Below, in pieces: positions 1-64,000 of a stretch of 64,000 nucleotides of DNA. Source of the stretch: Prevotella sp. E13-27 (GTDB lineage: Bacteria; Bacteroidota; Bacteroidia; Bacteroidales; Bacteroidaceae); contig NZ_JALPSC010000002.1 of assembly GCF_023217965.1 (NCBI RefSeq), positions 248,001 through 312,000 on the forward strand. Reading direction: 5' to 3'. The translations under genes were made by a program, and so were the position numbers. The notes under the pieces were generated by a model that had not been told where the DNA came from, did not search any database, and saw only the letters and a program-made list of their open reading frames with translations. Each line of letters starts with the position of its first letter. The first letter of the stretch is position 1.

Positions 1-1
1 G

Positions 2-1090
2 GTCATTCCCGACAAGAAGGACATGGTCATTCGCACATTTGTTGACAGCATCACGGGCAGACTTGTCAGCAGCATGTCGCTGCGCCATAAGATTATGGTC
101 TATAAAGGCCATTCTGGCGAAGGTGATCTTCACGAGAGGGTGAACTTCGTGTGCGAAGACGATGGCAAGGCCTACTATTACGAGTTGCCCACGGCAAGCT
201 TCATGGACTATTGCTACACCAAGACTGGTGTGCCCACACTGGCTTACCTCGGCGATGTGGATACGGCTGTTGAGCAGCTTGTGGGAAAGCGCCTGGTAAC
301 AAAGTTTCCTAAATACAATGTCGATGTGAGTACCACAAGCTATGGCTACGAGAAAATCGATGTGCCAGTGGGCACTGAGGTTACTGTTGTGGCAGCCGGC
401 GTGGGAACACGTAACTATCCTGTTAAGCTTATCGTTGCCGACGATACAGGCCGTGAGTTCTTCCAGACGGTAGCCATCAGCTTCACCAATAGTGGCATGC
501 GCGACGATGAGTTCCTTGAGGAGGATAACCTCAAGCACACCTTCGACGGCTCTTTCGAACTGTTGGGCGATGTTGCCCATGATGAGCAGAAATATCAGAA
601 GTTCGTTGGCAACAACGTTATGACGCTCTATGAGACCACAATGGATAAGGGTGGTCAGCGTGTTACCGTGCCTCGCATGACCAGCTTCACCATCAGCGCT
701 ATGCATATTGTACGTGGCACTGAGAATAAAGTTAAGGTCGTTCTTGAGGCTAATGGCGAGAAATATGCCAAGGTCGTTACCTTCGCACGCGAGAATGTTG
801 CTGGCGACATAGCCGGCATGCGTGAAGACTATTATTATGATCTCTTTGCAAGCGGCAATGTGGGTAACATCAAAGGCGTGAGAAAAGAGAACCTCCCCGA
901 TATACGCCGTTCTATAATACGTGTGGGCTTCAACGAGGCCGAGGTTAAGCTGGCACTTGGTGAGCCTAACGGTAAGGGAAAGGCCAAGAAAGGCATGTAC
1001 ACCTGGGTGTATAACTCAAATATGAATAGAAAGAACTGTATCGTGTTCTTCAGCAGCAATACCAAGAAGGTTAAGTATGTGAGGAAGTAG
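2..1090 (+). CDS. Hypothetical protein, C-terminal part (5' end outside window)
   Basis: The reading frame is open to the window edge, so the first ATG at 23 is probably internal and the gene starts upstream. I do not recognise a family for the bulk of the protein, which looks beta-rich and built of similar modules. The last ~60 residues (G-x-N-E-A-E-V-x-x-A-L-G-E-P, then a Y-T-W-V-Y strand and a V-F-F strand) resemble the BamE/SmpA-OmlA-like fold often found at the end of Bacteroidetes envelope proteins. It ends 20 bp inside the 3' end of the convergent DUF2400 gene. An exported or surface role is only a guess because the N-terminus is missing. Confidence 0.6.
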   Translation, partial: VIPDKKDMVIRTFVDSITGRLVSSMSLRHKIMVYKGHSGEGDLHERVNFVCEDDGKAYYYELPTASFMDYCYTKTGVPTLAYLGDVDTAVEQLVGKRLVTKFPKYNVDVSTTSYGYEKIDVPVGTEVTVVAAGVGTRNYPVKLIVADDTGREFFQTVAISFTNSGMRDDEFLEEDNLKHTFDGSFELLGDVAHDEQKYQKFVGNNVMTLYETTMDKGGQRVTVPRMTSFTISAMHIVRGTENKVKVVLEANGEKYAKVVTFARENVAGDIAGMREDYYYDLFASGNVGNIKGVRKENLPDIRRSIIRVGFNEAEVKLALGEPNGKGKAKKGMYTWVYNSNMNRKNCIVFFSSNTKKVKYVRK

Positions 1091-1829
1091 CCTCATTCAC
1101 CCCGTAGCCGAAGAGCGCAAAGTCACCTTTCAAAGGATCATCTGGGAAAATCTTAGCGAGTTCTGCTGTCAGTCTGATGGCAGAACTCATGCTTGTTGTA
1201 CGGCTTTTGAGCAGTCCCATGCGCATCGACTGGTTCAGCACGTGGGTGTCCATAGGCATTATTATCGTGCGGCGGTCTATGAAGTCTGCCCATAGTCCGA
1301 TGTCAACGGGCGAGTCGCTTCTCACCATCCATCTAAGGAACATGCACACCCGTTTGCATGCCGACTGCGTGTCCTTGGGCACAACCACGCTTATGCCTTG
1401 TTGTGCGAAATAGTCGCATATGGCCTTTACTACCGACAGCCCGTCAGAGGCATGCTGGCGAACATAGCTGCCCAGTGTGCCGTGTTCTTTAAGCAGATGC
1501 TGGTAGGCGGTGAGAAAACTGTTCATCGTGTCGTTGTTGTATAGCCGGTAGAAGCATCTCGTGTCGCCCTCCTTGAACTGTTGGGCGAAGGCGCCTTTTA
1601 GAACCCACTCGTGAACGTTGCCTTCCGACCACTGTCTTATCAGCTCAATCTTTTTCATGAACTGCTGTCGGCTGCCGTAGCTCAGACATGAAGCAATGAA
1701 AGCCATAGCCTCTTGGTTCTCAGCACCGTTTACCTGATGCATGAACCATGAAGGGTCGCCGTCAAGAAAGTCTTTCGTTTCGTAACGGTTGGCGTGGCTT
1801 ATAAGCACTTCTCTGATGTTCTGTTCCAT
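1071..1829 (-). CDS. TIGR02757 / DUF2400 family protein
   Basis: A 252-residue protein matching the conserved Bacteroidetes family TIGR02757 (DUF2400): an N-terminal D-G-D-P-S-W-F-M-H motif, the stretch A-F-I-A-S-C-L-S-Y-G-S-R, and the late M-D-T-H-V block. The fold recalls helix-hairpin-helix DNA glycosylases, but no biochemical role is established to my knowledge. It lies 17 bp upstream of the ABC ATPase gene on the same strand order rsmA-ATPase-DUF2400, so it is probably the last gene of that operon. Length is normal for the family. Confidence 0.8.
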   Translation of the reverse strand: MEQNIREVLISHANRYETKDFLDGDPSWFMHQVNGAENQEAMAFIASCLSYGSRQQFMKKIELIRQWSEGNVHEWVLKGAFAQQFKEGDTRCFYRLYNNDTMNSFLTAYQHLLKEHGTLGSYVRQHASDGLSVVKAICDYFAQQGISVVVPKDTQSACKRVCMFLRWMVRSDSPVDIGLWADFIDRRTIIMPMDTHVLNQSMRMGLLKSRTTSMSSAIRLTAELAKIFPDDPLKGDFALFGYGVNEATSSHT

Positions 1830-1846
1830 TTCTTCTGTGGCTTTTT

Positions 1847-2632
1847 TTATTCTTTCCTCACATTTACCGTGAGCCCTTCGCGGTCAAATTCTATTCCGCT
1901 GCGCTCAACAAACTGGCTTAGCACACCCTCTGCGGCAAGCTCTTTGGCGGTGCCCACGTTCAGCCCATCCTTGTGCATCAGCCAGATGGTGTCAGCCACC
2001 TGCAATGCCAGCTCCAGATCGTGGGTTGACATGAAGATGGTCTTCTCCATCTCTCGTGCCAGCCTGCGCAACAGCTGCATCACCTCCACCTTCGATGGGA
2101 AGTCGAGAAATGCCGTCGGCTCGTCTAAAAATATAATAGGTGTCTGCTGTGCCAGCGCCTTTGCTATCATCACCTTCTGGCGCTCGCCGTCGCTTAGCGT
2201 GTCAATATATCGGCTGCTAAGCTCGCTGATGCCCACCTTCTCTATGCTGTCATCCACTATAGCGTAGTCCTCTGCCGAGAGCGTGCCCCAGAAGCCTGTG
2301 TAGGGCGAGCGTCCCAGCCCCACGAGCTCTCTTACGGTCATGTTTCTCACGTCGGGCTTCTCCGTGAGCACCACGCCTATTGTCTGGCTCAGCTGTTTGT
2401 CGTTATAGCTGTCTATCGGCTTTCCTAAGATGTCTATCCTGCCTTCTATTCTGGGCTGGAAAGCCGACAGCGTGCGCAGAAGTGTCGATTTGCCTATACC
2501 GTTGCTGCCTAACAGACATGTCAGCTCACCCTGCATGATGCTCGCCGACAGGTTCCGCTGCACTATGCGGGTGTTGCGCTTCGTGTCGTAGCCTATTGAC
2601 AGACCGTCAATTTTTATTGATGGAGTAGTCAT
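1847..2632 (-). CDS. ABC transporter ATP-binding protein, FecE/BtuD type
   Basis: Cytoplasmic ATPase subunit of a metal-chelate or cobalamin importer. Walker A G-S-N-G-I-G-K-S-T lies at residues 42-50, the signature L-S-D-G-E at 146-150, Walker B I-I-F-L-D-E at 167-171 and the switch histidine S-T-H-D around 204. The V-R-E-L-V-G-L-G-R-x-P-Y segment is typical of FecE/FhuC/HmuV/BtuD proteins. The start is ATG at 2632 (an in-frame ATG at 2641 is an alternative); either overlaps the end of rsmA. No permease or binding-protein gene is adjacent, so the substrate cannot be told from context. Confidence 0.85.
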   Translation of the reverse strand: MTTPSIKIDGLSIGYDTKRNTRIVQRNLSASIMQGELTCLLGSNGIGKSTLLRTLSAFQPRIEGRIDILGKPIDSYNDKQLSQTIGVVLTEKPDVRNMTVRELVGLGRSPYTGFWGTLSAEDYAIVDDSIEKVGISELSSRYIDTLSDGERQKVMIAKALAQQTPIIFLDEPTAFLDFPSKVEVMQLLRRLAREMEKTIFMSTHDLELALQVADTIWLMHKDGLNVGTAKELAAEGVLSQFVERSGIEFDREGLTVNVRKE

Positions 2633-3407
2633 GTTCCACATAGTTTGTCAGCTCCACGAACTGCTCTATTGTCAGCTGTTCAGGTCGCAGTGTGAGCATG
2701 TCCGCATGTTCTGTGAAGATGGCTGCGTCGGCAGGCAGCATCTGTTTCAGCGATACGCGTAGCATCTTCCTTCGCTGGTTGAACGTGGTCTTCACCACCT
2801 GTTTGAACAGCTGCTCGTTGCAGTCCAGCTTCTGCACCTTGTTGCGTGTCATGCGTATCACCGCGCTCTGCACCTTTGGCGGTGGATTGAACACGTCGGG
2901 TTCCACGGTGAAGAGATACTCCACGTCGTACCACGCCTGTATCAGTACCGACAGAATGCCATACTGCTTGTTGCCTGGCTTGCTCGCCATTCTCAGCGCC
3001 ACCTCGCGTTGTATCATGCCCGTGCAGCAGGGAATGAGGTCGCGGTTGTCAAGCATCTTGAAGAATATCTGCGATGATATGTCGTATGGGTAGTTGCCTG
3101 TTAGAACGAACTGTCCTCCGTCGAACAGCGTGCGCAGATCCATTCGCAGGAAGTCGTCGCCTATGATATTGTCGCGCAGTCGTGGGAAGTTCTCGTTCAG
3201 ATAGTCCACCGACTCGCGGTCTATCTCCACCACTCGCAGTGGTCGTGGCTTCTCCACCAGATATTGTGTCATCACGCCCATGCCTGGACCAACCTCCAGC
3301 ACCGGTATGTCGGGGCAAGCGTCCACTGTGTCCGCTATTCTCTTCGCTATTGACAGGTCGGTCAGAAAGTGCTGACCGAGGTTCTTCTTTGGTCTAACTT
3401 GTTTCAT
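2607..3407 (-). CDS. rsmA: 16S rRNA (adenine1518/1519-N6)-dimethyltransferase
   Basis: RsmA/KsgA dimethylates two adjacent adenines near the 3' end of 16S rRNA during small-subunit assembly. The 266-residue protein shows the N-terminal K-K-N-L-G-Q-H-F-L-T-D signature, the SAM-binding E-V-G-P-G-M-G-V-M-T loop near residue 40, and the catalytic N-Y-P-Y motif (N-x-P-Y) near residue 104, followed by the C-terminal domain with F-N-Q-R-R-K. The 3' end overlaps the ABC ATPase gene, implying cotranscription. Upstream lie two copies of a promoter; the nearer one puts the transcript start almost on the ATG. Confidence 0.95.
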   Translation of the reverse strand: MKQVRPKKNLGQHFLTDLSIAKRIADTVDACPDIPVLEVGPGMGVMTQYLVEKPRPLRVVEIDRESVDYLNENFPRLRDNIIGDDFLRMDLRTLFDGGQFVLTGNYPYDISSQIFFKMLDNRDLIPCCTGMIQREVALRMASKPGNKQYGILSVLIQAWYDVEYLFTVEPDVFNPPPKVQSAVIRMTRNKVQKLDCNEQLFKQVVKTTFNQRRKMLRVSLKQMLPADAAIFTEHADMLTLRPEQLTIEQFVELTNYVEHDYSINKN

Positions 3408-3412
3408 GGGTA

Positions 3413-3504
3413 CAAAGTTACATAAAAACGAGAGAAGAGCGAAAGAAAAGTTTATTTTTCTTTCCTATTCCGAGTGCTAAGTAACTTCGACGGAGTCAAA
3501 GTTA
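3413..3504 (-). promoter_or_regulatory. Duplicated rsmA promoter region
   Basis: Reading the minus strand, TAACTTTG (the Bacteroidetes -7 element) occurs at 3413-3420 and again at 3497-3504. Each is preceded by a similar purine/pyrimidine tract, so the whole ~60-bp promoter looks like an imperfect tandem duplication (about 3413-3475 and 3497-3558). The proximal copy ends only 5 bp before the rsmA ATG. Confidence 0.6.
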
Positions 3505-3669
3505 CATAAAGTCGAGCGAATTACAAAAGGAAAGCGAGCTTTTCTTTTTATTTCCGAGACAAAGCACTTCTTGCGTCCCTTTGGTAGCAAGCATCACCCT
3601 TCTGGATGCCGAGCGCATCGGAGCTATGGGCACTGGAGAGCCTTATAGAGGAAGTGTGATTCATCGAAT

Positions 3670-3815
3670 TATTCCAATTCCAATTATTCCAATTAAAAAA
3701 AGAGGGGCATGTATTCTGTGTTATATTATATAACTAATTGATATATAGATATTTATATATATAATAAAGAAAAAGCATACCCTCAAAATAAAACTGGAAT
3801 AACTGGAATTGGAAT
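3670..3815. repeat. AT-rich inverted-repeat element A
   Basis: Left arm 3670-3694 and right arm 3792-3815/16 are inverted copies that match in about 23 of 25 positions; each arm is itself made of iterated ATTCCAATT/ATTCCAGTT units. The 97-bp interior is very AT-rich with runs of alternating T and A. The remainder of the 925-bp gap 3408-4332 holds the rsmA promoters, a decayed gene fragment at 3866-4212 and the promoter of the TPR gene. The layout parallels elements at 46097-46291 and 55930-56044. Confidence 0.75.
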
Positions 3816-3865
3816 AGATAGTAACATTAACAACATTATTATTTCATCTAAAAAGCTTATAATCA

Positions 3866-4212
3866 ATGAGATACAACATAACAACAAACAAGGCACCCGA
3901 GATGCCTAACCTCGGAAAAGGTACAGAATGTATCAAATAATTGCTCTCACAGGCCTCAAAAGATATGTACGAACCCCTAGTTCTGATGTTTTTCCCTCAT
4001 TTGTCGCACATAACTTCGACACAAAATTTCAGCATCATAACCTCATTCGGTAGGAAAAGTGCGCGATAATGGGTAATCTGATATTAAAAAGTGGAGATAA
4101 CAAGGGTCAATTGACCGATTTGGCTAAGGCTATCTGTCATTATTACAGAAGCGTTTGGCTTAAACACTCGGAGCGTTCTTACCAAACGCTTCGGGAGATT
4201 GGTAAGAAGTGA
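3866..4212 (+). pseudogene. Decayed DUF3987-type helicase fragment (relic)
   Basis: Conceptual reading from ATG 3866 gives a 24-residue start rich in R-Y-N-I-T-T and A-P-E-M-P-N-L-G-K-G, an in-frame stop at 3938-3940, then in the same frame L-L-S-Q-A-S-K-D-M-Y-E-P-L-V-L-M-F-F-P, a stop at 4067-4069, and after a frameshift a segment with L-K-S-G-D-N-K-G-Q-L-T and A-K-A-I-C. From memory, this order (M-Y-E-P-L-V..M-F-F-P, then a Walker-A-like S-G-x-N-K-G-Q-L-T) matches the central part of Bacteroidales DUF3987/primase-helicase proteins. Two stops, one frameshift and loss of both ends make it non-functional. Family assignment is recognition only. Confidence 0.5.
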
Positions 4213-4273
4213 GAGGTAAGAGAAAAGCCTGAAGTCAAAAAGTCTATAAAGAGTTTCAAAAAAATGGAAGATA

Positions 4274-4305
4274 TTTGTGGGAAAGGGGATTTCTTCGTAC
4301 CTTCG
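4274..4305 (+). promoter_or_regulatory. Promoter of TPR gene
   Basis: TTTG at 4274-4277, 20 bp, then TACCTTCG at 4298-4305. Its position rules out translation starts upstream of about 4312 and supports ATG 4333 or 4348. Confidence 0.6.
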
Positions 4306-4332
4306 CGAAAAACTTGTTGGCAACGAAGAAGA

Positions 4333-5025
4333 ATGACTGTTTCGAATATGATAAAAAGACTGGTGTTGCTGGTGTTGCTGGTGCTGGCCGTTAGCACTAC
4401 TATGCAGGCGCAGACCGCCAGCGAGTGGCGCGACTCACTGGCAGAGCTTAACCGACAGATAAGGCAATGGCCTACGTCGGTTGACCTGCGACTGAAGAAG
4501 GCGGCGGTGAACATTGAGCTGGGGCAGTGGGAGTATGCCATCGATGAGTATAGCAAGGTGCTGGAAATGGACTCCCGCAATCTGGCGGCACTTTATTTCA
4601 GGGCTTATGCCAACAGTAACCTGAGGCATTATGACCTGTCGATGCGTGACTATGAGGCTTTCCTGGCTGTGGTGCCGAAGCATTTCGAGGCACAGCTGGG
4701 ACTGGCAATGGTGAAGAGGAAGATGGGACGCAGGAACGACGCGCTCGACGAGCTGAACAGGCTGGTGCAGCTGTTTCCTGACTCTACTATGGCTTATGCC
4801 TCACGCGCCAGCTATGAGGCTGAACTGCAGCAATGGGAGGTGGCGCTGTATGACTGGGACGAGGCTATGAAGCGAGATCCGAAGAACGTGGACTTCCTGG
4901 TGTCGAAGGTTGACATACTGCTGCGACTGAAACGATATGACGAGGCATGGGCGTTGCTGCAGGACGCAATGAAGAGGGGAGTGCCACGATCGGCGCTGAA
5001 AGAATGGATTGACAGGTGTAAATGA
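4333..5025 (+). CDS. Exported tetratricopeptide-repeat protein
   Basis: A ~230-residue protein with an N-terminal hydrophobic signal segment (M-I-K-R-L-V-L-L-V-L-L-V-L-A, cleavage likely after T-M-Q-A-Q) followed by five or six TPR units recognised by the recurring W-x-x-A-x-x-x-Y-x-x-A-L and Y-x-R-A/A-Y-x-x-A patterns. TPR proteins of this type act as periplasmic or outer-membrane scaffolds; the partner is unknown. The start at 4333 follows a purine-rich GAAGAAGA; ATG 4348 is an alternative. Transcribed alone from its own promoter. Confidence 0.75.
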   Translation: MTVSNMIKRLVLLVLLVLAVSTTMQAQTASEWRDSLAELNRQIRQWPTSVDLRLKKAAVNIELGQWEYAIDEYSKVLEMDSRNLAALYFRAYANSNLRHYDLSMRDYEAFLAVVPKHFEAQLGLAMVKRKMGRRNDALDELNRLVQLFPDSTMAYASRASYEAELQQWEVALYDWDEAMKRDPKNVDFLVSKVDILLRLKRYDEAWALLQDAMKRGVPRSALKEWIDRCK

Positions 5026-5129
5026 TAAAAACAGTCAAGGAGTTAGAGGAAGAGGAATAAAAAAGCATAAAAAAAGTTAATAGTGGGAGAAAACTACTGG
5101 CTTGCAGGTGCAAACTCACTTCTTTTTAG

Positions 5130-5137
5130 TACCTTTG
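5130..5137 (+). promoter_or_regulatory. Promoter -7 element of rplU-rpmA
   Basis: TACCTTTG followed by a ~90-nt 5' leader before the rplU ATG. The leader contains GTGTACGGACGTACGCCGCC, which can fold on itself (TACG-GACG-TACG), so autogenous control by L21 is possible but not shown. Confidence 0.6.
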
Positions 5138-5228
5138 CAGCCCGAAATGAGTCCGTGGAGGCTGGGTGAAGTGTGTACGGACGTACGCCGCCTTACGGAA
5201 AAAACCCTATTTACAAACAAAACAAACA

Positions 5229-5546
5229 ATGTACGCAATTGTAGAAATTCAGGGTCAGCAGTTCAAGGCTGAAGAGGGCAAGAAGCTCTTCGTGCACCAC
5301 ATGAAAGACGTGGAGGCAGGCAAGACTGTTGAGTTTGACAAGGTGCTGCTCGTAGATGCCGACGGCGCTGTCAAGGTTGGCGCACCCACCGTAGCTGGTG
5401 CAAAAGTAGTAGTAGAAGTAGTGAACCCAATGGTTAAGGGCGACAAGGTCATCGTCTTCAAGATGAAGCGTCGTAAGGACTCACGCAAGCGCAATGGTCA
5501 CCGTGAGCAGTTCACTCAGGTAGAAGTTAAACAGGTAATCGCTTAA
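5229..5546 (+). CDS. rplU: 50S ribosomal protein L21
   Basis: 105 residues beginning [12 protein letters not shown], the typical L21 start, with the conserved K-R-R-K-x-S-R-K-x-x-G-H-R motif near the C-terminus that contacts 23S rRNA. The start is fixed by homology; an upstream in-frame ATG at 5166 would add residues unlike L21. The gene is 19 bp upstream of rpmA, the usual L21-L27 pair. Confidence 0.97.
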
Positions 5547-5565
5547 AACGTAGGAGGAACAAGAA

Positions 5566-5829
5566 ATGGCACATAAAAAAGGTGTAGGTAGTTCTAAGAA
5601 CGGCCGCGAGAGTGCAGCTCAGCGACTCGGCGTGAAGATCTGGGGTGGACAGAAGGTACAGGCTGGTAACATTATCGTTCGTCAGCGCGGTACACATCAC
5701 AATCCAGGCAACGGCGTAGGTATAGGTAAGGACGACACTCTGTTTGCCCTCATTGACGGCACAGTGAACTTCCATAAGGGAAAGTTCAATAAGAGCGTTG
5801 TTTCAGTAATTCCTGAAGCCGAAGCTTAA
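5566..5829 (+). CDS. rpmA: 50S ribosomal protein L27
   Basis: 87 residues with the classic N-terminus [16 protein letters not shown], whose tail reaches the peptidyl-transferase centre, and the R-Q-R-G-T-x-x-H-P/N-G block. There is no cleavable N-terminal extension of the Firmicutes type. Preceded by AGGAGG-like GTAGGAGGAAC, an unusually strong Shine-Dalgarno for this genome. Followed by a strong terminator. Confidence 0.97.
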
Positions 5830-5872
5830 ACTTACAAACAAACAACTTATTCCAAACAAACAACAGAAATAA

Positions 5873-5913
5873 CCCTGACTTCTCAATGAGGAGTCAGGGC
5901 TTCTGCTTTTTTT
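5873..5913 (+). terminator. Rho-independent terminator after rpmA
   Basis: Perfect 8-bp stem CCCTGACT/AGTCAGGG (5873-5880 and 5892-5899) followed by CTTCTGC and a run of seven T. Confidence 0.85.
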
Positions 5914-6011
5914 GACTATAGAGGTTTTGACTATAGAGGTTTTGACTATAGACTTTAGACTTTATGCTTTTCTCTCACCTCTTACCTCTTACCTCTCACC
6001 TCTCACCTCTA
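5914..6011. repeat. Intergenic microsatellite-like repeats
   Basis: Three tandem copies of a 15-bp unit based on TTGACTATAGAGGTT, then about six decayed copies of CACCTCT(T/A)AC. The second motif recurs on either strand at gene ends around 4207, 8455, 40790 and 59567. Confidence 0.7.
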
Positions 6012-6944
6012 ACTAAGCAGTATTCCGAGGGTGACGGTGAGGCCGTAGATGAAGATGTTGCGGGCTGTGGCACCAAGGCACTCGTTGAGCTGACGACCCT
6101 TCCAGATGCGCTTCATCTTACGCCAGGTGAAGACATGAAGTACGAGGTAGAGTAGGGGAAGTACCGATGCCAGCCAGTGACCATAGGCGATAAAGATGGT
6201 GCCCATGAAACAGGGCACTATGCCCACGGCGAGATAGAGGCGGATGGTGGCCTTCTCGCCAATCTTAAGGACGAGTGTCTGCTTGCCTGCCACACGGTCT
6301 GTGTCGCGGTCGCGGAAGTTGTTGACCAGCAGCAGCGCATCGATGACAATGCCACAGGCTACTGACGCGATGAGCACCTCTGGCGTGAATGTGTGAAGCT
6401 GTACGTAGTAGGTGATGCTCACTGGCACTATGCCGAAGAATACTAACACGAGGACATCGCCCATGCCGATATAGGACAGATGGGTGGTGTAGAGAAAGCA
6501 GAACAGCACACAGAGAATGCCGATGAGTATCATCTCCAGTCCGCCATAGACGATGAGCGGCAGGCCGATGAAACACGACGCGCAGGTGGTGATGGCAATT
6601 GCATGCTTCATGGCGTTGGGCGTTACCCATCCCTGGGTGCAGGCTCGCTCAGGACCTAAGCGCGTCTCTCTGTCGTCGGTACCTTTTACGTAGTCGAAGA
6701 AATCGTTGATGAAGTTGGCATCAATCTGCATGGCCATGGCGAAAAGAAGACACAGACAGGCGGCTGTCCAGTCGAACGGAGCTCCGAAATAGTGCTGTGC
6801 ATCGCGATAGGCAAGGGCCAGACCAATCATCACGGGAACGGCTGCGCCCGTGAGTGTCTTAGGGCGTGCTGCCAGTATCCATGCCTTTAGGGAGTTGAGC
6901 TTCACATCGCTGGTGGACGTGGAGCTGTTGTTGCTGTCGTTCAT
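6009..6944 (-). CDS. menA: 1,4-dihydroxy-2-naphthoate polyprenyltransferase
   Basis: Integral membrane UbiA-family enzyme that attaches the isoprenoid tail to DHNA in menaquinone synthesis. The first Asp-rich motif N-D-F-F-D-Y-V-K-G-T-D-D (residues ~80-91) and the second N-N-F-R-D-R-D-T-D (~205) bind prenyl diphosphate through Mg2+. About nine hydrophobic helices are visible in 311 residues. The N-terminal ~17 residues are serine/asparagine-rich and variable. Menaquinone is the electron acceptor of the Nqr complex encoded at 30-36 kb. No other men genes are adjacent. Confidence 0.93.
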   Translation of the reverse strand: MNDSNNSSTSTSDVKLNSLKAWILAARPKTLTGAAVPVMIGLALAYRDAQHYFGAPFDWTAACLCLLFAMAMQIDANFINDFFDYVKGTDDRETRLGPERACTQGWVTPNAMKHAIAITTCASCFIGLPLIVYGGLEMILIGILCVLFCFLYTTHLSYIGMGDVLVLVFFGIVPVSITYYVQLHTFTPEVLIASVACGIVIDALLLVNNFRDRDTDRVAGKQTLVLKIGEKATIRLYLAVGIVPCFMGTIFIAYGHWLASVLPLLYLVLHVFTWRKMKRIWKGRQLNECLGATARNIFIYGLTVTLGILLS

Positions 6945-6968
6945 AGAAGAAAAGCTGATCTTTTGCTG

Positions 6969-7697
6969 TTACTCAATGACGGTCATGCGCATCTCGATAT
7001 CGTCAAGGGGACGGTCGGCGCGTCCTGTGGCTGTGCCCTGAATCATCTCGACAACATCGAGACCTTCTTCCACTTCGCCAAAAACGGTATATTGGCCGTC
7101 GAGATGTGGAGTGCCGCCAACGGTGGAGTAGAGCTTTAGTTGAGCCTCGCTCATGCCGTCGTTGCCAGCCTGCTTCTCTGCCTCGGCTACAAGCTTGTCC
7201 TGAAGCTCCTGCAGACCGGCACGGTTGCGGTCGCGGCGCATCTGCATGATCTCGTCACGATGTTGGGCGGCCAGCTGATTGAATATGCCCTGGACACGCT
7301 GCATCCTAAGTTGCTTAGAGAACTGGCGCAGCTGACCTTCGTTATAGACCTGTCCCCAGACGATGTAGAACTGTGAGCCGCTGCTTCTGCGCTCAGGGTT
7401 CACCTCGTCGCCCTGGCGTGCTGCTGCCAAGGCGCCACGCTTGTGGTAAAGGCCGTCCTTAATCTCGGCCTCAAGGGTATAGTCTGGGCCGCCTACGCCA
7501 AGCATCTTGCCTGCTGGTGCTTCTTTTGAGTCGGGGTCGCCGCCCTGAATCATGAAGTCTTTTATAACACGGTGGAAGAGCGTGCCGTCGTAATAGCCTT
7601 CTTTTGCAAGTTTGAGGAAATTATCGCGATGGATGGGTGTCTCATCGTAGAGGCGCACAACGATGTCGCCAAGCATGGTTTGTATCTTTACTCTCAT
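6969..7697 (-). CDS. Cyclophilin-type peptidyl-prolyl cis-trans isomerase
   Basis: 242 residues with cyclophilin motifs F-H-R-V-I-K-D-F-M-I-Q-G-G-D (catalytic Arg in F-H-R-V), G-S-Q-F-Y-I and L-D-G-Q-Y-T-V-F-G. Between G-S-Q-F-Y-I-V-W-G and the H-L-D-G segment there is a ~75-residue, highly charged, helical insertion (R/Q/E-rich) absent from compact cyclophilins. No signal peptide is evident, so it is probably cytoplasmic. It lies 24 bp upstream of menA on the same strand. Start ATG 7697 follows the promoter at 7730-7737. Confidence 0.9.
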   Translation of the reverse strand: MRVKIQTMLGDIVVRLYDETPIHRDNFLKLAKEGYYDGTLFHRVIKDFMIQGGDPDSKEAPAGKMLGVGGPDYTLEAEIKDGLYHKRGALAAARQGDEVNPERRSSGSQFYIVWGQVYNEGQLRQFSKQLRMQRVQGIFNQLAAQHRDEIMQMRRDRNRAGLQELQDKLVAEAEKQAGNDGMSEAQLKLYSTVGGTPHLDGQYTVFGEVEEGLDVVEMIQGTATGRADRPLDDIEMRMTVIE

Positions 7698-7729
7698 GTC
7701 TTATTATATTAATGTGTAAATGTTTGGTG

Positions 7730-7799
7730 CAAAAGTACTAATTATCGGGCAAATTCGTGTAGGATTATGTGTGGAATTGAAAATAATTAGTTAATTTTG
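7730..7799. promoter_or_regulatory. Divergent promoters between cyclophilin and HD genes
   Basis: Minus-strand TACTTTTG at 7730-7737 serves the cyclophilin-menA pair. Plus-strand TAATTTTG at 7792-7799 serves the HD-domain gene. The -33 boxes are weak. Confidence 0.5.
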
Positions 7800-7831
7800 C
7801 AGGCATAACCTCATAAATAATAGCCATTGCC

Positions 7832-8470
7832 ATGCTACAGAATACCCCAAGCCTTGATTTAGTGGAGTTCATAGAGACCCAGATATTGCCACAGTATGCA
7901 AACTTTGATAAGGCGCACTCGCTGGAACACGTCACTCGTGTGATAAGACGCTCGCTTGAGCTGGTGCGCTCAACGGGCGTGGATGTCAACATGGCATATA
8001 CCATTGCTGCTTATCACGACGTGGGAATGTCGGGTCCAAGGGCTGTTCATCACATCACGGGAGGTAAGATACTTGCTTCTGATGCACGTTTGAAGCGCTG
8101 GTTCTCGGCAGAGCAGATAAAGGTTATGAAGGAGGCTATAGAGGACCATCGCGCATCGGCATCGCATGCTCCAAGAACCATTTATGGCAAGGTGATAGCC
8201 GAAGCCGACAGAGACCTGTCGTCGGAAGTGGTGTTCCGTCGCGCCGTGCAGTATGGGCTCGACAAGTATCCGGAGCTTGACGAGGAGGGACAATGGAAGC
8301 GCTTCCGCGAACACATGGAGAGCAAATACTCTGAACGCGGTTATATCAAACTGTGGATACAGAACTCACCCAACGAACAGCGTCTGCGTGAGCTGCGCAC
8401 CATCATCGCCAACGACACTCTTCTACGTCAGCACTTCAATAAGTTCTATGCTGAAGAGGTGAGAGGTTAG
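7832..8470 (+). CDS. HD domain-containing phosphohydrolase
   Basis: 212 residues with the metal-binding HD superfamily pattern: H in A-H-S-L-E-H (residues ~29-33), H-D in A-Y-H-D-V-G-M (~63-66), then E-D-H-R (~110) and A-D-R-D (~127). Such proteins hydrolyse nucleotides or related phosphates; the substrate here is unknown. Soluble, single domain, length usual for the family. The 3' end ends in GAGGTGAGAGGTTAG, part of a recurrent end motif, and overlaps the convergent rhaM stop by 4 bp. Confidence 0.8.
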   Translation: MLQNTPSLDLVEFIETQILPQYANFDKAHSLEHVTRVIRRSLELVRSTGVDVNMAYTIAAYHDVGMSGPRAVHHITGGKILASDARLKRWFSAEQIKVMKEAIEDHRASASHAPRTIYGKVIAEADRDLSSEVVFRRAVQYGLDKYPELDEEGQWKRFREHMESKYSERGYIKLWIQNSPNEQRLRELRTIIANDTLLRQHFNKFYAEEVRG

Positions 8471-8787
8471 TCTAAATGGAAAAGCTCTGGTAGGGGAATG
8501 GTTACCGGCGAGTTGTCAGGATTGACCTCCATGATGTCGGCCATCATGTCCCACCAGCGTTGAGTTATTGGGTCAACATTCTCTGTGTCCTGTGAGTTGC
8601 CCTCCTTGGTGCATTCCTGATAGGCAAAAAGGATGTTGGTGTCACGGTCCCAATAGATGCTGTAGTTCTGTACTCCCTGCTCCTTGATCATCTGTTTCAA
8701 CTCTGGCCAGATGGCGGCGTGGCGTTTCTCGTACTCTTCCTCAAAGCCTGGCTTCAGGAACATTTTAAATGCGAATCTACGTGTCAT
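8467..8787 (-). CDS. rhaM: L-rhamnose mutarotase
   Basis: 106 residues matching RhaM, which interconverts alpha and beta anomers of L-rhamnose. Seen: R-x-A-F-K-M-F-L-K-P-G, the Y-x-x-x-H-x-x-I-W-P-E-L block with catalytic His, N-Y-S-I-Y-W-D, and the late W-W-D-x-M-x-D-I-M. No other rhamnose catabolic gene is nearby, so it is an orphan in this window; a link to polysaccharide metabolism of the neighbouring glycosyltransferase is possible. Confidence 0.9.
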   Translation of the reverse strand: MTRRFAFKMFLKPGFEEEYEKRHAAIWPELKQMIKEQGVQNYSIYWDRDTNILFAYQECTKEGNSQDTENVDPITQRWWDMMADIMEVNPDNSPVTIPLPELFHLD

Positions 8788-8821
8788 AATGTCTTAATAC
8801 TTAGGTTTTTGTTGTTGTTTG

Positions 8822-9706
8822 TTAATGGTTTTTATAGTAAGTTAGATAGTAGCCCAGCTTGTAGAGTTTGAAGATGCTGAGGTTAGGGTGCTTTCCGCAC
8901 AGGTTGCGTCGCTCAAGAGAGCCGAACGCCCAGTGCCATAGCTTAATGGCCCAACATGTTGCTCCGCTGTGAAGACCTTCGATGAAGGTCAGCAATCGCG
9001 AGTAGCCACGTAGCTCCTTACGGAAGGTGTATAACGTGCGCAGCCCTTCCTCGGTCTTGCTTACGAAGTGGGCGTTGTCCTCAAAGTCATAAAAGCCTGT
9101 GGGGTTATCCAAATGGATGATAGTTATACCCGCCTTGTGCAGTTGCTTGCCCCAAAGAACATCCTCGTAGCCATAATGGCGGAAACGCTCGTCTAATGGG
9201 TGAGACAACATGATGTCGCGGCGAATCATGAAGTTGCTGGTGTGGAAATTCTGGAATGGCCGTTTTCTGCGCTCCTCTGCCCGATGCATGGGCTCGCAGG
9301 TCTTCTCGTAGATGAAACGCAGGCAAGATGCCTCGCCAGGTCCGACACAGTAACCACCATAGGCCACTTCTTTTATGTCTGCATCCAGATAACTCTTGAT
9401 GAAACAATTGCTTACTATCGTCATGTCTCCATCAAGAAACAATGCCCATTCATATTTCGATTCGCGACAGAGGAAATTTCTTATGGCGGCACGTCCTACG
9501 TTCTGTTCTCGACGGATGAACCGCACATTGGGGAGAGTGGATATCTGTGAATTGGTGATAATGTATGATTCGTCAGACCCATCGTCGGCCACGATAATCT
9601 CATATTTGAGTCCGTCAATAGCCTCAGCCTGACACGACAATGCTTTTACCATTTCGCGACAGTCATCATTGTAGATGGGGATCAATATCGACAGTTCATG
9701 TTTCAT
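8822..9706 (-). CDS. Family 2 glycosyltransferase
   Basis: GT-A fold enzyme, ~294 residues, starting M-K-H-E-L-S-I-L-I-P-I-Y-N. The nucleotide-sugar-binding A-D-D-G-S-D-E and metal-binding F-L-D-G-D-M (D-x-D) are present, followed by the E-D-V-L-W-G motif that often carries the catalytic base. The start at 9706 is chosen because the -7 element TAATTTTG lies at 9715-9722 on the minus strand, which rules out the in-frame ATG at 9727. Probably makes part of a surface glycan; monocistronic. Confidence 0.85.
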   Translation of the reverse strand: MKHELSILIPIYNDDCREMVKALSCQAEAIDGLKYEIIVADDGSDESYIITNSQISTLPNVRFIRREQNVGRAAIRNFLCRESKYEWALFLDGDMTIVSNCFIKSYLDADIKEVAYGGYCVGPGEASCLRFIYEKTCEPMHRAEERRKRPFQNFHTSNFMIRRDIMLSHPLDERFRHYGYEDVLWGKQLHKAGITIIHLDNPTGFYDFEDNAHFVSKTEEGLRTLYTFRKELRGYSRLLTFIEGLHSGATCWAIKLWHWAFGSLERRNLCGKHPNLSIFKLYKLGYYLTYYKNH

Positions 9707-9714
9707 TTCGAGTC

Positions 9715-9804
9715 CAAAATTACACAAAAAAAACTAAAAACGCGGGTGCGGATGCAATTTTTTCATTTTTCACTTTTCACTTTTCACTTTTTTTCGTAAT
9801 TTTG
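9715..9804. promoter_or_regulatory. Divergent promoters, glycosyltransferase and rpsP
   Basis: Minus-strand TAATTTTG at 9715-9722; plus-strand TAATTTTG at 9797-9804 for rpsP. The stretch before the rpsP box is a tandem repeat of the heptamer TTTTCAC (about 9764-9790), so copy-number change would alter promoter spacing. Confidence 0.55.
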
Positions 9805-9868
9805 CACCCGCTTTCACGAGATGAGAGCATGAAATTAAAGTTTTAATAATAAAAATCAAAATTTAAAC

Positions 9869-10411
9869 ATGGCAACAAAAATCAGATTGCAGCGCGGTGG
9901 TCGTAAGGGCTATGCTTTCTATAGCATCGTAATCGCTGACGCTCGTGCACCACGTGATGGTCGTTTCACTGAGAAGATTGGTACTTACAACCCTAACACC
10001 AATCCCGCCACGGTAGACTTGAATTTCGACCGTGCATTGTACTGGATTGAGACAGGTGCTCAGCCCACAGACACAGTGCGTAACATTCTTAGCCGCGAGG
10101 GCGTTATGCTGATGAAGCACCTCCGTGGTGGCGTTAAGAAGGGCGCATTCGACGAGGCTACTGCTCAGAAGAAGTTCGATGCATGGAAGGCTGACAAGCA
10201 GAAGGGTCTTGAGAAGATTGCTGCTGAAGAGGCAAAGGCAAAGAAGGACGCTGCTGCTAAGGCTCTCGATGAGGAGAAGAAGGTAAATGAGGCTATTGCT
10301 AAGAAGGTAGCTGACAAAAAGGCTGCTGCCGCTGCCGAGGCTGCAGAAGCTGCTGCCGCTGAGGAGGCTCCCGCAGAGGAGACAGCTGCTGAGGCACCAG
10401 CTGAAGCATAA
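9869..10411 (+). CDS. rpsP: 30S ribosomal protein S16 with C-terminal extension
   Basis: 180 residues. The first ~80 form S16 ([18 protein letters not shown], then [12 protein letters not shown]). The remaining ~100 residues are a low-complexity, Lys/Ala then Ala/Glu-rich tail, probably helical, that is common in Bacteroidetes S16 and of unknown function. The start is followed directly by the conserved S16 N-terminus. Monocistronic with its own promoter and terminator rather than in the rpsP-rimM-trmD-rplS order of other phyla. Confidence 0.96.
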
Positions 10412-10447
10412 GCTTGGCTTTCGACTTACAAGTAAACTATTTTGTTT

Positions 10448-10506
10448 GAGGTTTGAAACGTTAGGTTCTTTAGAGCCTGTGGTTTCAAACCTCAAATTTA
10501 TTTTTG
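10448..10506 (+). terminator. Terminator after rpsP
   Basis: Perfect 12-bp stem GAGGTTTGAAAC (10448-10459) / GTTTCAAACCTC (10482-10493), with an inner AGGTTCT/AGAGCCT pairing, then a T-rich tract. It may also serve the converging minus-strand operon. Confidence 0.85.
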
Positions 10507-10538
10507 TCTGCTTATTATCGGATAGATAAAAATGCTTC

Positions 10539-11642
10539 CTATTTCAGACGAGAATAGAACTTCATGTATTGCATAGCGACGTTCTGGTAGTCGTGATGAC
10601 GGCTTACATAGGAAATGCTCTGATGTTTCAGGTCGTCGATAATCTCTGGGTGGAGTATAAGTTTTTCAAGTTCCTCATAAACACTTTCGTAGGTGGGCTG
10701 AACATTGATGATAGGGTGTAGCGTCTTTTCTCCTATTATTTCGTAGTTCTCTGGTTCGCCACCACCCACGCAGACTATGCCTTTCGACATGGCCAGAAGT
10801 GTGTTCATGGAAGGTGTATAGCTGTATAGCTGGTCAAGAAGGATGTCAGCATCGTTGATCATCTGCTCGTATTCTGAGAACGGTACTCCTTCAGCCTTCA
10901 TCAGTTCTATCTTGTCGGGATATTTCTCCTGTAGCGCCTCTGCTGCACGAAGCATGATGTCGGTACCTTTATACTGGCTGCGTCCCTTGCTTATGCCGAT
11001 GAAGACCTTCAGTGGAGTGCGATGGGGGGTGATGGTGGTCATGTCGCCTGCTGGCAGACTGTCAATAGGCAGGGGAATGTATGACGTCTTTTCAGCGAAG
11101 TTGTTGTGATAGCACACATAGTATTCGTAGAGTCCGGCAACAATGCCGTCGCAGTCGTTGGCAATATACTGGTTTAGATGCTGCTTGTCAGTTCCAATCC
11201 AGTCTTCGCGTTCTTTTAGTGCGCACTCGTCTTCACGAAGTTCATCGCCAATATTGAAATCGCTGTAGCGCAGGGGCTTGTTTGTGACACATTCGTTGAC
11301 CCAGTAGTAGTCCATGCCCATGGCGCATAGCACAACATGCTTGTTGTGACGGCGCAGATATCTGTAGATGGGGAACAGGCGTTTGGCGCGAAGTTCAAGG
11401 AAAAGAGGGTTGATAATCTGAACGATGTCGAAGCCACGCCAGAATGGCAACTGACAGTAAACTCTTGACAGCAGCGAAGCACCACCTAGCGGTCCAGGAG
11501 TTCGTGAGAGGTCTATGTCGCGTGGATAGTCCTTCCAGAAGTCACCGTTGGAAGCTACGGTTACCTTTTGTCCGAAGCGTCTCAGACCATTGGCAAGAGT
11601 GTTGTGAACATTGCTGTATTCTCCAAGGAGTAGTATCTTCAT
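10539..11642 (-). CDS. Glycosyltransferase, GT-B (family 4-like)
   Basis: 367 residues; N-terminal M-K-I-L-L-L-G-E-Y-S-N-V-H and a C-terminal half with V-F-I-G-I-S-K-G-R-S-Q-Y-K-G-T-D (phosphate-binding loop) and the S-M-N-T-L-L-A-M-S-K-G / G-G-G-E-P-E region where the acidic donor-binding residue of GT4 enzymes sits. Last gene of the minus-strand operon that starts at 16518. Probable role: adding a sugar to a surface polysaccharide repeat unit in the cytoplasm. Confidence 0.8.
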   Translation of the reverse strand: MKILLLGEYSNVHNTLANGLRRFGQKVTVASNGDFWKDYPRDIDLSRTPGPLGGASLLSRVYCQLPFWRGFDIVQIINPLFLELRAKRLFPIYRYLRRHNKHVVLCAMGMDYYWVNECVTNKPLRYSDFNIGDELREDECALKEREDWIGTDKQHLNQYIANDCDGIVAGLYEYYVCYHNNFAEKTSYIPLPIDSLPAGDMTTITPHRTPLKVFIGISKGRSQYKGTDIMLRAAEALQEKYPDKIELMKAEGVPFSEYEQMINDADILLDQLYSYTPSMNTLLAMSKGIVCVGGGEPENYEIIGEKTLHPIINVQPTYESVYEELEKLILHPEIIDDLKHQSISYVSRHHDYQNVAMQYMKFYSRLK

Positions 11643-11664
11643 TGTAGCTTACGTGTTTTTGTTG

Positions 11665-12654
11665 TCACTTCTTTTTCATTAGAGGTATGGCTCGCATAAG
11701 CATTGATAGTCCCATGTCGCTGTTCATCAAGCGGCGAAGCCATATATACTTCTTTGTGTAGTCGCGCTTGGGCAGGGGATAGAGTCCCGCCTTGCTGAGT
11801 ACAGCCAGTTGACGGTCCAGGTAGTGGCGGCTGTGAGTAAGGTGTATGACGTTATAGATATAATCCATGGTGAGCTGATGGACTCTGCGTATGAGTGCCT
11901 TGCTTGACTCAGTAGGCATCGAGTCTGCCATAACGTTTAGCCGTAGGATTATCTCTTTCGCATCATTCAGGCGCTTTATAATGTGACGCACATTTTTAGA
12001 TGTCATGATAGAGTTCTCACGAGTCCTGTAGTAGTAGGCTGTAGCGTTGGTGCTGATAATGACATCTGCCCGCAGGAACAGCAGTGGGGTGAACTCCTCG
12101 TCTTCATGGTAGATGCCTGGAGTGAATCGAAGCTCGCTGAGCGTCTTCCTTCTGAACAGGTATCCACATGCTGAACCTCGTAGATTGTTTGTTCTCATGA
12201 ATGTGGGGCCGCTCATCTGGTCACTATCCTCAAAAACCGATGACTGTTCTTCTACTTTGTCTGAGAGTTGGAAGAAGACGATATCCGGTTGTTTATAGCG
12301 TACAAGGTCAAGGCAATGCTCATAGCCCTTGCGTATGAGGCTGTCATCGGCATCGATAAACTGAAGGTAAGTGCCTGTGCTTATCTGTATGCCAGTGTTG
12401 CGCGCCTTGCTCAGACCACCGTTGGCCTGACGTATATATATAATGTCGTCTATATACTGTTCAAGTCCTGCTAAGGGCGATTTCTGAGAACCGTCGTCAA
12501 CAAGTATTATTTCACGCTCGTCGGCTCTTAGCGAGAGCGAAAGAATGCTTTCTATGCATCTGCACAGAAGATCCACAGGCAAATCGTAGTAGGTTATTAT
12601 GAAGCTTACGATTGGCTGTTTATCGTTTTTTGATGACTTGAAACTATTTTGCAT
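11665..12654 (-). CDS. Family 2 glycosyltransferase
   Basis: 329 residues of GT-A type: V-S-F-I-I-T-Y-Y-D near the N-terminus, I-L-V-D-D-G-S, N-G-G-L-S-K-A-R-N-T-G and the D-x-D variant F-I-D-A-D-D-S. The L-S-K-A-R-N-T-G pattern is typical of capsule and LPS GT2 enzymes. The start overlaps the preceding gene by 49 bp with no later ATG before the conserved core, so the overlap is accepted. A hydrophobic/basic tail closes the protein. Confidence 0.85.
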   Translation of the reverse strand: MQNSFKSSKNDKQPIVSFIITYYDLPVDLLCRCIESILSLSLRADEREIILVDDGSQKSPLAGLEQYIDDIIYIRQANGGLSKARNTGIQISTGTYLQFIDADDSLIRKGYEHCLDLVRYKQPDIVFFQLSDKVEEQSSVFEDSDQMSGPTFMRTNNLRGSACGYLFRRKTLSELRFTPGIYHEDEEFTPLLFLRADVIISTNATAYYYRTRENSIMTSKNVRHIIKRLNDAKEIILRLNVMADSMPTESSKALIRRVHQLTMDYIYNVIHLTHSRHYLDRQLAVLSKAGLYPLPKRDYTKKYIWLRRLMNSDMGLSMLMRAIPLMKKK

Positions 12655-13529
12655 AATCTGTTTATTCCTAATATGCGGAGTGCTATTGCTTTAAGACGCT
12701 GGTTGATGGTTAGGTTGGGAGCAAGAGGGTTTGCCTTTACATAAGGTAATGTGGGCATTTCTCCTGTTTGCTTGCATACGTCTATCTGGATATTCAACAC
12801 GTGGAGGTAGTAACGGGTGTCGTTGAGTAGAGTGGAATCTTTCATTATTGACAGATGACTGTCAAGCAGCATCTTCAGCTCCTTGCCCGTTGCCATCGCC
12901 GTTATGCCCTTCGGGTTTGAACTATAGTGGTATATTCCTTCCGTAGTCGTGGCAATGAGTTTTGTCTTACGCAATAAAAGAGGGTAGGTGGCAGCATCTT
13001 CAAACACCCGGCCCTCAGGAAATCTAATGTCTTTGAAGAGCTCACGGCGATAAATCTTGTTCCATGCGTAGGTGTGCTCATAGGCCTTACACGATAGCCA
13101 GTAGTCGTTAGTGTTGCTGAACAGTCGGCTTCCGAAACTCATTACTCGCTGTTTCTTACTTCCATAGTGCCAATATACTGGATATTCAAGTATGTCGATG
13201 TCGGGACGTACTGAGAGTTTGTGCATCAGTTGTTTGTATGTTTCGAAGCCAACGAAGTCGTCGGAATCGACAAAAGTTATGTATTCGCCTTTAGCGACAT
13301 CTATTCCAGCATTTCTTGCATCGCTCAGCCCTCCGTTTGGCTTGTGTATCACTTTTATGCGGCTATCGCGTTTTGCCCAATCGTCACACATCTGCGGACA
13401 CTTGTCGGGTGAGCCGTCGTCAACAAGAATGATGTCCAAGTCGGCATAGGTCTGACTGACTATGCTTTTTAGACATTTGTCGAGCGTTTGCTCAACCTTA
13501 TATACTGGTATGACGACGCTTAATATCAT
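12606..13529 (-). CDS. Family 2 glycosyltransferase
   Basis: 307 residues, starting M-I-L-S-V-V-I-P-V-Y-K-V-E, with L-V-D-D-G-S-P-D, N-G-G-L-S-D-A-R-N-A-G and F-V-D-S-D-D (D-x-D). This is the EpsJ/WfgS-like GT2 layout. Its ATG overlaps the stop of the upstream flippase gene by 4 bp (ATGA), indicating translational coupling within the polysaccharide operon. Confidence 0.87.
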   Translation of the reverse strand: MILSVVIPVYKVEQTLDKCLKSIVSQTYADLDIILVDDGSPDKCPQMCDDWAKRDSRIKVIHKPNGGLSDARNAGIDVAKGEYITFVDSDDFVGFETYKQLMHKLSVRPDIDILEYPVYWHYGSKKQRVMSFGSRLFSNTNDYWLSCKAYEHTYAWNKIYRRELFKDIRFPEGRVFEDAATYPLLLRKTKLIATTTEGIYHYSSNPKGITAMATGKELKMLLDSHLSIMKDSTLLNDTRYYLHVLNIQIDVCKQTGEMPTLPYVKANPLAPNLTINQRLKAIALRILGINRLCKIVSSHQKTINSQS

Positions 13530-15064
13530 GACTTTCTGTTTGTGAAACGGCTTACTAATGAGTGGAAGTCTATTCGTTTATTAAGTTCAATAAAGCAGAG
13601 CGTGAAGCATGTTATGCTTGAAAGTGCCATTATTGAGTATCGCATGTATGAAGACTCTATGAATGTTGCAATAAAGCAGATACATGTCAGCGACAGCATG
13701 ATGATAAGTATGCGTAAGGATAATGAAGACAGGGTAAAGTTATAGCGTAGCCTTACAAGACTGAGGCTCACCACTACGTCAATTATCGATGATGTCAATA
13801 CACCATAGCCCAGTCCTTTGAGACCATAGACGTAATAGAATGCTGCTATAACACTGAATGTCTTTATGTTGCTCCAAACGGTTTCAACCCAGAAAATGAA
13901 TTGCTTGTCTCCCTTGGCATAGGCAATATAGTCCATGGGGAAGCATAGGGCTTTGAGAAGCCCTGAAAGTCCCATGAAATAGATGATGCTTCTTATGGGT
14001 TGGAACTCTTCAGTCAGGAGGATGGTTATCAGTAACGGGGCCGTTAGTATGGTCAAGATGACGAGGGGAGCCGTTATGAGCAAGACAATCTCTATCTGTT
14101 GGTTGACGAGCTGATGAGCTTCTTCTTCTTTCGATTGTATGAGGGCTGCCAGGCGTGGGTAATAATCGGTTGCCATTGCCGTGAATATCATGTTTATGTA
14201 TTGCATGGCAACGAAATTAGCTGCCTGATACAAGCCTACGTCTGACACGGAGCCCGTGTTGCTTATGAATGCCATCAGCGCATAGGTTGTTATGGCACCT
14301 ACTATTGTGCTGATGGTCATGACAACGCCAAGTCGCAGTATGCCCTGACCTTCATGCCAGATAGTGCGGAGTGGGAGGCTCCTTCTTTCTGCACTTCCAT
14401 TATGTTCGTGGAAAGAATATTTGCGTATGACTATCCAATAAATGATGCCAGAAACAATCATTGCAGGCACTATGCCGTCATTACCCCAAAAATAATATAT
14501 TGGAACACTGATGAGAAGTCCGCAAAGAGGTGGCACTATGGAGCATAGGGCTAACTTTCTGTAGCGCCGCAGTCCTTGCATGACAGCCATCTCGCCTGCT
14601 CCCATGATGTTGAAGAAAATATAAATGCTAAGCAGCAGGAAGAATGCTACATACTCGTAGGAACCAAATGAGAACTGAGACATCAGCGGAGATATGGCGA
14701 GCGTGAACAATAGTGCTGCACATGAAGCCATGAGCACCAAAGCGCGTACGATGCGTATGGTAGTAGAAAGAGCCTGTGCCTTAACAGCTTTTTCTTCAGC
14801 AGATGCCTCTTCTTGTTCACTATCGGCTTTTGATATGAAGCGAACTGCCGACACGTTTATTCCGAGAAGTGCGAACTGCTGAATGGTGTTGGCGGCATTC
14901 TGAAGCAGCGACATGATACCCATACCAGCAGAGTGAAGAATGACTGCCACTAGCTTGCCTCGTAAAATGTTCATGAGCACATTGACAAATTGAGCACTTC
15001 CAAGGACGGCTGTGCTTGATACTATTTTGCGGTAGCTATTTGTTGATGGCTCAATGTTCTTCAT
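13526..15064 (-). CDS. O-antigen/polysaccharide flippase, Wzx-like
   Basis: 512 residues with 12-14 hydrophobic helices, starting near residue 13 with S-S-T-A-V-L-G-S-A-Q-F and ending in a charged tail. The layout fits the MATE/MOP superfamily polysaccharide flippases that move undecaprenyl-linked repeat units across the inner membrane. Surrounded by three glycosyltransferases on the same strand. No polymerase (Wzy) or ligase is recognisable in the cluster, so the glycan may be short or completed elsewhere. Confidence 0.82.
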   Translation of the reverse strand: MKNIEPSTNSYRKIVSSTAVLGSAQFVNVLMNILRGKLVAVILHSAGMGIMSLLQNAANTIQQFALLGINVSAVRFISKADSEQEEASAEEKAVKAQALSTTIRIVRALVLMASCAALLFTLAISPLMSQFSFGSYEYVAFFLLLSIYIFFNIMGAGEMAVMQGLRRYRKLALCSIVPPLCGLLISVPIYYFWGNDGIVPAMIVSGIIYWIVIRKYSFHEHNGSAERRSLPLRTIWHEGQGILRLGVVMTISTIVGAITTYALMAFISNTGSVSDVGLYQAANFVAMQYINMIFTAMATDYYPRLAALIQSKEEEAHQLVNQQIEIVLLITAPLVILTILTAPLLITILLTEEFQPIRSIIYFMGLSGLLKALCFPMDYIAYAKGDKQFIFWVETVWSNIKTFSVIAAFYYVYGLKGLGYGVLTSSIIDVVVSLSLVRLRYNFTLSSLSLRILIIMLSLTCICFIATFIESSYMRYSIMALSSITCFTLCFIELNKRIDFHSLVSRFTNRKS

Positions 15065-15100
15065 GAATGCTGTTACGGATGAAAGATTGTTAGGACATCC

Positions 15101-16189
15101 TTAGGATTTGTCTGACTTGCCGATGTTCATGAACGACAGTTTCGACGCTTGTTCAAATATGAAGTCTGCCATGATTTCGTTGCTTTGTGATGTGCCGTTT
15201 ATTTGCTCAAACAGTCGGCAAAGTCCTAACTTCCCGCCTCCGTTTTTCAGAATATGTACGATACAGAGATTCTGAAGCGCTATACTGCTTGAAAGAATGT
15301 CTATGTCTGTAGAGCCTAACTGATAGAGTGCCAGCTGGTATGCGTCGTTCTCGTTATCGTTAATCATGTTCTCTACATCCCTGAGCGTTTTCATTCCAAG
15401 TGACTTAAGTACTGGGAGATAATGAATGAGGCTTGTGGCATGAATCTCGGCAGCTGTAATGGCGGCAATCTTCTTGTTTAGCTTGTCAAATGGGGCCAGT
15501 TCTAAGTAGGTCTTGAATGTCTCACCGTCAAGAAGCACATCTTCAAGTTTTCCACTTTTGACAAGCTTAGTGGCGTGACGGCGATAGTCGGCTATAGCAG
15601 TTCTGATGCGGCTGAACTCATTGTCAGCCAACTCAAGCACTCCTGCCAAACGGCTGAGGTTGCGGTGGTACTCGTCGGGTATCTCAATGTCCGTCTTGTA
15701 GCCGATGTCATGCTGAATGGCAGACCATACATGCTGAAGGGCAGTACGTATCTGCAGCTCAAAGTAGATGTTGTTAATCTCTGGGAATTTCTGATTGTAG
15801 AAACTGGTATGTGGAATCTTGCAAACGTAATGAAGCGAATTGTATCCGAAACTATTCACTTCGTGGCTCTTGCGTTTGTCAACAGAGTTTGCCCAGTCGA
15901 TATCAAAAATCTTTTCTGCAATGGATGCTATGCGGTCAACATCTTCATTGTAGAAAGCTATTACACGTACCCCTAAAATGTCGGTAATGTCGTAAATAGA
16001 ATGGTATTTGTCACCTTTCCTCTCTAATTTACCTATTAACGACTGTTCTTTTTTGATACGTGATTCTATGGCATTAACCTCAATAGAACTTGATTTGATG
16101 TGCTCCCTCAGCATGTCGTTTACGGCATATTCTAGCCTTTCATAGGCCGGCATCAGCTTATGGTATTCGTCAAGGAGCAATGAATTCAT
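15101..16189 (-). CDS. RelA/SpoT-domain protein, candidate (p)ppGpp synthetase
   Basis: 362 residues. Residues ~40-155 carry the RelA/SpoT nucleotidyltransferase pattern: R44-I-K, D70-I-L-G-V-R75, G115-Y-N-S-L-H120 and E144-L-Q-I-R-T149, the last holding the glutamate needed for pyrophosphate transfer. No HD hydrolase domain precedes it. The C-terminal ~200 residues are helical and not recognised, and do not look like TGS/ACT domains, so this is a short synthetase-type protein with its own regulatory tail. It lies between the STAS gene (5 bp) and the flippase (36 bp) in one operon. Confidence 0.75.
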   Translation of the reverse strand: MNSLLLDEYHKLMPAYERLEYAVNDMLREHIKSSSIEVNAIESRIKKEQSLIGKLERKGDKYHSIYDITDILGVRVIAFYNEDVDRIASIAEKIFDIDWANSVDKRKSHEVNSFGYNSLHYVCKIPHTSFYNQKFPEINNIYFELQIRTALQHVWSAIQHDIGYKTDIEIPDEYHRNLSRLAGVLELADNEFSRIRTAIADYRRHATKLVKSGKLEDVLLDGETFKTYLELAPFDKLNKKIAAITAAEIHATSLIHYLPVLKSLGMKTLRDVENMINDNENDAYQLALYQLGSTDIDILSSSIALQNLCIVHILKNGGGKLGLCRLFEQINGTSQSNEIMADFIFEQASKLSFMNIGKSDKS

Positions 16190-16194
16190 GGCGT

Positions 16195-16518
16195 TTATGA
16201 GTTTGTTATTTCAAAAAGATTAAAGAAGCCTGTCATCATGAAGACCTTCTTTATCTCGTCGTTGATGTTTGAAATAATGACCTTTCCGCCTTTCGATGCA
16301 GCCTCTTTTCTGAGAGTGAGGAACAGACGCAGACCGCTTGAACTGATATAATCAAGATTCTTGCAGTTCAGGGTAATGGTTTTGTCGGCATTCTCCAAAA
16401 GAGGGATAATCTCTTGCTGAGCTTTTATTGCTGCAGGGGTGTCAAGGCGTCCTTCGATTGTAGCAACCATTCCGTCGTTTTGCTCAGTAATGGTTATTTT
16501 CATAGAGTTCTTTTCCAT
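16195..16518 (-). CDS. STAS-domain anti-sigma factor antagonist-like protein
   Basis: About 107 residues with the STAS/SpoIIAA fold: beta strand I-T-I-T-E-Q, the E-G-R-L-D-T loop, and D-Y-I-S-S-S-G-L-R, whose serine is the usual kinase target. Such proteins bind anti-sigma kinases or related partners. Start 16518 is preferred because the promoter box TATCTTTG at 16552-16559 rules out the ATG at 16554; ATG 16503 is an alternative. It is the first gene of the polysaccharide operon; no cognate kinase or phosphatase is seen here. Confidence 0.82.
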   Translation of the reverse strand: MEKNSMKITITEQNDGMVATIEGRLDTPAAIKAQQEIIPLLENADKTITLNCKNLDYISSSGLRLFLTLRKEAASKGGKVIISNINDEIKKVFMMTGFFNLFEITNS

Positions 16519-16551
16519 ATGATGCTTATTTAGGTTGTTTTTTATCAACTG

Positions 16552-16630
16552 CAAAGATAATAAGTTTTTCTTAAACGAAGAAAAATGGTTGAAAAAGAAA
16601 TCGTATTATGAAGAAAAAAGCGTAATTTTG
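16552..16630. promoter_or_regulatory. Divergent promoters, STAS operon and FAH gene
   Basis: Minus-strand TATCTTTG at 16552-16559 and plus-strand TAATTTTG at 16623-16630. Both set the translation starts chosen for the flanking genes. Confidence 0.6.
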
Positions 16631-16651
16631 CAGTCAAATAATAACAAAACG

Positions 16652-17257
16652 ATGAAGATATTTGTTGTAGGTACTGAAAATTATAATAGTTCAGTGGGTT
16701 CTGAGAAAGCGGGGCAAGTGACTCCGATAATCTATACTAAGGCTGATTCGGCATTGTTGAAAGACCGCAAACCGTTTTTCATTCCCGACGATATGGGACG
16801 TATTGGCTATACAGGTGAACTTGTTGTTCGTATTTGCCGGCTCGGCAAGGAGGTTCCTGAACGTTTTGCTCATCGCTATTATGACGCGTTTACTGTTGGG
16901 CTTAACTTCAAGGCATCTGACATGTTGCGTGATTGTTCTGCTAATGGCATGCCCTGGACTGTAGCAACAGGCTTTGATGGTAGTGCAATAATAGGTGATT
17001 GGATGCCTGTAGAAAATCTTTACGGTAACGTGGAGTTTGGTCTTGATAGCAATGGCTCTACTCTATATACAGCAAATGCTTCCAATATGATTATAGGTAT
17101 TGACCGCCTAATAAGCTATATCTCCCACTATTTTACTCTTAAAACAGGAGACCTCCTCTTTACTGGTGCTGTCAGTAAAGAGGAGGAACCTCACGTTAAT
17201 GACTTTTTGGAAGGATACATTAATGGTGTGAAAGTCTTGGAATGCCGTTGTAAGTAA
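16652..17257 (+). CDS. Fumarylacetoacetate hydrolase family protein
   Basis: 201 residues starting M-K-I-F-V-V-G. Contains P-I-I-Y-T-K-A-D-S-A-L, P-F-F-I-P-D-D, Y-T-G-E-L-V-V-R-I-C-R-L-G-K, A-F-T-V-G-L-N-F-K-A-S-D and the late G-D-L-L-F-T-G-A pattern of FAH-fold hydrolases/decarboxylases acting on 2-oxo acids. The metal-binding acidic residues are less obvious than in classical FAH (the E-x-E pair is reduced), so the reaction is uncertain. The start follows promoter 16623-16630 by ~20 bp. It ends one base before the convergent S9 peptidase gene. Confidence 0.75.
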   Translation: MKIFVVGTENYNSSVGSEKAGQVTPIIYTKADSALLKDRKPFFIPDDMGRIGYTGELVVRICRLGKEVPERFAHRYYDAFTVGLNFKASDMLRDCSANGMPWTVATGFDGSAIIGDWMPVENLYGNVEFGLDSNGSTLYTANASNMIIGIDRLISYISHYFTLKTGDLLFTGAVSKEEEPHVNDFLEGYINGVKVLECRCK

Positions 17258-19468
17258 CTACTTTTTTAGCCAGCGGTCAAGCCAATTGAAGTATGTTCGC
17301 TGCCAAAGTATTCCGTTCTGTGGCTTAAGTACCCAGTGGTTCTCGTCAGGGAAAATAAGTAACTGTGCCTCAATGCCTCTCATACGTGCAGCATTGAAGG
17401 CCGACATGCCTTGAGTTGCATTTATGCGATAGTCCTTCTCGCCGTGTATACAGAGTATAGGCGTGTCCCATTTGTCAACAAAGCGGTGTGGTGAGTTTGC
17501 GTATGTCTTCTTCGCACGCTCCGTTTGGTCTTTGTTCCAATATGCATCGTCATATTCCCAGTTTGAGAACCAGTTCTCTTCTGTCTCAGTGTACATCGCC
17601 TCTAGGTTAAAGGCACCATCGTGTGCAATGAAGCATTTGAAACGCTTGTCGTGATGGCCTGCAAGATAATATACTGAGAAGCCTCCAAATGATGCGCCAA
17701 CGGCTCCCATGTGTTCTTTGTCAACATATGGCAAGTTCGTTGCAGCATCGTCAATAGCTGACAGATAGTCCTTCATGCACTGTCCCGTCCAGTCGCCGCT
17801 AATCTCTTCAAGCCATTCCTGACCGAAACCAGGCAGACCACGACGGTTAGGTGCTACGATAACGTACCCCTGAGATGCCATGATGAAGAAGTTCCAACGA
17901 TAGCTCCAGAACTGAGAGACTGGGCTTTGTGGACCGCCTTCGCAGAAGAGCAGGGTGGGGTACTTCTTTGTCTTGTCGAAGTTTGGTGGCAGGATTATCC
18001 ATGTGAGCATTTCTTTACCGTCGGTTGTCTTGACCCAGCGCTGTTCAACAGATGGTTTTGCCAATTGGTCGAGAATGTCCTTGTTCTCATTGGTAATCTG
18101 CTCAACTTTGGTGTTTGCGATGCTGTCGCCAGGTGTGACGACGTACAGGTCGGCTGGTGCCAGATAGCTGTGACGCTCTGCAAGAATCTTATTGTCATCC
18201 AACATCTGTAGTGCGCCGAAGTCTGCCCAGTCGTTAGTCAGCTGTACCACTTCACCTGTCAGATTTGTACGATAAAGATTCTCTGTGGCATGCCAAACAC
18301 CGATAAAATATATTGATCTCGAATCAGGTGTCCAACAGAAATCATCGACATTTGAATCGAATGACTCAGTTAGGAATGATTTCTCGCCTGTCTGCAAGTC
18401 GTAGCAGCACAGACGCTGACGATCTGCCTCATAGCCATCGCGTTTCATGGAGAGCCAAGCAACGTAGCGACCATCGGGAGAGAACTTCGGGTTAAGGTCG
18501 TAGCCCACAAAGTACTCCTTGAGGTTCACGTTGACAAATTGGTTCTTGAGTGATTTTGTGGGATCCATCATGTTGTCGCACTCGTAGGGAACGGTTCCAT
18601 CCGACACCACGCCCCACTCGCAGCCTTTGCAGAGGTTCTTGGTCTTATTCATGTCACCACTCTCAACGTCATAGAGGAAGATGTCTGAGTCGGTCGAGAT
18701 GCTGTAGGACAATCCTGTCTTGCAGCGGCAGGTGAAGGCAATGCTCTTTGAATCTGGGCTCCAAGCCAGCTGCTCCATGCCGCCAAAAGGTTCCATTGGA
18801 CATTCGTATGGCTCTCCCTCAAGGATGTCCTTGCCTTCGGGGGCGATGACGAAATCATCGTCCACAGAGAAAACGAAGGGATGCTGTATGCTCTCCACGT
18901 AGTGATCCCAATGGCGATACATGAGGTCTGTTACTAATCGTCCGGTTGCCTTAGGAAGATCATCGGGATTCTTCAGTATGATTTCGTTGAAGTCAATGCT
19001 CTGAAGTATGATGACTTTCTTGTGGTCTGGCGAGAACATGAAGCCTTCCACTTTGCCTTCTGTATTTGAAAGCTGCTTGCGACTACTACCATCGAGGTTC
19101 ATCTTCCATATCTCGCCCCCTTTGACAAATGCAATCGTATTGTCGTCAAGCCATTGCGCATCGGTCTCGTTGCTAGCTTCTGTTGTAAGCTCCTTTATTT
19201 CTGAACCATCAGAATTCATTGATCTGAGAACTTGGTGACTCTTGTTCTCTTTTACGCTGTAATAGCCCACCTGATAGACGATGTGTTTCCCGTCAGGAGA
19301 AACGCTATGACCGCCAATGCGAGCCATAGCCCAAAGAGCTTCGGGTGTCATTTGGTCTGATTCCAACTGAACGGTCTGCTTTTCAATTATCACTTGATCA
19401 GTATCTTTCTGTGTGCTGCAGGCTGTCATCATTAATGCTGCTGCGGCTATTGTCATTGCTTTGTTCAT
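17258..19468 (-). CDS. S9 family serine peptidase, lipoprotein
   Basis: 736 residues. The signal ends in a lipobox (M-M-T-A-C-S, Cys about residue 17), so it is probably anchored in an outer or inner membrane leaflet. The N-terminal half is a seven-bladed beta-propeller (W-S-P-D-S-K-S-I-A-F, F-S-P-D-G-R-Y-V-A-W). The C-terminal alpha/beta hydrolase domain has the nucleophile in G-A-S-F-G-G, Asp in H-G-E-K-D-Y-R-I and His in D-E-N-H-W, the dipeptidyl/oligopeptidase triad. Likely degrades peptides in the periplasm. Monocistronic or cotranscribed with DUF1846 (15 bp apart). Confidence 0.92.
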   Translation of the reverse strand: MNKAMTIAAAALMMTACSTQKDTDQVIIEKQTVQLESDQMTPEALWAMARIGGHSVSPDGKHIVYQVGYYSVKENKSHQVLRSMNSDGSEIKELTTEASNETDAQWLDDNTIAFVKGGEIWKMNLDGSSRKQLSNTEGKVEGFMFSPDHKKVIILQSIDFNEIILKNPDDLPKATGRLVTDLMYRHWDHYVESIQHPFVFSVDDDFVIAPEGKDILEGEPYECPMEPFGGMEQLAWSPDSKSIAFTCRCKTGLSYSISTDSDIFLYDVESGDMNKTKNLCKGCEWGVVSDGTVPYECDNMMDPTKSLKNQFVNVNLKEYFVGYDLNPKFSPDGRYVAWLSMKRDGYEADRQRLCCYDLQTGEKSFLTESFDSNVDDFCWTPDSRSIYFIGVWHATENLYRTNLTGEVVQLTNDWADFGALQMLDDNKILAERHSYLAPADLYVVTPGDSIANTKVEQITNENKDILDQLAKPSVEQRWVKTTDGKEMLTWIILPPNFDKTKKYPTLLFCEGGPQSPVSQFWSYRWNFFIMASQGYVIVAPNRRGLPGFGQEWLEEISGDWTGQCMKDYLSAIDDAATNLPYVDKEHMGAVGASFGGFSVYYLAGHHDKRFKCFIAHDGAFNLEAMYTETEENWFSNWEYDDAYWNKDQTERAKKTYANSPHRFVDKWDTPILCIHGEKDYRINATQGMSAFNAARMRGIEAQLLIFPDENHWVLKPQNGILWQRTYFNWLDRWLKK

Positions 19469-19483
19469 GTCTAATAGGCTTGT

Positions 19484-20947
19484 TTATTTCTTCTTTACGG
19501 GATCACAGGTCAGTCCGCATCCCAATTTATTGAATATCTTGCGGTCTACTTCAGACAGCATAACGGTAGAGTGCACCTGACAACCCTTGAGTTTCGGCAA
19601 CTGCTCCAGCGCACGTCGACAGAGTTCGTCATCTTTTGACAGCACGCTGAGAGCCACCAGCACCTCATCGGTATGTAGTCGGGGGTTCTTGCCGCCCAAG
19701 TACTCAATTTTGGTCTTTTGTACAGGCTCTATGAGGCTCTGCGGAATCAGTTTGGTCTGATGGCCTATGCCTGCCAGATGCTTAGTAGCGTTAAGCAACA
19801 GAGCTGCCGAGCATCCCAATAAAGGTGACGACTTGGCAGTGATGATGGTGCCATCTTCCATTTCCATTGCGGCCGAGGTTTGCTCGGTGAGTTCCTGTTT
19901 GGCTTGAGCTGCAACGGTGACGCGGCGATAGGCCGTGGAGATCTTGGCCTGGTTAAACAGCATGAGAATCTTGTTTACCTCGCGCTCGTTGTCTACGCCT
20001 TCCGCCATCTTGTTCGTTGCTGAATAGTAGCGACGGATTATCTCGTCGCGGCTTGCCTGACAGCATACCTCGTCGTCGCTGATGCAGAAGCCTACCATGT
20101 TGACGCCCATGTCAGTGGGACTCTTATATGGATTCTCACCATATATGCCCTCGAAGAGAGCGTTGAGCACAGGGAATATCTCGATGTCGCGGTTGTAGTT
20201 TACTGCAATCTTATCATATGCTTCCAGATGGAATGGGTCAATCATGTTCACATCGTTAAGATCGGCAGTAGCAGCCTCATAAGCGATGTTCACAGGATGT
20301 TTCAGAGGCAGGTTCCATACAGGGAATGTCTCAAACTTTGCATATCCGGCTCTAACACCACGCTTGTTCTCGTTGTAGAGCTGAGAGAGACATACTGCCA
20401 TCTTGCCACTTCCTGGACCAGGAGCTGTGACAATTACCAACTCACGTGAAGTCTCAACATAGTCGTTCTTGCCAAAGCCTTCGTCTGAAGCGATCAACTC
20501 CACGTTGTGTGGGTAACCGTCAATTAAATAATGTACATATGATTTGATTCCCATTCGTTCCAGTCGATGGCGGAATTGGTCGGCAGCCTTCTGGCCATTG
20601 TAGTGGGTTATCACTACTGAACCGACCATGAATTCACGGCTCATGAACTCATCGCGCAGACGAAGAACATCTTCGTCATATGTGATGCCAAGGTCGGCAC
20701 GAACTTTGTTCTTCTCGATATCCTCCGCACTAACAACGATGACAATCTCCATCTGTTCGCGTAACTGTGCAAACATACGTAGCTTTGAATCAGGCTTGAA
20801 GCCTGGCAATACTCTTGATGCATGGTGGTCATCGAAAAGCTTTCCGCCAAGTTCAAGATACAATTTTCCGTTGAACTTAGCAATACGCTCCTTAATGTGC
20901 TCTGACTGAATCTTCAAATACTTCTCGTTATCAAAACCAATTTTCAT
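19484..20947 (-). CDS. DUF1846 domain-containing protein
   Basis: 487 residues beginning M-K-I-G-F-D-N-E-K-Y, the usual DUF1846 start, with conserved V-I-T-H-Y-N-G-Q, T-A-P-G-P-G-S-G-K-M and N-M-V-G-F motifs. The G-P-G-S-G-K segment resembles a P-loop; family structures suggest a nucleotide-like binding fold but the function is not settled. An in-frame ATG at 20974 is rejected in favour of 20947 by the family N-terminus. The promoter box TAATTTTG is at 20983-20990 on the minus strand. Confidence 0.9.
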   Translation of the reverse strand: MKIGFDNEKYLKIQSEHIKERIAKFNGKLYLELGGKLFDDHHASRVLPGFKPDSKLRMFAQLREQMEIVIVVSAEDIEKNKVRADLGITYDEDVLRLRDEFMSREFMVGSVVITHYNGQKAADQFRHRLERMGIKSYVHYLIDGYPHNVELIASDEGFGKNDYVETSRELVIVTAPGPGSGKMAVCLSQLYNENKRGVRAGYAKFETFPVWNLPLKHPVNIAYEAATADLNDVNMIDPFHLEAYDKIAVNYNRDIEIFPVLNALFEGIYGENPYKSPTDMGVNMVGFCISDDEVCCQASRDEIIRRYYSATNKMAEGVDNEREVNKILMLFNQAKISTAYRRVTVAAQAKQELTEQTSAAMEMEDGTIITAKSSPLLGCSAALLLNATKHLAGIGHQTKLIPQSLIEPVQKTKIEYLGGKNPRLHTDEVLVALSVLSKDDELCRRALEQLPKLKGCQVHSTVMLSEVDRKIFNKLGCGLTCDPVKKK

Positions 20948-21385
20948 CTTTAAAACTTTTTCTCTTTTTACCAATCAGAGCGCAAAATTACGAAGAAATG
21001 ACGAAACTACAAAGGAAAAACAGTCAAAATTTGGATGTATAAGATGTATAAATAATAATGTATATCTTTGTCGCCATGAATAGCATTAAGTTTCAAAATG
21101 GTTGTGTTTTTTTTATACTGATAGTAGGATGTTTTCATATTTTTTTAGACTAGCAACATTTGTAATCTAAAGAAAAGGTGCATTTTTTGATTCTTGAAGT
21201 TGAAATTTGTTAGAAAATTTGGCTGTTTCGTAACAAATGGATACCTTTGCAGTCTGAAAACTATTAATTAGCTCTCTTGACGTGCTTTCGTGCAAGGCAT
21301 GTTCGGACTCACAAGACGACGGCTCTCGTGTAGGGCTGGCAGGGTGTCGAAGAGAAATGTTAAACCCTTTTTAAACAATCGCTTT
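20948..21385. promoter_or_regulatory. 438-bp gap: promoters of DUF1846 and ilvC, ilvC leader
   Basis: Contains the minus-strand -7 box at 20983-20990 and, for ilvC, TTGG at 21219-21222, 19 bp, then TACCTTTG at 21242-21249, followed by a ~130-nt leader. The leader ends in a CCCTTTTTAAAC tract but I could not build a convincing attenuator or a branched-chain-rich leader peptide. A further TATCTTTG-like box at about 21062 precedes a 25-codon frame at 21076 that I do not call a gene. Confidence 0.6.
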
Positions 21386-22435
21386 ATGGCAGAAATGAAT
21401 TTTGGCGGTGTTATGGAAACCGTCGTAACGAGTAAGGAATTTTCACTTGAGAAGGCACGTGAAGTATTGAAGAACGAGACTATCGCAGTCATCGGTTATG
21501 GTATTCAGGGACCTGGACAGGCTTGTAACCTGCGTGACAATGGCTTCAACGTGATAGTAGGCCAGCGTGAAGGAAAGACCTACGACAAGGCTGTGGCTGA
21601 TGGCTGGGTGCCAGGCAAGACTCTCTTCTCTATTGAGGAGGCTGCACAGAAAGGTACCATCCTCTGCATGCTGCTGTCAGATGCTGGTCAGATTCAGGTA
21701 TGGCCAACAATTAAGAAACATCTCACTCCTGGCAAGACTTTATACTATTCTCATGGTTTTGCAATCAACTGGAGCGACCGTACTGGTGTAGTTCCTCCAA
21801 AGGATGTTGACGTAATTCTTGTGGCTCCTAAGGGTTCAGGCACATCTCTTCGCACAATGTTCTGTGAGGGACGCGGATTGAACTGTTCTTATGCTGTTTA
21901 TCAGGATGCTTCTGGTAAGGCAGAGGAGAAGACCATCGCCTTCGGCATTGGTATTGGTGCAGGATATCTTTTCAAGACAACATTTGAGCGCGAGGCAACT
22001 TCTGACCTTACAGGTGAGCGTGGTTCGCTGATGGGTGCTATTCAGGGCTTGTTGCTGGCTCAGTATGAGGTACTTCGTGAGCACGGACACTCTCCTTCGG
22101 AGGCTTTCAACGAGACTGTAGAGGAACTGACTCAGAGCCTAGGTCCGCTCTTTGGTGCGAAGGGTATGGACTGGATGTATGCAAACTGCTCTACTACAGC
22201 CCAGCGCGGTGCTCTTGATTGGGCTCCACGTTTCCACGATGCCATCAAGCCTGTTATGGAATGGCTCTACTATTCTGTGCTGACAGGTAATGAGGCTCAG
22301 ATTTCTATTGATGCAAACTCTAAGCCTGACTACCGTGCTGGTCTTGAGAAGGAACTCGAGGCTATGCGTAATCAGGAGATGTGGCAGGCAGGTGCTGTCG
22401 TTCGCAAGTTGCGTCCTGAGAACAACGAGCTGTAA
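21386..22435 (+). CDS. ilvC: Ketol-acid reductoisomerase
   Basis: Isomerises and reduces acetolactate/acetohydroxybutyrate with NADPH in valine, leucine and isoleucine synthesis. The 349-residue protein has the Rossmann loop G-Y-G-I-Q-G-P-G-Q, the A-P-K-G-S-G-T region and the metal-binding acidic residues of the C-terminal knotted domain (E-R-G-S-L-M-G, E-E-L-T-Q-S). The start at 21386 (M-A-E-M-N-F) is chosen because an in-frame ATG at 21290 lies in the leader and would add unrelated residues. Other ilv genes are not adjacent, unlike the ilvDBNC clusters of many Bacteroidales. Confidence 0.93.
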   Translation: MAEMNFGGVMETVVTSKEFSLEKAREVLKNETIAVIGYGIQGPGQACNLRDNGFNVIVGQREGKTYDKAVADGWVPGKTLFSIEEAAQKGTILCMLLSDAGQIQVWPTIKKHLTPGKTLYYSHGFAINWSDRTGVVPPKDVDVILVAPKGSGTSLRTMFCEGRGLNCSYAVYQDASGKAEEKTIAFGIGIGAGYLFKTTFEREATSDLTGERGSLMGAIQGLLLAQYEVLREHGHSPSEAFNETVEELTQSLGPLFGAKGMDWMYANCSTTAQRGALDWAPRFHDAIKPVMEWLYYSVLTGNEAQISIDANSKPDYRAGLEKELEAMRNQEMWQAGAVVRKLRPENNEL

Positions 22436-22474
22436 AAGCTCATAAGAAGATTATAGACGTTTATATATCATAGG

Positions 22475-22557
22475 TTGTCTAAGTTGTCTGCGTTGTCTTA
22501 ATAACATATAATCATGCTTGATTAAAGGACACGACAAACAACTTAGACAATTTTTTT
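22475..22557. terminator. Bidirectional terminator between ilvC and fbp
   Basis: Perfect 13-bp arms TTGTCTAAGTTGT (22475-22487) and ACAACTTAGACAA (22538-22550) around a ~50-nt loop, followed by seven T. Confidence 0.65.
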
Positions 22558-24529
22558 ATCCCCTCTTTTCTTTTATTATTCCGTGGCGGTAGGCGTAGAG
22601 TAGCTGTTTCAAGTCGTTTATCTGACTGCGTAGTTCGGCACCCTTGTCTGTGTCTGCCACGAGCATTCGGTGAGCTGACATTTCCACAATCTGTGTGGTA
22701 GATTTAATGTCGGTGCCTCGGCTTATAGCATCCTCAGTACATGTAAACGGCTCGTGCTGAACGAGTTGGAAACCGCGGCTGTGATATACGAGTGTATAGC
22801 CGGCGATACCTGTCTCTGAGTGATAGGCTTCAGAGAATCCTCCGTCGATGACCATTAGGCGTCCGCCTGCCTTGATGGGGTTCTCGCCCTTTAGGACATG
22901 GACGGGCACGTGGCCATTAATGATATGGCGATTAGCACCTTCAATGCCGAAGGCATCGAGTATTCGGTCGCACACTTCCTCAGAGTTACGAAGCTGGAAA
23001 TAATATCCTTTCTCCTCTTTGAAGATTGTTTTGTCCTTTAAGAAATAACGCTCAAACGTTGCCATCTTTGACTTGTCGAAGAGAGGCGAGTCTTTGCCAC
23101 ACCACAGATAGAGGAAGTAGTCCTTGGCATACTGCTTTAAGTCGGCAGGCGTGTCGTTCTGAAATGCTGCACGTACTAGTTGACCAATATATTCCATGAG
23201 GTTCTTGCCTGAACGCTTCTCACCTAATATCTCTACCTCCTTCAATGTTCCGTCGGCATTGAGAGGAATGGAAGCATGGAAGAGAAGGTTCTTATTACAG
23301 ATGTTGTACATACATCCGTGGCTTAGGATGGTTCGTATGTGTTTACGCAGCTTCTCACTGATGCGGAACGAGTGGTGCAGACGTTCTACAAGTATACGTT
23401 CCTCTTTGGTGAGCTGCGAAGGATGGTTCGGATCTATCGTGGGGAATGAGCATGATAGCATGGGGTAGGCAACACCTTCGATGGTGCACGTCTTCGCGTC
23501 AAAGTCTATGTTCTCCAGCAGACAACGGTCTTCCATTTGCCATTCTGGATGGCGGTGGAAGATTTCAGCCTCGAGCTTGAATTGTATGACAGAGATGGCT
23601 TTGTGCATCTTACCCGTAAGCATCTGTGTCTTCTCGTCCATAGTGGCGCCTTTAAGTAGCTTAGGCATGAACTCTGTGCAGGGATCATCGCCATAGGTGT
23701 CGAGGGCGAATGTAGCCAATGGCACGAGGTTAATGCCGTAGCCCTCTTCCAGTGTTGCAAGGTTGGCATAGCGAAGTGATAGGCGCAACACGTTGGCTAT
23801 GCATGCGTCGTTGCCGGCAGCGGCGCCCATCCATAGCATGTCGTGATTTCCCCATTGTATATCCCATGAGTGATATTGGCGTAGCGTGTCCATGATGATA
23901 TGTGCACCTGGGCCACGGTCATAGATATCGCCAAGGATGTGAAGTTGGTCTATGGCGAGACGGTGGATGACATTACAGATAGCAATAATGAAATCATCGG
24001 CACGTCCTGTGCTGATAATGGTGTCAACAATCACAGCCACATAAGCAGCCTTGTCCTGATCATCTGTACGTTCGTGCAGTAGCTCCTCGATGATGTAGCT
24101 GAATTCTTCCGGCAGCGATTTGCGCACCTTCGAACGGGTGTATTTCGATGATACTTCACGGCACACCTTTACAAGCTGGTGTATGGTGATGTGGTACCAG
24201 TCGTCGATGTCTCGTTCTACAGCTTTAATCAGCTCCAGTTTCTGTTCAGGGTAGTATATTAGTGTGCATAGCTCTTTCTTCTCCGACTCGCGTATGCTAT
24301 TGCCGAAGATCTCAGACACTTTGCGCTTGATGTTGCCTGAAGCGTTTTTCAGTATATGGATGAATGCCTCGTGCTCACCGTGTATGTCGGCAAGAAAATG
24401 CTCAGTTCCTTTCGGAAGGTTCAGAATGGCTTCCAAGTTTATTATCTCTCCTGCTGCATCGGCAATGGTCGGAAAGGTGTTTGAAAGCAGATTTAGGTAG
24501 CGTTCGTCTATTGTGTTCATTTCTTTCAA
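22556..24529 (-). CDS. fbp: Fructose-1,6-bisphosphatase, class III
   Basis: 657 residues of the Firmicutes/Bacteroidetes class III enzyme of gluconeogenesis. The metallophosphoesterase core is visible: D-I-H-G-E-H-E near residue 50, G-D-I-Y-D-R-G-P-G and W-G-N-H-D-M-L-W in the middle, and N-G-H-V-P-V near residue 540. Full length for the family. The start is ATG 24529 or 24520 (M-N-T-I-D-E-R-Y). It is the third gene of the minus-strand run tamB, glycosyltransferase-like gene, fbp, but a 51-bp gap makes separate transcription possible. Confidence 0.95.
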   Translation of the reverse strand: MKEMNTIDERYLNLLSNTFPTIADAAGEIINLEAILNLPKGTEHFLADIHGEHEAFIHILKNASGNIKRKVSEIFGNSIRESEKKELCTLIYYPEQKLELIKAVERDIDDWYHITIHQLVKVCREVSSKYTRSKVRKSLPEEFSYIIEELLHERTDDQDKAAYVAVIVDTIISTGRADDFIIAICNVIHRLAIDQLHILGDIYDRGPGAHIIMDTLRQYHSWDIQWGNHDMLWMGAAAGNDACIANVLRLSLRYANLATLEEGYGINLVPLATFALDTYGDDPCTEFMPKLLKGATMDEKTQMLTGKMHKAISVIQFKLEAEIFHRHPEWQMEDRCLLENIDFDAKTCTIEGVAYPMLSCSFPTIDPNHPSQLTKEERILVERLHHSFRISEKLRKHIRTILSHGCMYNICNKNLLFHASIPLNADGTLKEVEILGEKRSGKNLMEYIGQLVRAAFQNDTPADLKQYAKDYFLYLWCGKDSPLFDKSKMATFERYFLKDKTIFKEEKGYYFQLRNSEEVCDRILDAFGIEGANRHIINGHVPVHVLKGENPIKAGGRLMVIDGGFSEAYHSETGIAGYTLVYHSRGFQLVQHEPFTCTEDAISRGTDIKSTTQIVEMSAHRMLVADTDKGAELRSQINDLKQLLYAYRHGIIKEKRG

Positions 24530-24580
24530 TGAAATAAAGGTAATTATTAGTGTTGTTATACTTTCAATTGATGTTTGCTG

Positions 24581-25648
24581 TTAAATTTTCAGATGTTCTT
24601 CTATCTGAGAGCGCAGGCGGCGTGTGGTTGCATCTTCTGAAGGCTCACAGGGCATGAATCCCTCGTCAAAAGCAGTTTGTTCGGTGAGTATTGTCAGTAG
24701 CGATGCAAAGAAATCATTAAGTTTAGCTGCTGCTAACTGCTGCATAAGATACTCGTCGTCAACGTCGTTTCTGCGCAGAGCTATGTCAAGTTCAACTAAT
24801 GGCAACAGCGAGAGATGCTGTTCTTCAGATAGTTCTCTGATGCTTGCCACGATGTCAATGACAGACTGTCCTGACAGAGATAATGGCTTTTCGTAGTCAT
24901 CGGGTAGATAGCCTCTCGGGGTGTTGAGAGATAATGCGTTTGTGACGTCAGCAATCTCGTTAAGGGCTTTTTCAGCAGCATCCTTCAACGAGAATCTCAT
25001 GGAGTGTATGCCCTTCTCAACATAGTGGAATACACCCTCGTAAATGGAATAAATCTTCAGCAGATGCCAGTCAACGTTATCTGCGTTGCTGATAGGTGTT
25101 GCCCAGCGCTCGTCTTCTGTTATACCCACCTTCAAAAGTTTGTGAAGCGCCTCTTTTGTCGCATCGTTCATGAGCTCAAGAGGGTTTGACTCCATCACGC
25201 ACTGATATATTCGCTTATAGCTTGCGCGAAGATTCTCCTCGGAAGTAGTGCGGGTGACGAGAGGGTTGCTCACAATCTCAATACGCTTGTTTACTCCCAT
25301 AGCCTTCAGCTCGTCGGCTTCCATAGTGCTGCGTGCCACGAGCGCATAGGCATGGGCAAGAACTTCTTTGGCCATGTGGGTATGAGCAACTGACGATGTA
25401 GCATCAAGGCGTCCGTGAGTTGTTATGATAGTGCGTATGCCTTGTCGCTGAGACTTTGACGTAAGTTTAACAAGCTCAGCGCTGTCGCATCCGTGCAGAT
25501 GGACAATGTCTGGACGGCTTTTTTTGCACCGGCTTATGAACACATCGACATTATTAGTGATGAATGGCTCTTCATAGCTGGCAAACATCATGCTTACATA
25601 CTGCATGAGCTCAAAGTCTGTAGAAGGACAAAGGTGTATGATGTTCAT
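24581..25648 (-). CDS. Glycosyltransferase-like protein lacking a donor-binding domain
   Basis: 355 residues. The first ~150 resemble the N-terminal acceptor domain of GT4 enzymes: M-N-I-I-H-L-C-P, R-P-D-I-V-H-L-H-G-C, T-T-H-G-R-L and the A-L-V-A-R-S-T-M-E-A-D-E-L segment. Instead of the expected second Rossmann domain with an E-x(7)-E motif, the rest is an all-helical region with L-S-L-L-P-L-V-E-L-D. It may therefore have lost catalysis or gained another role. ATG overlaps the tamB stop by 4 bp, so translation is coupled. Confidence 0.6.
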   Translation of the reverse strand: MNIIHLCPSTDFELMQYVSMMFASYEEPFITNNVDVFISRCKKSRPDIVHLHGCDSAELVKLTSKSQRQGIRTIITTHGRLDATSSVAHTHMAKEVLAHAYALVARSTMEADELKAMGVNKRIEIVSNPLVTRTTSEENLRASYKRIYQCVMESNPLELMNDATKEALHKLLKVGITEDERWATPISNADNVDWHLLKIYSIYEGVFHYVEKGIHSMRFSLKDAAEKALNEIADVTNALSLNTPRGYLPDDYEKPLSLSGQSVIDIVASIRELSEEQHLSLLPLVELDIALRRNDVDDEYLMQQLAAAKLNDFFASLLTILTEQTAFDEGFMPCEPSEDATTRRLRSQIEEHLKI

Positions 25649-28600
25649 TGCTGTTGTTTCTTCTTCTTTAGTAAAAGATCTTTGATATGATAGAAGTCTC
25701 TTTTTACGATGATGCCTATACCCTGAGTGTTTAGTGCTGAACGTGTGAAGTATCTGTCGTTGGTCTGATTGTACACTTTTAGTGCAAGGTTGCCATTTGG
25801 TTGAAGCAGATAACGCAGGTCGAAGTCTCCAATGAACGATGGCGTAGCTTGTGTGGCATTGTCACGGTAGCCAAACTGTCCGTTGATGAGCAGACGGTTG
25901 TTGAGCATGCGTCCGCTTACAATTCCCTCGTATTCTGCATTATGCCAACCCTCGTTTCCTGTTGAGATGTTTGCACCAAAGTTCCAGTTGTCATCTTTTA
26001 TCACCTGTGATATGACCTCATTTATCTGTGTTGACAGAGTTCCAGAGAGGAACGACTGCATGGCAAGCTCCGTCTGACCGTATTCTTCGGTAGCCGATGC
26101 GTTGTTTATCCCCTGAGTGTAGAAACGTCCTATGCCGAGAAGATATAGCACCTGCTGGTTCATTTCCTGCTCGTTGGTTATGACAGAGCGTATCATCTGT
26201 TTCTCCTCGCTGTTCACGGTAGGCATGTCGAGATCGAATTCCACTCGTGGCGAACCTGCCTGACCATAGATGTTCATAAGACAGTTCACACGGATGGTGT
26301 TGCTAGAGAATGAATTTCCTATGTTTAGATCGGATAGCGATACGCCATTGACCGTATACGTGGCTTGCAACTGTAGATTTGCATCCATTGGGTTACCACC
26401 GAATATTATTGTACCTCCTTCGTTGAAGAGAAAGTTCTTTTTTATGATGTTTTGAATGGTAATTCCATAGGTTCCGTGGTCAACAGTGTATGTGCCAAAG
26501 AGGTGGAAAGCACCGTGGTTGTGATAAGTGGCATGAAGCGAACCATTGCCGTAGAGGTTTATATAATCGTTGGTCTTCTCGTCCATCAACAGGCGCATGC
26601 TGGCTTCAGGAGTGACATTGATGATGAAGTTCATGAATATGTTAGTGGAAATGTCTTTCCCCGCTTCATTACTGTTGTCTTTGTTACTTCCGCTTGTTGA
26701 TCCATCCGCAGATTGTTCTTTGTCCTTCCATGTGATGAATTCCTGTTTGCTCACATTGCCTGTAGAGGCTGCATTGTAGTAGAAAGTGGTGCCACGCAAT
26801 GGGGTAGCGTTGCTATTAATGACAATCTCGGTCGGACGACCATGAATGTCGGCTGTACCTGAGGCATAGACAGTACCACAGAATATCTCGTCACCATAGT
26901 CCTTAAAGTCATAGACGAGTAACTTGTCAGTAGCAAAGTCAATGTCGAATGTTAGTGACGACAGGTGGTCGTGATGTATGCCTCCACTGGCAGTACCCTT
27001 GTTTCCGTAGCAGTCGGCGAAGGTGGCATTCTCTATCAGAATGTCGTTGGGCACGAGTTTCACTATGTCGTGATTCAGTGTGTATGTCGTTCCTAATGGA
27101 ATAACTTTCGCCTGAGCATCTACTGCAAGAGTACCCAGCAGATCCATCTCGCCGAGAGGACCTACAAGCCTCACGTTTCCGTAGGCATGGCCTGTGACAC
27201 CGCTGAGGAAACTCTTGGTGTATTTCTGCAGGAAATCAATATATGTACCCTGTCCCTCGATGTTCAGGGAAATGTCTTCTCTGATAGGTGAAACGTAGCC
27301 ATTGATGATTGTTTTTACGTCTGGACCATCTTCTGCTACGGCATCAATGTCTATCTGCTCGTCAATTTGGTTCCATAAAGCTTTGGCATGCAGCGTGCCC
27401 ATGCGGCCCTTCTCAAAGAGAAAGTCTTCAACTGTTATATCTGCCCATCCTACAGGGGTGTCAAACACGCTCGTGATATAAGCCTTGCCAGTTGCCTTTC
27501 CGTCGAAGTCTACAGGATGGAAGTTTACGAGGTCAAGGACGTATCTTACGTCCACTCCCATAAGGTCAACAGTCAGCGTATCGTTAATAGAATTAGAGAC
27601 AGTACCATTGATGGTGAGGTGTTGCAGGGCATGTTCTACGGAGAAATGTTCAATTACGATGTTTTTATCACTGTAGAAAATGTCCGACGGTACAATATTC
27701 CATGTGGCACCACCGATTGTTGTGTGTGAAGGCTCGAAATGAACATGTGCTTCAGCCTTTCCTTCGTCGTCGGTGTAGAGTTGCGCTATAGCATTAAGTC
27801 GTCCTCTCAATGCTTCTGTCTCGTCAGCGTGGTTATCCCATGTGAAGCATGTCTGTAGCTGATTGTCGTAGGCGTTGACCATTGCAGCTATGTCCATGTT
27901 GGTGCCATCGTCCATCGCCTTCACTACACTGATATTGCACTTCACACTATCTTGAGGCGACTGCAAGTTAATGAGAGCATCACTGTAGCTGTTTCCGTTA
28001 TACACAAAGGCAGCGACGCCTCCTTCGGCTTTCATTTCGTGGTTTATGTCATTGATGCTCGCCTTTACTACGAGAGGCTTGTCGAGTTCAATTGGGATAT
28101 TGAAAAGGCGCTGAAGCCACTTACTGTCAACAATGTTGAGCGCAATGTCGAAGTCGTTGGTGACATTTCGCGACAATTTTGGCAGCCCTGGAAGGGTAGG
28201 GAGCTTGTCGCCAATGGCATTGATGAAGCTCTGTGGCAGCGTGTCCCAGTCAAACTGACCTGTGAGGGCTATGCTGCCCATGTCACCATTGATGTTGAGG
28301 AAATGCTTCCCATCTTCAAAGCCTGATTTCAGCTTTACGCTTTCAATACGATAGACATCGGAAGAGTCGGCCATTGCGAAGTCGTATAGGTCTATGCTAC
28401 CCTGGGCATCGTTAATGTTACTGGCAGATATATCGGTGGCAAAGCGACCACTGAAAACAGCATCGCCCCATTTATTTGAAAGATTCAGCTTTGCAGGAGA
28501 TATGGTTCCCACGTTGCAAACGAGCTTCATGGTGGTCTGCTTGTTCTTCTGTTTCCATTCTCCATCAGTATCTATCTTAATAAATTCATCGTCAATTTTC

Positions 28601-30054
28601 AGTTTGCCCATTGCTGTGAAGTTACTATTGTTGCCTCTCAGAATGTCTTCGGCAGTGTAAGAACCGTTTAGCTCTATGTTGTTGTAGCTGAAGCTGTTAT
28701 AGTCGAATTGATCGATGATTCCACGAGCCTTGAGCATGCGTCGGCTTCCTGATACATCAACAGACATTGCTATCATGCCAAGCTGTTCATTGTCAAATAG
28801 TTTCTTAAGGTCTATTCCGCTGGACTTCAGATGTCCCTCGTAGATGTCGTTCTTTGAGATTTGAAAGTTCAGATGCAGAGAGCCTACACCGCTTGTTATG
28901 AGACTGTTCGTCTTTACGACAAGTTGCTCGTCGCCAGCGAATGTGCCCATTATTCTTATTCCATCGGTGTTTTTCAGGAATTCTGGTATGTCGCCTATCT
29001 CACGTTGTGCTTCTGTTAACGCTCTTGCTGAGATATTGAGGTTTTCCACTTCTGCATTCCATCTGACAGGTTCATTCTGATTTTGACGCTTTAATCCGCT
29101 AATCCGTCCATTACCTAGAATAACTACATCTTTATTAGTCGATACAACGTCAAACGTCTCAACTTCTATGTCGTTGAGAGAACCATGTGCTTTTGTCGCT
29201 ATCTTTAGATTATCGTCATATTTAGCAAGTGCAGGAAGTAGGAACTTCATGTCTTGAAGGGCGATGTCGGCTTGAATGCCTGTCGTCTTGAATGCTATGT
29301 CTTCAGTTGCCCTACGCCTTGCAACAATGCTGTCAAACTTCAGCTCGCTTTTCGGCAGTTGCAAACTGAAATCATGAAGGTTGGCCCCCTCGTTACCGTA
29401 GTTGAGAAGAAAAGATAGATGTTTGACATTCAGACCACTCTGCTCCATGAATGCTATTCGTTTGACTATGAGGTTTAGAGAGTCTTCGCTGTAGTGCTTA
29501 AGCCGCACGTGGGCACTGATGTTGCTGAATTTCATGTGCCGTGTGTCAAGCTTGTTGCTTGTTGGTGCGTCAAGCTGATTGTAGGTTACGCTTGAATGTC
29601 TAATGATGAGTGAGTTAACCCTTAGGTCTATAGGAGATTGGTTTGTTGTGTCTTTTGACGCGAGTGAGTCTATGGCAAACTGCGCGTTGAGCGGGGAATC
29701 CGCATTCTCGCGATAAAGACTCATTTGCGCACCAAATAGCTGTGCCGAGGCAATGGAGATGCGCCCTTGAACAAGAGCTGACCACTCTATTTTTACAGAC
29801 AGTCTGCCAATCTTTGCAAGTTCCTTTGACTTCTGGTCGTAGATAAGAACGTCGTCAATGATCAGCCTATTCAGAAAGCCAAGATTAACGCTTCCCACTT
29901 CGACCTTGGTACCAAGCTTTTCGCCCAGGACTGATGCAACGCTATCGCCAATCTTTGTCTGAATGAAAGGTATGTGCGTAAGGCATATGACAATGACATA
30001 TAAAGTCACAAGACTCCATATGACCGTTCCTATGATATGCTTTAATGTCTTCAA
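25645..30054 (-). CDS. Translocation/assembly module TamB-family protein
   Basis: 1469 residues. An N-terminal membrane anchor (I-I-G-T-V-I-W-S-L-V-T-L-Y-V-I-V-I) is followed by a very long series of beta-strand repeats (AsmA/TamB-like, lipid-carrying groove) and a C-terminal TamB (DUF490) domain with Y-L-L-G-I-G-R-F and the final R-Y-L-L-Q-P-N-G-N-L-A-L-K-V-Y-N block. Such inner-membrane proteins span the periplasm and help lipid transport or outer-membrane protein assembly. No TamA/Omp85 gene is adjacent. Promoter box TACTTTTG at 30105-30112 (minus). Confidence 0.9.
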   Translation of the reverse strand: MKTLKHIIGTVIWSLVTLYVIVICLTHIPFIQTKIGDSVASVLGEKLGTKVEVGSVNLGFLNRLIIDDVLIYDQKSKELAKIGRLSVKIEWSALVQGRISIASAQLFGAQMSLYRENADSPLNAQFAIDSLASKDTTNQSPIDLRVNSLIIRHSSVTYNQLDAPTSNKLDTRHMKFSNISAHVRLKHYSEDSLNLIVKRIAFMEQSGLNVKHLSFLLNYGNEGANLHDFSLQLPKSELKFDSIVARRRATEDIAFKTTGIQADIALQDMKFLLPALAKYDDNLKIATKAHGSLNDIEVETFDVVSTNKDVVILGNGRISGLKRQNQNEPVRWNAEVENLNISARALTEAQREIGDIPEFLKNTDGIRIMGTFAGDEQLVVKTNSLITSGVGSLHLNFQISKNDIYEGHLKSSGIDLKKLFDNEQLGMIAMSVDVSGSRRMLKARGIIDQFDYNSFSYNNIELNGSYTAEDILRGNNSNFTAMGKLKIDDEFIKIDTDGEWKQKNKQTTMKLVCNVGTISPAKLNLSNKWGDAVFSGRFATDISASNINDAQGSIDLYDFAMADSSDVYRIESVKLKSGFEDGKHFLNINGDMGSIALTGQFDWDTLPQSFINAIGDKLPTLPGLPKLSRNVTNDFDIALNIVDSKWLQRLFNIPIELDKPLVVKASINDINHEMKAEGGVAAFVYNGNSYSDALINLQSPQDSVKCNISVVKAMDDGTNMDIAAMVNAYDNQLQTCFTWDNHADETEALRGRLNAIAQLYTDDEGKAEAHVHFEPSHTTIGGATWNIVPSDIFYSDKNIVIEHFSVEHALQHLTINGTVSNSINDTLTVDLMGVDVRYVLDLVNFHPVDFDGKATGKAYITSVFDTPVGWADITVEDFLFEKGRMGTLHAKALWNQIDEQIDIDAVAEDGPDVKTIINGYVSPIREDISLNIEGQGTYIDFLQKYTKSFLSGVTGHAYGNVRLVGPLGEMDLLGTLAVDAQAKVIPLGTTYTLNHDIVKLVPNDILIENATFADCYGNKGTASGGIHHDHLSSLTFDIDFATDKLLVYDFKDYGDEIFCGTVYASGTADIHGRPTEIVINSNATPLRGTTFYYNAASTGNVSKQEFITWKDKEQSADGSTSGSNKDNSNEAGKDISTNIFMNFIINVTPEASMRLLMDEKTNDYINLYGNGSLHATYHNHGAFHLFGTYTVDHGTYGITIQNIIKKNFLFNEGGTIIFGGNPMDANLQLQATYTVNGVSLSDLNIGNSFSSNTIRVNCLMNIYGQAGSPRVEFDLDMPTVNSEEKQMIRSVITNEQEMNQQVLYLLGIGRFYTQGINNASATEEYGQTELAMQSFLSGTLSTQINEVISQVIKDDNWNFGANISTGNEGWHNAEYEGIVSGRMLNNRLLINGQFGYRDNATQATPSFIGDFDLRYLLQPNGNLALKVYNQTNDRYFTRSALNTQGIGIIVKRDFYHIKDLLLKKKKQQQ

Positions 30055-30104
30055 TATGGCAGATAGACTTTACAAATGTTTTTACATTTGATTCTTTTGT
30101 TTTG

Positions 30105-30184
30105 CAAAAGTACGACAAATTCTCGTGACTGACTTATTTTTCAATCAAAATTTGTGAGGTTTCTATCAAAAATTACTAATTTTG
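30105..30184. promoter_or_regulatory. Divergent promoters, tamB and nqr operon
   Basis: Minus-strand TACTTTTG at 30105-30112; plus-strand TAATTTTG at 30177-30184 with TTTG at 30151-30154 upstream. The plus box precedes the nqrA ATG by about 42 bp. Confidence 0.6.
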
Positions 30185-30225
30185 CAGCCGTTATAGTGAG
30201 TAATAACGTTTTTTCTAATTTTTAT

Positions 30226-31608
30226 ATGGCAAATTTGATTAAGTTGCGTAAAGGCCTGGACATTAATCTTCAGGGATGCGCCTCGGAAACAAAGATCCGA
30301 TTGAAATCGAACGGCAAGTATGCTTTGATGCCCGATGATTTTGAAGGAATCGTACCGAAGGTCGTAGTCAAGGAGGGTGATCATGTCAAGGCTGGGGATG
30401 CGCTTTTTGTCAACAAGCAGTATCCCACGGTTAGTTTTGCTTCGCCTGTCAGTGGAAAGGTCACTTCCGTAGAGCGGGGCGAACGTCGTAAAGTGCTCTG
30501 CGTGAGGGTAGATGCCGATGCCCAGCAGGAGTATGTTGATTTTGGTAAGAAAGATGTAACAAAGTTGGATGGCAAAGCTGTCTGTGAAGCACTCTTGGAG
30601 GCTGGTATCTTTGGCTACATCAATCAGTTGCCTTATGCCGTATCCACTAATCCGGAGACGATGCCTAAGGCAATTTTCGTATCGGCACTTCGTGACAAAC
30701 CGCTGGCTTGCAGCTTCGATTATGAAGTGAAGGGGCAGGAAGATGACTTCGCAACAGGACTTATAGCCCTTTCAAAGATTGCTAAGACCTATCTCGGTAT
30801 AGGCATTCAGCCCGATCTTCAGGCTGAGTTGCAGAAGCGCCAGATTGAAAACTATGTGGAGCTGAATGTGTTTGAAGGAAAGTGTCCTGCAGGCAACGTA
30901 GGCGTTCAGGTGAACAATGTAGCCCCTGTGAATAAGGGCGAAGTGGTATGGACGATAGGCGATCCCACAGTGGTGCTTTTCATCGGGCGTCTTTTCAACA
31001 CCGGCAAAGTGGATTTGAGACGCACCGTCGCCCTCTGCGGAAGTGAAGTGTTAAAGCCCCTGCATGTTGACATGCTGGTGGGTGAGGAGCTTTCCACGCT
31101 GCTCAGCAACAGCTATGATGCCAGTCATCACGTGCGTATCATCAATGGTAATGTGCTCACAGGTCGTAAGACTACGAAAGACGGATTCCTTGGAGCTCAT
31201 TCTTCTGAGATAACCGTCATACCCGAGGGTGACAATGCCGACGAGATGCTTGGATGGATCATGCCTCGCTTCAATCAGTTCTCAGTGAATCGCAGCTATT
31301 TCTCCTGGTTGCAGAATTGTTGGTTCTGTGGCAAGAAGAAGGCTTATGTAGCCGATGCCCGTATCAAGGGTGGCGAGCGCCACATGATTATGAGTGGTGA
31401 GTATGACAAGGTGCTGCCTATGGATATCTATGGCGAATACCTCATCAAGGCAATCATCACGGGCGATATTGATCGTCAGGAACAGCTTGGCATCTACGAG
31501 ATTTCTCCTGAAGATTTTGCTTTGGCAGAGTTCGTGGATAGCTCGAAGCTGGAGCTGCAACGTATTGTACGTGAGGGACTTAATATTTTACGCAAAGAAA
31601 ACGCATAA
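30226..31608 (+). CDS. nqrA: Na+-translocating NADH:quinone reductase subunit A
   Basis: 460 residues, starting M-A-N-L-I-K-L-R-K-G-L-D, with the NqrA hallmarks H-V-K-A-G-D-A-L-F and V-S-F-A-S-P-V-S-G-K near the N-terminus (barrel-sandwich hybrid) and C-P-A-G-N-V-G-V-Q in the middle. Peripheral cytoplasmic subunit at the quinone site. The start at 30226 follows the promoter; the in-frame ATG at 30154 lies upstream of the -7 box and is rejected. First of six contiguous nqr genes. Confidence 0.95.
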   Translation: MANLIKLRKGLDINLQGCASETKIRLKSNGKYALMPDDFEGIVPKVVVKEGDHVKAGDALFVNKQYPTVSFASPVSGKVTSVERGERRKVLCVRVDADAQQEYVDFGKKDVTKLDGKAVCEALLEAGIFGYINQLPYAVSTNPETMPKAIFVSALRDKPLACSFDYEVKGQEDDFATGLIALSKIAKTYLGIGIQPDLQAELQKRQIENYVELNVFEGKCPAGNVGVQVNNVAPVNKGEVVWTIGDPTVVLFIGRLFNTGKVDLRRTVALCGSEVLKPLHVDMLVGEELSTLLSNSYDASHHVRIINGNVLTGRKTTKDGFLGAHSSEITVIPEGDNADEMLGWIMPRFNQFSVNRSYFSWLQNCWFCGKKKAYVADARIKGGERHMIMSGEYDKVLPMDIYGEYLIKAIITGDIDRQEQLGIYEISPEDFALAEFVDSSKLELQRIVREGLNILRKENA

Positions 31609-31613
31609 TAGAT

Positions 31614-32774
31614 ATGAGCGCATTAAGAAATTATTTGAACAAGATAAAGCCGAACTTCGAGGAAGGTGGTAAGCTTCATGCTTTCCGTTCTCTTTTCGAC
31701 GGCTTTGAGACGTTCCTCTATGTGCCTAACGACACAGCGAAGACGGGCGTCCATATTCACGACTCCATCGACTCAAAGCGCATTATGAGTATGGTGGTTA
31801 TCGCCTTGATGCCTGCCATGCTGTTTGGCATGTACAATGTGGGCTATCAGAACTATCTGGCTGCAGGAACGCTGGCTTCGGCTTCATTCCTTGACATGTT
31901 CATCTTTGGATTCTTGGCAGTACTGCCCAAGATTCTCGTTTCATACATTGTTGGTCTGGGCATCGAGTTCGCATGGGCACAGTGGAAGGGTGAAGAGATT
32001 CAGGAAGGATTCCTCGTTTCAGGTATCCTCATCCCACTGATTGTTCCTGTCAACTGTCCGTTGTGGATTCTTGCCATCGCCGTTGCCTTCGCCGTGATTA
32101 TCGGCAAAGAGATTTTTGGTGGCACAGGCATGAACATCTTCAATCCCGCATTGCTCTGTCGTGCATTCCTGTTCTTTGCTTATCCCACTAAGATGAGTGG
32201 TGACCAGGTATGGGTGGCTAATGAGTCTATCTTCGGCTTTGGTAACACACTGCCCGATGGCTTCACAATGGCTACGCCTCTTGGACAGATTGGTGCAGGC
32301 AACGACGTTACGGCTTCGCTTAACGACATGATTCTTGGTTTCATCCCAGGTTCTATTGGTGAGACAAGTGTCATCGCTATTGCCCTTGGCGCTATCCTGC
32401 TGCTTTGGACAGGCATCGCTTCATGGAAGACCATGCTGAGCGTGTTTGTTGGTGGTGGTCTCACAGCTTGTCTGTTCGAGAGCCTCGGCATGACTCCTAT
32501 CACCTGGTATGAGCACCTGGTATTGGGTGGCTTCTGCTTTGGTGCTGTGTTCATGGCTACCGATCCTGTTACTTCTTGCCGTACTGAGTGTGGCAAGTGG
32601 TTCTATGGCTTCATCATTGGTGCAATGGCTGTTATCATCCGTGTGATGAATCCAGGCTATCCCGAAGGTATGATGCTGGCTATCCTGCTCATGAACATGT
32701 TTGCTCCTACCATTGACCACTTCGTAGTGGAGCGTAATATCTCAAAACGTATGAAGAGAGGAGGCAACTCTTAA
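31614..32774 (+). CDS. nqrB: Na+-translocating NADH:quinone reductase subunit B
   Basis: 386 residues with about nine to ten membrane helices. The sequence D-G-F-T-M-A-T matches the D-x-x-S/T-x-A-T pattern where FMN is joined to a threonine by ApbE; an apbE gene is not in this window. G-M-N-I-F-N-P-A-L is also conserved. Core membrane subunit of the Na+ pump, separated from nqrA by 5 bp. Confidence 0.95.
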   Translation: MSALRNYLNKIKPNFEEGGKLHAFRSLFDGFETFLYVPNDTAKTGVHIHDSIDSKRIMSMVVIALMPAMLFGMYNVGYQNYLAAGTLASASFLDMFIFGFLAVLPKILVSYIVGLGIEFAWAQWKGEEIQEGFLVSGILIPLIVPVNCPLWILAIAVAFAVIIGKEIFGGTGMNIFNPALLCRAFLFFAYPTKMSGDQVWVANESIFGFGNTLPDGFTMATPLGQIGAGNDVTASLNDMILGFIPGSIGETSVIAIALGAILLLWTGIASWKTMLSVFVGGGLTACLFESLGMTPITWYEHLVLGGFCFGAVFMATDPVTSCRTECGKWFYGFIIGAMAVIIRVMNPGYPEGMMLAILLMNMFAPTIDHFVVERNISKRMKRGGNS

Positions 32775-32804
32775 TTGAAAATTGAAAATTGATAATTGAA
32801 AATT

Positions 32805-33512
32805 ATGAGCAAGCTAAATACAAATTCGAATACGTACATTATTATATATAGTACGATTCTTGTCATTATCGTAGCCTTCCTGCTGGCTTTCGTCTTCAAG
32901 GCGCTGAAGCCCATGCAGGATGCCAATGTGGCTCTCGATGTGAAGAAGCAGATTCTCTATTCACTCAACATCCGTAACCTTGATGGTGCTGAGGCTGAGG
33001 CTAAGTATGCTGAGGTTGTGAAGAACGAAGGTGAGGTTGATGGTCAGAAGTACTACGCCTGTGAGATTGATGGTGAGGACATCCTCGTGGTCTCGCTGAA
33101 AGGCATGGGACTTTGGGGCGGCATCAGTGGCTACATCTCTATTCATGGTGATGAGGTGCCTGTTGTCTATGGTGCTTATTTCAACCACGAAGGCGAGACA
33201 GCAGGTCTGGGTGCTGAGATCAAGGATTCTCAGGCATGGCAGGAGAAGTTCATTGGTAAGAAGGTCTTCGTTGATCCTGCCGATGGCAGCGAGGTGGCCC
33301 TTGGCGTAGTGAAGAAGGTGGATGATCCTGAGACACAGGTTGACTGTGTGACAGGTGCCACACTGACCTCTAATGGTGTGAACGATATGATTAAGGCAGG
33401 TCTGAAGGATGCTGGCAAGCGCTATGTAGAGCTGTTCGTTAAGATGGAATGCTGCAAAGACGAGCCTACCGATTCAGCTGCTGTTGAAGAACCTAAAGTA
33501 GAGGAGGAATAA
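32805..33512 (+). CDS. nqrC: Na+-translocating NADH:quinone reductase subunit C
   Basis: 235 residues: one N-terminal membrane helix (T-Y-I-I-I-Y-S-T-I-L-V-I-I-V-A) and a periplasmic domain with D-C-V-T-G-A-T, the covalent FMN attachment motif. A short acidic tail (E-E-P-K-V-E-E-E) closes it. ATG at 32805 is preferred over 32796. The 30-bp gap from nqrB is a chain of AATTGAAAATTG repeats. Confidence 0.95.
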   Translation: MSKLNTNSNTYIIIYSTILVIIVAFLLAFVFKALKPMQDANVALDVKKQILYSLNIRNLDGAEAEAKYAEVVKNEGEVDGQKYYACEIDGEDILVVSLKGMGLWGGISGYISIHGDEVPVVYGAYFNHEGETAGLGAEIKDSQAWQEKFIGKKVFVDPADGSEVALGVVKKVDDPETQVDCVTGATLTSNGVNDMIKAGLKDAGKRYVELFVKMECCKDEPTDSAAVEEPKVEEE

Positions 33513-33515
33513 ACT

Positions 33516-34139
33516 ATGGCATTATTTAGTAAACAGAATAAAGAGGCATTCACCAATCCGTTGAACCTCGACCACCCGATACTCGTTCAGGTGTTGGGTA
33601 TCTGCTCGGCACTTGCTGTGACTTCTCAGTTGAAGCCCGCCATCGTGATGGGCTTGGCAGTTACAGTCATCACGGCTTTTGCCAATGTGATTATCTCTAT
33701 CATCCGCAACACCATCCCTAATCGCATCCGCATCGTGGTACAGCTGGTAGTTGTGGCTGCGCTTGTGACTATTGTAAGTCAGGTGCTCAAGGCCTACGTC
33801 TATGATGTCAGCGTCGAGCTGAGCGTATATGTGGGACTTATCATCACCAACTGTATTCTGATGGGACGTCTTGAGGCTTTCGCTATGCAGAACAACCCTT
33901 GGCCTTCATTCCTCGATGGTGTGGGCAATGGTCTTGGCTATGCCATGATTCTTGTCATTGTCGGTGGCGTTCGTGAGTTCTTGGGACGTGGCTCATTGCT
34001 GGGCTTCCAGATTATTCCTGACGGAGCCTATGAAGCAGGCTACATCAACAACGGTATGATGACGATGCCCGCTATGGCACTCATCCTCGTGGGTATTGTG
34101 ATTTGGGTACATCGTGCATATTTTTATAAGGAGAAGTAA
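33516..34139 (+). CDS. nqrD: Na+-translocating NADH:quinone reductase subunit D
   Basis: 207 residues, six membrane helices, RnfE/NqrD family with conserved [12 protein letters not shown] and [16 protein letters not shown]. With NqrE it holds the intramembrane [2Fe-2S] centre through conserved cysteines in the C-S-A and N-C-I segments. Three bases downstream of nqrC. Confidence 0.95.
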
Positions 34140-34141
34140 TT

Positions 34142-34768
34142 ATGGAACATGCAATAAGTCTATTCTTTAGGTCGATTTTCGTCGACAACATGATATTCGC
34201 CTTTTTCCTCGGCATGTGCTCTTATCTGGCAGTGTCGAAGACGGTGAAGACCTCATTGGGACTGGGTATGGCTGTGACCTTCGTGCTCACAGTGACAGTA
34301 CCTGTAAACTATCTTTTGCAGACTAAGGTGCTGGGCGATGGCTGTCTGGTAGAAGGCGTTGACCTCAGCTACCTGTCATTCATCCTCTTCATCGGCGTTA
34401 TTGCAGGCATGGTGCAGCTCGTTGAGATGACTGTAGAGAAATACTCACCCTCGCTCTATGCTGCTCTGGGCATCTTCCTGCCTTTGATTGCTGTTAACTG
34501 CGCCATCATGGGTGCTTCGCTCTTCATGCAGCAGCGCATTCTGATGGAGCCGACAAGCACTCAGGCTATAACCTCTGTGTGGGATGCCATTGTCTATGGC
34601 TTCGGCTCAGGCATAGGCTGGACGCTCGCCATTGTCTCTCTGGGTGCTATCCGTGAGAAGATGCAGTATGGCGACGTTCCCCGTCCGCTTCAGGGCCTTG
34701 GCATTACGTTTATTGTGGTAGGCCTCATGGCTATGGCTATGATGTGCTTTAGTGGACTAAATATCTAA
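34142..34768 (+). CDS. nqrE: Na+-translocating NADH:quinone reductase subunit E
   Basis: 208 residues, six membrane helices, NqrE/RnfA family: [17 protein letters not shown] near the N-terminus and [13 protein letters not shown] in the middle, carrying the two cysteines of the shared iron-sulfur site. Three bases after nqrD; followed by a 196-bp gap with two palindromic repeats before nqrF, which breaks the otherwise tight spacing of the operon. Confidence 0.95.
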
Positions 34769-34770
34769 AA

Positions 34771-34963
34771 ACCCACCCCCAACCCCTCCCGAGGGGAGGG
34801 GAGCCTGTATAGACTTGGAGACGTCAAAAAGTCTAATGGGTTTGGTGGTAGAAATAGTAATTTAAGTTTACAAATGTATAACATTTAATAAAAGGAGACC
34901 CCAAAAGTAACTCATCACCCCTCCCCTTGGGAGGGGAAGGAGTTGGGTTAAAGGGGTGGGTTC
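34771..34963. repeat. Paired G/C palindromic repeats between nqrE and nqrF
   Basis: Two copies of the ACCCCTCCC-(T/C)CGGGAGGGG palindrome family, at 34771-34804 and 34910-34963, bracket ~105 bp of unrelated AT-rich DNA. The second copy ends 1-2 bp before the nqrF ATG, so it occupies the ribosome-binding region. Confidence 0.8.
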
Positions 34964-34964
34964 T

Positions 34965-36233
34965 ATGATACAATTTATTTCTTATAGCATTGGAGTATTC
35001 CTCATTGTAATACTTCTTTTGGTAACCATCCTGCTGGTGGCAAAGAAATATCTCAGCCCCAGTGGAAATGTGAATATTGAGATTAATGGCGAGAACACCA
35101 TCAACGTGCCTCAGGGCAGCAGCCTCATGGCTACGCTCAACGAGAACGGCATCTTCCTGCCTTCAGCTTGTGGTGGTAAGGCATCATGCGGACAGTGTAA
35201 GGTTCAGGTTCTCGAAGGCGGTGGTGAGATTCTCGACTCTGAGCGTCCTCACTTCTCTCGTAAGGAGATAAAGGCTGGCTGGCGCTTAGGCTGTCAGTGC
35301 AAGGTGAAGGGCGATTTGAAGATTCATGTTGATGAGTCTATACTTGGCGTTAAGGAGTACGAGTGTACTGTTATCTCCAACAAGAACGTGGCTACGTTCA
35401 TCAAGGAGTTCAAGGTACAGCTTCCTGCAGGCGCTCACATGGATTTCCTGCCAGGCTCTTACGCTCAGATAAAGATTCCTGCATTTGACTGCATCGACTA
35501 TGACAAGGACTTCGACAAGTCACTCATTGGCGAAGAGTATCTGCCATCATGGGAGAAGTTCGGACTGTTCCCACTTAAGTGTAAGAACCCCGAGCCAACC
35601 ATCCGTGCTTACTCTATGGCTAACTATCCTGCTGAGGGTGATGTGTTCATGCTCACCGTTCGTATTGCTACACCACCGTTCAAGCCCGATCGCAGTGGCT
35701 TCATGGAGGTTAACCCAGGTATCGCATCGTCATACATCTTCTCTCTGAAGCCAGGCGATAAGGTAATAATGAGTGGCCCTTATGGTGATTTCCACCCACA
35801 CTTCGATTCGAAGAAGGAGATGATTTGGGTAGGCGGTGGCGCTGGTATGGCTCCTCTCCGCGCTCAGATCATGCACATGACGAAGACCTTGCACACCACC
35901 GATCGCGAGATGCACTACTTCTATGGTGCACGTGCGCTGAACGAGGTGTTCTATCTCGACGACTTCCTCGGACTGGAGAAGGAGTTTCCCAACTTCCACT
36001 TTCATCTGGCTCTCGACCGTCCCGATCCCGCAGCCGATGCCGCAGGCGTGAAATATACTCCAGGCTTCGTTCATCAGGTGATGCTGAACACCTACCTGAA
36101 GGACCACGAGGCTCCAGAGGATATTGAGTACTACATGTGCGGACCTGGCCCAATGTCAAAGGCTGTCGTCTCAATGCTCGATAGCCTTGGTGTAGAACCG
36201 GAGTCTATCATGTACGATAACTTCGGAGGATAA
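34965..36233 (+). CDS. nqrF: Na+-translocating NADH:quinone reductase subunit F
   Basis: 422 residues: N-terminal membrane helix (S-I-G-V-F-L-I-V-I-L-L-L-V-T), a 2Fe-2S ferredoxin domain with C-G-G-K-A-S-C-G-Q-C and a distal Cys, then FAD (R-A-Y-S-M-A-N-Y-P) and NADH (G-G-G-A-G-M-A-P-L-R; C-G-P-G-P-M) domains. It is the electron entry subunit. ATG 34965 is preferred over GTG 34956, which lies inside the palindromic repeat. With a G/C stem directly upstream, its translation may be weaker or differently controlled than the other subunits. Confidence 0.95.
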   Translation: MIQFISYSIGVFLIVILLLVTILLVAKKYLSPSGNVNIEINGENTINVPQGSSLMATLNENGIFLPSACGGKASCGQCKVQVLEGGGEILDSERPHFSRKEIKAGWRLGCQCKVKGDLKIHVDESILGVKEYECTVISNKNVATFIKEFKVQLPAGAHMDFLPGSYAQIKIPAFDCIDYDKDFDKSLIGEEYLPSWEKFGLFPLKCKNPEPTIRAYSMANYPAEGDVFMLTVRIATPPFKPDRSGFMEVNPGIASSYIFSLKPGDKVIMSGPYGDFHPHFDSKKEMIWVGGGAGMAPLRAQIMHMTKTLHTTDREMHYFYGARALNEVFYLDDFLGLEKEFPNFHFHLALDRPDPAADAAGVKYTPGFVHQVMLNTYLKDHEAPEDIEYYMCGPGPMSKAVVSMLDSLGVEPESIMYDNFGG

Positions 36234-36377
36234 TACATTCCTTTCGTAACACATATTTTCGCCGATGCAACCTTCAAATAGGATTGTTTCGGCGATTTTC
36301 TTTGTGAAATGTTCCTTGTCAGCGTTAATTTTTTCTGTATTTTTGCCACTATGTACCCATAATTAATAATTTTTACT

Positions 36378-36385
36378 TACATTTG
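36378..36385 (+). promoter_or_regulatory. Promoter -7 element before LysM gene
   Basis: TACATTTG about 33 bp before the start; the -33 box is weak. Confidence 0.5.
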
Positions 36386-36417
36386 CAATCAAATTATGCA
36401 ACTGAATAGTAAAGACT

Positions 36418-37779
36418 ATGATGAAAACGTTTAAATATGTAGTCTGTATAGCCATTTTGTTAGGCTTTGTAACATCGGCACAGGCACAGCAAGTCCATAA
36501 GGTAAAGAAGCAGGAAACCATCTACGGCATAAGCCGCGACTATAACATCACGATAGACGAGCTTATGTCGGCAAACCCTGAGATGAAGAATGCTGATTTC
36601 AAGCTCAAGAAGGGCATGAAGATAAACATACCTGCGAAGGCTAAGGAAGAGGCTGTAAAAGAGCAGAAACTCACTAATAGTTCTGTTAGTGCTGCTCCAA
36701 AGCAGGTGGGCGATGTTCGTAATCGTGCCATTCGTTTGGGAGTTATGCTTCCCCTTCACGATGAGAATGGCGATGGCAAGCGCATGACAGAGTACTATCG
36801 TGGCGTCCTCATGGCTTGCGACAGTCTTCGTGAGCTTGGCATCTCTACCGATGTCTATGCGTGGAACCTCGCAGAGTATAGTGATGTGAGTTCTGTTCTG
36901 AGTGATCCCAATGCAGCCCGTTGTGACATTATCATTGGCCCTCTCTATTCCAAGCAGGTGCCTGAGCTGTCTAAATTCGTTGAGAAAAACGATATCATGA
37001 TGGTTATTCCATTTTCCATCAATGCCCCCGATGTTCACACTAACCACAAGATTTTCCAGGTCTATCAGAACCAGAACGAGCAGAACGAATCTACTGTTCG
37101 TCGTTTCTGTGAGTGGTTCCGTGACTATCATTCAGTAATTATTGACTGTGGAGACACTACAAGCACCAAGGGCTCGTTCACGTCAATGCTTCGTCGTACG
37201 CTTGAGCAGCATGGCATGAAGTATAGCATCACAAATCTGAAACAATCGTCAGACAAAGCATTCAAGGCCTCCTTCGACGTGAATAAGAAGAACATCGTTG
37301 TTCTTAACACAGGTCGCTCTCCAGAGCTGCTTGCCACCTTTGGACGTCTGAGCAGCATAGCTACCGAGAATCCTGACATTCACATCGCCTTGTTCGGCTA
37401 TACTGAGTGGATGATGTATGTGCAGCATCAGTTGGAGAACTTCTATAAGTATAATGTCTATCTTCCAACACCTTTCTACACCAACCTGCTTTCTTCTGCC
37501 ACAGAACGCATCATGCAGAAATATCGCTGGAACTTCCATCAGGACATGATGGTGTCGCTGCCCCGTTTCGCCATTACAGGCTTTGACCATGCATATTTCT
37601 TCCTTATGGGTCTTCATAAGTATGGCAAGAACTTCGATGGCGCTGCAGGTCGTTTCGGCTATCAGCCGGTGCAGACACCGCTGAAGTTTGAGCGCGTAGG
37701 CAATGGTGGCTATAAGAATAAGGCATACATGTTTGTCCACTATATGCCTGAGCATAAGATTGAGGCTGTTAACTATTGA
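36418..37779 (+). CDS. LysM-domain protein with periplasmic-binding-protein-like receptor domain
   Basis: 453 residues. Signal peptide (I-A-I-L-L-G-F-V-T-S-A-Q-A-Q-Q) then one LysM domain at ~25-72 (V-K-K-Q-E-T-I-Y-G-I-S-R-D-Y-N-I-T..L-K-K-G-M-K-I-N-I-P), a linker, and from ~105 a type-I periplasmic binding fold (I-R-L-G-V-M-L-P-L-H, I-I-I-G-P-L-Y-S-K). This layout is common in Bacteroidetes envelope proteins. It likely binds peptidoglycan and a small ligand or peptide; no transporter subunits accompany it. Starts at 36418 or 36421 (two adjacent ATG). Confidence 0.85.
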   Translation: MMKTFKYVVCIAILLGFVTSAQAQQVHKVKKQETIYGISRDYNITIDELMSANPEMKNADFKLKKGMKINIPAKAKEEAVKEQKLTNSSVSAAPKQVGDVRNRAIRLGVMLPLHDENGDGKRMTEYYRGVLMACDSLRELGISTDVYAWNLAEYSDVSSVLSDPNAARCDIIIGPLYSKQVPELSKFVEKNDIMMVIPFSINAPDVHTNHKIFQVYQNQNEQNESTVRRFCEWFRDYHSVIIDCGDTTSTKGSFTSMLRRTLEQHGMKYSITNLKQSSDKAFKASFDVNKKNIVVLNTGRSPELLATFGRLSSIATENPDIHIALFGYTEWMMYVQHQLENFYKYNVYLPTPFYTNLLSSATERIMQKYRWNFHQDMMVSLPRFAITGFDHAYFFLMGLHKYGKNFDGAAGRFGYQPVQTPLKFERVGNGGYKNKAYMFVHYMPEHKIEAVNY

Positions 37780-37789
37780 TTGTTCTTTG

Positions 37790-38545
37790 ATGAAGCGCTT
37801 ACTATTATTTTTCTTCATAGCATTAGCATCAGCACAGCAGCTCTTTGCCCAGATTGGTGAATATCGTAATGAGTTCGCTATTGGTGGTGGAGCCGGTGTG
37901 GTGTTAAGCAATGTCGGCTTCATGCCCGAGGTGCCTCAGAAGTGGCATGAGGGTAGGATAGGGGGACTATCGTTCCGTTACACCTCTGAGAAATATTTTA
38001 ACAGCGTCTGTGCTGTCGTGGCAGAGCTGAACTACGCCCAAGTGGGTTGGAAAGAAAAGATCCTCACTCGCGATGATGTCCCAGTGATAAACACTGTCAC
38101 AGGTCAGGCTGAGAAATTCCAGCGCACACTTAGCTATATCCAGCTGCCTGTCCTTGCACGCTTAGGGTGGGGACGTGAGCGCAGTGGCTTCCAAGCATTC
38201 ATTAACTTGGGCCCTCAGTTCGGCTATTATCTCAACAGCAAGACCGAGATGAACTTTAACCTTGCCCAGCGCAACGCTACCGATCGCACTTCGAAGATTG
38301 TAGCTCAGGACACCATGGCTGTCCAGCGTCCTTTCGACTACGGTATCGCTGTCGGCTTAGGACTTGAATACTCCCATCCCAAGGTGGGCCACTTCCTCAT
38401 TGAGGGACGCTATTACTATGGCCTTGGCGATATATATAAAAACTCAAAGCGCGATTATTTCGGACGTTCAAACCTTAATAATATTGTCATCAAGGTGTCC
38501 TATCTGTTCGATATCAAGAAAACTAATAACCCAAAAATAAAATAA
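37790..38545 (+). CDS. PorT-like outer-membrane beta-barrel protein
   Basis: 251 residues with a signal peptide (M-K-R-L-L-L-F-F-F-I-A-L-A-S-A, cut near L-F-A-Q) and an eight-strand barrel pattern: G-G-G-A-G-V-V-L-S-N-V-G-F, Q-R-T-L-S-Y-I-Q-L-P-V-L-A-R and G-L-G-L-E-Y, matching porT/DUF outer-membrane families. It starts 11 bp after the LysM gene's stop, so the two are likely cotranscribed. PorT relatives take part in gliding/type IX secretion in other Bacteroidetes, but this domain is wide-spread and that role is not shown here. Confidence 0.7.
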   Translation: MKRLLLFFFIALASAQQLFAQIGEYRNEFAIGGGAGVVLSNVGFMPEVPQKWHEGRIGGLSFRYTSEKYFNSVCAVVAELNYAQVGWKEKILTRDDVPVINTVTGQAEKFQRTLSYIQLPVLARLGWGRERSGFQAFINLGPQFGYYLNSKTEMNFNLAQRNATDRTSKIVAQDTMAVQRPFDYGIAVGLGLEYSHPKVGHFLIEGRYYYGLGDIYKNSKRDYFGRSNLNNIVIKVSYLFDIKKTNNPKIK

Positions 38546-38548
38546 AAC

Positions 38549-40108
38549 ATGTTCAAAAATCATCCTAAAGGCCTGTTACAGGCTGCACTGAGCAACATGG
38601 GTGAACGCTTCGGCTACTACATCATGAATGCAGTGCTTGTGTTGTTCCTATGCTCAAAGTTCGGACTGTCTGACGTAACGAGTGGTTACATCTATTCTGC
38701 TTTCTATGCAGGCATCTATGTACTGAGCTTGGTTGGTGGTATTATTGCTGACCGCACCCAGAATTACAAGGGTACCATCATGACAGGTCTTATCATCATG
38801 GCTTCGGGCTATGTAATCCTGTCTGTTCCCATCTTGGCAACATCAGGCAACATCGTCTGGCTTCTGCCTCTTACCTGTCTGGCTTTGTTCCTTATAGCTT
38901 TTGGCAATGGCTTGTTCAAAGGCAATCTTCAGGCCATCGTTGGTCAGATGTATGACAATTTCGAGGCTGAGGCTGCAAAGAAAGGCGAGGAAGAGTTGCG
39001 CATGGCAAAGGAAAAGCGTGACTCTGGCTTCCAGATTTTCTATGTGTTCATCAATATTGGCGGACTCATTGCTCCATTCGTGGCACCTTTGCTCCGCTCA
39101 TGGTGGCTTCAGGTTAACAACCTTACCTATGACTCATCGCTTCCAGCCCTTTGCCATCAGTACATCAACGAAGGCGCAGCTATGTCGGCCGACGCATTGA
39201 GCAATCTTAACGAGCTTGCAGTGAAGGCAGGCGGCTCTACTGCCGACCTTGGCGCATTCTGCTCACAGTATCTCGATGTCTTCAACACCGGCATTCACTA
39301 TTCGTTCATTGCCTCTGTAGTGGCAATGGCCATCTCGTTGACCATCTTTGTTCTCTCACGTGGCATGTTCCCCACACCAGGCAAGAAAGCAGCCGTGGTG
39401 TCTGAGTCTTACACTGAGGAGGAGAAGAAGGCTATGGCAACTGAGATCAAGCAGCGCATGTATGCCCTGTTCGCTGTATTGGGTATTGCTGTGTTCTTCT
39501 GGTGGTCATTCCATCAGAATGGTACTTCTATGTCGCTCTTCGCACGTGACTTCAGCAACACCTCTATTTTCCCGCCTGAGATATGGCAGGCTGTTAACCC
39601 ATTCTTCGTTATCGTGCTTACTCCAATCATCATGTGGCTCTTCGGCACTATGGCACGCAATGGACAGGAGATTTCTACTCCACGTAAGATTGCCTATGGC
39701 ATGGGTATCGCCGGTGTGGCCTATCTCTTCATGACGGTGTTCTGCTATGCACAGTCTTATCCTTCAGCAGAAGTGTTCACTTCTATGGATACCAATGTTG
39801 CTTCAGGCATGAAGGCTGGCGCATGGGTGCTCATAGTTTACTATTTCTTCATGACAGTTGCCGAGTTGTTCATCTCTCCGCTGGGTCTCTCTTTCGTTTC
39901 CAAGGTTGCTCCTAAGCATCTGCAGGGACTCTGTCAGGGTCTGTGGCTTGGTGCTACTGCTGTAGGCAATGGCCTGCTGTGGATAGGTCCTCTCATGTAT
40001 AACAAATGGCCCATCTGGCAGTGCTGGGCAGTGTTCCTCGCTGTCTGCCTCATCTCTATGGGTGTCATGTTTGGCATGGTGAAGTGGCTTGAGCGTGTTA
40101 CGAAGTAA
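38549..40108 (+). CDS. Proton-dependent oligopeptide (POT/PTR) family MFS transporter
   Basis: 519 residues, about 12-14 membrane helices. The POT motif is seen at the N-terminus (S-N-M-G-E-R-F-G-Y-Y, the E-x-x-E-R-x-x-Y variant), then G-G-I-I-A-D-R and F-Y-V-F-I-N-I-G-G-L, the PTR2 signature. Imports di- and tripeptides with protons. A ~60-residue extracytoplasmic or helical insert follows helix 6. Three bases downstream of the PorT-like gene. Confidence 0.9.
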   Translation: MFKNHPKGLLQAALSNMGERFGYYIMNAVLVLFLCSKFGLSDVTSGYIYSAFYAGIYVLSLVGGIIADRTQNYKGTIMTGLIIMASGYVILSVPILATSGNIVWLLPLTCLALFLIAFGNGLFKGNLQAIVGQMYDNFEAEAAKKGEEELRMAKEKRDSGFQIFYVFINIGGLIAPFVAPLLRSWWLQVNNLTYDSSLPALCHQYINEGAAMSADALSNLNELAVKAGGSTADLGAFCSQYLDVFNTGIHYSFIASVVAMAISLTIFVLSRGMFPTPGKKAAVVSESYTEEEKKAMATEIKQRMYALFAVLGIAVFFWWSFHQNGTSMSLFARDFSNTSIFPPEIWQAVNPFFVIVLTPIIMWLFGTMARNGQEISTPRKIAYGMGIAGVAYLFMTVFCYAQSYPSAEVFTSMDTNVASGMKAGAWVLIVYYFFMTVAELFISPLGLSFVSKVAPKHLQGLCQGLWLGATAVGNGLLWIGPLMYNKWPIWQCWAVFLAVCLISMGVMFGMVKWLERVTK

Positions 40109-40117
40109 TTCTTTATT

Positions 40118-40789
40118 ATGACAGACAACACTCTGAACATTTATCTTGACGAAATAGGACAGGTGTCGCTTCTCTCTGAAGACGAGGAGCGGCGCCTGTC
40201 TGCTCGTATAAAGGCTGGCGATGAGCGTTCACTTAACAAGCTTGTTGAGGCCAACCTGCGCTTTGTGGTTTCCATAGCCCGTCAGTATCAGGGTAAGGGC
40301 CTGACCATGGACGACCTCATCAGCGAGGGTAACATCGGACTGGTTAAAGCAGCTGGTAAGTTCGATGCCACCCGTGGCTTGCGCTTCGTAAACTATGCTG
40401 TGGTGTTCATCCGTGAGCAGATAGAGAAGGCCCTGAAGATGGAGAGCAAGGAGATGCGCCTTGAGAATGTGAAGGATGGTGAGACTCGTTCCATCGATGC
40501 TCCTCTTGGCGGACGCACGGAGATGAATCTTCTCTCCGTTCTTGTCAACCAGAACTCGCCCCTTGCCGACGAGCGCACCTATAGCAATGCTGTCGCAAGG
40601 AATATTGAGCGTGTGCTCATGCTTCTCAATGAACGTGAATACAAGGTTATCTCTGCATACTACGGTATAGAGCGTGACCACATGACAATGGCCGAGATAG
40701 CCTCAGAGCTTAATCTCAAGCGCGAACGTGTCCGTCAGATACGAGACCGTGCCGTTCGTCGCATGAAGAAGAATTTCAAGCAGCTCTAA
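40118..40789 (+). CDS. Short, divergent sigma-70 family factor
   Basis: 223 residues with region 2 (A-N-L-R-F-V-V-S-I-A-R-Q-Y-Q..L-I-S-E-G-N-I-G-L) and region 4 helix-turn-helix (L-N-L-K-R-E-R-V-R-Q-I-R-D-R-A). Compared with the housekeeping RpoD of Bacteroidetes (~287 residues), the usual Y-A-V-W-W-I-R-Q is Y-A-V-V-F-I-R-E (93-100), losing both promoter-melting tryptophans, and region 3 is mostly replaced by a short linker. It is 9 bp after the POT gene. It is probably an alternative factor in the RpoD-like group; the genuine rpoD must be elsewhere. Confidence 0.8.
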   Translation: MTDNTLNIYLDEIGQVSLLSEDEERRLSARIKAGDERSLNKLVEANLRFVVSIARQYQGKGLTMDDLISEGNIGLVKAAGKFDATRGLRFVNYAVVFIREQIEKALKMESKEMRLENVKDGETRSIDAPLGGRTEMNLLSVLVNQNSPLADERTYSNAVARNIERVLMLLNEREYKVISAYYGIERDHMTMAEIASELNLKRERVRQIRDRAVRRMKKNFKQL

Positions 40790-40807
40790 CCTCTCACCTC
40801 TAACCTC

Positions 40808-43246
40808 TTAAAACTCCACAATCACCTTTCCGTTAAGCTGTCTTCCTGTCAGGTAGTTAGGCACAGCCCACTGCATGTTGCTTACATCGGTCACCCAGTA
40901 ATAGGAGTTTACGTTAGAAATTCCGAAGAGGTTAAGACAGTCCAGTCCCACCCACAGACGCTTGAATCCCCATCTGCTGTTTTGCGCTTTCTGACTATTG
41001 TCAGTCTCGCCAAGCAGCAGATAGTTTATTCCTATGTCTGCACGCTTATAGGCAGGCGCACGGAAGTTCTGTCCTTCCAGTCCGCGGTGAGGTGCTCCAA
41101 AGGGCAGTCCGTCGGCATAGGCCAGTCTTAGCGTCATCTTGCAGCGCTCTGTGCCAGGGAAATAGTCAGTGAAATGCAGGTTCACGGCATAGCGCTGGTC
41201 TGTAGGCATGGGCACCCACTGTCCGTTGAACTTCTGTTGTGTGCGCATGAGTGAGAATGTGAGCCACGAGTCGGTGCCAGGCACAAACTCGCCATAGAGC
41301 TTCATGTCCAGACCTGTGGCATAGCCTGATGTGAGGTTCTCGCCGTAGTATGTCACCTTCACGTTCTGCACGTTGTAGGGTATGAGGTTCGACAGCGCCT
41401 TGTAGTAAGCCTCGGCAGTGAACTTAAACGGACGGTTCAGCATCTTGAACCTGTAGTCGAAGGCAGCTATGAACTGTATCGAGCGCTGGCTCTTTATCTT
41501 CTCGTTGAGTGTTGCCACGGTTATGTTGTTCTGTAGCATCGTGGTGTCGCGAATCTCCTTGTAGAACGGTGCCTGGTAATATATGCCTGTGGCGAGGCGC
41601 AGCGTCACGTCGTTGTTCCATGAAGGCACCACTGCCAGCGACAGTCTTGGCGAAACTATCGTCTCACGGTTGAAGCTCCAGTTGGCGAAACGCACACCAT
41701 AGGTCAGCGTGTAGAACGTCATCGCCGCCTCCTCGTCGCCAGTCTTCGTTGCATCTTCTGTCGTCCCTCCAGTGTTCCATTTGTATATGTCCTGCAGGTA
41801 GCCCTCCACTCGGCGTGACGACACCTCGTTCTTCGCTGCGAGGGTATATATCAGGTCCAATCTGTTTTCTTTGTGGGGCACAGAGTATCCGCTTGAGTCG
41901 CGCATCTCCCATTCGCGGTTCTGCTCGCTTATTTTCTCCCATTTCATAGTCAGCGCACCCTCAATGTCGTGGCGCTTCAGCTTCTTCTCCACCATCAGTT
42001 TCAGGCTCTGCACTCGCGCTGTGAGATAGTTGCGTGCATGCTCCATGTATGTTCCCACGCCGAGGTTCTCCGACGACTGCGACTCGTCCAGCCAGTACTG
42101 TCCTTGAATGTCGTAGCGCTCCTGCTCCTTGGTGTGGAATGCCGACCATAGCAGTCTCACGTTCGTTGAGTCACCTATGTGTCGTGTCAGGCTTGCTGCT
42201 CCGAAGAATGTGCGGAACACGTCCTTCTCCTGTCCGTCGAAATAAACCTTGAATGACTTCACGTCTCTCATCGTGCCAAACGATGTCTCTCTGTCCGAAG
42301 GCTTGAAGTTATAGTGGTTCTCCGAAATGTTGCCCAGCACGTCTAAGGTCCATCTCCTGTTAGGCTGATAAATGAAATAAGCCTGATAGTCCAGGAAGCT
42401 CGGACGATATTCGCCATGCTCGTCCAGCGAGCCCAGCAGGTATCTGTTGGTCTTGTAGCGCACACCCTGGCTCAGCGCCATCTTCTTGTTGCTCAGACCC
42501 ACATAGGCGCTTGCTCCCAGCAGCGATGCCATTGCCGTGGCCTCAAACGCCTTCGGACGCTTATATGTTATGTCGAGTGCCGATGACATCTTGTCGCCAT
42601 ATTTCGCAGAATATCCGCCACTTGAGAAGCCCACCTTCTCCACCATGTCAGGGTTTATTACCGACAGGCCCTCCTGCTGTCCGCTGCGTATGAGCAACGG
42701 GCGATACACCTCCACATTGTTTATATATACCGAGTTCTCGTCAAACGAGCCTCCGCGCACGTTGTATTGCGATGACAGCTCGTTGTGCGTCGATACTCCT
42801 GCCTGCTGCTGTATCAGCTCCTCCACGGCGTTGCCACTTGCCGATGGCGCTGTCTTCATGTCTTTTATGTCTATCTGCTCCGTCTGCGATGTCTGGCGTC
42901 GCTTCTGTTCCACCACCACCTCGCTCAGGTCGTCTATGGGCATCATCGTTATGTTCAGCGTCTGTGTGGTGCGAGGCTTGCGCAGGGTGCGCGTGCGTGC
43001 CTTGTATCCCACCATTGAGAACTTCACCACCACCGAGTCTTCCGTGTGCAGCTTCATCGAGAACTCACCCTTCAGGTTCGTCATCGTCACCTTGCCCTGT
43101 GACAGACAGCTCACCGTGGCCAGCTCCAGCGCGTTGCCCTCGCTGTCGCTCACCTTGCCTTTCAGCGTGAACGTCTGTGCCACACAGCAAAAGCTCACCA
43201 TTATCATGGCGAGTGTCATCAGTTGGCGTAAGACAATTGTTCTCAT
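40808..43246 (-). CDS. TonB-dependent outer-membrane receptor with carboxypeptidase-like domain
   Basis: 812 residues. Signal peptide (Q-L-M-T-L-A-M-I-M-V-S-F-C-C-V-A-Q), a carboxypeptidase-regulatory-like domain at ~25-110 (F-T-L-K-G-K-V-S-D-S-E-G), plug domain with Q-Q-A-G-V-S-T-H-N-E-L-S-S-Q-Y-N-V-R-G-G-S-F-D-E-N, and a beta-barrel ending in aromatic V-I-V-E-F. It imports a ligand using TonB energy; no SusD partner is present, so a metal chelate or cofactor is more likely than a glycan. The start at 43246 is set by the signal peptide. Confidence 0.9.
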   Translation of the reverse strand: MRTIVLRQLMTLAMIMVSFCCVAQTFTLKGKVSDSEGNALELATVSCLSQGKVTMTNLKGEFSMKLHTEDSVVVKFSMVGYKARTRTLRKPRTTQTLNITMMPIDDLSEVVVEQKRRQTSQTEQIDIKDMKTAPSASGNAVEELIQQQAGVSTHNELSSQYNVRGGSFDENSVYINNVEVYRPLLIRSGQQEGLSVINPDMVEKVGFSSGGYSAKYGDKMSSALDITYKRPKAFEATAMASLLGASAYVGLSNKKMALSQGVRYKTNRYLLGSLDEHGEYRPSFLDYQAYFIYQPNRRWTLDVLGNISENHYNFKPSDRETSFGTMRDVKSFKVYFDGQEKDVFRTFFGAASLTRHIGDSTNVRLLWSAFHTKEQERYDIQGQYWLDESQSSENLGVGTYMEHARNYLTARVQSLKLMVEKKLKRHDIEGALTMKWEKISEQNREWEMRDSSGYSVPHKENRLDLIYTLAAKNEVSSRRVEGYLQDIYKWNTGGTTEDATKTGDEEAAMTFYTLTYGVRFANWSFNRETIVSPRLSLAVVPSWNNDVTLRLATGIYYQAPFYKEIRDTTMLQNNITVATLNEKIKSQRSIQFIAAFDYRFKMLNRPFKFTAEAYYKALSNLIPYNVQNVKVTYYGENLTSGYATGLDMKLYGEFVPGTDSWLTFSLMRTQQKFNGQWVPMPTDQRYAVNLHFTDYFPGTERCKMTLRLAYADGLPFGAPHRGLEGQNFRAPAYKRADIGINYLLLGETDNSQKAQNSRWGFKRLWVGLDCLNLFGISNVNSYYWVTDVSNMQWAVPNYLTGRQLNGKVIVEF

Positions 43247-43290
43247 CTTCTTTACTAAACGCAGGAATCCTTCAATTATTATATTGATTA

Positions 43291-43322
43291 TTTTGTTTTG
43301 TGTGCTTTTTCCACTACCTTTG
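43291..43322 (+). promoter_or_regulatory. map promoter
   Basis: TTTTG at 43291-43295, 19 bp, then TACCTTTG at 43315-43322, a near-consensus Bacteroidetes promoter. The ATG follows after ~25 bp. Confidence 0.75.
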
Positions 43323-43346
43323 CACCCAATTAAGAAAAAAAACACT

Positions 43347-44210
43347 ATGGCACAGAACAAGAAACGCAGATGGCACTGCCTCCCTGGGCAGGAGCCAACA
43401 GAGATGGACAAGCAGATAATGTATTGGGAGAACAAGGGAAAGCTCGTTCCCACTCGCGACCTCATCAAAACGCCTGAACAGATAGAAGGCATCCGCAAGG
43501 CAGGCATCGTCAACACCGGCGTGCTCGACGAGGTGGCAAAGACCATCCATGCCGGCATGTCAACCCTCGAGATTGACCAGATATGCCGCAAATACTGTGA
43601 AGATCATGGCGCCATTCCAGCATGTCTCAACTACGAAGGCTTCCCCATGAGCGTCTGCACCAGCATCAACGAGGTTGTCTGTCACGGCATCCCCAAGGAG
43701 GAAGACATCCTTGAGGAGGGCGACATCATCAATGTTGACTTCACCACCATCCTCGATGGCTATTATGCCGATGCCTCACGCATGTTCATCATCGGCAAGA
43801 CCACCCCTGAGAAGGAGCAGCTCGTCAAAGTTGCCAAGGAGTGTCTTGAGATAGGCATGGAGGCCGCCAAGCCCTACGGCTTCGTTGGCGACATTGGTCA
43901 TGCCATCGAGAAGCACTGTAAGAAATACGGCTATGGCATCGTGCGCGACCTTGCCGGTCATGGCGTGGGCTTGAAGTTCCACGAGGAGCCTGATGTCGAC
44001 CACTACGGTCATCGCGGCACAGGCATGCTGCTCGTTCCAGGCATGGTGTTCACCATTGAGCCAATGATCAACATGGGCACATGGAAGGTCTTCATCGATG
44101 CCGACGACCCTTACGGATGGGAGGTCATCACTGAAGACGAGCTTCCCTCCGCCCAGTGGGAGCACACCCTCGTCATGACAGACCACGGCGTAGAGGTGCT
44201 GACACACTAA
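43347..44210 (+). CDS. map: Methionine aminopeptidase type I
   Basis: 287 residues. Removes the initiator methionine. Metal ligands lie in N-V-D-F-T-T-I-L-D-G-Y-Y-A-D, G-H-G-V-G-L-K-F-H-E-E-P, F-T-I-E-P-M-I and Q-W-E-H-T-L. A ~40-residue N-terminal extension with W-H-C-L-P-G-Q-E-P precedes the catalytic core, as in other Bacteroidetes. The start is ATG 43347, just after the promoter. Its strong terminator marks the left boundary of the accessory island. Confidence 0.95.
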   Translation: MAQNKKRRWHCLPGQEPTEMDKQIMYWENKGKLVPTRDLIKTPEQIEGIRKAGIVNTGVLDEVAKTIHAGMSTLEIDQICRKYCEDHGAIPACLNYEGFPMSVCTSINEVVCHGIPKEEDILEEGDIINVDFTTILDGYYADASRMFIIGKTTPEKEQLVKVAKECLEIGMEAAKPYGFVGDIGHAIEKHCKKYGYGIVRDLAGHGVGLKFHEEPDVDHYGHRGTGMLLVPGMVFTIEPMINMGTWKVFIDADDPYGWEVITEDELPSAQWEHTLVMTDHGVEVLTH

Positions 44211-44233
44211 TCATTATTTATATATAGATAGCA

Positions 44234-44278
44234 AAAAACTTCCGATGATTACCCTTCTGGTAGTTATCGGAAGTTTTT
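44234..44278 (+). terminator. Terminator after map
   Basis: 13-bp stem AAAAACTTCCGAT (44234-44246) / ATCGGAAGTTTTT (44266-44278), with T-run; works in either direction. Confidence 0.85.
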
Positions 44279-44338
44279 CGTTTTATGGTAGAAATATCAA
44301 CTTTTATCTTATAAAAATGGAAATAAAGGTAGATCTTT

Positions 44339-44638
44339 CTATCTTTGCACCATGTTTTGTGCATGACATGCATCATGTATTGTTATTGTATCGCCATCAA
44401 TGGAATATGCGTAATACCAATTACCTGTATGTGCCATATGCCATTTCTGCCATCGCTCAATAATAGGTTTACGACGTGGAACGGATTGTTCAATACAATA
44501 GATAGCATCAACCGTTTGGTTGATATATCTCAGCATATCGTAATATGAATATATGTTTGGGTATTTAAGACAAACATTTCTGTAGAAAGACCTCACCTTT
44601 TTTACGGCAAGAGGTTTGATGTTGTAGTTATATTGCAT
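44339..44638 (-). CDS. RelE/ParE-like toxin candidate
   Basis: 99 residues, basic, with V-K-K-V-R-S-F-Y, a central helix, and the C-terminal W-Y-Y-A-Y-S-I-D-G-D-T-I-T-I-H-D-A-C-H-A-Q-N-M, which matches the late strands of Bacteroidetes RelE/ParE-family toxins. The gene overlaps the upstream acidic gene by 11 bp in the usual antitoxin-toxin order. Target (ribosome-bound mRNA or gyrase) cannot be told from sequence. Remote similarity only. Confidence 0.6.
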   Translation of the reverse strand: MQYNYNIKPLAVKKVRSFYRNVCLKYPNIYSYYDMLRYINQTVDAIYCIEQSVPRRKPIIERWQKWHMAHTGNWYYAYSIDGDTITIHDACHAQNMVQR

Positions 44639-44882
44639 CTTTAATACCGTATATAGAGTTGAGGTCGCTTATCAGCATTGCCCTAAGTTCCTCTGGTGTA
44701 TAGCCTTCCTTCTCTTCAGGTAAAGCTATTGAATCATCCTCATAGAGTGATGGGTCTGAATAGTCTATATTCAGTTCTTTAGGAGTTTCATGCTGAATAA
44801 ACAGTCCCGTAGCCAATAATGCTGCAAGTTTCTGGCTGGCCACGCTGTCATTCTCGTTATACGATAATGTTATAGTACACAT
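44628..44882 (-). CDS. Antitoxin-like small acidic protein
   Basis: 84 residues, acidic (many Asp/Glu: S-D-P-S-L-Y-E-D-D-S, P-E-E-K-E-G-Y-T-P-E-E-L-R-A-M). The N-terminal L-S-Y-N-E-N-D-S-V-A-S-Q-K-L-A-A-L-L-A-T-G-L-F segment is common in Bacteroidales antitoxins paired with RelE/ParE-like toxins. Its promoter box TAACTTTG is at 44908-44915 (minus), 26 bp before the ATG. The overlap with the toxin gene suggests coupled translation. Confidence 0.6.
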   Translation of the reverse strand: MCTITLSYNENDSVASQKLAALLATGLFIQHETPKELNIDYSDPSLYEDDSIALPEEKEGYTPEELRAMLISDLNSIYGIKDAI

Positions 44883-44907
44883 CTTAGATGTAATTATGAT
44901 ATCGCTG

Positions 44908-44915
44908 CAAAGTTA
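44908..44915 (-). promoter_or_regulatory. Promoter -7 element of toxin-antitoxin pair
   Basis: TAACTTTG on the minus strand, just upstream of the antitoxin ATG. Confidence 0.5.
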
Positions 44916-44949
44916 GGAAGATTTTATGAAACTTCCAAGGAAAACTCGT

Positions 44950-45043
44950 TTCTTTTTCTAACTCACCCCCCTCCCTCGGGCGCTCGGCGTTTGCGAAGCT
45001 TCTAATTTAAACCCCTCCCCTCGGGAGGGAAGGGGTGGGTTCT
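44950..45043. repeat. Compound palindromic repeat, left island copy
   Basis: Two G/C palindromes (C5TCCCTCGGG and ACCCCTCCCCTCGGGAGGG) joined by a linker containing CGCTCGGCGTTTGCGAAGC. The same two-palindrome-plus-linker unit occurs in inverted orientation at 59036-59146; a single-palindrome copy is at 45248-45291. Confidence 0.8.
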
Positions 45044-45134
45044 ACATACAACTCTGCACTCCGAGGCTTGTTGCTATCGCGGTGAGTATTGCCGCGAGTG
45101 TCTGCAAAATAAATTTCCACGTTTCGTTCTTCAT
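45042..45134 (-). CDS. 'Smalltalk' family microprotein
   Basis: A 30-residue protein read from ATG 45134 to TAG 45042: M-K-N-E-T-W-K-F-I-L-Q-T, then an Ala/Ile/Leu helix with L-G-V-Q-S-C-M at the end. The W-K-x-x-L followed by one hydrophobic, possibly membrane-embedded helix and a terminal S-C matches the Bacteroidales 'smalltalk protein' family, usually next to HU-like and amidase genes, as here (HU gene 160 bp upstream on the same strand). Preceded by AAAGAAAAGCT. The terminal Cys context is not a lipobox. Function unknown. Confidence 0.75.
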   Translation of the reverse strand: MKNETWKFILQTLAAILTAIATSLGVQSCM

Positions 45135-45142
45135 AGCTTTTC

Positions 45143-45247
45143 TTTTTTTAACAACGGATTTCACGGATTTCACGGATTTTTTTCTCGCGTTCTTCTTTTT
45201 TAACAACGGATTTCACGGATTTCACGGATTTTTTTCTCGCGTTCTTT
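45143..45247. repeat. Tandem duplication upstream of the microprotein gene
   Basis: Two near-identical ~52-bp units, each with a tripled ATTTCACGG-type core (AACAACGGATTTCACGGATT) and ending TTTTCTCGCGTTCTT. Then at 45248-45291 a single palindromic repeat (CCCCTCCCCTCGGGAGGGG) follows. Confidence 0.8.
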
Positions 45248-45296
45248 TCTAACTCATCCCCCTCCCCTCGGGAGGGGAAGGGGTGGGTTTTAGGTT

Positions 45297-45794
45297 TTAA
45301 GGCTCTTCCTCCACTGCCCCAGGGTTCGGCGTCTCATTGCCGTTGCCGCTTCCGCTTCCGTCGCCCAGATATCCGCCTTCGAGACCGATCTTTGTGGTGA
45401 GCGTGTTGCTCTGTCGCATCACCCTTGCGGTGTAGATGCTGTTCTTGCTCTGGTCGGCGAGGAACTTCACGCCTATGCGAGTGATGTTCTTCGAGATGTC
45501 GAAGTCTTCGGAGCTGTCCGCACCTGTGGAGCTGGCTCCCAGGTAGAGCGTGCCTATGCCGTCGAGCTTCACCTTGTAGCCCTCTGCCAGCTGCTCTGCT
45601 ATGCAGTGCATCAGCTTGCGGGTCACGCCCAGCACCACGTCGTCGGTGTACACGGAGCCGTGCTTCATGATGTGGTTGGCCAGCTCATCGGTGCCCATTG
45701 TGCCGCGGTGGAGCACCTTGCCATACCACTTGCCGTAACACTTCGTCAGCTTCTCGTTTGTGTTCTGATACTTCTTAATTGTAATTGTTCCCAT
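45297..45794 (-). CDS. HU-like DNA-binding protein (long form)
   Basis: 165 residues. Residues ~1-125 fit the Bacteroidetes HU-like family (DUF4469/HU-HIG type): N-E-L-A-N-H-I-M-K-H-G-S-V-Y-T-D-D-V-V-L-G-V-T-R, then the beta arm region V-K-L-D-G-I-G-T-L-Y-L-G. The final ~30 residues are Gly/Ser/Asn-rich and end in acidic P-G-A-V-E-E-E-P, a probable disordered tail. Related genes sit beside primase-helicase and amidase genes in Bacteroidales islands. Promoter TACCTTTG at 45972-45979 (minus). Confidence 0.8.
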   Translation of the reverse strand: MGTITIKKYQNTNEKLTKCYGKWYGKVLHRGTMGTDELANHIMKHGSVYTDDVVLGVTRKLMHCIAEQLAEGYKVKLDGIGTLYLGASSTGADSSEDFDISKNITRIGVKFLADQSKNSIYTARVMRQSNTLTTKIGLEGGYLGDGSGSGNGNETPNPGAVEEEP

Positions 45795-46003
45795 AGTTTT
45801 TAATAGTTTAACGGTTTAAGTTGTTTAAGTAGTTTAATGGTTTAAAAGTTTAAGTTGTTTAAGTAGTTTGAGTTCTCTCGTGAGCGTTCTTCCTGATTGC
45901 TGGCGGTGTTTTTTCTAAACGCCGCGTGCGTTCTTTCTAAACGCTCGTTGTGTGTCATTCGAATGATGTTGCAAAGGTACTAAGATTTTGACGCGCTCGC
46001 AAA
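45795..46003 (-). promoter_or_regulatory. HU gene promoter and repeat-rich 5' leader
   Basis: TTTG at 46000-46003, 20 bp, TACCTTTG at 45972-45979 (minus strand), then a ~170-nt leader. The leader contains two copies of GTTTAAGTTGTTTAAGTAGT (around 45818 and 45850) in a TTTAA-iterated tract, and a GCCGCGTGCGTT / ACGCTCG stretch. Confidence 0.65.
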
Positions 46004-46096
46004 TTATCGCGCTAAAAACAGCCATTTTTGAGGGGTATTTTTCGCCCTTATTTTGCAAAAAAATTATGTGCGCTGTGAGACTCTTTAAACACAGTT

Positions 46097-46291
46097 AAAA
46101 CGGACTTTCGGACTCGGACGTTCGGACGTTATGGTGTTTTCAAAAAACAAGGACGAAAAACCATATTAATATATAATTATATATTAATATGAATAAATTA
46201 TTATATAATTATGGTTTTTGGCTATTCTTTCCCTTCTTATCCCTAAAATTTTAGCTAAACGTCCGAACGTCCGAGTCCGAAAGTCTGTTTT
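46097..46291. repeat. AT-rich inverted-repeat element B
   Basis: 34-bp arms at 46097-46130 and 46258-46291 are inverted copies with 33 of 34 matches; each holds the iterated hexamer-like units TTCGGAC, TCGGACG, TTCGGACG. The 127-bp interior includes a perfect 28-bp A/T palindrome at 46163-46190 and an inner inverted pair AAAAACCAT / ATGGTTTTT. Lies between the divergent HU gene and the R-M operon promoter. The 575-bp gap 45795-46369 contains only this and the flanking promoters. Confidence 0.85.
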
Positions 46292-46311
46292 CTAATTTTG
46301 CTGTAGAAATA

Positions 46312-46343
46312 TTTGGTAGAGCTAGATTTTATGTTTATCTTTG
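46312..46343 (+). promoter_or_regulatory. Promoter upstream of the R-M operon leader
   Basis: TTTGG at 46312-46316, 19 bp, TATCTTTG at 46336-46343. Confidence 0.7.
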
Positions 46344-46369
46344 CATCACATAAACACTAAAGACCAAAT

Positions 46370-46588
46370 ATGAGGAATCTGAATATTATTCATAACGCAT
46401 TGATACACAGGGAATTACCCCCCCCTATAACCTCATGTAGTGTAAAATCCTCAGCACATTTTCATACAATACATAACCTGCTGCATAGGGCTACTGCCTC
46501 GTGCGGCAGTCTTGCTGTGTGCCTGTCTTTCCTGCTGTTGGCTTCACCCTTACTGTTGACACAGCTTGGGCGGGCACCATTCATCTAA
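46370..46588 (+). CDS. Small hypothetical ORF with a C8 tract
   Basis: 72 codons from ATG 46370, the first start after the promoter at 46336. I do not recognise it. The C-terminal half is hydrophobic (S-L-A-V-C-L-S-F-L-L-L-A-S-P-L-L-L). A run of eight C at 46428-46435 lies in codons for L-P-P-P; gain or loss of one C puts a stop within a few codons. It may be a leader reading frame rather than a functional protein. No close neighbour in the same frame. Confidence 0.35.
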   Translation: MRNLNIIHNALIHRELPPPITSCSVKSSAHFHTIHNLLHRATASCGSLAVCLSFLLLASPLLLTQLGRAPFI

Positions 46589-46596
46589 CATATTGA

Positions 46597-46812
46597 GATT
46601 TTAGCGAAAATCTATATACATTTCCCCTTTTTGGGGAGTTATGTTTTTCAATGTTATATTACCCCTCGCGGTTCGCGAGAATAGCGAGGTTTTTAAAGAG
46701 AAAAAAGTGATTGGAGGTTAGCCCCCTGTCACTCTCGAGAAGATTTTTGTTCATAAACAATATTAATTGTTAAGGTTTAGCCCGCTGGGCTGTGAAGCTC
46801 GGCGGGATTTTT
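46597..46812 (+). promoter_or_regulatory. Chain of hairpins leading into the R-M operon
   Basis: Successive stems: GATTTT/AAAATC (46597-46612), CCCC/GGGG (46624-46636), CTCGCG/CGCGAG (46665-46679) competing with CCTCGC/GCGAGG (46664-46689), and CCCGC/GCGGG (46781-46806). The last two are each followed by TTTTTAAAGA, so they look terminator- or attenuator-like. No gene in this 239-bp stretch. Confidence 0.5.
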
Positions 46813-46827
46813 AAAGAAGAAAATACT

Positions 46828-47004
46828 ATGTTCAATATAAACAACAAATATAAGCAACAGGACATCATAGCCATGAAGATAGCTCAGCGCTATGGTCTCA
46901 CCAGCGAGTACAAGGCTGCTCGCAGTCATGGTCTGTCGCCCATCGAGGCGCTGGAAGACTGGGATATGATGACCCCTGAAGACTATAAGTTGTTTGAAGA
47001 ATAA
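46828..47004 (+). CDS. Small hypothetical protein preceding hsdM
   Basis: 58 residues starting M-F-N-I-N-N-K-Y-K-Q-Q-D. Two helices, the second with S-P-I-E-A-L-E-D-W-D-M-M-T-P-E-D-Y-K-L-F, acidic overall. Starts 10 bases after a purine-rich AAAGAAGAAAA and ends 10 bp before hsdM, so it is cotranscribed. I do not recognise it; it may regulate or stabilise the R-M system. In-frame ATG 46792 lies in the hairpin and is rejected. Confidence 0.55.
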   Translation: MFNINNKYKQQDIIAMKIAQRYGLTSEYKAARSHGLSPIEALEDWDMMTPEDYKLFEE

Positions 47005-47014
47005 AACAAGATAT

Positions 47015-48592
47015 ATGGCAACAATAAATAAAGAAGATTTAAAGAGAGAACTGGGTAACCTAATATGGAAGATGGCTACCAACTTGGTGCATGGAGGCAA
47101 AGTGTCTTCTGTGCAGTTTATGGATTACACTTTGGGAACCCTGTTCTATCGTTTTATTAGCGAGAATATCACTGACTATTGTAATAAACTGATGACTGAC
47201 GCAGGAGTGCCGAATGCCGACTATCTCCACATGGATGATGCGATGGCTGAGAATGCACGTGCTCAGATTGTCAAAGCAAAAGGATTTTTTATCCTGCCAT
47301 CACAGCTATTCAAGCGTGTGGCTGATGGGGCAAAGAGTAATGATGAGTTGAATACCACTCTTGCCAATAACTTCAGGGCTATAGAAGAGAGTGCAATCGG
47401 CACGCCATCGGAAGATGATGTGAGAGGCCTATTCAATAACTTCAACACTAATGACCAAGGACTGGGGACCACCGTTGCAGAACGCAATGAACTTCTAACC
47501 ACACTATTGGAGAGTGTCAGAGACCTTGATTTCTCTACCTATATAGAAAGTGGACTGGATGTGTTTGGCATCTGCTACGAACACCTTATCAAGATGTATG
47601 CGCTGAACAGCGGTACTAAGGGAGGCGAGTTCTATACTCCAGCAGAGGTGAGTTACCTGTTGGCGCAGATAGCAGCAGCAGGTCGAAAGACTGTCAACAA
47701 AGTTTATGACCCTGCTTGTGGTTCTGGTTCATTGTTGCTGAACTTCAATCTTGTGTTAGGCGCGAAGAATGTGCGAGAGGGATTCTTTGGACAGGAGATA
47801 AACCTAAAAACCTATAACCTCTGTCGAATGAACATGTTTCTGCACAACGTGAACTATGATCATTTCGACATCCAGCTTGGTGACACCTTGCTCGATCCCA
47901 AACACGAGATGGATGAGCCCTTCGATGCCATTGTGTCGAATCCACCTTACTCTGTGCCTTGGCCTGGCGATAGCGATATCACTTTGATTAACGATCCTCG
48001 CTATTCTCCTGCAGGTGTGTTGGCACCCAAGTCAAAGGCTGACTTTGCTTTTACGATGCACATGCTTTCGTGGCTATCCACAGAGGGTACGGCTGCCATC
48101 GTAGAGTTCCCTGGCATTCTCTATCGTGGAGGTGCAGAGCAGAAAATCAGAAAGTATCTGGTGCAGAACAACTATATTGACACCATAATCCAGCTACCCA
48201 GCAACCTTTTCTTTGGAGCCTCTATCGCTACTTGTATCATTGTGTTGAAGAAGAACAAGAGCGACAACCGAGTTTGCTTTATTGATGCCTCACAGGAGTT
48301 TGTTCACGAAGGCAATAAGAACAAACTTTCGCCAGCCAATCAAGAGCGAATCTATAAGGCTTGTATGGCGAAGGAAGAAGAAAAACACTTCTGTCATGTA
48401 GTGACAACAAAGGATATTGAGGCAGAGGATTACAATCTGAGTGTCAGCACCTATGTAGAGCAGGAAGATACTCGTGAGGCAGTTGACATTGAGAAACTGA
48501 ATGCAGAGATAGCTGAAATTGTAGCTCGTCAAAGCACGCTACGCACTCAGCTGGATGCCATCATCAAGGAATTAGAGGAGGATGCAGCATGA
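47015..48592 (+). CDS. hsdM: Type I restriction-modification methyltransferase subunit
   Basis: 525 residues. N-terminal helical domain (W-K-M-A-T-N-L-V-H-G-G-K-V) followed by an N6-adenine methyltransferase domain: SAM motif D-P-A-C-G-S-G-S-L-L near residue 232 and catalytic N-P-P-Y near residue 308. Ends with a coiled coil that binds HsdS. Start 47015 chosen over 46994 because the latter overlaps the preceding gene's end. Its stop overlaps the hsdS ATG (ATGA). Confidence 0.96.
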   Translation: MATINKEDLKRELGNLIWKMATNLVHGGKVSSVQFMDYTLGTLFYRFISENITDYCNKLMTDAGVPNADYLHMDDAMAENARAQIVKAKGFFILPSQLFKRVADGAKSNDELNTTLANNFRAIEESAIGTPSEDDVRGLFNNFNTNDQGLGTTVAERNELLTTLLESVRDLDFSTYIESGLDVFGICYEHLIKMYALNSGTKGGEFYTPAEVSYLLAQIAAAGRKTVNKVYDPACGSGSLLLNFNLVLGAKNVREGFFGQEINLKTYNLCRMNMFLHNVNYDHFDIQLGDTLLDPKHEMDEPFDAIVSNPPYSVPWPGDSDITLINDPRYSPAGVLAPKSKADFAFTMHMLSWLSTEGTAAIVEFPGILYRGGAEQKIRKYLVQNNYIDTIIQLPSNLFFGASIATCIIVLKKNKSDNRVCFIDASQEFVHEGNKNKLSPANQERIYKACMAKEEEKHFCHVVTTKDIEAEDYNLSVSTYVEQEDTREAVDIEKLNAEIAEIVARQSTLRTQLDAIIKELEEDAA

Positions 48593-49782
48593 GTGAGATA
48601 AAGAAACTTATCGAAAGACTTTGCCCAGATGGGGTTGAGTATAAGAAGTTGGGGGAAGTTTGCGTTATGCAACGCGGAACTTCAATGACTAAAAAGAATG
48701 CAGTTGAAGGCGATATTCCTGTTATATCAGGAGGAAAAGAACCTGCTTTCTATATTAATAAGTCTAATCGTGAAGGCGAAACAATAACAGTAGCAGGAAG
48801 TGGTGCAGGAGCAGGTTATGTGCAATACTGGAACAAACCAATATTTGTCAATGATGCATTTTCGGTTAAAGGTTCTGAAGAATTGCTTACAAAATATGTG
48901 TACTATTGCATGAAAAATATGCAAGAGCAGATTACTGGTACTCAAAAAGGTGGTGGTGTTCCTCATGTACACATTTCCAGCATTGATAACTTCGAAATCC
49001 CTGTACCTCCCATCGAGGTGCAGAGTAAAATTGTCGAGTATCTCGACAATTTTACGGAGCTAGAAGCGGAGCTAGAAATAAAGTTAGAAGCGGAGCTAGA
49101 AGCAAGGCGAAAGCAATACGAATATTACAGGAATCAACTCCTGACATTCGACAAAGATAAAGGGGCAAGATTTGATGTAAAGTGGATGAAGATGAGTGAG
49201 GTTGGAACATTTACAAGAGGAAAACGTTTTGTGAGGACTGATATCGTTGAAGATGGAGTTCCCTGCATCCACTATGGGGATATGTACACCTATTATGGCT
49301 TGAAAGCATACAAAGCGAAAACTCACCTTACACCTGAAAAAGCGCAGAAAATGCGTTTTGCAAAAAAGAATGATGTAGTAATTGTTGGAGCTGGTGAAAA
49401 CAAAAATGATATAGGTGTAGGTGTCGCATGGTTGGGAGAAGAAGATGTTGCAGTGCATGATGCCTGTTATATTTTCTCAAGCGATTTATACCCACAATAC
49501 GTATCACATTTCTTAAGAACAGAATCATATCATAAACAAATTTATCCTCTTGTTTCTGAGGGAAAGATTTGTTCTATCTCAGCGCAGAGTATAGGTAGGG
49601 CAATTATTCCTATCCCCCCATTGGAAGAGCAACAAAGAATCGTCTCCATCCTTGACCGCTTTGAGACACTGACTACCGACCTGCAGAGTGGTTTGCCAGC
49701 AGAGATTGAAGCAAGGCGCAAACAATACGAATATTATAGAGAGAAACTATTGACATTTAAGCGATATGGCAAATTACAATAG
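48589..49782 (+). CDS. hsdS: Type I restriction-modification specificity subunit
   Basis: 397 residues with two target-recognition domains (~1-150 and ~195-350), each ending P-P-I-E/P-P-L-E then a helix with E-A-R-R-K-Q-Y-E-Y-Y-R, the conserved repeats that space the two DNA half-sites. The central helix contains four 4-residue units (E-L-E-A, E-L-E-I, K-L-E-A, E-L-E-A). The present C-terminus (..F-K-R-Y-G-K-L-Q) looks secondary: the last codons lie in DNA that replaced the original ..F-K-R-K-T-A end, which is found at 50931-50996. The gene is AT-rich like most hsdS. Confidence 0.93.
   Translation: MSEIKKLIERLCPDGVEYKKLGEVCVMQRGTSMTKKNAVEGDIPVISGGKEPAFYINKSNREGETITVAGSGAGAGYVQYWNKPIFVNDAFSVKGSEELLTKYVYYCMKNMQEQITGTQKGGGVPHVHISSIDNFEIPVPPIEVQSKIVEYLDNFTELEAELEIKLEAELEARRKQYEYYRNQLLTFDKDKGARFDVKWMKMSEVGTFTRGKRFVRTDIVEDGVPCIHYGDMYTYYGLKAYKAKTHLTPEKAQKMRFAKKNDVVIVGAGENKNDIGVGVAWLGEEDVAVHDACYIFSSDLYPQYVSHFLRTESYHKQIYPLVSEGKICSISAQSIGRAIIPIPPLEEQQRIVSILDRFETLTTDLQSGLPAEIEARRKQYEYYREKLLTFKRYGKLQ
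49057..49104 (+). repeat. Four 12-bp coding repeats in the hsdS linker
   Basis: Four consecutive units based on GAGCTAGAAGCG (second ends ATA, third begins AAGTTA) encode four 4-residue steps of the central helix. The layout is like the TAEL repeats of EcoR124-type HsdS. Confidence 0.8.
49711..49763 (+). repeat. hsdS tail repeat, upstream copy
   Basis: 53 bp shared with 50931-50983, 50 of 53 identical; it encodes A-R-R-K-Q-Y-E-Y-Y-R-E-K-L-L-T-F-K. A third, more diverged copy is at about 49102-49148 in the middle of hsdS. Confidence 0.9.
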
Positions 49783-50812
49783 CTACCCTTATTCTCGCAT
49801 GTTTTCTTTTATTGAGAGAAAATGCGATATACTTAATGACAAAAAGAATTACATTAAGTATATTCTTTCAATGGAGTATGCTAATTCATTAGATGAACTC
49901 ATCAAAATATACAATAACAGTTATAAGATATTAGCTTATTTGTTTTTTGAAAACAAAAGACTTCCTAAGAATTGGTATGTGACTGAAACCTGGGGACATG
50001 ACAATAACTGGCTTTTAGACGATTTAAACTTCTGCCTAAATGAAAATATTCTAAACTGGATAAGAAAGCAAAATATGCCAACGGAAAGTCAGGCTCTTGC
50101 CTGTCTTGCAAATTTGCACGATTCCAAAAATACAAATTATGTCCAAAATCAAATTCTTTCAATAGTTGCTCCGAAAGTATATAAGGGAATAGAACATTTA
50201 TCAAGGGTCAGATCTAACTTAACAAATATTCGTAAGCTTATTGAGAAAGGCGCAAGAGACTTAAGGGTTAAATCTCAATACATATCAAATTGTCGATATA
50301 TGTCTGGCAATGGGCGGATATTCGACATTGCGGAAATATCTGTTGGTAATGATATCGGAATTAATTTTGAAAATCTAAAAGAAGAATACGAAAATGAAAT
50401 CATTAGAATTAAAAAAGAGGAGGAAGAAAAGCAGAGAATAGAAAAAGAAAAAGGAATAAAACTAAAAGAGATTGGTATTATACTATCTATCATTTATATC
50501 GTTATTATTGTTATCTGGTATATAAACAATCTTTCTATATTTGAGGATGGTTGGAAATATTATCTTTTTTTTGTTTTTGTAGGAATAATATGCTTATTAA
50601 TGAGCTACGGAATTACACGAGAACGAAAAAGAAAGAAAAAATTATCAGAATTAGAACTTAAATCTGAAAGGGAATTTAAGAAAGCTGCTATTGTTTTATT
50701 TTCATTGCCATTATGGTTACCAATAATTGCTTTTATCAATTTTATAGCGCATGGCATTTTTAAGGCTATATTTTTTATACTGGTAATATTAGCACTTATA
50801 TCATTACTATAA
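49766..50812 (+). CDS. Unknown membrane protein inserted in the R-M operon
   Basis: 348 residues, not recognised. Residues 1-200 look soluble and mostly helical, with W-Y-V-T-E-T-W-G-H-D-N-N-W and R-K-L-I-E-K-G-A-R-D; ~205-232 is a charged coiled coil (E-E-Y-E-N-E-I-I-R-I-K-K-E-E-E-E-K). Two membrane helices follow (~235-252 and ~262-282), a basic loop R-E-R-K-R-K-K-K, and a final hydrophobic stretch (~306-348) with one or two helices. No signal peptide. The ATG overlaps hsdS by 17 bp; base composition is much more AT-rich than its neighbours, indicating transfer. A defence-linked membrane effector is a hypothesis only. Confidence 0.7.
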   Translation: MANYNSYPYSRMFSFIERKCDILNDKKNYIKYILSMEYANSLDELIKIYNNSYKILAYLFFENKRLPKNWYVTETWGHDNNWLLDDLNFCLNENILNWIRKQNMPTESQALACLANLHDSKNTNYVQNQILSIVAPKVYKGIEHLSRVRSNLTNIRKLIEKGARDLRVKSQYISNCRYMSGNGRIFDIAEISVGNDIGINFENLKEEYENEIIRIKKEEEEKQRIEKEKGIKLKEIGIILSIIYIVIIVIWYINNLSIFEDGWKYYLFFVFVGIICLLMSYGITRERKRKKKLSELELKSEREFKKAAIVLFSLPLWLPIIAFINFIAHGIFKAIFFILVILALISLL

Positions 50813-50838
50813 AAATCTTTTAGCAAACAATTGATTAT

Positions 50839-50973
50839 ATGAAAATAATATTTATTTTATTTATCGTAGTCTTAATTAGCGGGATTTCGAATGCCCAAAG
50901 TATGTTATGCATTTACAAGGGCGGCTATAGGCAAGGCGCAAACAATACGAATACTATAGAGAACAACTATTGA
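50839..50973 (+). pseudogene. Truncated secreted-protein gene fused into hsdS tail
   Basis: From ATG 50839 a typical signal peptide is encoded (M-K-I-I-F-I-L-F-I-V-V-L-I-S-G-I-S-N-A-Q), then ~10 residues of a mature start, and at 50931 the frame runs out of frame into the hsdS-tail repeat and stops at 50971-50973 (44 codons). The downstream gene body is missing. It marks the right edge of the foreign segment. Confidence 0.7.
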
Positions 50974-50983
50974 CATTTAAGCG
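50931..50983 (+). repeat. hsdS tail repeat, downstream copy
   Basis: Second copy of the 53-bp repeat. Read in the hsdS frame it continues F-K-R-K-T-A and stops at 50994-50996, where TAATG also starts hsdR, the expected ancestral hsdS-hsdR junction. Confidence 0.9.
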
Positions 50984-50995
50984 TAAGACAGCATA

Positions 50996-53900
50996 ATGGC
51001 AGAAATATTAGATATCATTTCACAGAATACTCAGAGTACGGTTGTTGCTGAGTATGTGCGCGAGGAACGCGAGAGGGAAACAGGTTACCAAAGTGAGAGT
51101 GACTTGGAAAATGAACTGATTGCCCAGCTTCAGCGACAGGGATATGAGTATTTTCCTATCCACAACGAAACGGAGCTGATTGCCAATTTGCGCCATCAGC
51201 TGGAGGTGTTGAATGACCTCAAGTTTACGGATGGCGAGTGGCAACGTTTCTTTAAAGGCGAGATTGCCAACGAAAGTAAAGGCATCAAAGAAAAAGCCTT
51301 TACCATTCAGCGCGACTCAAAGAAGAGTTTTGTGCGTGATGATGGTTCTCAAATCAATATCAATCTGATAGACAAAAAAGACATTCACCATAACTCTACA
51401 CAGGTAATAAATCAATATGCGGTGAAAAGTGGCAGTCAGGACAATCGCTATGATGTAACTATCTTGGTAAATGGCTTGCCATTGGTGCATATAGAACTGA
51501 AGCGCAGGGGCGTGTTGCTCAAAGAGGCTTTCAATCAGATAAACCGATATGGAAGAGAGTCGTTTTGGGCTGACAATGCTTTGTTTGAGTTTGTGCAGAT
51601 ATTTATAATAAGCAATGGTACCACAACAAAGTATTATAGCAACACTACTCGCGACAACCACATAAAAGAACAGACGAGCAAGGCAAAGGCAGGAAGACAA
51701 AGAACCTGCAATAGCTATGAATTCACTTCGTATTGGAGTGATGCAAAGAACAAGTTGCTGAATGATTTGGAGGACTTTACTGCCACCTTTCTGAGTCGTC
51801 ACTCTTTGCTAAGCATCTTGACCCGATTCTGTGTGCTGACAGAGCAACAGGTTCTGATGGCGATGCGCCCCTATCAGATAGCAGCCACAGAACGAGTGCT
51901 GAACCGTATCGAGGTGGCGCACAATGCCAAAATCTATGGCACTGTGAAGGCTGGTGGCTATGTATGGCACACAACAGGAAGTGGCAAGACACTCACCTCG
52001 TTCAAGACAGCGCAGCTCGCTACACAACTGCCATATATAGAAAAGGTGTTCTTCGTGGTGGATAGAAAAGACTTGGACTATCAGACCATGCGCGAGTATG
52101 ATCGATTCCAGAAGGGTGCTGCAAACGGAAATACCTCTACTAAAGTATTGGAGGGACAGATAGCCAGTGCTAAGAGCAAAATCATAATCACTACCATACA
52201 GAAACTGACAAGCTATATCAAGAAAAACCCTGACAGCGATGTGTACCAAAAAGAGGTTGTGATGATTTTCGACGAGTGTCATCGCTCGCAGTTTGGAGAC
52301 ATGCACCAACTAATAACTAAGCGTTTCAAGAAATATTATCTCTTTGGATTCACAGGTACACCTATCTTTATGGAGAACATGCCTACAGGTGTAGGTGTCA
52401 TCAAGACAACGGAAGACGCTTTTGGCGAAAGACTGCATACATATACTATTGTCAATGCCATAAGTGACCACAACGTGTTGCCTTTCCGTGTGGAATATAT
52501 CCGCACGATGAAGGAAAAGGAAGAGATGGAGAACAGCATGGTTTGGGACATTGAGCGCGAGAAAGCCCTAAGTGACCCACGTCGAATAGCCAACGTAACA
52601 CAATATATTTTGGACCACTATGCCCAGCAGACCTTGCAGGGCAAGAACTATAAGATGAGCGTGGTGACCAACGTGGAGAAATTAGCTAAGGACAAGAAGA
52701 AAAGGGTAGAAGAGAAAAGGGGCAAGTCGTTGCTAAGTGGTTTCAATAGCATCCTTGCTGTACAGAACATCCCAATGGCGAAGCTGTATTATCTTGAACT
52801 GAAGCGCCAGTTGGAAGAGCTGCCTGTCAACAAGAGACTGAAGGTGGCAACCATTTTCAGCTATGGAGCGAATGAGGCAGACCCGAATGATGAGGACGAT
52901 GAGTGTAATGACGATACTGAAGGGCTGGATACTTCAAGTCGTGAGTTTCTGGAGCAGGCCATCGAAGACTATAACGAGATGTTTGGCACAACTTATGATA
53001 CCAGTGCCGACAAATTCCCCAACTACTACAAGGATGTGTCTCTGAGAATGAAGAACAGAGAAATAGATATTCTTCTGGTAGTAAATATGTTCCTCACAGG
53101 CTTTGATGCCACAACACTCAATACGCTATGGGTTGACAAGAACCTTAGATATCATGGGCTGTTGCAGTCATATAGTCGCACCAATCGTATTCTGAACAGC
53201 ATAAAGACGTTTGGCAACATCATTTGTTTCCGCAATTTGGAGAATGCAACGAACAAGGCACTATCGCTGTTTGGCGACCCTGAAGCAAGAGGTGTGTCAA
53301 TTCTCAGGCCTTTCGAAGACTATTTTAATGGATATGACGATAATGAGGGAAAGCATCAGAAGGGTTACAAAGAACTTGTCGAAGAACTTCTGAAAAGCTT
53401 GAAACCTGGTGAAATGCCTTTTGGAGAGAAAGCAGAAAAAGAGTTCATCAAATTGTTCGGTAATATACTGAAGATGAGAAACCTGCTCAGCGTGTTTGAT
53501 CAGTTCGAAGCTGTTGACATGTTGAGTGAGCGAGACGTACAGGACTATACTAGTATTTATCTTGACCTGAGAGATAAAATCATCAATAGCCCCAAGGATA
53601 AGGAAGACATCTGTGATGATATTGTGTTTGAGATGGAACTGGTGAAGCAGGTTGAGGTTAATATTGATTTTATCCTATTCCTTGTGGAGCAGTATCGAAA
53701 GACTCATCAGCAAGATGGAGAGATAAGAGCAAAAATCAGTAAGGCAATAGATAGCAGCCCAGACTTGAGAGACAAGAAAGAGCTGATAGATAAGTTCATA
53801 GAGCAATTGACTCCTAATAGTGAAGTTGATGCCGAATGGCGTGTCTATGTGAATAAGGAAAAAATAAAGCAGTTTGAAACTATCGTGGAAGAAGAAAACC

Positions 53901-54190
53901 TTAAGCGAGAACAAGCTGTGGAGTTTATTGAGAATGCTTACGAGCGTGGTTATGTGCCAGAGGGTGGAATGGAACTGGATGGAATAATGCCAGCCATCAA
54001 CCCATTCGACCCATCGGCTGATAGACAGGGTAAGATACAAAAAGTGGTAGAACGTCTGAAAGAATTCTTCAAACGTTTTGCCGGAATTAGTGATGGTGAC
54101 TTCAGCAATGGAGATAGAATAAATATAAAAATAGAAGTTCACAACCATTTTGAAGGAGAAATCAACCAACTCACCATAAACGAAGAATAA
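50996..54190 (+). CDS. hsdR: Type I restriction endonuclease subunit R
   Basis: 1064 residues. N-terminal HSDR_N nuclease domain with Y-D-V-T-I-L-V-N-G-L-P-L-V-H-I-E-L-K-R (E-x-K motif), then a superfamily 2 translocase: Walker A W-H-T-T-G-S-G-K-T near residue 327, D-E-C-H near 425, F-T-G-T-P near 450. A C-terminal helical domain and a last V-H-N-H-F-E-G-E-I stretch bind the methyltransferase core. Motifs look intact, so the enzyme is probably active. Starts on the stop of the displaced hsdS tail (TAATG). Confidence 0.96.
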   Translation: MAEILDIISQNTQSTVVAEYVREERERETGYQSESDLENELIAQLQRQGYEYFPIHNETELIANLRHQLEVLNDLKFTDGEWQRFFKGEIANESKGIKEKAFTIQRDSKKSFVRDDGSQININLIDKKDIHHNSTQVINQYAVKSGSQDNRYDVTILVNGLPLVHIELKRRGVLLKEAFNQINRYGRESFWADNALFEFVQIFIISNGTTTKYYSNTTRDNHIKEQTSKAKAGRQRTCNSYEFTSYWSDAKNKLLNDLEDFTATFLSRHSLLSILTRFCVLTEQQVLMAMRPYQIAATERVLNRIEVAHNAKIYGTVKAGGYVWHTTGSGKTLTSFKTAQLATQLPYIEKVFFVVDRKDLDYQTMREYDRFQKGAANGNTSTKVLEGQIASAKSKIIITTIQKLTSYIKKNPDSDVYQKEVVMIFDECHRSQFGDMHQLITKRFKKYYLFGFTGTPIFMENMPTGVGVIKTTEDAFGERLHTYTIVNAISDHNVLPFRVEYIRTMKEKEEMENSMVWDIEREKALSDPRRIANVTQYILDHYAQQTLQGKNYKMSVVTNVEKLAKDKKKRVEEKRGKSLLSGFNSILAVQNIPMAKLYYLELKRQLEELPVNKRLKVATIFSYGANEADPNDEDDECNDDTEGLDTSSREFLEQAIEDYNEMFGTTYDTSADKFPNYYKDVSLRMKNREIDILLVVNMFLTGFDATTLNTLWVDKNLRYHGLLQSYSRTNRILNSIKTFGNIICFRNLENATNKALSLFGDPEARGVSILRPFEDYFNGYDDNEGKHQKGYKELVEELLKSLKPGEMPFGEKAEKEFIKLFGNILKMRNLLSVFDQFEAVDMLSERDVQDYTSIYLDLRDKIINSPKDKEDICDDIVFEMELVKQVEVNIDFILFLVEQYRKTHQQDGEIRAKISKAIDSSPDLRDKKELIDKFIEQLTPNSEVDAEWRVYVNKEKIKQFETIVEEENLKREQAVEFIENAYERGYVPEGGMELDGIMPAINPFDPSADRQGKIQKVVERLKEFFKRFAGISDGDFSNGDRINIKIEVHNHFEGEINQLTINEE

Positions 54191-54206
54191 TTATAATAGA
54201 TTTTTA

Positions 54207-54237
54207 TTGGAATTTTGCAGAGAAGTTGTTACCTTTG
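54207..54237 (+). promoter_or_regulatory. Promoter upstream of the structured leader
   Basis: TTGG at 54207-54210, 19 bp, TACCTTTG at 54230-54237. The transcript would begin ~54244, giving a ~220-nt leader before the 154-residue gene. Confidence 0.75.
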
Positions 54238-54282
54238 CAATCCAAAAAATAAGAGCTTAGACAGCTTTCTCGTAGCTTCAAG

Positions 54283-54391
54283 AACCGCCTAAATTCTAGA
54301 AAGTCATAAACGAGTGGATTGTCTGCCTGCTCACGTCTTGGAGACGTGGGCATTCGGCAGTTTCAGCATTCGTTAATGACTTTAGGCGGTT
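54283..54391 (+). ncRNA. Candidate structured RNA leader
   Basis: Outer stem AACCGCCTAAA (54283-54293) plus GTCAT (54303-54307) pairs with ATGAC-TTTAGGCGGTT (54376-54391). Inside, CTGCC (54323-54327) pairs with GGCAG (54356-54360), closing a 10-bp hairpin TGCTCACGTC/GACGTGGGCA (54328-54337/54343-54352) with loop TTGGA. A short frame M-K-R-C-C-F and a T-rich AAAGGT..AACCTTTTT hairpin follow before the gene. Looks like an attenuation-type leader; no known family assigned. Confidence 0.55.
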
Positions 54392-54466
54392 AATGAAGCG
54401 ATGTTGTTTCTAAAGGTGCCTGCTCTCCCTTTTTAGTGAACCTTTTTAACCACAATAATTAAAAAC

Positions 54467-54931
54467 ATGGAATTAGCAGACTTGCCCATAGGGCAGCATT
54501 TAGGTGGCATCTACAACTATTTTCAAGGTGCTACCATCCACAACATCGTAATAAATGGTAATATGTCGAAAAGTGGCGAGGAACACTACGACAAGAATAA
54601 AGAGAGTGACTTGCAGAGCAAGCAGAACTACACAGAAATTATAAGAAACACGCAACAGTATTTTTGGGGACAGGCTTCCTACGCAGTGTTGTACTGCGTG
54701 ATGAGGGACTACTTCCAGTATTCAGGCAGTATGTCGCAGTTTGAAAGGGAAGTGGAAAACAGTACATACGACTTTGAGCGTAACTATCATTGTCCTGCAG
54801 GAACATTGAAAATGGCTTTCAAGAATAACAAGTACTACAATCTGCCTATAAACCGATGGAAAGAAAATGGAGCATTGGACAGAACGATGACTTTAGTAGA
54901 TAAACTTAAAGAGAGCATAGAAGAGTTGTAA
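54467..54931 (+). CDS. Hypothetical protein of the island
   Basis: 154 residues, not recognised. N-terminal strand-rich G-I-Y-N-Y-F-Q-G-A-T-I-H-N-I-V-I-N-G-N-M, a pattern seen at the start of several Bacteroidales island proteins, then a charged linker and a helical domain with aromatic-rich N-T-Q-Q-Y-F-W-G-Q-A-S-Y-A-V-L-Y-C-V and a final L-V-D-K-L-K-E-S-I-E-E-L. Soluble. Controlled by its own promoter and structured leader and closed by a terminator, so it is independent of the hsdR operon. Confidence 0.65.
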   Translation: MELADLPIGQHLGGIYNYFQGATIHNIVINGNMSKSGEEHYDKNKESDLQSKQNYTEIIRNTQQYFWGQASYAVLYCVMRDYFQYSGSMSQFEREVENSTYDFERNYHCPAGTLKMAFKNNKYYNLPINRWKENGALDRTMTLVDKLKESIEEL

Positions 54932-54995
54932 TTGATAGGCAAATCTTTACCAAGACCTTTACAAAAACCTTTACTTCTTTACAAATACATTTACC

Positions 54996-55028
54996 GATGG
55001 CTGGAACTGTTTCAGCCATCTTTTTTTT
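54996..55028 (+). terminator. Terminator after the 154-residue gene
   Basis: GATGGCTG.. / ..CAGCCATC stem with loop AACTGTT, followed by eight T. The 331-bp gap 54932-55262 also holds four CTTTAC repeats and the promoter-hairpin unit below. Confidence 0.8.
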
Positions 55029-55033
55029 GCCCA

Positions 55034-55084
55034 TACCTTTGCACCGTCAACAAGGACAAGCGCCTTGATTGACGGTGCTTTTTT
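55034..55084 (+). promoter_or_regulatory. Promoter directly followed by a terminator-like hairpin
   Basis: TACCTTTG at 55034-55041, and starting at 55041 a long stem GCACCGTCAA-CAAGG / CCTTG-A-TTGACGGTGC (55041-55055/55063-55078) with T6 at 55079-55084. A transcript begun here would meet a terminator within ~45 nt. Downstream, GAGGTTACACCTC and a GAGC hairpin continue the leader to the gene at 55263. Confidence 0.6.
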
Positions 55085-55262
55085 CGTTCTTTGAGGTTAC
55101 ACCTCGAAAACATTAGGCGCTCGGAAGAGCTCAAACAAGTTTGGTTCTTCACTCGCTGTTGCGGTCTTTGACTTATTGATACAGGTATAAATGTTATGCG
55201 AGTAAAAACTTTAACTAATTAAAGGTCGCATTAAAGGGTGCGATGTAAAACAAAAACATGTG

Positions 55263-55613
55263 ATGAATAATAATGTTAGAACATTTGCGCAGGGTGTTTG
55301 CGATGTGAGCAACACCATGCGACTGGGCACAAGAAAAGGTGCTCAAACGGTGAAAGAGGCTGAAATTATGGCAAGCGCCATGATGGACCTGATCTACGAA
55401 CAGGAGCCTGGCATCAACGCCTTAGTGGTGGCACAGGTGGCGCTGGCTATGGTGAGACGCTATGTGAGGTGTGGCACGCTATGGGCTGTAGGGTCAGAAT
55501 GTCGTGAGTACATGAACAAGCTGGAAGAGCTGTTCGAGGGCGATGCCTGGATGCAGCCACGTCATGACCTGAGACTGATAAACATGATGCGCTTCGCAAG
55601 GAATATTGGTTAG
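55263..55613 (+). CDS. Hypothetical protein of the island
   Basis: 116 residues, not recognised, mostly helical: G-A-Q-T-V-K-E-A-E-I-M-A-S-A-M-M-D-L-I-Y-E, V-A-Q-V-A-L-A-M-V-R-R-Y-V-R and a basic tail (L-R-L-I-N-M-M-R-F-A-R). It starts at ATG 55263 (a GTG three bases earlier is less likely). Cotranscribed with the 94-residue gene 31 bp downstream. Its place before the primase gene suggests a role in the same replication-type module. Confidence 0.6.
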   Translation: MNNNVRTFAQGVCDVSNTMRLGTRKGAQTVKEAEIMASAMMDLIYEQEPGINALVVAQVALAMVRRYVRCGTLWAVGSECREYMNKLEELFEGDAWMQPRHDLRLINMMRFARNIG

Positions 55614-55644
55614 GAAAGAAAACAAAACTTTTACATTACACATT

Positions 55645-55929
55645 ATGGAAACAAAGATTTTAAGAGTTGTGCGCCAGGGCGAGGCCTTCAGCGTACAGAA
55701 CAAGAACAGCGAGCAGGGAACCATTCAGAAGTGCAACATTGTGCTGAAGGAGATGGGCGGCTCAAGGTTTGAAAATGAGTATGTGTGCGCCATGCTGGGT
55801 AATCTGGCGGCGTGCAGGTTCTACGAGGGTGACATTGTTATTGCCACGCTTCGTTTCTCTACACACGAGTATCAGGGACAGACGTTCCAAGAAATTCTGG
55901 CTACTGATGTCGTGAAGATTAATCTTTAA
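55645..55929 (+). CDS. Small beta-rich protein, possibly OB-fold
   Basis: 94 residues: alternating strands (I-L-R-V-V-R-Q-G-E-A-F-S-V-Q, C-N-I-V-L-K-E-M-G, E-Y-V-C-A-M-L-G-N-L-A-A-C, D-I-V-I-A-T-L-R-F-S, I-L-A-T-D-V-V-K-I). The order of strands and the terminal D-V-V-K-I resemble single-strand-binding or DUF3127-like OB folds, but no signature is certain. A promoter-less start 31 bp after the previous gene. It ends one base before the AT-rich element C, and a single-strand DNA-binding role beside a primase is a plausible guess. Confidence 0.55.
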   Translation: METKILRVVRQGEAFSVQNKNSEQGTIQKCNIVLKEMGGSRFENEYVCAMLGNLAACRFYEGDIVIATLRFSTHEYQGQTFQEILATDVVKINL

Positions 55930-56044
55930 GAAACGAATTGGAATAATTAAAATAATTTTATCCACGAATTATCCTAATTATCATTTAAAATTTAATTAAT
56001 ATAATTTGTGGACCAAATTAGATATAATTAGGAAAATTCGTTTC
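55930..56044. repeat. AT-rich inverted-repeat element C
   Basis: Outer arms GAAACGAATT (55930-55939) / AATTCGTTTC (56035-56044) are perfect; inner arms 55945-55972 / 56001-56029 match in about 20 of 28 positions, including TCCAC..GAATTAT / ATAATT..GTGGA. The centre is AATT-rich. Lies between the 94-residue gene and the primase-helicase pair. Confidence 0.7.
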
Positions 56045-56146
56045 CAGAAAAAGAAACAAAACATTTGAGTTGAAGCCGAAGAGGATATTCTCGAGTAAAT
56101 GGCCAAAGAATCTGAATGCTTCTTCTCGCTAAAACCAACTCAAAAA

Positions 56147-56488
56147 ATGGAAGCAATAATTAAAATTAAAGTTGACGAGAGTGTTGTTGCCCGCATGCGT
56201 AAGGGCGAGTTTGTGCAGGGTTCGCTGCACTTTGATAAATGGACAGGCGAGAAATCGTTTACGGCCTATAGTAGGAAATCGAAGGAGCCAGGCTATGTGC
56301 CTACATACAAGACCATAGCCGAGCTGGACAATGGATGGTTGAAGGAGACGAAGACGCTCATCATTCGCCGCGAGGCATTCCAGAAGCGACTGGGTGCGGC
56401 TCGCATCATGGCACAGATGGACTGTGGCAACAAGCAGGCGAAAGATGCGATGATAGACCGAGAGTTTGACATGATAGAATTCCTCTAA
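56147..56488 (+). CDS. Small protein preceding the primase-helicase gene
   Basis: 113 residues (129 if ATG 56099 is used): M-E-A-I-I-K-I-K-V-D-E-S, S-L-H-F-D-K-W-T-G-E-K-S-F-T-A-Y, L-I-I-R-R-E-A-F-Q-K-R-L-G-A-A-R and an acidic/aliphatic end. I do not recognise it. An inverted repeat (TTTGAGTTG at about 56065 with CAACTCAAA at 56137-56145, plus inner GAAG/CTTC pairs) lies just before 56147 and favours the later start, but it would also sequester the ribosome site. Ends 9 bp before the primase gene, so they are one operon. Confidence 0.6.
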   Translation: MEAIIKIKVDESVVARMRKGEFVQGSLHFDKWTGEKSFTAYSRKSKEPGYVPTYKTIAELDNGWLKETKTLIIRREAFQKRLGAARIMAQMDCGNKQAKDAMIDREFDMIEFL

Positions 56489-56497
56489 TTCAGAATT

Positions 56498-59032
56498 ATG
56501 TTTTGCTATCAGGACAATCAATATTTTTCTCCCGCCGTGGTATGCTCGCGGGAGAAATTTCATGAGCTGCTGGATTCGGCAGTCGTGAAATGGAAGATAG
56601 AGACGATAAGGAGTGTCAGACAGCCAGGGGCTATAGAGAAATGGGGAAGTAATTCGGAATATCAGAAGTTCTGCCTGAAGGAGTCGGCAAAGAAAAAGGG
56701 CGGCGAGGCTTTTAAGGAGCTGAATGATGAGGAGAAACTTTGCCGATGGGCTAACTCGCTGAAGAATAATCTTCCCTGTCTGATATTCGGTGGCAGGGAG
56801 TTTGACGAGCTGCCTACGAGCAAGGACGCGAAAAAACTGATGCGACGCAGGGTGCTGGCTGGTGTTCACCTATCGGGTCTCTTCATGTTTGATGCCGACC
56901 ATATAGATAATCCGCGAGAGGTGTATGAAAAGACGCTGGTGGATGGATTTCCGTGGCAGGTGGTGTTTGCTCATAATACTTCGTCGGGAAAGGGGCTGAG
57001 ACTGGTGTGTAAGGCTCGACCGGAAATAGGCAATATAGCCGATAACCAGATAGAGCTGGCTCGGGCGCTGGGTGTTAAGGCAGATGCCAGTTGCATAGAT
57101 GCTTCACGAATATCGTATGTGCCAAGGCGTGAGGACGTGTTTTTCCTCGATGAGGAAGAGCTGTTTAACTATAATGGTGAGGCCTTTGCTCAGAAATATG
57201 AAGAGGCCTACCGACAAGGACACACGGAGCCTACCGACCCAAGCCACAAGTTTGATGAACTAAACGAAAAACAAAATCAAGATGAAAAAAGTAACGAATC
57301 AGGGAAACCCCTCCCTTCGGGGGGGAAAGGTGGAGACCTTTATCATGGCGTCGAGTATTCAAAAATTTGCGAAGCGTGGCAGGCCGCACAAGGTGGAGCG
57401 CCCGCCTCTGGAGATCGCCATAGAACAATGCTGCAAATGGCTCTCGACCTCAGGTATATCTGCGACAACCAGCCGGAAATGGTCGATAGGGTGCTTAGAA
57501 TGTGCGGATTTGTGCAGGACGTCATCCGCGAACGAGGCGACAAGGAAGTCACCGACATTGCTAATACGGCTTGTGAGCGAAAGCTTTACAAGGACATCCC
57601 GAAAAGGATGCAAGGGGTGCTTGAAAGTGTGGGTGTTCATGCCAGCAAGCCCTCAGGAGCTGCAAAGTCTGTGGGAGCAGTTGAAGTGCCTTACGAACAG
57701 TTCGCTGAAAGGCTGGAACCTCTGCTTTGCGCCCCTTATGCCGAAGCCTGCAGGGGAGTGAGCCGGCACAACTGGCTGGGGGCTGTGATGGCCTCAGGAG
57801 CTATGTACTGCACGCTGATGACACGCTGCTGGTATAAACACTTCAACGGTGCGCGACAGAGGATGAACCCACAGGTGCTGATAATCGGCGATCCTGCCAG
57901 CGGAAAGAGCTTTGCCAAGGACTTGGACGACCAGATAATGTGCTCGATGAGGGCGCAGGATGAAGAGGTGCGCGCTCAGGAGACACGCTACAAGCAGGAG
58001 CAGAAGAAACGCGGCACAAGCTCGAAAGCACAGAAGCAGGACGCGCTGGTGGAGCCAGAGGGCATGATTCGCTATCTGCCCACAAAGACCTCGAACAACA
58101 TCTTCTTCCGAAGGCTGAAAAGGGCGAAAGAGGTGGTGGATGGAGAGGTGCTGCCAATGCATCTGTATATGTTTGACTCGGAGCTGGACTCTTCTATCTC
58201 GGCACAGAGTGGGGGATCGTGGATAGGCAAGCACGACCTGGAGCTGAAGGCTTTCCACAACGAGCTGAGTGGTGTGGACTATGCCAATGGCGACAGTATC
58301 AACGACATCCTGCCCGTGTATTGGAACAGCGTGACCACAGGCACGCAGATTTCGCTCTACAAGAAGTTTACACCAAGGAACATCAACGATGGATTGTGCT
58401 CTCGCGTGGCAATATTCCAGATGGAGGTGGCACGCTATCAGATGGTGAAGAAAAAGATGGTGGACTGGCAGGCCAACGAGGCTCTGAAGCAATGGGGCTT
58501 CAGGTTCGAGGAACTGCACGGAGAGCTGCCACTGGAGAGACTGACAGACCATGTCTATGACCTCTGCGAGCTAAGCGCACAGGAGGCAGAGGCTGCCGAT
58601 GACCACGTGCTGGACTACCTGAGAAAGCGTGCTGTGTTCTATGCCACATGGCTCACGGTGCCGCGAATCATTGGGCGACAGTATGAGGAGTTTAAGAAGA
58701 CAGGAAAGCTCGATATCAACGATGACGACCTGAAGTTTTCGACGCTCATATACGACAGCGTGATATACTTCCAAGACCATTTCTTCGGACAGATGCTGCA
58801 AGACTCGTGGGACAACGCCGCGCGTGAGTATGTGCCGCGTCGCAAGAACTCGAAGAATGCCGATGCCTATCGCGACCTGCCAGAGACCTTTACAGCCAAA
58901 GAGGTGATGGCGATACTTGGCATAGAAAGTGATGCATCGAATAAACAATGTCAGCGCTGGCTAAAGCATGGCTTTGTGGAGCGTGTGAAGCAAGGGAAGT
59001 ACAGGAAAATTATTAAGGATATAATGTTATAA
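56498..59032 (+). CDS. Primase-helicase: VirE-N/BT4734-like plus DUF3987 domains
   Basis: 844 residues. The N-terminal part holds G-L-F-M-F-D-A-D-H-I-D (residues ~130-140) and S-S-G-K-G-L-R-L-V (~162-170), the acidic and His/Ser-Gly features of archaeo-eukaryotic primase-like (VirE-N) domains. Residues ~390-700 form a DUF3987 helicase-like domain with Walker A G-D-P-A-S-G-K-S near 464-471 and L-Y-M-F-D-S-E-L-D (Walker B-like) near 562. A C-terminal helix-turn-helix (F-T-A-K-E-V-M-A-I-L-G-I) ends it. The two domains are joined by a linker encoded partly by a palindromic repeat at 57305-57331. Likely primes or unwinds DNA of a resident mobile element. Confidence 0.82.
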   Translation: MFCYQDNQYFSPAVVCSREKFHELLDSAVVKWKIETIRSVRQPGAIEKWGSNSEYQKFCLKESAKKKGGEAFKELNDEEKLCRWANSLKNNLPCLIFGGREFDELPTSKDAKKLMRRRVLAGVHLSGLFMFDADHIDNPREVYEKTLVDGFPWQVVFAHNTSSGKGLRLVCKARPEIGNIADNQIELARALGVKADASCIDASRISYVPRREDVFFLDEEELFNYNGEAFAQKYEEAYRQGHTEPTDPSHKFDELNEKQNQDEKSNESGKPLPSGGKGGDLYHGVEYSKICEAWQAAQGGAPASGDRHRTMLQMALDLRYICDNQPEMVDRVLRMCGFVQDVIRERGDKEVTDIANTACERKLYKDIPKRMQGVLESVGVHASKPSGAAKSVGAVEVPYEQFAERLEPLLCAPYAEACRGVSRHNWLGAVMASGAMYCTLMTRCWYKHFNGARQRMNPQVLIIGDPASGKSFAKDLDDQIMCSMRAQDEEVRAQETRYKQEQKKRGTSSKAQKQDALVEPEGMIRYLPTKTSNNIFFRRLKRAKEVVDGEVLPMHLYMFDSELDSSISAQSGGSWIGKHDLELKAFHNELSGVDYANGDSINDILPVYWNSVTTGTQISLYKKFTPRNINDGLCSRVAIFQMEVARYQMVKKKMVDWQANEALKQWGFRFEELHGELPLERLTDHVYDLCELSAQEAEAADDHVLDYLRKRAVFYATWLTVPRIIGRQYEEFKKTGKLDINDDDLKFSTLIYDSVIYFQDHFFGQMLQDSWDNAAREYVPRRKNSKNADAYRDLPETFTAKEVMAILGIESDASNKQCQRWLKHGFVERVKQGKYRKIIKDIML
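57305..57331 (+). repeat. Palindromic repeat read in frame within the primase gene
   Basis: AACCCCTCCCTTCGGGGGGG-type palindrome, same family as the intergenic copies; it encodes G-K-P-L-P-S-G-G-K-G-G in the linker. Confidence 0.75.
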
Positions 59033-59035
59033 AAA

Positions 59036-59146
59036 CCACCCCTAAAACCCACCCCTAAAACCCACCCTTCCCTCCCGAGGGGAGGGGGATGAGTTAGAAA
59101 GCGTCGCAAGCGCCGAGTGCCCGAGGGGAGGGGGTGGATTAGAAAG
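59036..59146. repeat. Compound palindromic repeat, right island copy
   Basis: Three tandem AACCCACCCCT-type units, then palindrome TCCCTCCCGAGGGGAGGGGG, linker GCGTCGCAAGCGCCGAGTGC and a half palindrome CCGAGGGGAGGGGG. It is the inverted counterpart of 44950-45043. Confidence 0.8.
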
Positions 59147-59154
59147 GCAATACA

Positions 59155-59577
59155 ATGATTGCAAGAGGAATAAGAAATAACAATCCGCTGAACATTCGCA
59201 GAAGTAAGGATCAGTGGAAGGGAATGAGATTTTCGCAGACGGACGCATCGTTCTGCCAGTTTGAAACAATGGAGTATGGGTGGCGAGCAGCGTTCTACCT
59301 GCTAACACGAACCTATTACCACAAGTACAGGCTCTACACCATAAGGAGCATAGTGACGAAATGGGCGCCAGCTGTGGAGAACAACACAAAGGCGTATATA
59401 GAAAACGTGTCACGGCTCACAGGCATGCTGCCCGACGAGCCACTGGGCATACCCTCGGAACAGCCCTCACGCTGGATGATGCTCGGCGCAGCAATGGCGC
59501 TGCAGGAGTGCGGCTGGGAAGGCTTCGACCTCTTCGCCATGCTCAGAGGGCGGGAGATGTGCAGAAGTGAGAGGTGA
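59155..59577 (+). CDS. P5-like peptidoglycan hydrolase (phage structural protein P5 family)
   Basis: 140 residues beginning M-I-A-R-G-I-R-N-N-N-P-L-N-I-R-R, the signature of the P5-type lytic transglycosylase/muramidase family, with F-E-T-M-E-Y-G-W-R-A-A. No signal peptide, so it needs help to reach the wall or acts in the cytoplasm. In Bacteroidales it often accompanies HU-like and primase-helicase genes. The gene starts right after the repeat; its end carries the GTGAGAGGTGAAAG end motif. Last gene of the island. Confidence 0.8.
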   Translation: MIARGIRNNNPLNIRRSKDQWKGMRFSQTDASFCQFETMEYGWRAAFYLLTRTYYHKYRLYTIRSIVTKWAPAVENNTKAYIENVSRLTGMLPDEPLGIPSEQPSRWMMLGAAMALQECGWEGFDLFAMLRGREMCRSER

Positions 59578-59614
59578 AAGATAAGAACTGAAACGTTATT
59601 TTATCTGAAAAAAG

Positions 59615-59644
59615 TTGTAGAAAAGAAGTTTTATTGTATATTTG
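59615..59644 (+). promoter_or_regulatory. trxA promoter
   Basis: TTG at 59615-59617, 19 bp, TATATTTG at 59637-59644. Confidence 0.7.
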
Positions 59645-59683
59645 CAGACAAAATGTGTATTAACCAATAAAAAAGTTAGAATT

Positions 59684-59998
59684 ATGGAAGTGCAAATTAC
59701 AAGCGAGAATTTCCCAAAACTGTTGATTGGCGAACTGCCATTGGTCGTTGATTTCTGGGCACCTTGGTGCGGCCCCTGCCGACTGGTGGGACCAATAATG
59801 TCGGAACTGGCTGAGAAATATGATGGTAAACTCATAGTAGGCAAGTGCGACGTGGAGGAGAACGATGAGCTGGCTGCTGAATTCGGAATCCGCAACATTC
59901 CTACTGTGCTGTTCTTCAAGGACGGAAAGCAGGTGGACAAGCTCGTGGGAGCTGTGTCGAAGCAGACGTTCGAGGAGAAGTTCCAGTCAATAATCTAA
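59684..59998 (+). CDS. trxA: Thioredoxin
   Basis: 104 residues starting M-E-V-Q-I-T. The active site W-C-G-P-C is at 28-32, with the cis-Pro loop N-I-P-T-V-L and the K-x-D-V-x-E motif. Cytoplasmic disulfide reductase. Start 59684 follows the promoter by ~40 bp; an in-frame ATG at 59653 is rejected as too close. The protein lacks a signal peptide. Confidence 0.95.
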   Translation: MEVQITSENFPKLLIGELPLVVDFWAPWCGPCRLVGPIMSELAEKYDGKLIVGKCDVEENDELAAEFGIRNIPTVLFFKDGKQVDKLVGAVSKQTFEEKFQSII

Positions 59999-60001
59999 GC
60001 T

Positions 60002-60322
60002 ATGGCTACGCTGGAAGAGGAGCTCCGCATGGACGAAGAGGAGGGACGCCGCGAGATAGCGTTTATCCGCTCACAGCTGTCTTCAGAGCTGAAGGAGAAG
60101 TTCACTGACGATGAACTGCTCTTCATGATTGATGCCATCTGTACCTATTTCTATACCAGTGGGGTGCTGGAGAGCAATGATGAGGAGGTGGACATAGACC
60201 TGGAGACGGTGGCTGACTTCGTGTGCAACGAGGCAAAGGAGGAGGGCGAAGGCCCGTTCGACCCGCAGGATGTGTTCTTCGTAGTGCAGGCTGACCTCGA
60301 TTTTCAAGAGGAGAATGCATAA
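60002..60322 (+). CDS. Conserved acidic hypothetical protein
   Basis: 106 residues, very acidic, e.g. M-A-T-L-E-E-E-L-R-M-D-E-E-E-G-R and S-N-D-E-E-V-D-I-D-L-E. Helix-rich with F-T-D-D-E-L-L-F-M-I-D-A-I and D-P-Q-D-V-F-F-V-V-Q-A-D. I recognise it as a Bacteroidales conserved hypothetical but not by function. Three bases after trxA, so it is cotranscribed. Confidence 0.75.
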   Translation: MATLEEELRMDEEEGRREIAFIRSQLSSELKEKFTDDELLFMIDAICTYFYTSGVLESNDEEVDIDLETVADFVCNEAKEEGEGPFDPQDVFFVVQADLDFQEENA

Positions 60323-60347
60323 AAACGAAAAGAATCTTAAAAAAAAT

Positions 60348-60388
60348 GTGTGCCAATTTGTCAGTCGTGACGAGTTGGCACACTTTTC
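60348..60388 (+). terminator. Terminator before groES
   Basis: GTGTGCCAA (60348-60356) / TTGGCACAC (60375-60383), then TTTT. Confidence 0.75.
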
Positions 60389-60478
60389 GCTAATAGATAG
60401 GACAGAAAGACTTGTCGTAATGATGAGCGTTGTAAAAACAATTAAATATCAAAATAACTAATAAAAAACATTTCAATT

Positions 60479-60748
60479 ATGACAATCAAACCATTAGCTG
60501 ACCGCGTGCTGGTAGTTCCTGCACCGGCAGAAGAGAAAATCGGTGGAATAATCATTCCTGACACTGCAAAGGAGAAGCCACTGCGTGGCGTAGTGAAGGC
60601 TGTGGGCCAGGGCACAAAGGATGAGGCAATGATTCTGAAGACTGGCGACCAGGTGCTCTACGGAAAGTACAGCGGCACAGAGATTGAGCTGGACGGAGAG
60701 AAGTTCCTCATGATGCGTCAGAGCGACGTGCTGGGAATCATTGAGTAA
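60479..60748 (+). CDS. groES: Co-chaperonin GroES
   Basis: 89 residues: [12 protein letters not shown], the mobile loop with [13 protein letters not shown], and L-Y-G-K-Y-S-G-T-E. Caps GroEL. The 94 bp upstream lack a CIRCE inverted repeat, so heat-shock control must differ from HrcA. Followed by a 68-bp AT-rich spacer with CGATTAATCGATTAATCG, then groEL. Confidence 0.96.
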
Positions 60749-60777
60749 AATTTTTATAATCTCGATATTTCGATTAA

Positions 60778-62448
<1,671 letters not shown>

Positions 62449-62484
62449 TAGAGTAATTACATAGGTTTATAGTTAGATTATTGA

Positions 62485-62518
62485 TGTCCTGTCTCAGTGA
62501 TGAGGCAGGGCATTTTTT
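62485..62518 (+). terminator. Terminator after groEL
   Basis: TGTCCTGTCTC..GAGGCAGGGCA stem (62485-62512) followed by six T. Confidence 0.8.
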
Positions 62519-62602
62519 AATGACACCTCTCCTGACCTCCCCGAAGGCGAGGAACTTTTATCCATGCCGCGATTATACTTTATGTTTAGTTTTTACAAAA
62601 AC

Positions 62603-64000
62603 GGTTCTTCTTCAATTTAGTTGAAAAAGCAGCAATAGTTCGATGCATTGAAAATCATGTTTCTTTAAGTGTTTAAGAGGAGACAGAATGAAATGTATTG
62701 TCGGCTTCCATATTAAACTTAATTAACTGACTATCAAGTATTTATAGCAAATAAAATTAGGATATTTGACATATTTTTTGTACCTTTATGTCGCCAAACA
62801 AGTGGTTCAAAATCATGTCAAAACATCCTAATAGCGACAAAAGTACTAATAATAATTGTCATAACCAAACTTTAGAGGCATCAAATAACGACAACCTCAA
62901 AATTTCTTCCCTGTATCCGAATGCAGAACTCAGCATAGAGGATGTGGAGGTGCTTCCAGATACCATCCATATATATGCTCGTAGTTCTCTCTCCTATGGT
63001 ATCTGCCCATATTGCGGCAGTCACAGTAAAAAGATACACAGCAGATATATGCGTCACGTTACAGACCTTCCCATACTCGGCAGGCGCACTGTTCTTCATC
63101 TAGAGATGCGTAAGTTCTTCTGCCACGATGAAGATTGCAGCCACAAGACTTTTGCGGAGCAGCCTGGGACGGAGGTATTCCGATACCGTAGAAGAAGCAG
63201 GCGCTGTGAGGTTTTGGTGTCAAAACTGTCACTTGACTCATCGGCAGGCAAGAGCAGCAGCCATCTTCGTATAATGGGAATACCTATTAGCAGGGCAACT
63301 GTCCTTCGCGACATTCACCGCATGCCTCTTCCCGTATATCCGGATATCGATCGGATAGGTGTTGACGACTGGGCTTTCCGTAAGGGCGTATCCTATGGTA
63401 GCGTGATTGTCAATCTGCGGACGGGTATGATCATAGACCTGTTAGGTAATCGTGAGGAGGAAACTTTCAGGGAGTGGCTGGACAGACACATAAAGGTGCA
63501 GATTGTCAGTCGTGACAGATCCACCGACTACTCTGCTGCCGTCGCAAGTACCAAGCGCCTGATCAAGGAGGTTGCCGACCACTTTCATCTAGTAAAGAAT
63601 GCCTCCGATATGATAGCACGTGTTGTCAGTGAAAACTACGAGGATTACAGGATGTTAGTCACAGGAGAACGCAAGACCAACGATATCAGTAATGGCACCA
63701 ACGTGCAACGGCAGGCAAAATTCAATCAGGTCAAGATTCTACAGGCCAAGGGTATGAGCAAGGGTGAGATAGTCAAAGCTACCGGCATATTCTATACAAC
63801 TGTACAGTCGTATATGGACATCACATCATTACCTGCCCGTAAGAGCAATGCCCAAGTTGACTTCTCAATGCACGAGGCCTATGTGGAGACGGAATACGCC
63901 AAAGGCAGGCCTCTGTCCAAGATATTCAAGGATATCAACAAAGATGGTAGCTACAAGTCAATGGGGCCTTATTACCGCCATTTCCATTATTTGTCAGATG
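62603..64000 (+). mobile_element. ISL3-family insertion sequence, right end outside window
   Basis: The left end is placed at GGTTCTTCTTCAATTTAGTT (62603 on), which looks like an ISL3-type terminal repeat starting with GG. About 200 bp of A/T-rich DNA with a TACCTTTA promoter box (62781-62788) lies between it and the transposase. The right end and target duplication cannot be seen. The 366-bp gap 62449-62814 contains the groEL terminator and this left end. Confidence 0.6.
62815..64000 (+). CDS. ISL3-family transposase, truncated by window end
   Basis: Open from ATG 62815 to the edge (395 codons, no stop seen). N-terminal zinc finger C-P-Y-C-G..F-F-C..C-S-H-K-T-F-A-E (zf-ISL3), then the DDE domain with I-G-V-D-D-W-A-F-R-K-G (first Asp), V-S-R-D-R-S-T-D-Y-S (second Asp) and H-F-H-L-V-K-N. 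An inserted helix-turn-helix (M-S-K-G-E-I-V-K-A-T-G-I) separates it from the third acidic residue beyond the edge. The element follows groEL in the same direction and is probably young, since no frame damage is seen. Confidence 0.9.
   Translation, partial: MSKHPNSDKSTNNNCHNQTLEASNNDNLKISSLYPNAELSIEDVEVLPDTIHIYARSSLSYGICPYCGSHSKKIHSRYMRHVTDLPILGRRTVLHLEMRKFFCHDEDCSHKTFAEQPGTEVFRYRRRSRRCEVLVSKLSLDSSAGKSSSHLRIMGIPISRATVLRDIHRMPLPVYPDIDRIGVDDWAFRKGVSYGSVIVNLRTGMIIDLLGNREEETFREWLDRHIKVQIVSRDRSTDYSAAVASTKRLIKEVADHFHLVKNASDMIARVVSENYEDYRMLVTGERKTNDISNGTNVQRQAKFNQVKILQAKGMSKGEIVKATGIFYTTVQSYMDITSLPARKSNAQVDFSMHEAYVETEYAKGRPLSKIFKDINKDGSYKSMGPYYRHFHYLSD

Follow-up and report, generated by a model that had tools for sequence, protein, structure and literature searches.

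An inverted repeat that we call element B lies at positions 46097-46291 of the window, that is, of the whole 64,000-nucleotide stretch of Prevotella sp. E13-27 DNA analysed here. It can fold back on itself, belongs to a family of elements of the same build that is present in its genus and in Parabacteroides, is linked to genes for HU-like proteins, and has arms that change together among relatives with almost no wobble. The varied but mostly self-matched arms are the unusual part; iterated repeats, A+T-rich cores, hairpins and HU proteins are of known kinds. From comparison of the relatives, the shape into which the DNA folds seems to count for more than the letters. Our leading reading, which we hold tentatively, is that element B may be a structure-recognised, origin-like start site tied to islands that code for HU and primase-helicase proteins.

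Anatomy of element B

The left arm (46097-46130, plus strand) consists of four CGGAC-type units at spacings of 8, 6 and 8, and the right arm (46258-46291, minus strand) is its reverse complement at 33 of 34 positions, exactly as an initial annotation made from the letters had described. The core between them (46131-46257) has the 127 bp given there, but it is A+T-rich (79%) rather than nearly pure A/T, and the perfect palindrome within it, reported as 28 bp, is 30 bp long (46162-46191). On the minus strand of the core CTAAAATTTTAG stands near one arm and TTTTTGAAAACACC near the other; both are recognisable in relatives from other species.

When the window was scanned for ungapped inverted repeats with an outer distance below 460, two pairs scored at least 17, namely element B (30) and 3670-3816 (18), and no inverted repeat in three first-order resampled windows scored even 13 or more. 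As single-stranded DNA, element B is predicted to fold at -53.9 kcal/mol (z = -10.6), and its RNA fold has z = -11.2; none of 200 shuffles folded as well in either the DNA or the RNA test. It is confirmed that this inverted repeat is real and exceeds chance.

Besides itself, element B gives four weak partial matches (E 0.12 to 2.8) in the 3.96 Mb of its own genome, which is in two contigs, and its exact arms match nothing in the genome contigs searched. A 15-base unit pair matched 35 stretches in viral contigs, and a blastn search of plasmids returned pieces only (E 0.8 to 10).

Relatives with arms that change together

A search of 398 genomes of the genus with a relative of element B from genome G106 gave matches at E <= 0.01 in 48 of them (G106 and the own genome included), many in the A+T core alone. 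Nineteen elements were extracted, 17 from loci with E <= 4e-7 and two weaker ones from G357. Our finder of inverted repeats favours matching arms, whereas the 17 loci were found by DNA similarity: 14 have matching iterated arms, one (G106b) is a hybrid and two (G475a and G475b) lack one arm. In the hybrid (L060:6121-6345) the left arm is of the TTGACA type and the right arm of the TTCGGAC type, and the two are unmatched; a fully matched element lies nearby, and the hybrid is a recombinant or an assembly chimera.

Throughout the family the arms are made of 2-4 tandem 6-9-mers, whose unit varies among elements and even inside one genome. B-type units include TTCGGAC, TTCTGAC, TTCTTAC, TTATGAC, TTTGGAC and TGTTGAC; the own genome holds units of the GTGACGCA, GTTACGCA, GCTACGCA, TTATTCAC, GAAAGTAG, CCGGCGTA, TTACAG and TTATACAG types.

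Twelve of the 19 extracted elements were aligned on a helix of 37 pairs taken from G106a, itself one of the rows. Left out were G106b, G475a and G475b, whose arms are unmatched or missing, G361, G326 and G105, whose cores are unlike the others, and the near-duplicate G357b. In this alignment 86.6% of 440 cells are paired, a value reached in 0 of 500 shuffles, and shifting the partner by 1-3 columns lowers it to 43.3% or less. As many as 23 of the 37 pairs are altered on both sides, and double-changed cells number 55 against 2 one-sided (wobble) cells. The five innermost pairs, formed by G106a and not by many others, hold 38 of the 59 unpaired cells. Pairs conserved in RNA should more often have G-U as an intermediate step; we therefore read the scarcity of wobble as a sign of pairing at the level of DNA, to which the paired change of both arms points.

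If element B acted as RNA, it might be a bidirectional terminator, an attenuator or the hairpin of a stable sRNA. The strong RNA fold would suit this, as would the place of one relative, G298a, close behind a reading frame. Still, we consider it very unlikely in view of the wobble count just given, and also because the 17 arm mismatches over 21 elements include 6 of transition type, 5 in one strand sense and 1 in the other and not independent, and because element B lies outside both neighbouring promoter matches. Rfam returned nothing at gathering score over 44000-48000; below it stand weak matches to plant miRNA precursors, which reflect hairpin shape only. An intrinsic terminator or a member of a known RNA family was rejected on the same two counts, the lack of an Rfam match at gathering score and of RNA-type wobble covariation.

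Single elements tell a similar story. Irregular spacing and odd units of one arm are mirrored base for base in the opposite arm; mean mirror identity is 0.96 against 0.68 at a one-unit shift, with the mirror better in 26 of 27 elements, a comparison biased by the delimiting of arms as inverted repeats. G298a and G298b, from a single genome, are alike at 91.5% in the core and 95.9% in one flank, and at only 59.4% and 62.5% in the arms, while each mirrors itself at 32/32 and 30/32 positions respectively. Among 11 pairs compared, this is the one in which arms clearly change faster than the core: the arms are identical in A and A2 and in L119 and L120, and in L165 and L189 they are as alike as the cores. 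In this last pair a T to G change is present in units of both arms. The perfect 34-bp arms of L148 and L163a differ by one base, mirrored in both arms, and the two 17-bp arms of L244 and L246 from Parabacteroides likewise each carry a one-base difference. Slippage of units together with arm-to-arm copying (template switching in a hairpin) might rewrite both arms in concert.

Elements of the same design in the own genome

The second pair found by the scan, element A (3670-3816), has the same design as element B, with arms of TATTCCAATTCCAATTATTCCA, and lies 50 bp upstream of a truncated frame starting at 3866. The own genome holds a second copy that is 98% identical and several partial relatives, and elements of the A type stand 36-51 bp upstream of a reading frame. 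The truncated frame has a 440-aa relative for which Pfam gives no family; this protein is called DUF3987-like on a single match of 20% identity (E 2e-8). Its gene is found intact at L193, with a CHC2 primase gene and HU coming after it in the same orientation.

Similarity searches suggested 12 places in the own genome, six of which (L117 to L122) show the same design with various units and six of which do not. An even sample of 40 stretches of 20 kb, 20 per contig (400 kb each), was passed through one finder. On contig 2 it gave six elements with iterated arms and A+T-rich cores, five having an inner palindrome of 18-23 bp per arm and one (L163b) lacking it; on contig 1 the one such find was L151, an iterated-arm pair whose A+T-rich core has no long palindrome. 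We make no claim of a bias between the contigs: p is 0.02 when 6 is set against 0, 6 against 1 or 5 against 0 would be fairer, and an HU-linked element, L192, is on contig 1.

Linkage to HU-HIG genes

The own genome has 19 matches to PF18291 (HU-HIG). At 8 of the 14 loci examined an element lies 251-412 bp upstream, and at 10 within 2.8 kb, with distances measured from the HU-domain match except in the window. In place of those 8, about 0.05 would be expected by chance at the density of the contig 2 sample. A repeat pair 1.05 kb upstream of HU at L195, with a core of 58% A+T, was not counted, and at L197-L199 there is no element upstream of HU.

Relatives of the window HU (E <= 1e-15) occur in 118 of 299 genomes of the genus, the own one included. 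Among 29 loci from other species, one per genome, an iterated element with an A+T core is found 198-670 bp upstream of HU in 7, the upstream flank being short in a few. Downstream of HU at the same 29 loci, none of this design was seen; six have other inverted repeats there, with cores of 43-60% A+T and tandem-looking arms in two. For these counts p is 0.01. The link to HU-like genes proposed in the initial annotation therefore holds, with 8/14 and 7/29 loci. Of the two further points raised there, randomness of position and conservation of the arms, the positions are not random; the arm letters are not conserved, though their mutual match mostly is.

The 11 HU copies nearest the window HU, itself included, comprise seven at 98-100% identity, three at 74-75% and one at 54%. 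Those seven near-identical copies adjoin six arm types, L190 and L196 having the same type. Judged by these protein and arm sequences, HU does not read the arm letters.

Primase-helicase genes and other Bacteroidales

Another gene of interest in the window codes for an 844-aa BT4734-like_N protein (56498-59032, plus strand; PF08800 at 25.0 bits, cut-off 22.4), of the predicted primase-helicase type; the initial annotation too had a primase-helicase in this island. PMC5862659 lists BT4734-like proteins as a family of archaeo-eukaryotic primases and gives DUF3987, a domain found in mobile elements, as a predicted helicase. The 844-aa protein has 28% identity to a protein at L189 with a DUF3987 match below cut-off; searches for it gave no match in collections of plasmids and phages and, among viral contigs, no close relative. 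Relatives occur in 103 of 299 genomes of the genus, the own one included.

We fetched 40 DUF3987-type loci, a selection from near the top of the match list, the identity being about 70% or more in 17 and lower in 23. An element is present at 12: at all 7 where the window HU query detects HU and at 5 of the 33 others. For this association p is 9e-5, slightly too large a value since it was computed with 6/33 where the table has 5/33. The presence of HU at the 40 loci rests on that one query, and the HU-negative status of G298a and G298b is unreliable, a second HU query having placed HU about 2 kb from both. At four of the seven HU-positive loci the element stands 283-412 bp upstream of HU; at L272, L274 and L278 it is about 3 kb or more away. 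At the other 28 loci there is no element in the fetched stretch; by a hand tally the contig ends less than 7 kb from the gene in 17 of them and does not in 11. These counts support a joint link with HU and primase-helicase and oppose a strict one-to-one pairing with the primase-helicase. The BT4734/DUF3987 link suggested earlier thus exists in a form looser than that with HU, but not as a strict pairing. Likewise, the arm-core-arm pattern, which might have been expected always near HU or DUF3987 genes, is recurrent upstream of HU but, within the stretches covered, absent from 22 of the 29 HU and 28 of the 40 DUF3987 loci.

B-type elements on five contigs, from G106, G298 (two), G282 and G357, have a relative of the 844-aa protein (68-84% identity) at a distance of 5-15 kb. 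This, the primase-helicase type genes of several islands and arms of 2-4 tandem 6-9-mers on either side of an A+T-rich stretch would be compatible with a classical iteron origin or regulator site. Each element would then have a sequence-specific initiator of its own that recognises the repeated units, and the mirror symmetry would be of secondary importance. Such origins are recognised by several short direct repeats next to A+T-rich DNA, and element B and its relatives do have these. We nevertheless think this unlikely: irregular spacing and odd units are mirrored across the arms (in the same 26 of 27 elements, delimited as inverted repeats), no co-varying DNA-binding protein was identified and HU does not follow the unit, and no element was found in the fetched stretch at 12 of the 17 loci with close relatives of the 844-aa protein. 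What remains of the iteron reading in the initial annotation is tandem units beside an A+T core; a single shared protein site is not there, given six unit types and mirrored arms.

In other Bacteroidales, Bacteroides finegoldii has a gene row of BT4734/BF3469, DUF3987, DUF4248, HU-type, smalltalk and N-acetylmuramoyl-L-alanine amidase genes, with only a weak, short-spaced repeat upstream of HU. In Parabacteroides distasonis, on a 237-kb record with a plasmid label, the genes are BT4734/BF3469, DUF4248, HU-type and glucosaminidase-domain; the element there starts 22 bp past the end of BT4734 and stops 499 bp short of HU, on its upstream side. In the window island DUF4248, smalltalk and amidase genes were not identified beside the HU and BT4734-type genes. 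No element was seen in Prevotella nigrescens or Prevotella oral taxon 299, and further loci found with the Parabacteroides HU have an upstream element in 4 of 8 (L246, L247 at 2.4 kb, L251 and L253).

Some elements lack the HU and primase-helicase genes. L145 and L148 have arms matching at 36/40 and 34/34 positions and no HU or DUF3987 in their 20-kb stretches, L148 being 3.3 kb from one end. Such cases, as well as matched arms beside truncated genes, would be explained by a neutral relic without function, DNA prone to form hairpins in which template switching alone keeps the arms matched. We regard this as quite unlikely, since L148 keeps about 100 bp resembling the HU upstream region, since the place upstream of HU is recurrent in different Bacteroidales families and since the shoulders of the core are recognisable between species.

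Surroundings of element B and borders of exchange

As stated in the initial annotation, element B sits between an HU-like gene and a restriction-modification operon. On one side is the gene for an HU-HIG DNA-binding protein of 165 aa (45297-45794, minus strand; PF18291 E 2.4e-15, over cut-off), and on the other a type I operon for HsdM, HsdS, a 348-aa protein and HsdR (46994-54190, plus strand), an exchangeable cargo beyond which lies the 844-aa gene. The 348-aa protein (49766-50812, between hsdS and hsdR) has no Pfam family over cut-off. In the leader of the HU gene (45799-45875; also at L188-L192 and L196) there is a run of GTTTAA-type 8-9-mers whose copy number varies among HU copies, possibly an expression-varying repeat.

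Two matches to the TTTG-type promoter motif of Bacteroidota flank element B and lie outside it. That of the HU gene (45972-46003, minus strand) has TTTG, a gap of 20 bp and TACCTTTG; that of the cargo, with its leader (46295-46386, plus strand), has TTTG at 46312 and TATCTTTG at 46336 and has 97% identity to the corresponding stretch at L189, where the adjoining element is a different one. An invertible promoter was considered and rejected: neither strand of 46097-46291 contains the promoter motif TAnnTTTG, and both promoter matches are outside.

The outward-facing promoters suggest the main rival to a start site. Element B might be a supercoil-sensing cruciform or insulator between the HU and cargo promoters, extruded by negative supercoils, bound by HU and tuning both. 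The promoter matches on both sides, the A+T palindromic centre and the failure of HU copies to track arm letters all suit this, and in the window it fits. It does not fit Parabacteroides, where the element comes after the BT4734 gene and looks onto DUF4248, HU lying beyond, nor element A and its like, 36-51 bp upstream of a reading frame, nor G298a, about 11 bp after a reading frame that by eye we take to be umuC. On balance it is possible but doubtful.

Compared with L189, the window has the block of the HU gene in common; unlike elements follow, then 46295-46386 is alike at 97%, the DNA diverges up to 54217, and homology is back at 54217, just past the restriction-modification cargo. G298a and G282a share one 200-bp flank at 98.5%, their cores are 69% alike and their other flanks are unlike. 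From these shared and unlike blocks we infer that element edges probably fall at or near recombination borders. The cargo beside elements is type I restriction-modification in the window, Abi_2 and HNH at L189, HSDR_N and an Eco57I/MmeI-like gene at L191, and GNAT at L190; the GNAT gene presumably resembles one beside G106b, and the name Vsr given to a gene is likewise presumptive.

The elements could also be non-autonomous mobile elements (MITE or REP-like) that depend on a transposase acting in trans. In L148 and L163a, and in L145, L190 and L196, the element is common and little of the flank is, and relatives of REP-type tyrosine transposases, below curated cut-offs, occur near L188 and A2. 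A transposase would read the arms, yet it is the arms that differ among copies with related cores; element B has no second copy, only 2 of 9 Y1 transposase loci in the own genome have an element within flanks of about 1.5 kb, and no target duplication was recognised by eye in the flanks inspected. We judge this origin decidedly unlikely. The two narrower identities were rejected: as MITE or transposon ends the family lacks constant terminal inverted repeats, since the arms differ (though A and A2, and L119 and L120, share theirs), and as REP/RAYT it has the cognate tyrosine transposase near elements at those 2 of 9 loci only. The Y1 (REP-type) transposase relatives themselves, at nine loci, include L188:3853-4983 and L117:1262-2434 (376 and 390 aa), both below cut-offs.

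Possible role

HU binds bent and four-way DNA. If element B is a start site for synthesis, several steps can be imagined. The A+T palindromic core would open easily, so that the long arms could pair with themselves, as a cruciform or as a hairpin in single-stranded DNA. Proteins of the island might use this folded shape rather than the letters: the HU-like protein could hold the bent or four-way form, and the primase-helicase could start synthesis at the folded site, which would make it origin-like. We favour the start site because an A+T palindromic centre would ease opening and because a predicted primase-helicase and HU occur together in several islands. The initial annotation had preferred a replication origin or partition site to a terminator; the preference over a terminator is supported, as is the A+T-rich palindromic core, and element B may have an origin-like role. 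Against the start site count the 28 of 40 DUF3987 loci and the 22 of 29 other-species HU loci without an element in the stretch covered (the flank being short in a few of the latter), the elements without the module, and the negative plasmid, phage and viral searches for the 844-aa protein.

A bolder version of the start-site reading, which we consider rather doubtful, would make these elements a new class of cis-acting DNA. Hairpin arms rewritten in concert would differ widely among copies and yet mostly match themselves, so that each locus has a private self-pairing address; an HU/primase-helicase machine that reads structure would use it, in islands where defence genes are swapped. If the elements are start sites, the HU and BT4734/DUF3987 islands of Bacteroidales gain a testable function. 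If only template switching keeps the arms matched, they preserve a natural trace, in bacteria, of copying between arms and of the homogenisation of units. In both cases, several of them adjoin exchangeable genes of restriction and abortive-infection types.

Other systems may be compared with the family. SaPI, P4 and other phage-inducible islands and satellites have replication origins with short repeats flanking an A+T-rich stretch and use a primase-helicase of the island. Short repeats on both sides of an A+T-rich stretch and a primase-helicase in the island are found here too, but here the sides mirror each other base for base and the unit varies among copies in one genome. No viral carrier was found for our elements, the only carrier seen with a plasmid label is the 237-kb Parabacteroides record, and any replication from the elements is putative.

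Proteins of the BT4734/DUF3987 families from mobile elements are treated in PMC5862659, and the same families occur in several islands here; the sections concerned name no cis site of this kind, and no integrase was noticed in the window island in an unsystematic look. In the portions of PMC3733652 and PMC6006769 that deal with REP/BIME palindromes and their associated tyrosine transposases, there are repeated extragenic hairpins as well, but ours are much larger, do not have arms common to the copies and have a Y1 gene near elements at 2 of 9 loci. According to PMC4596501, the BrickBuilt MITE of Porphyromonas gingivalis contains 23-nt repeats between small IS5-like ends; it too has tandem repeats in an intergenic inverted-repeat element of Bacteroidales, whereas in our family the repeats form the arms and vary among copies. 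The open-licence literature searched gave no description of repeated-arm hairpins recurrent beside HU-like genes, which does not prove that there is none.

Other inverted repeats

With a milder mismatch penalty the window scan gave an extra, G+C-rich pair at 34770-34949. It belongs to a second class of inverted repeats, of the CCCCTCCC / GGGAGGGG type, which is recurrent in the own genome and in relatives (L129:14908-15057, L152:7914-8112, L164:12251-12515). Tandem heptamers of the AGAGGTGAG/AGAGGTTAG type also occur in inverted pairs (L149:11670-12033, L146:2327-2468, L117:983-1070), and the pair at L149 flanks a 300-bp stretch that looks coding by eye.
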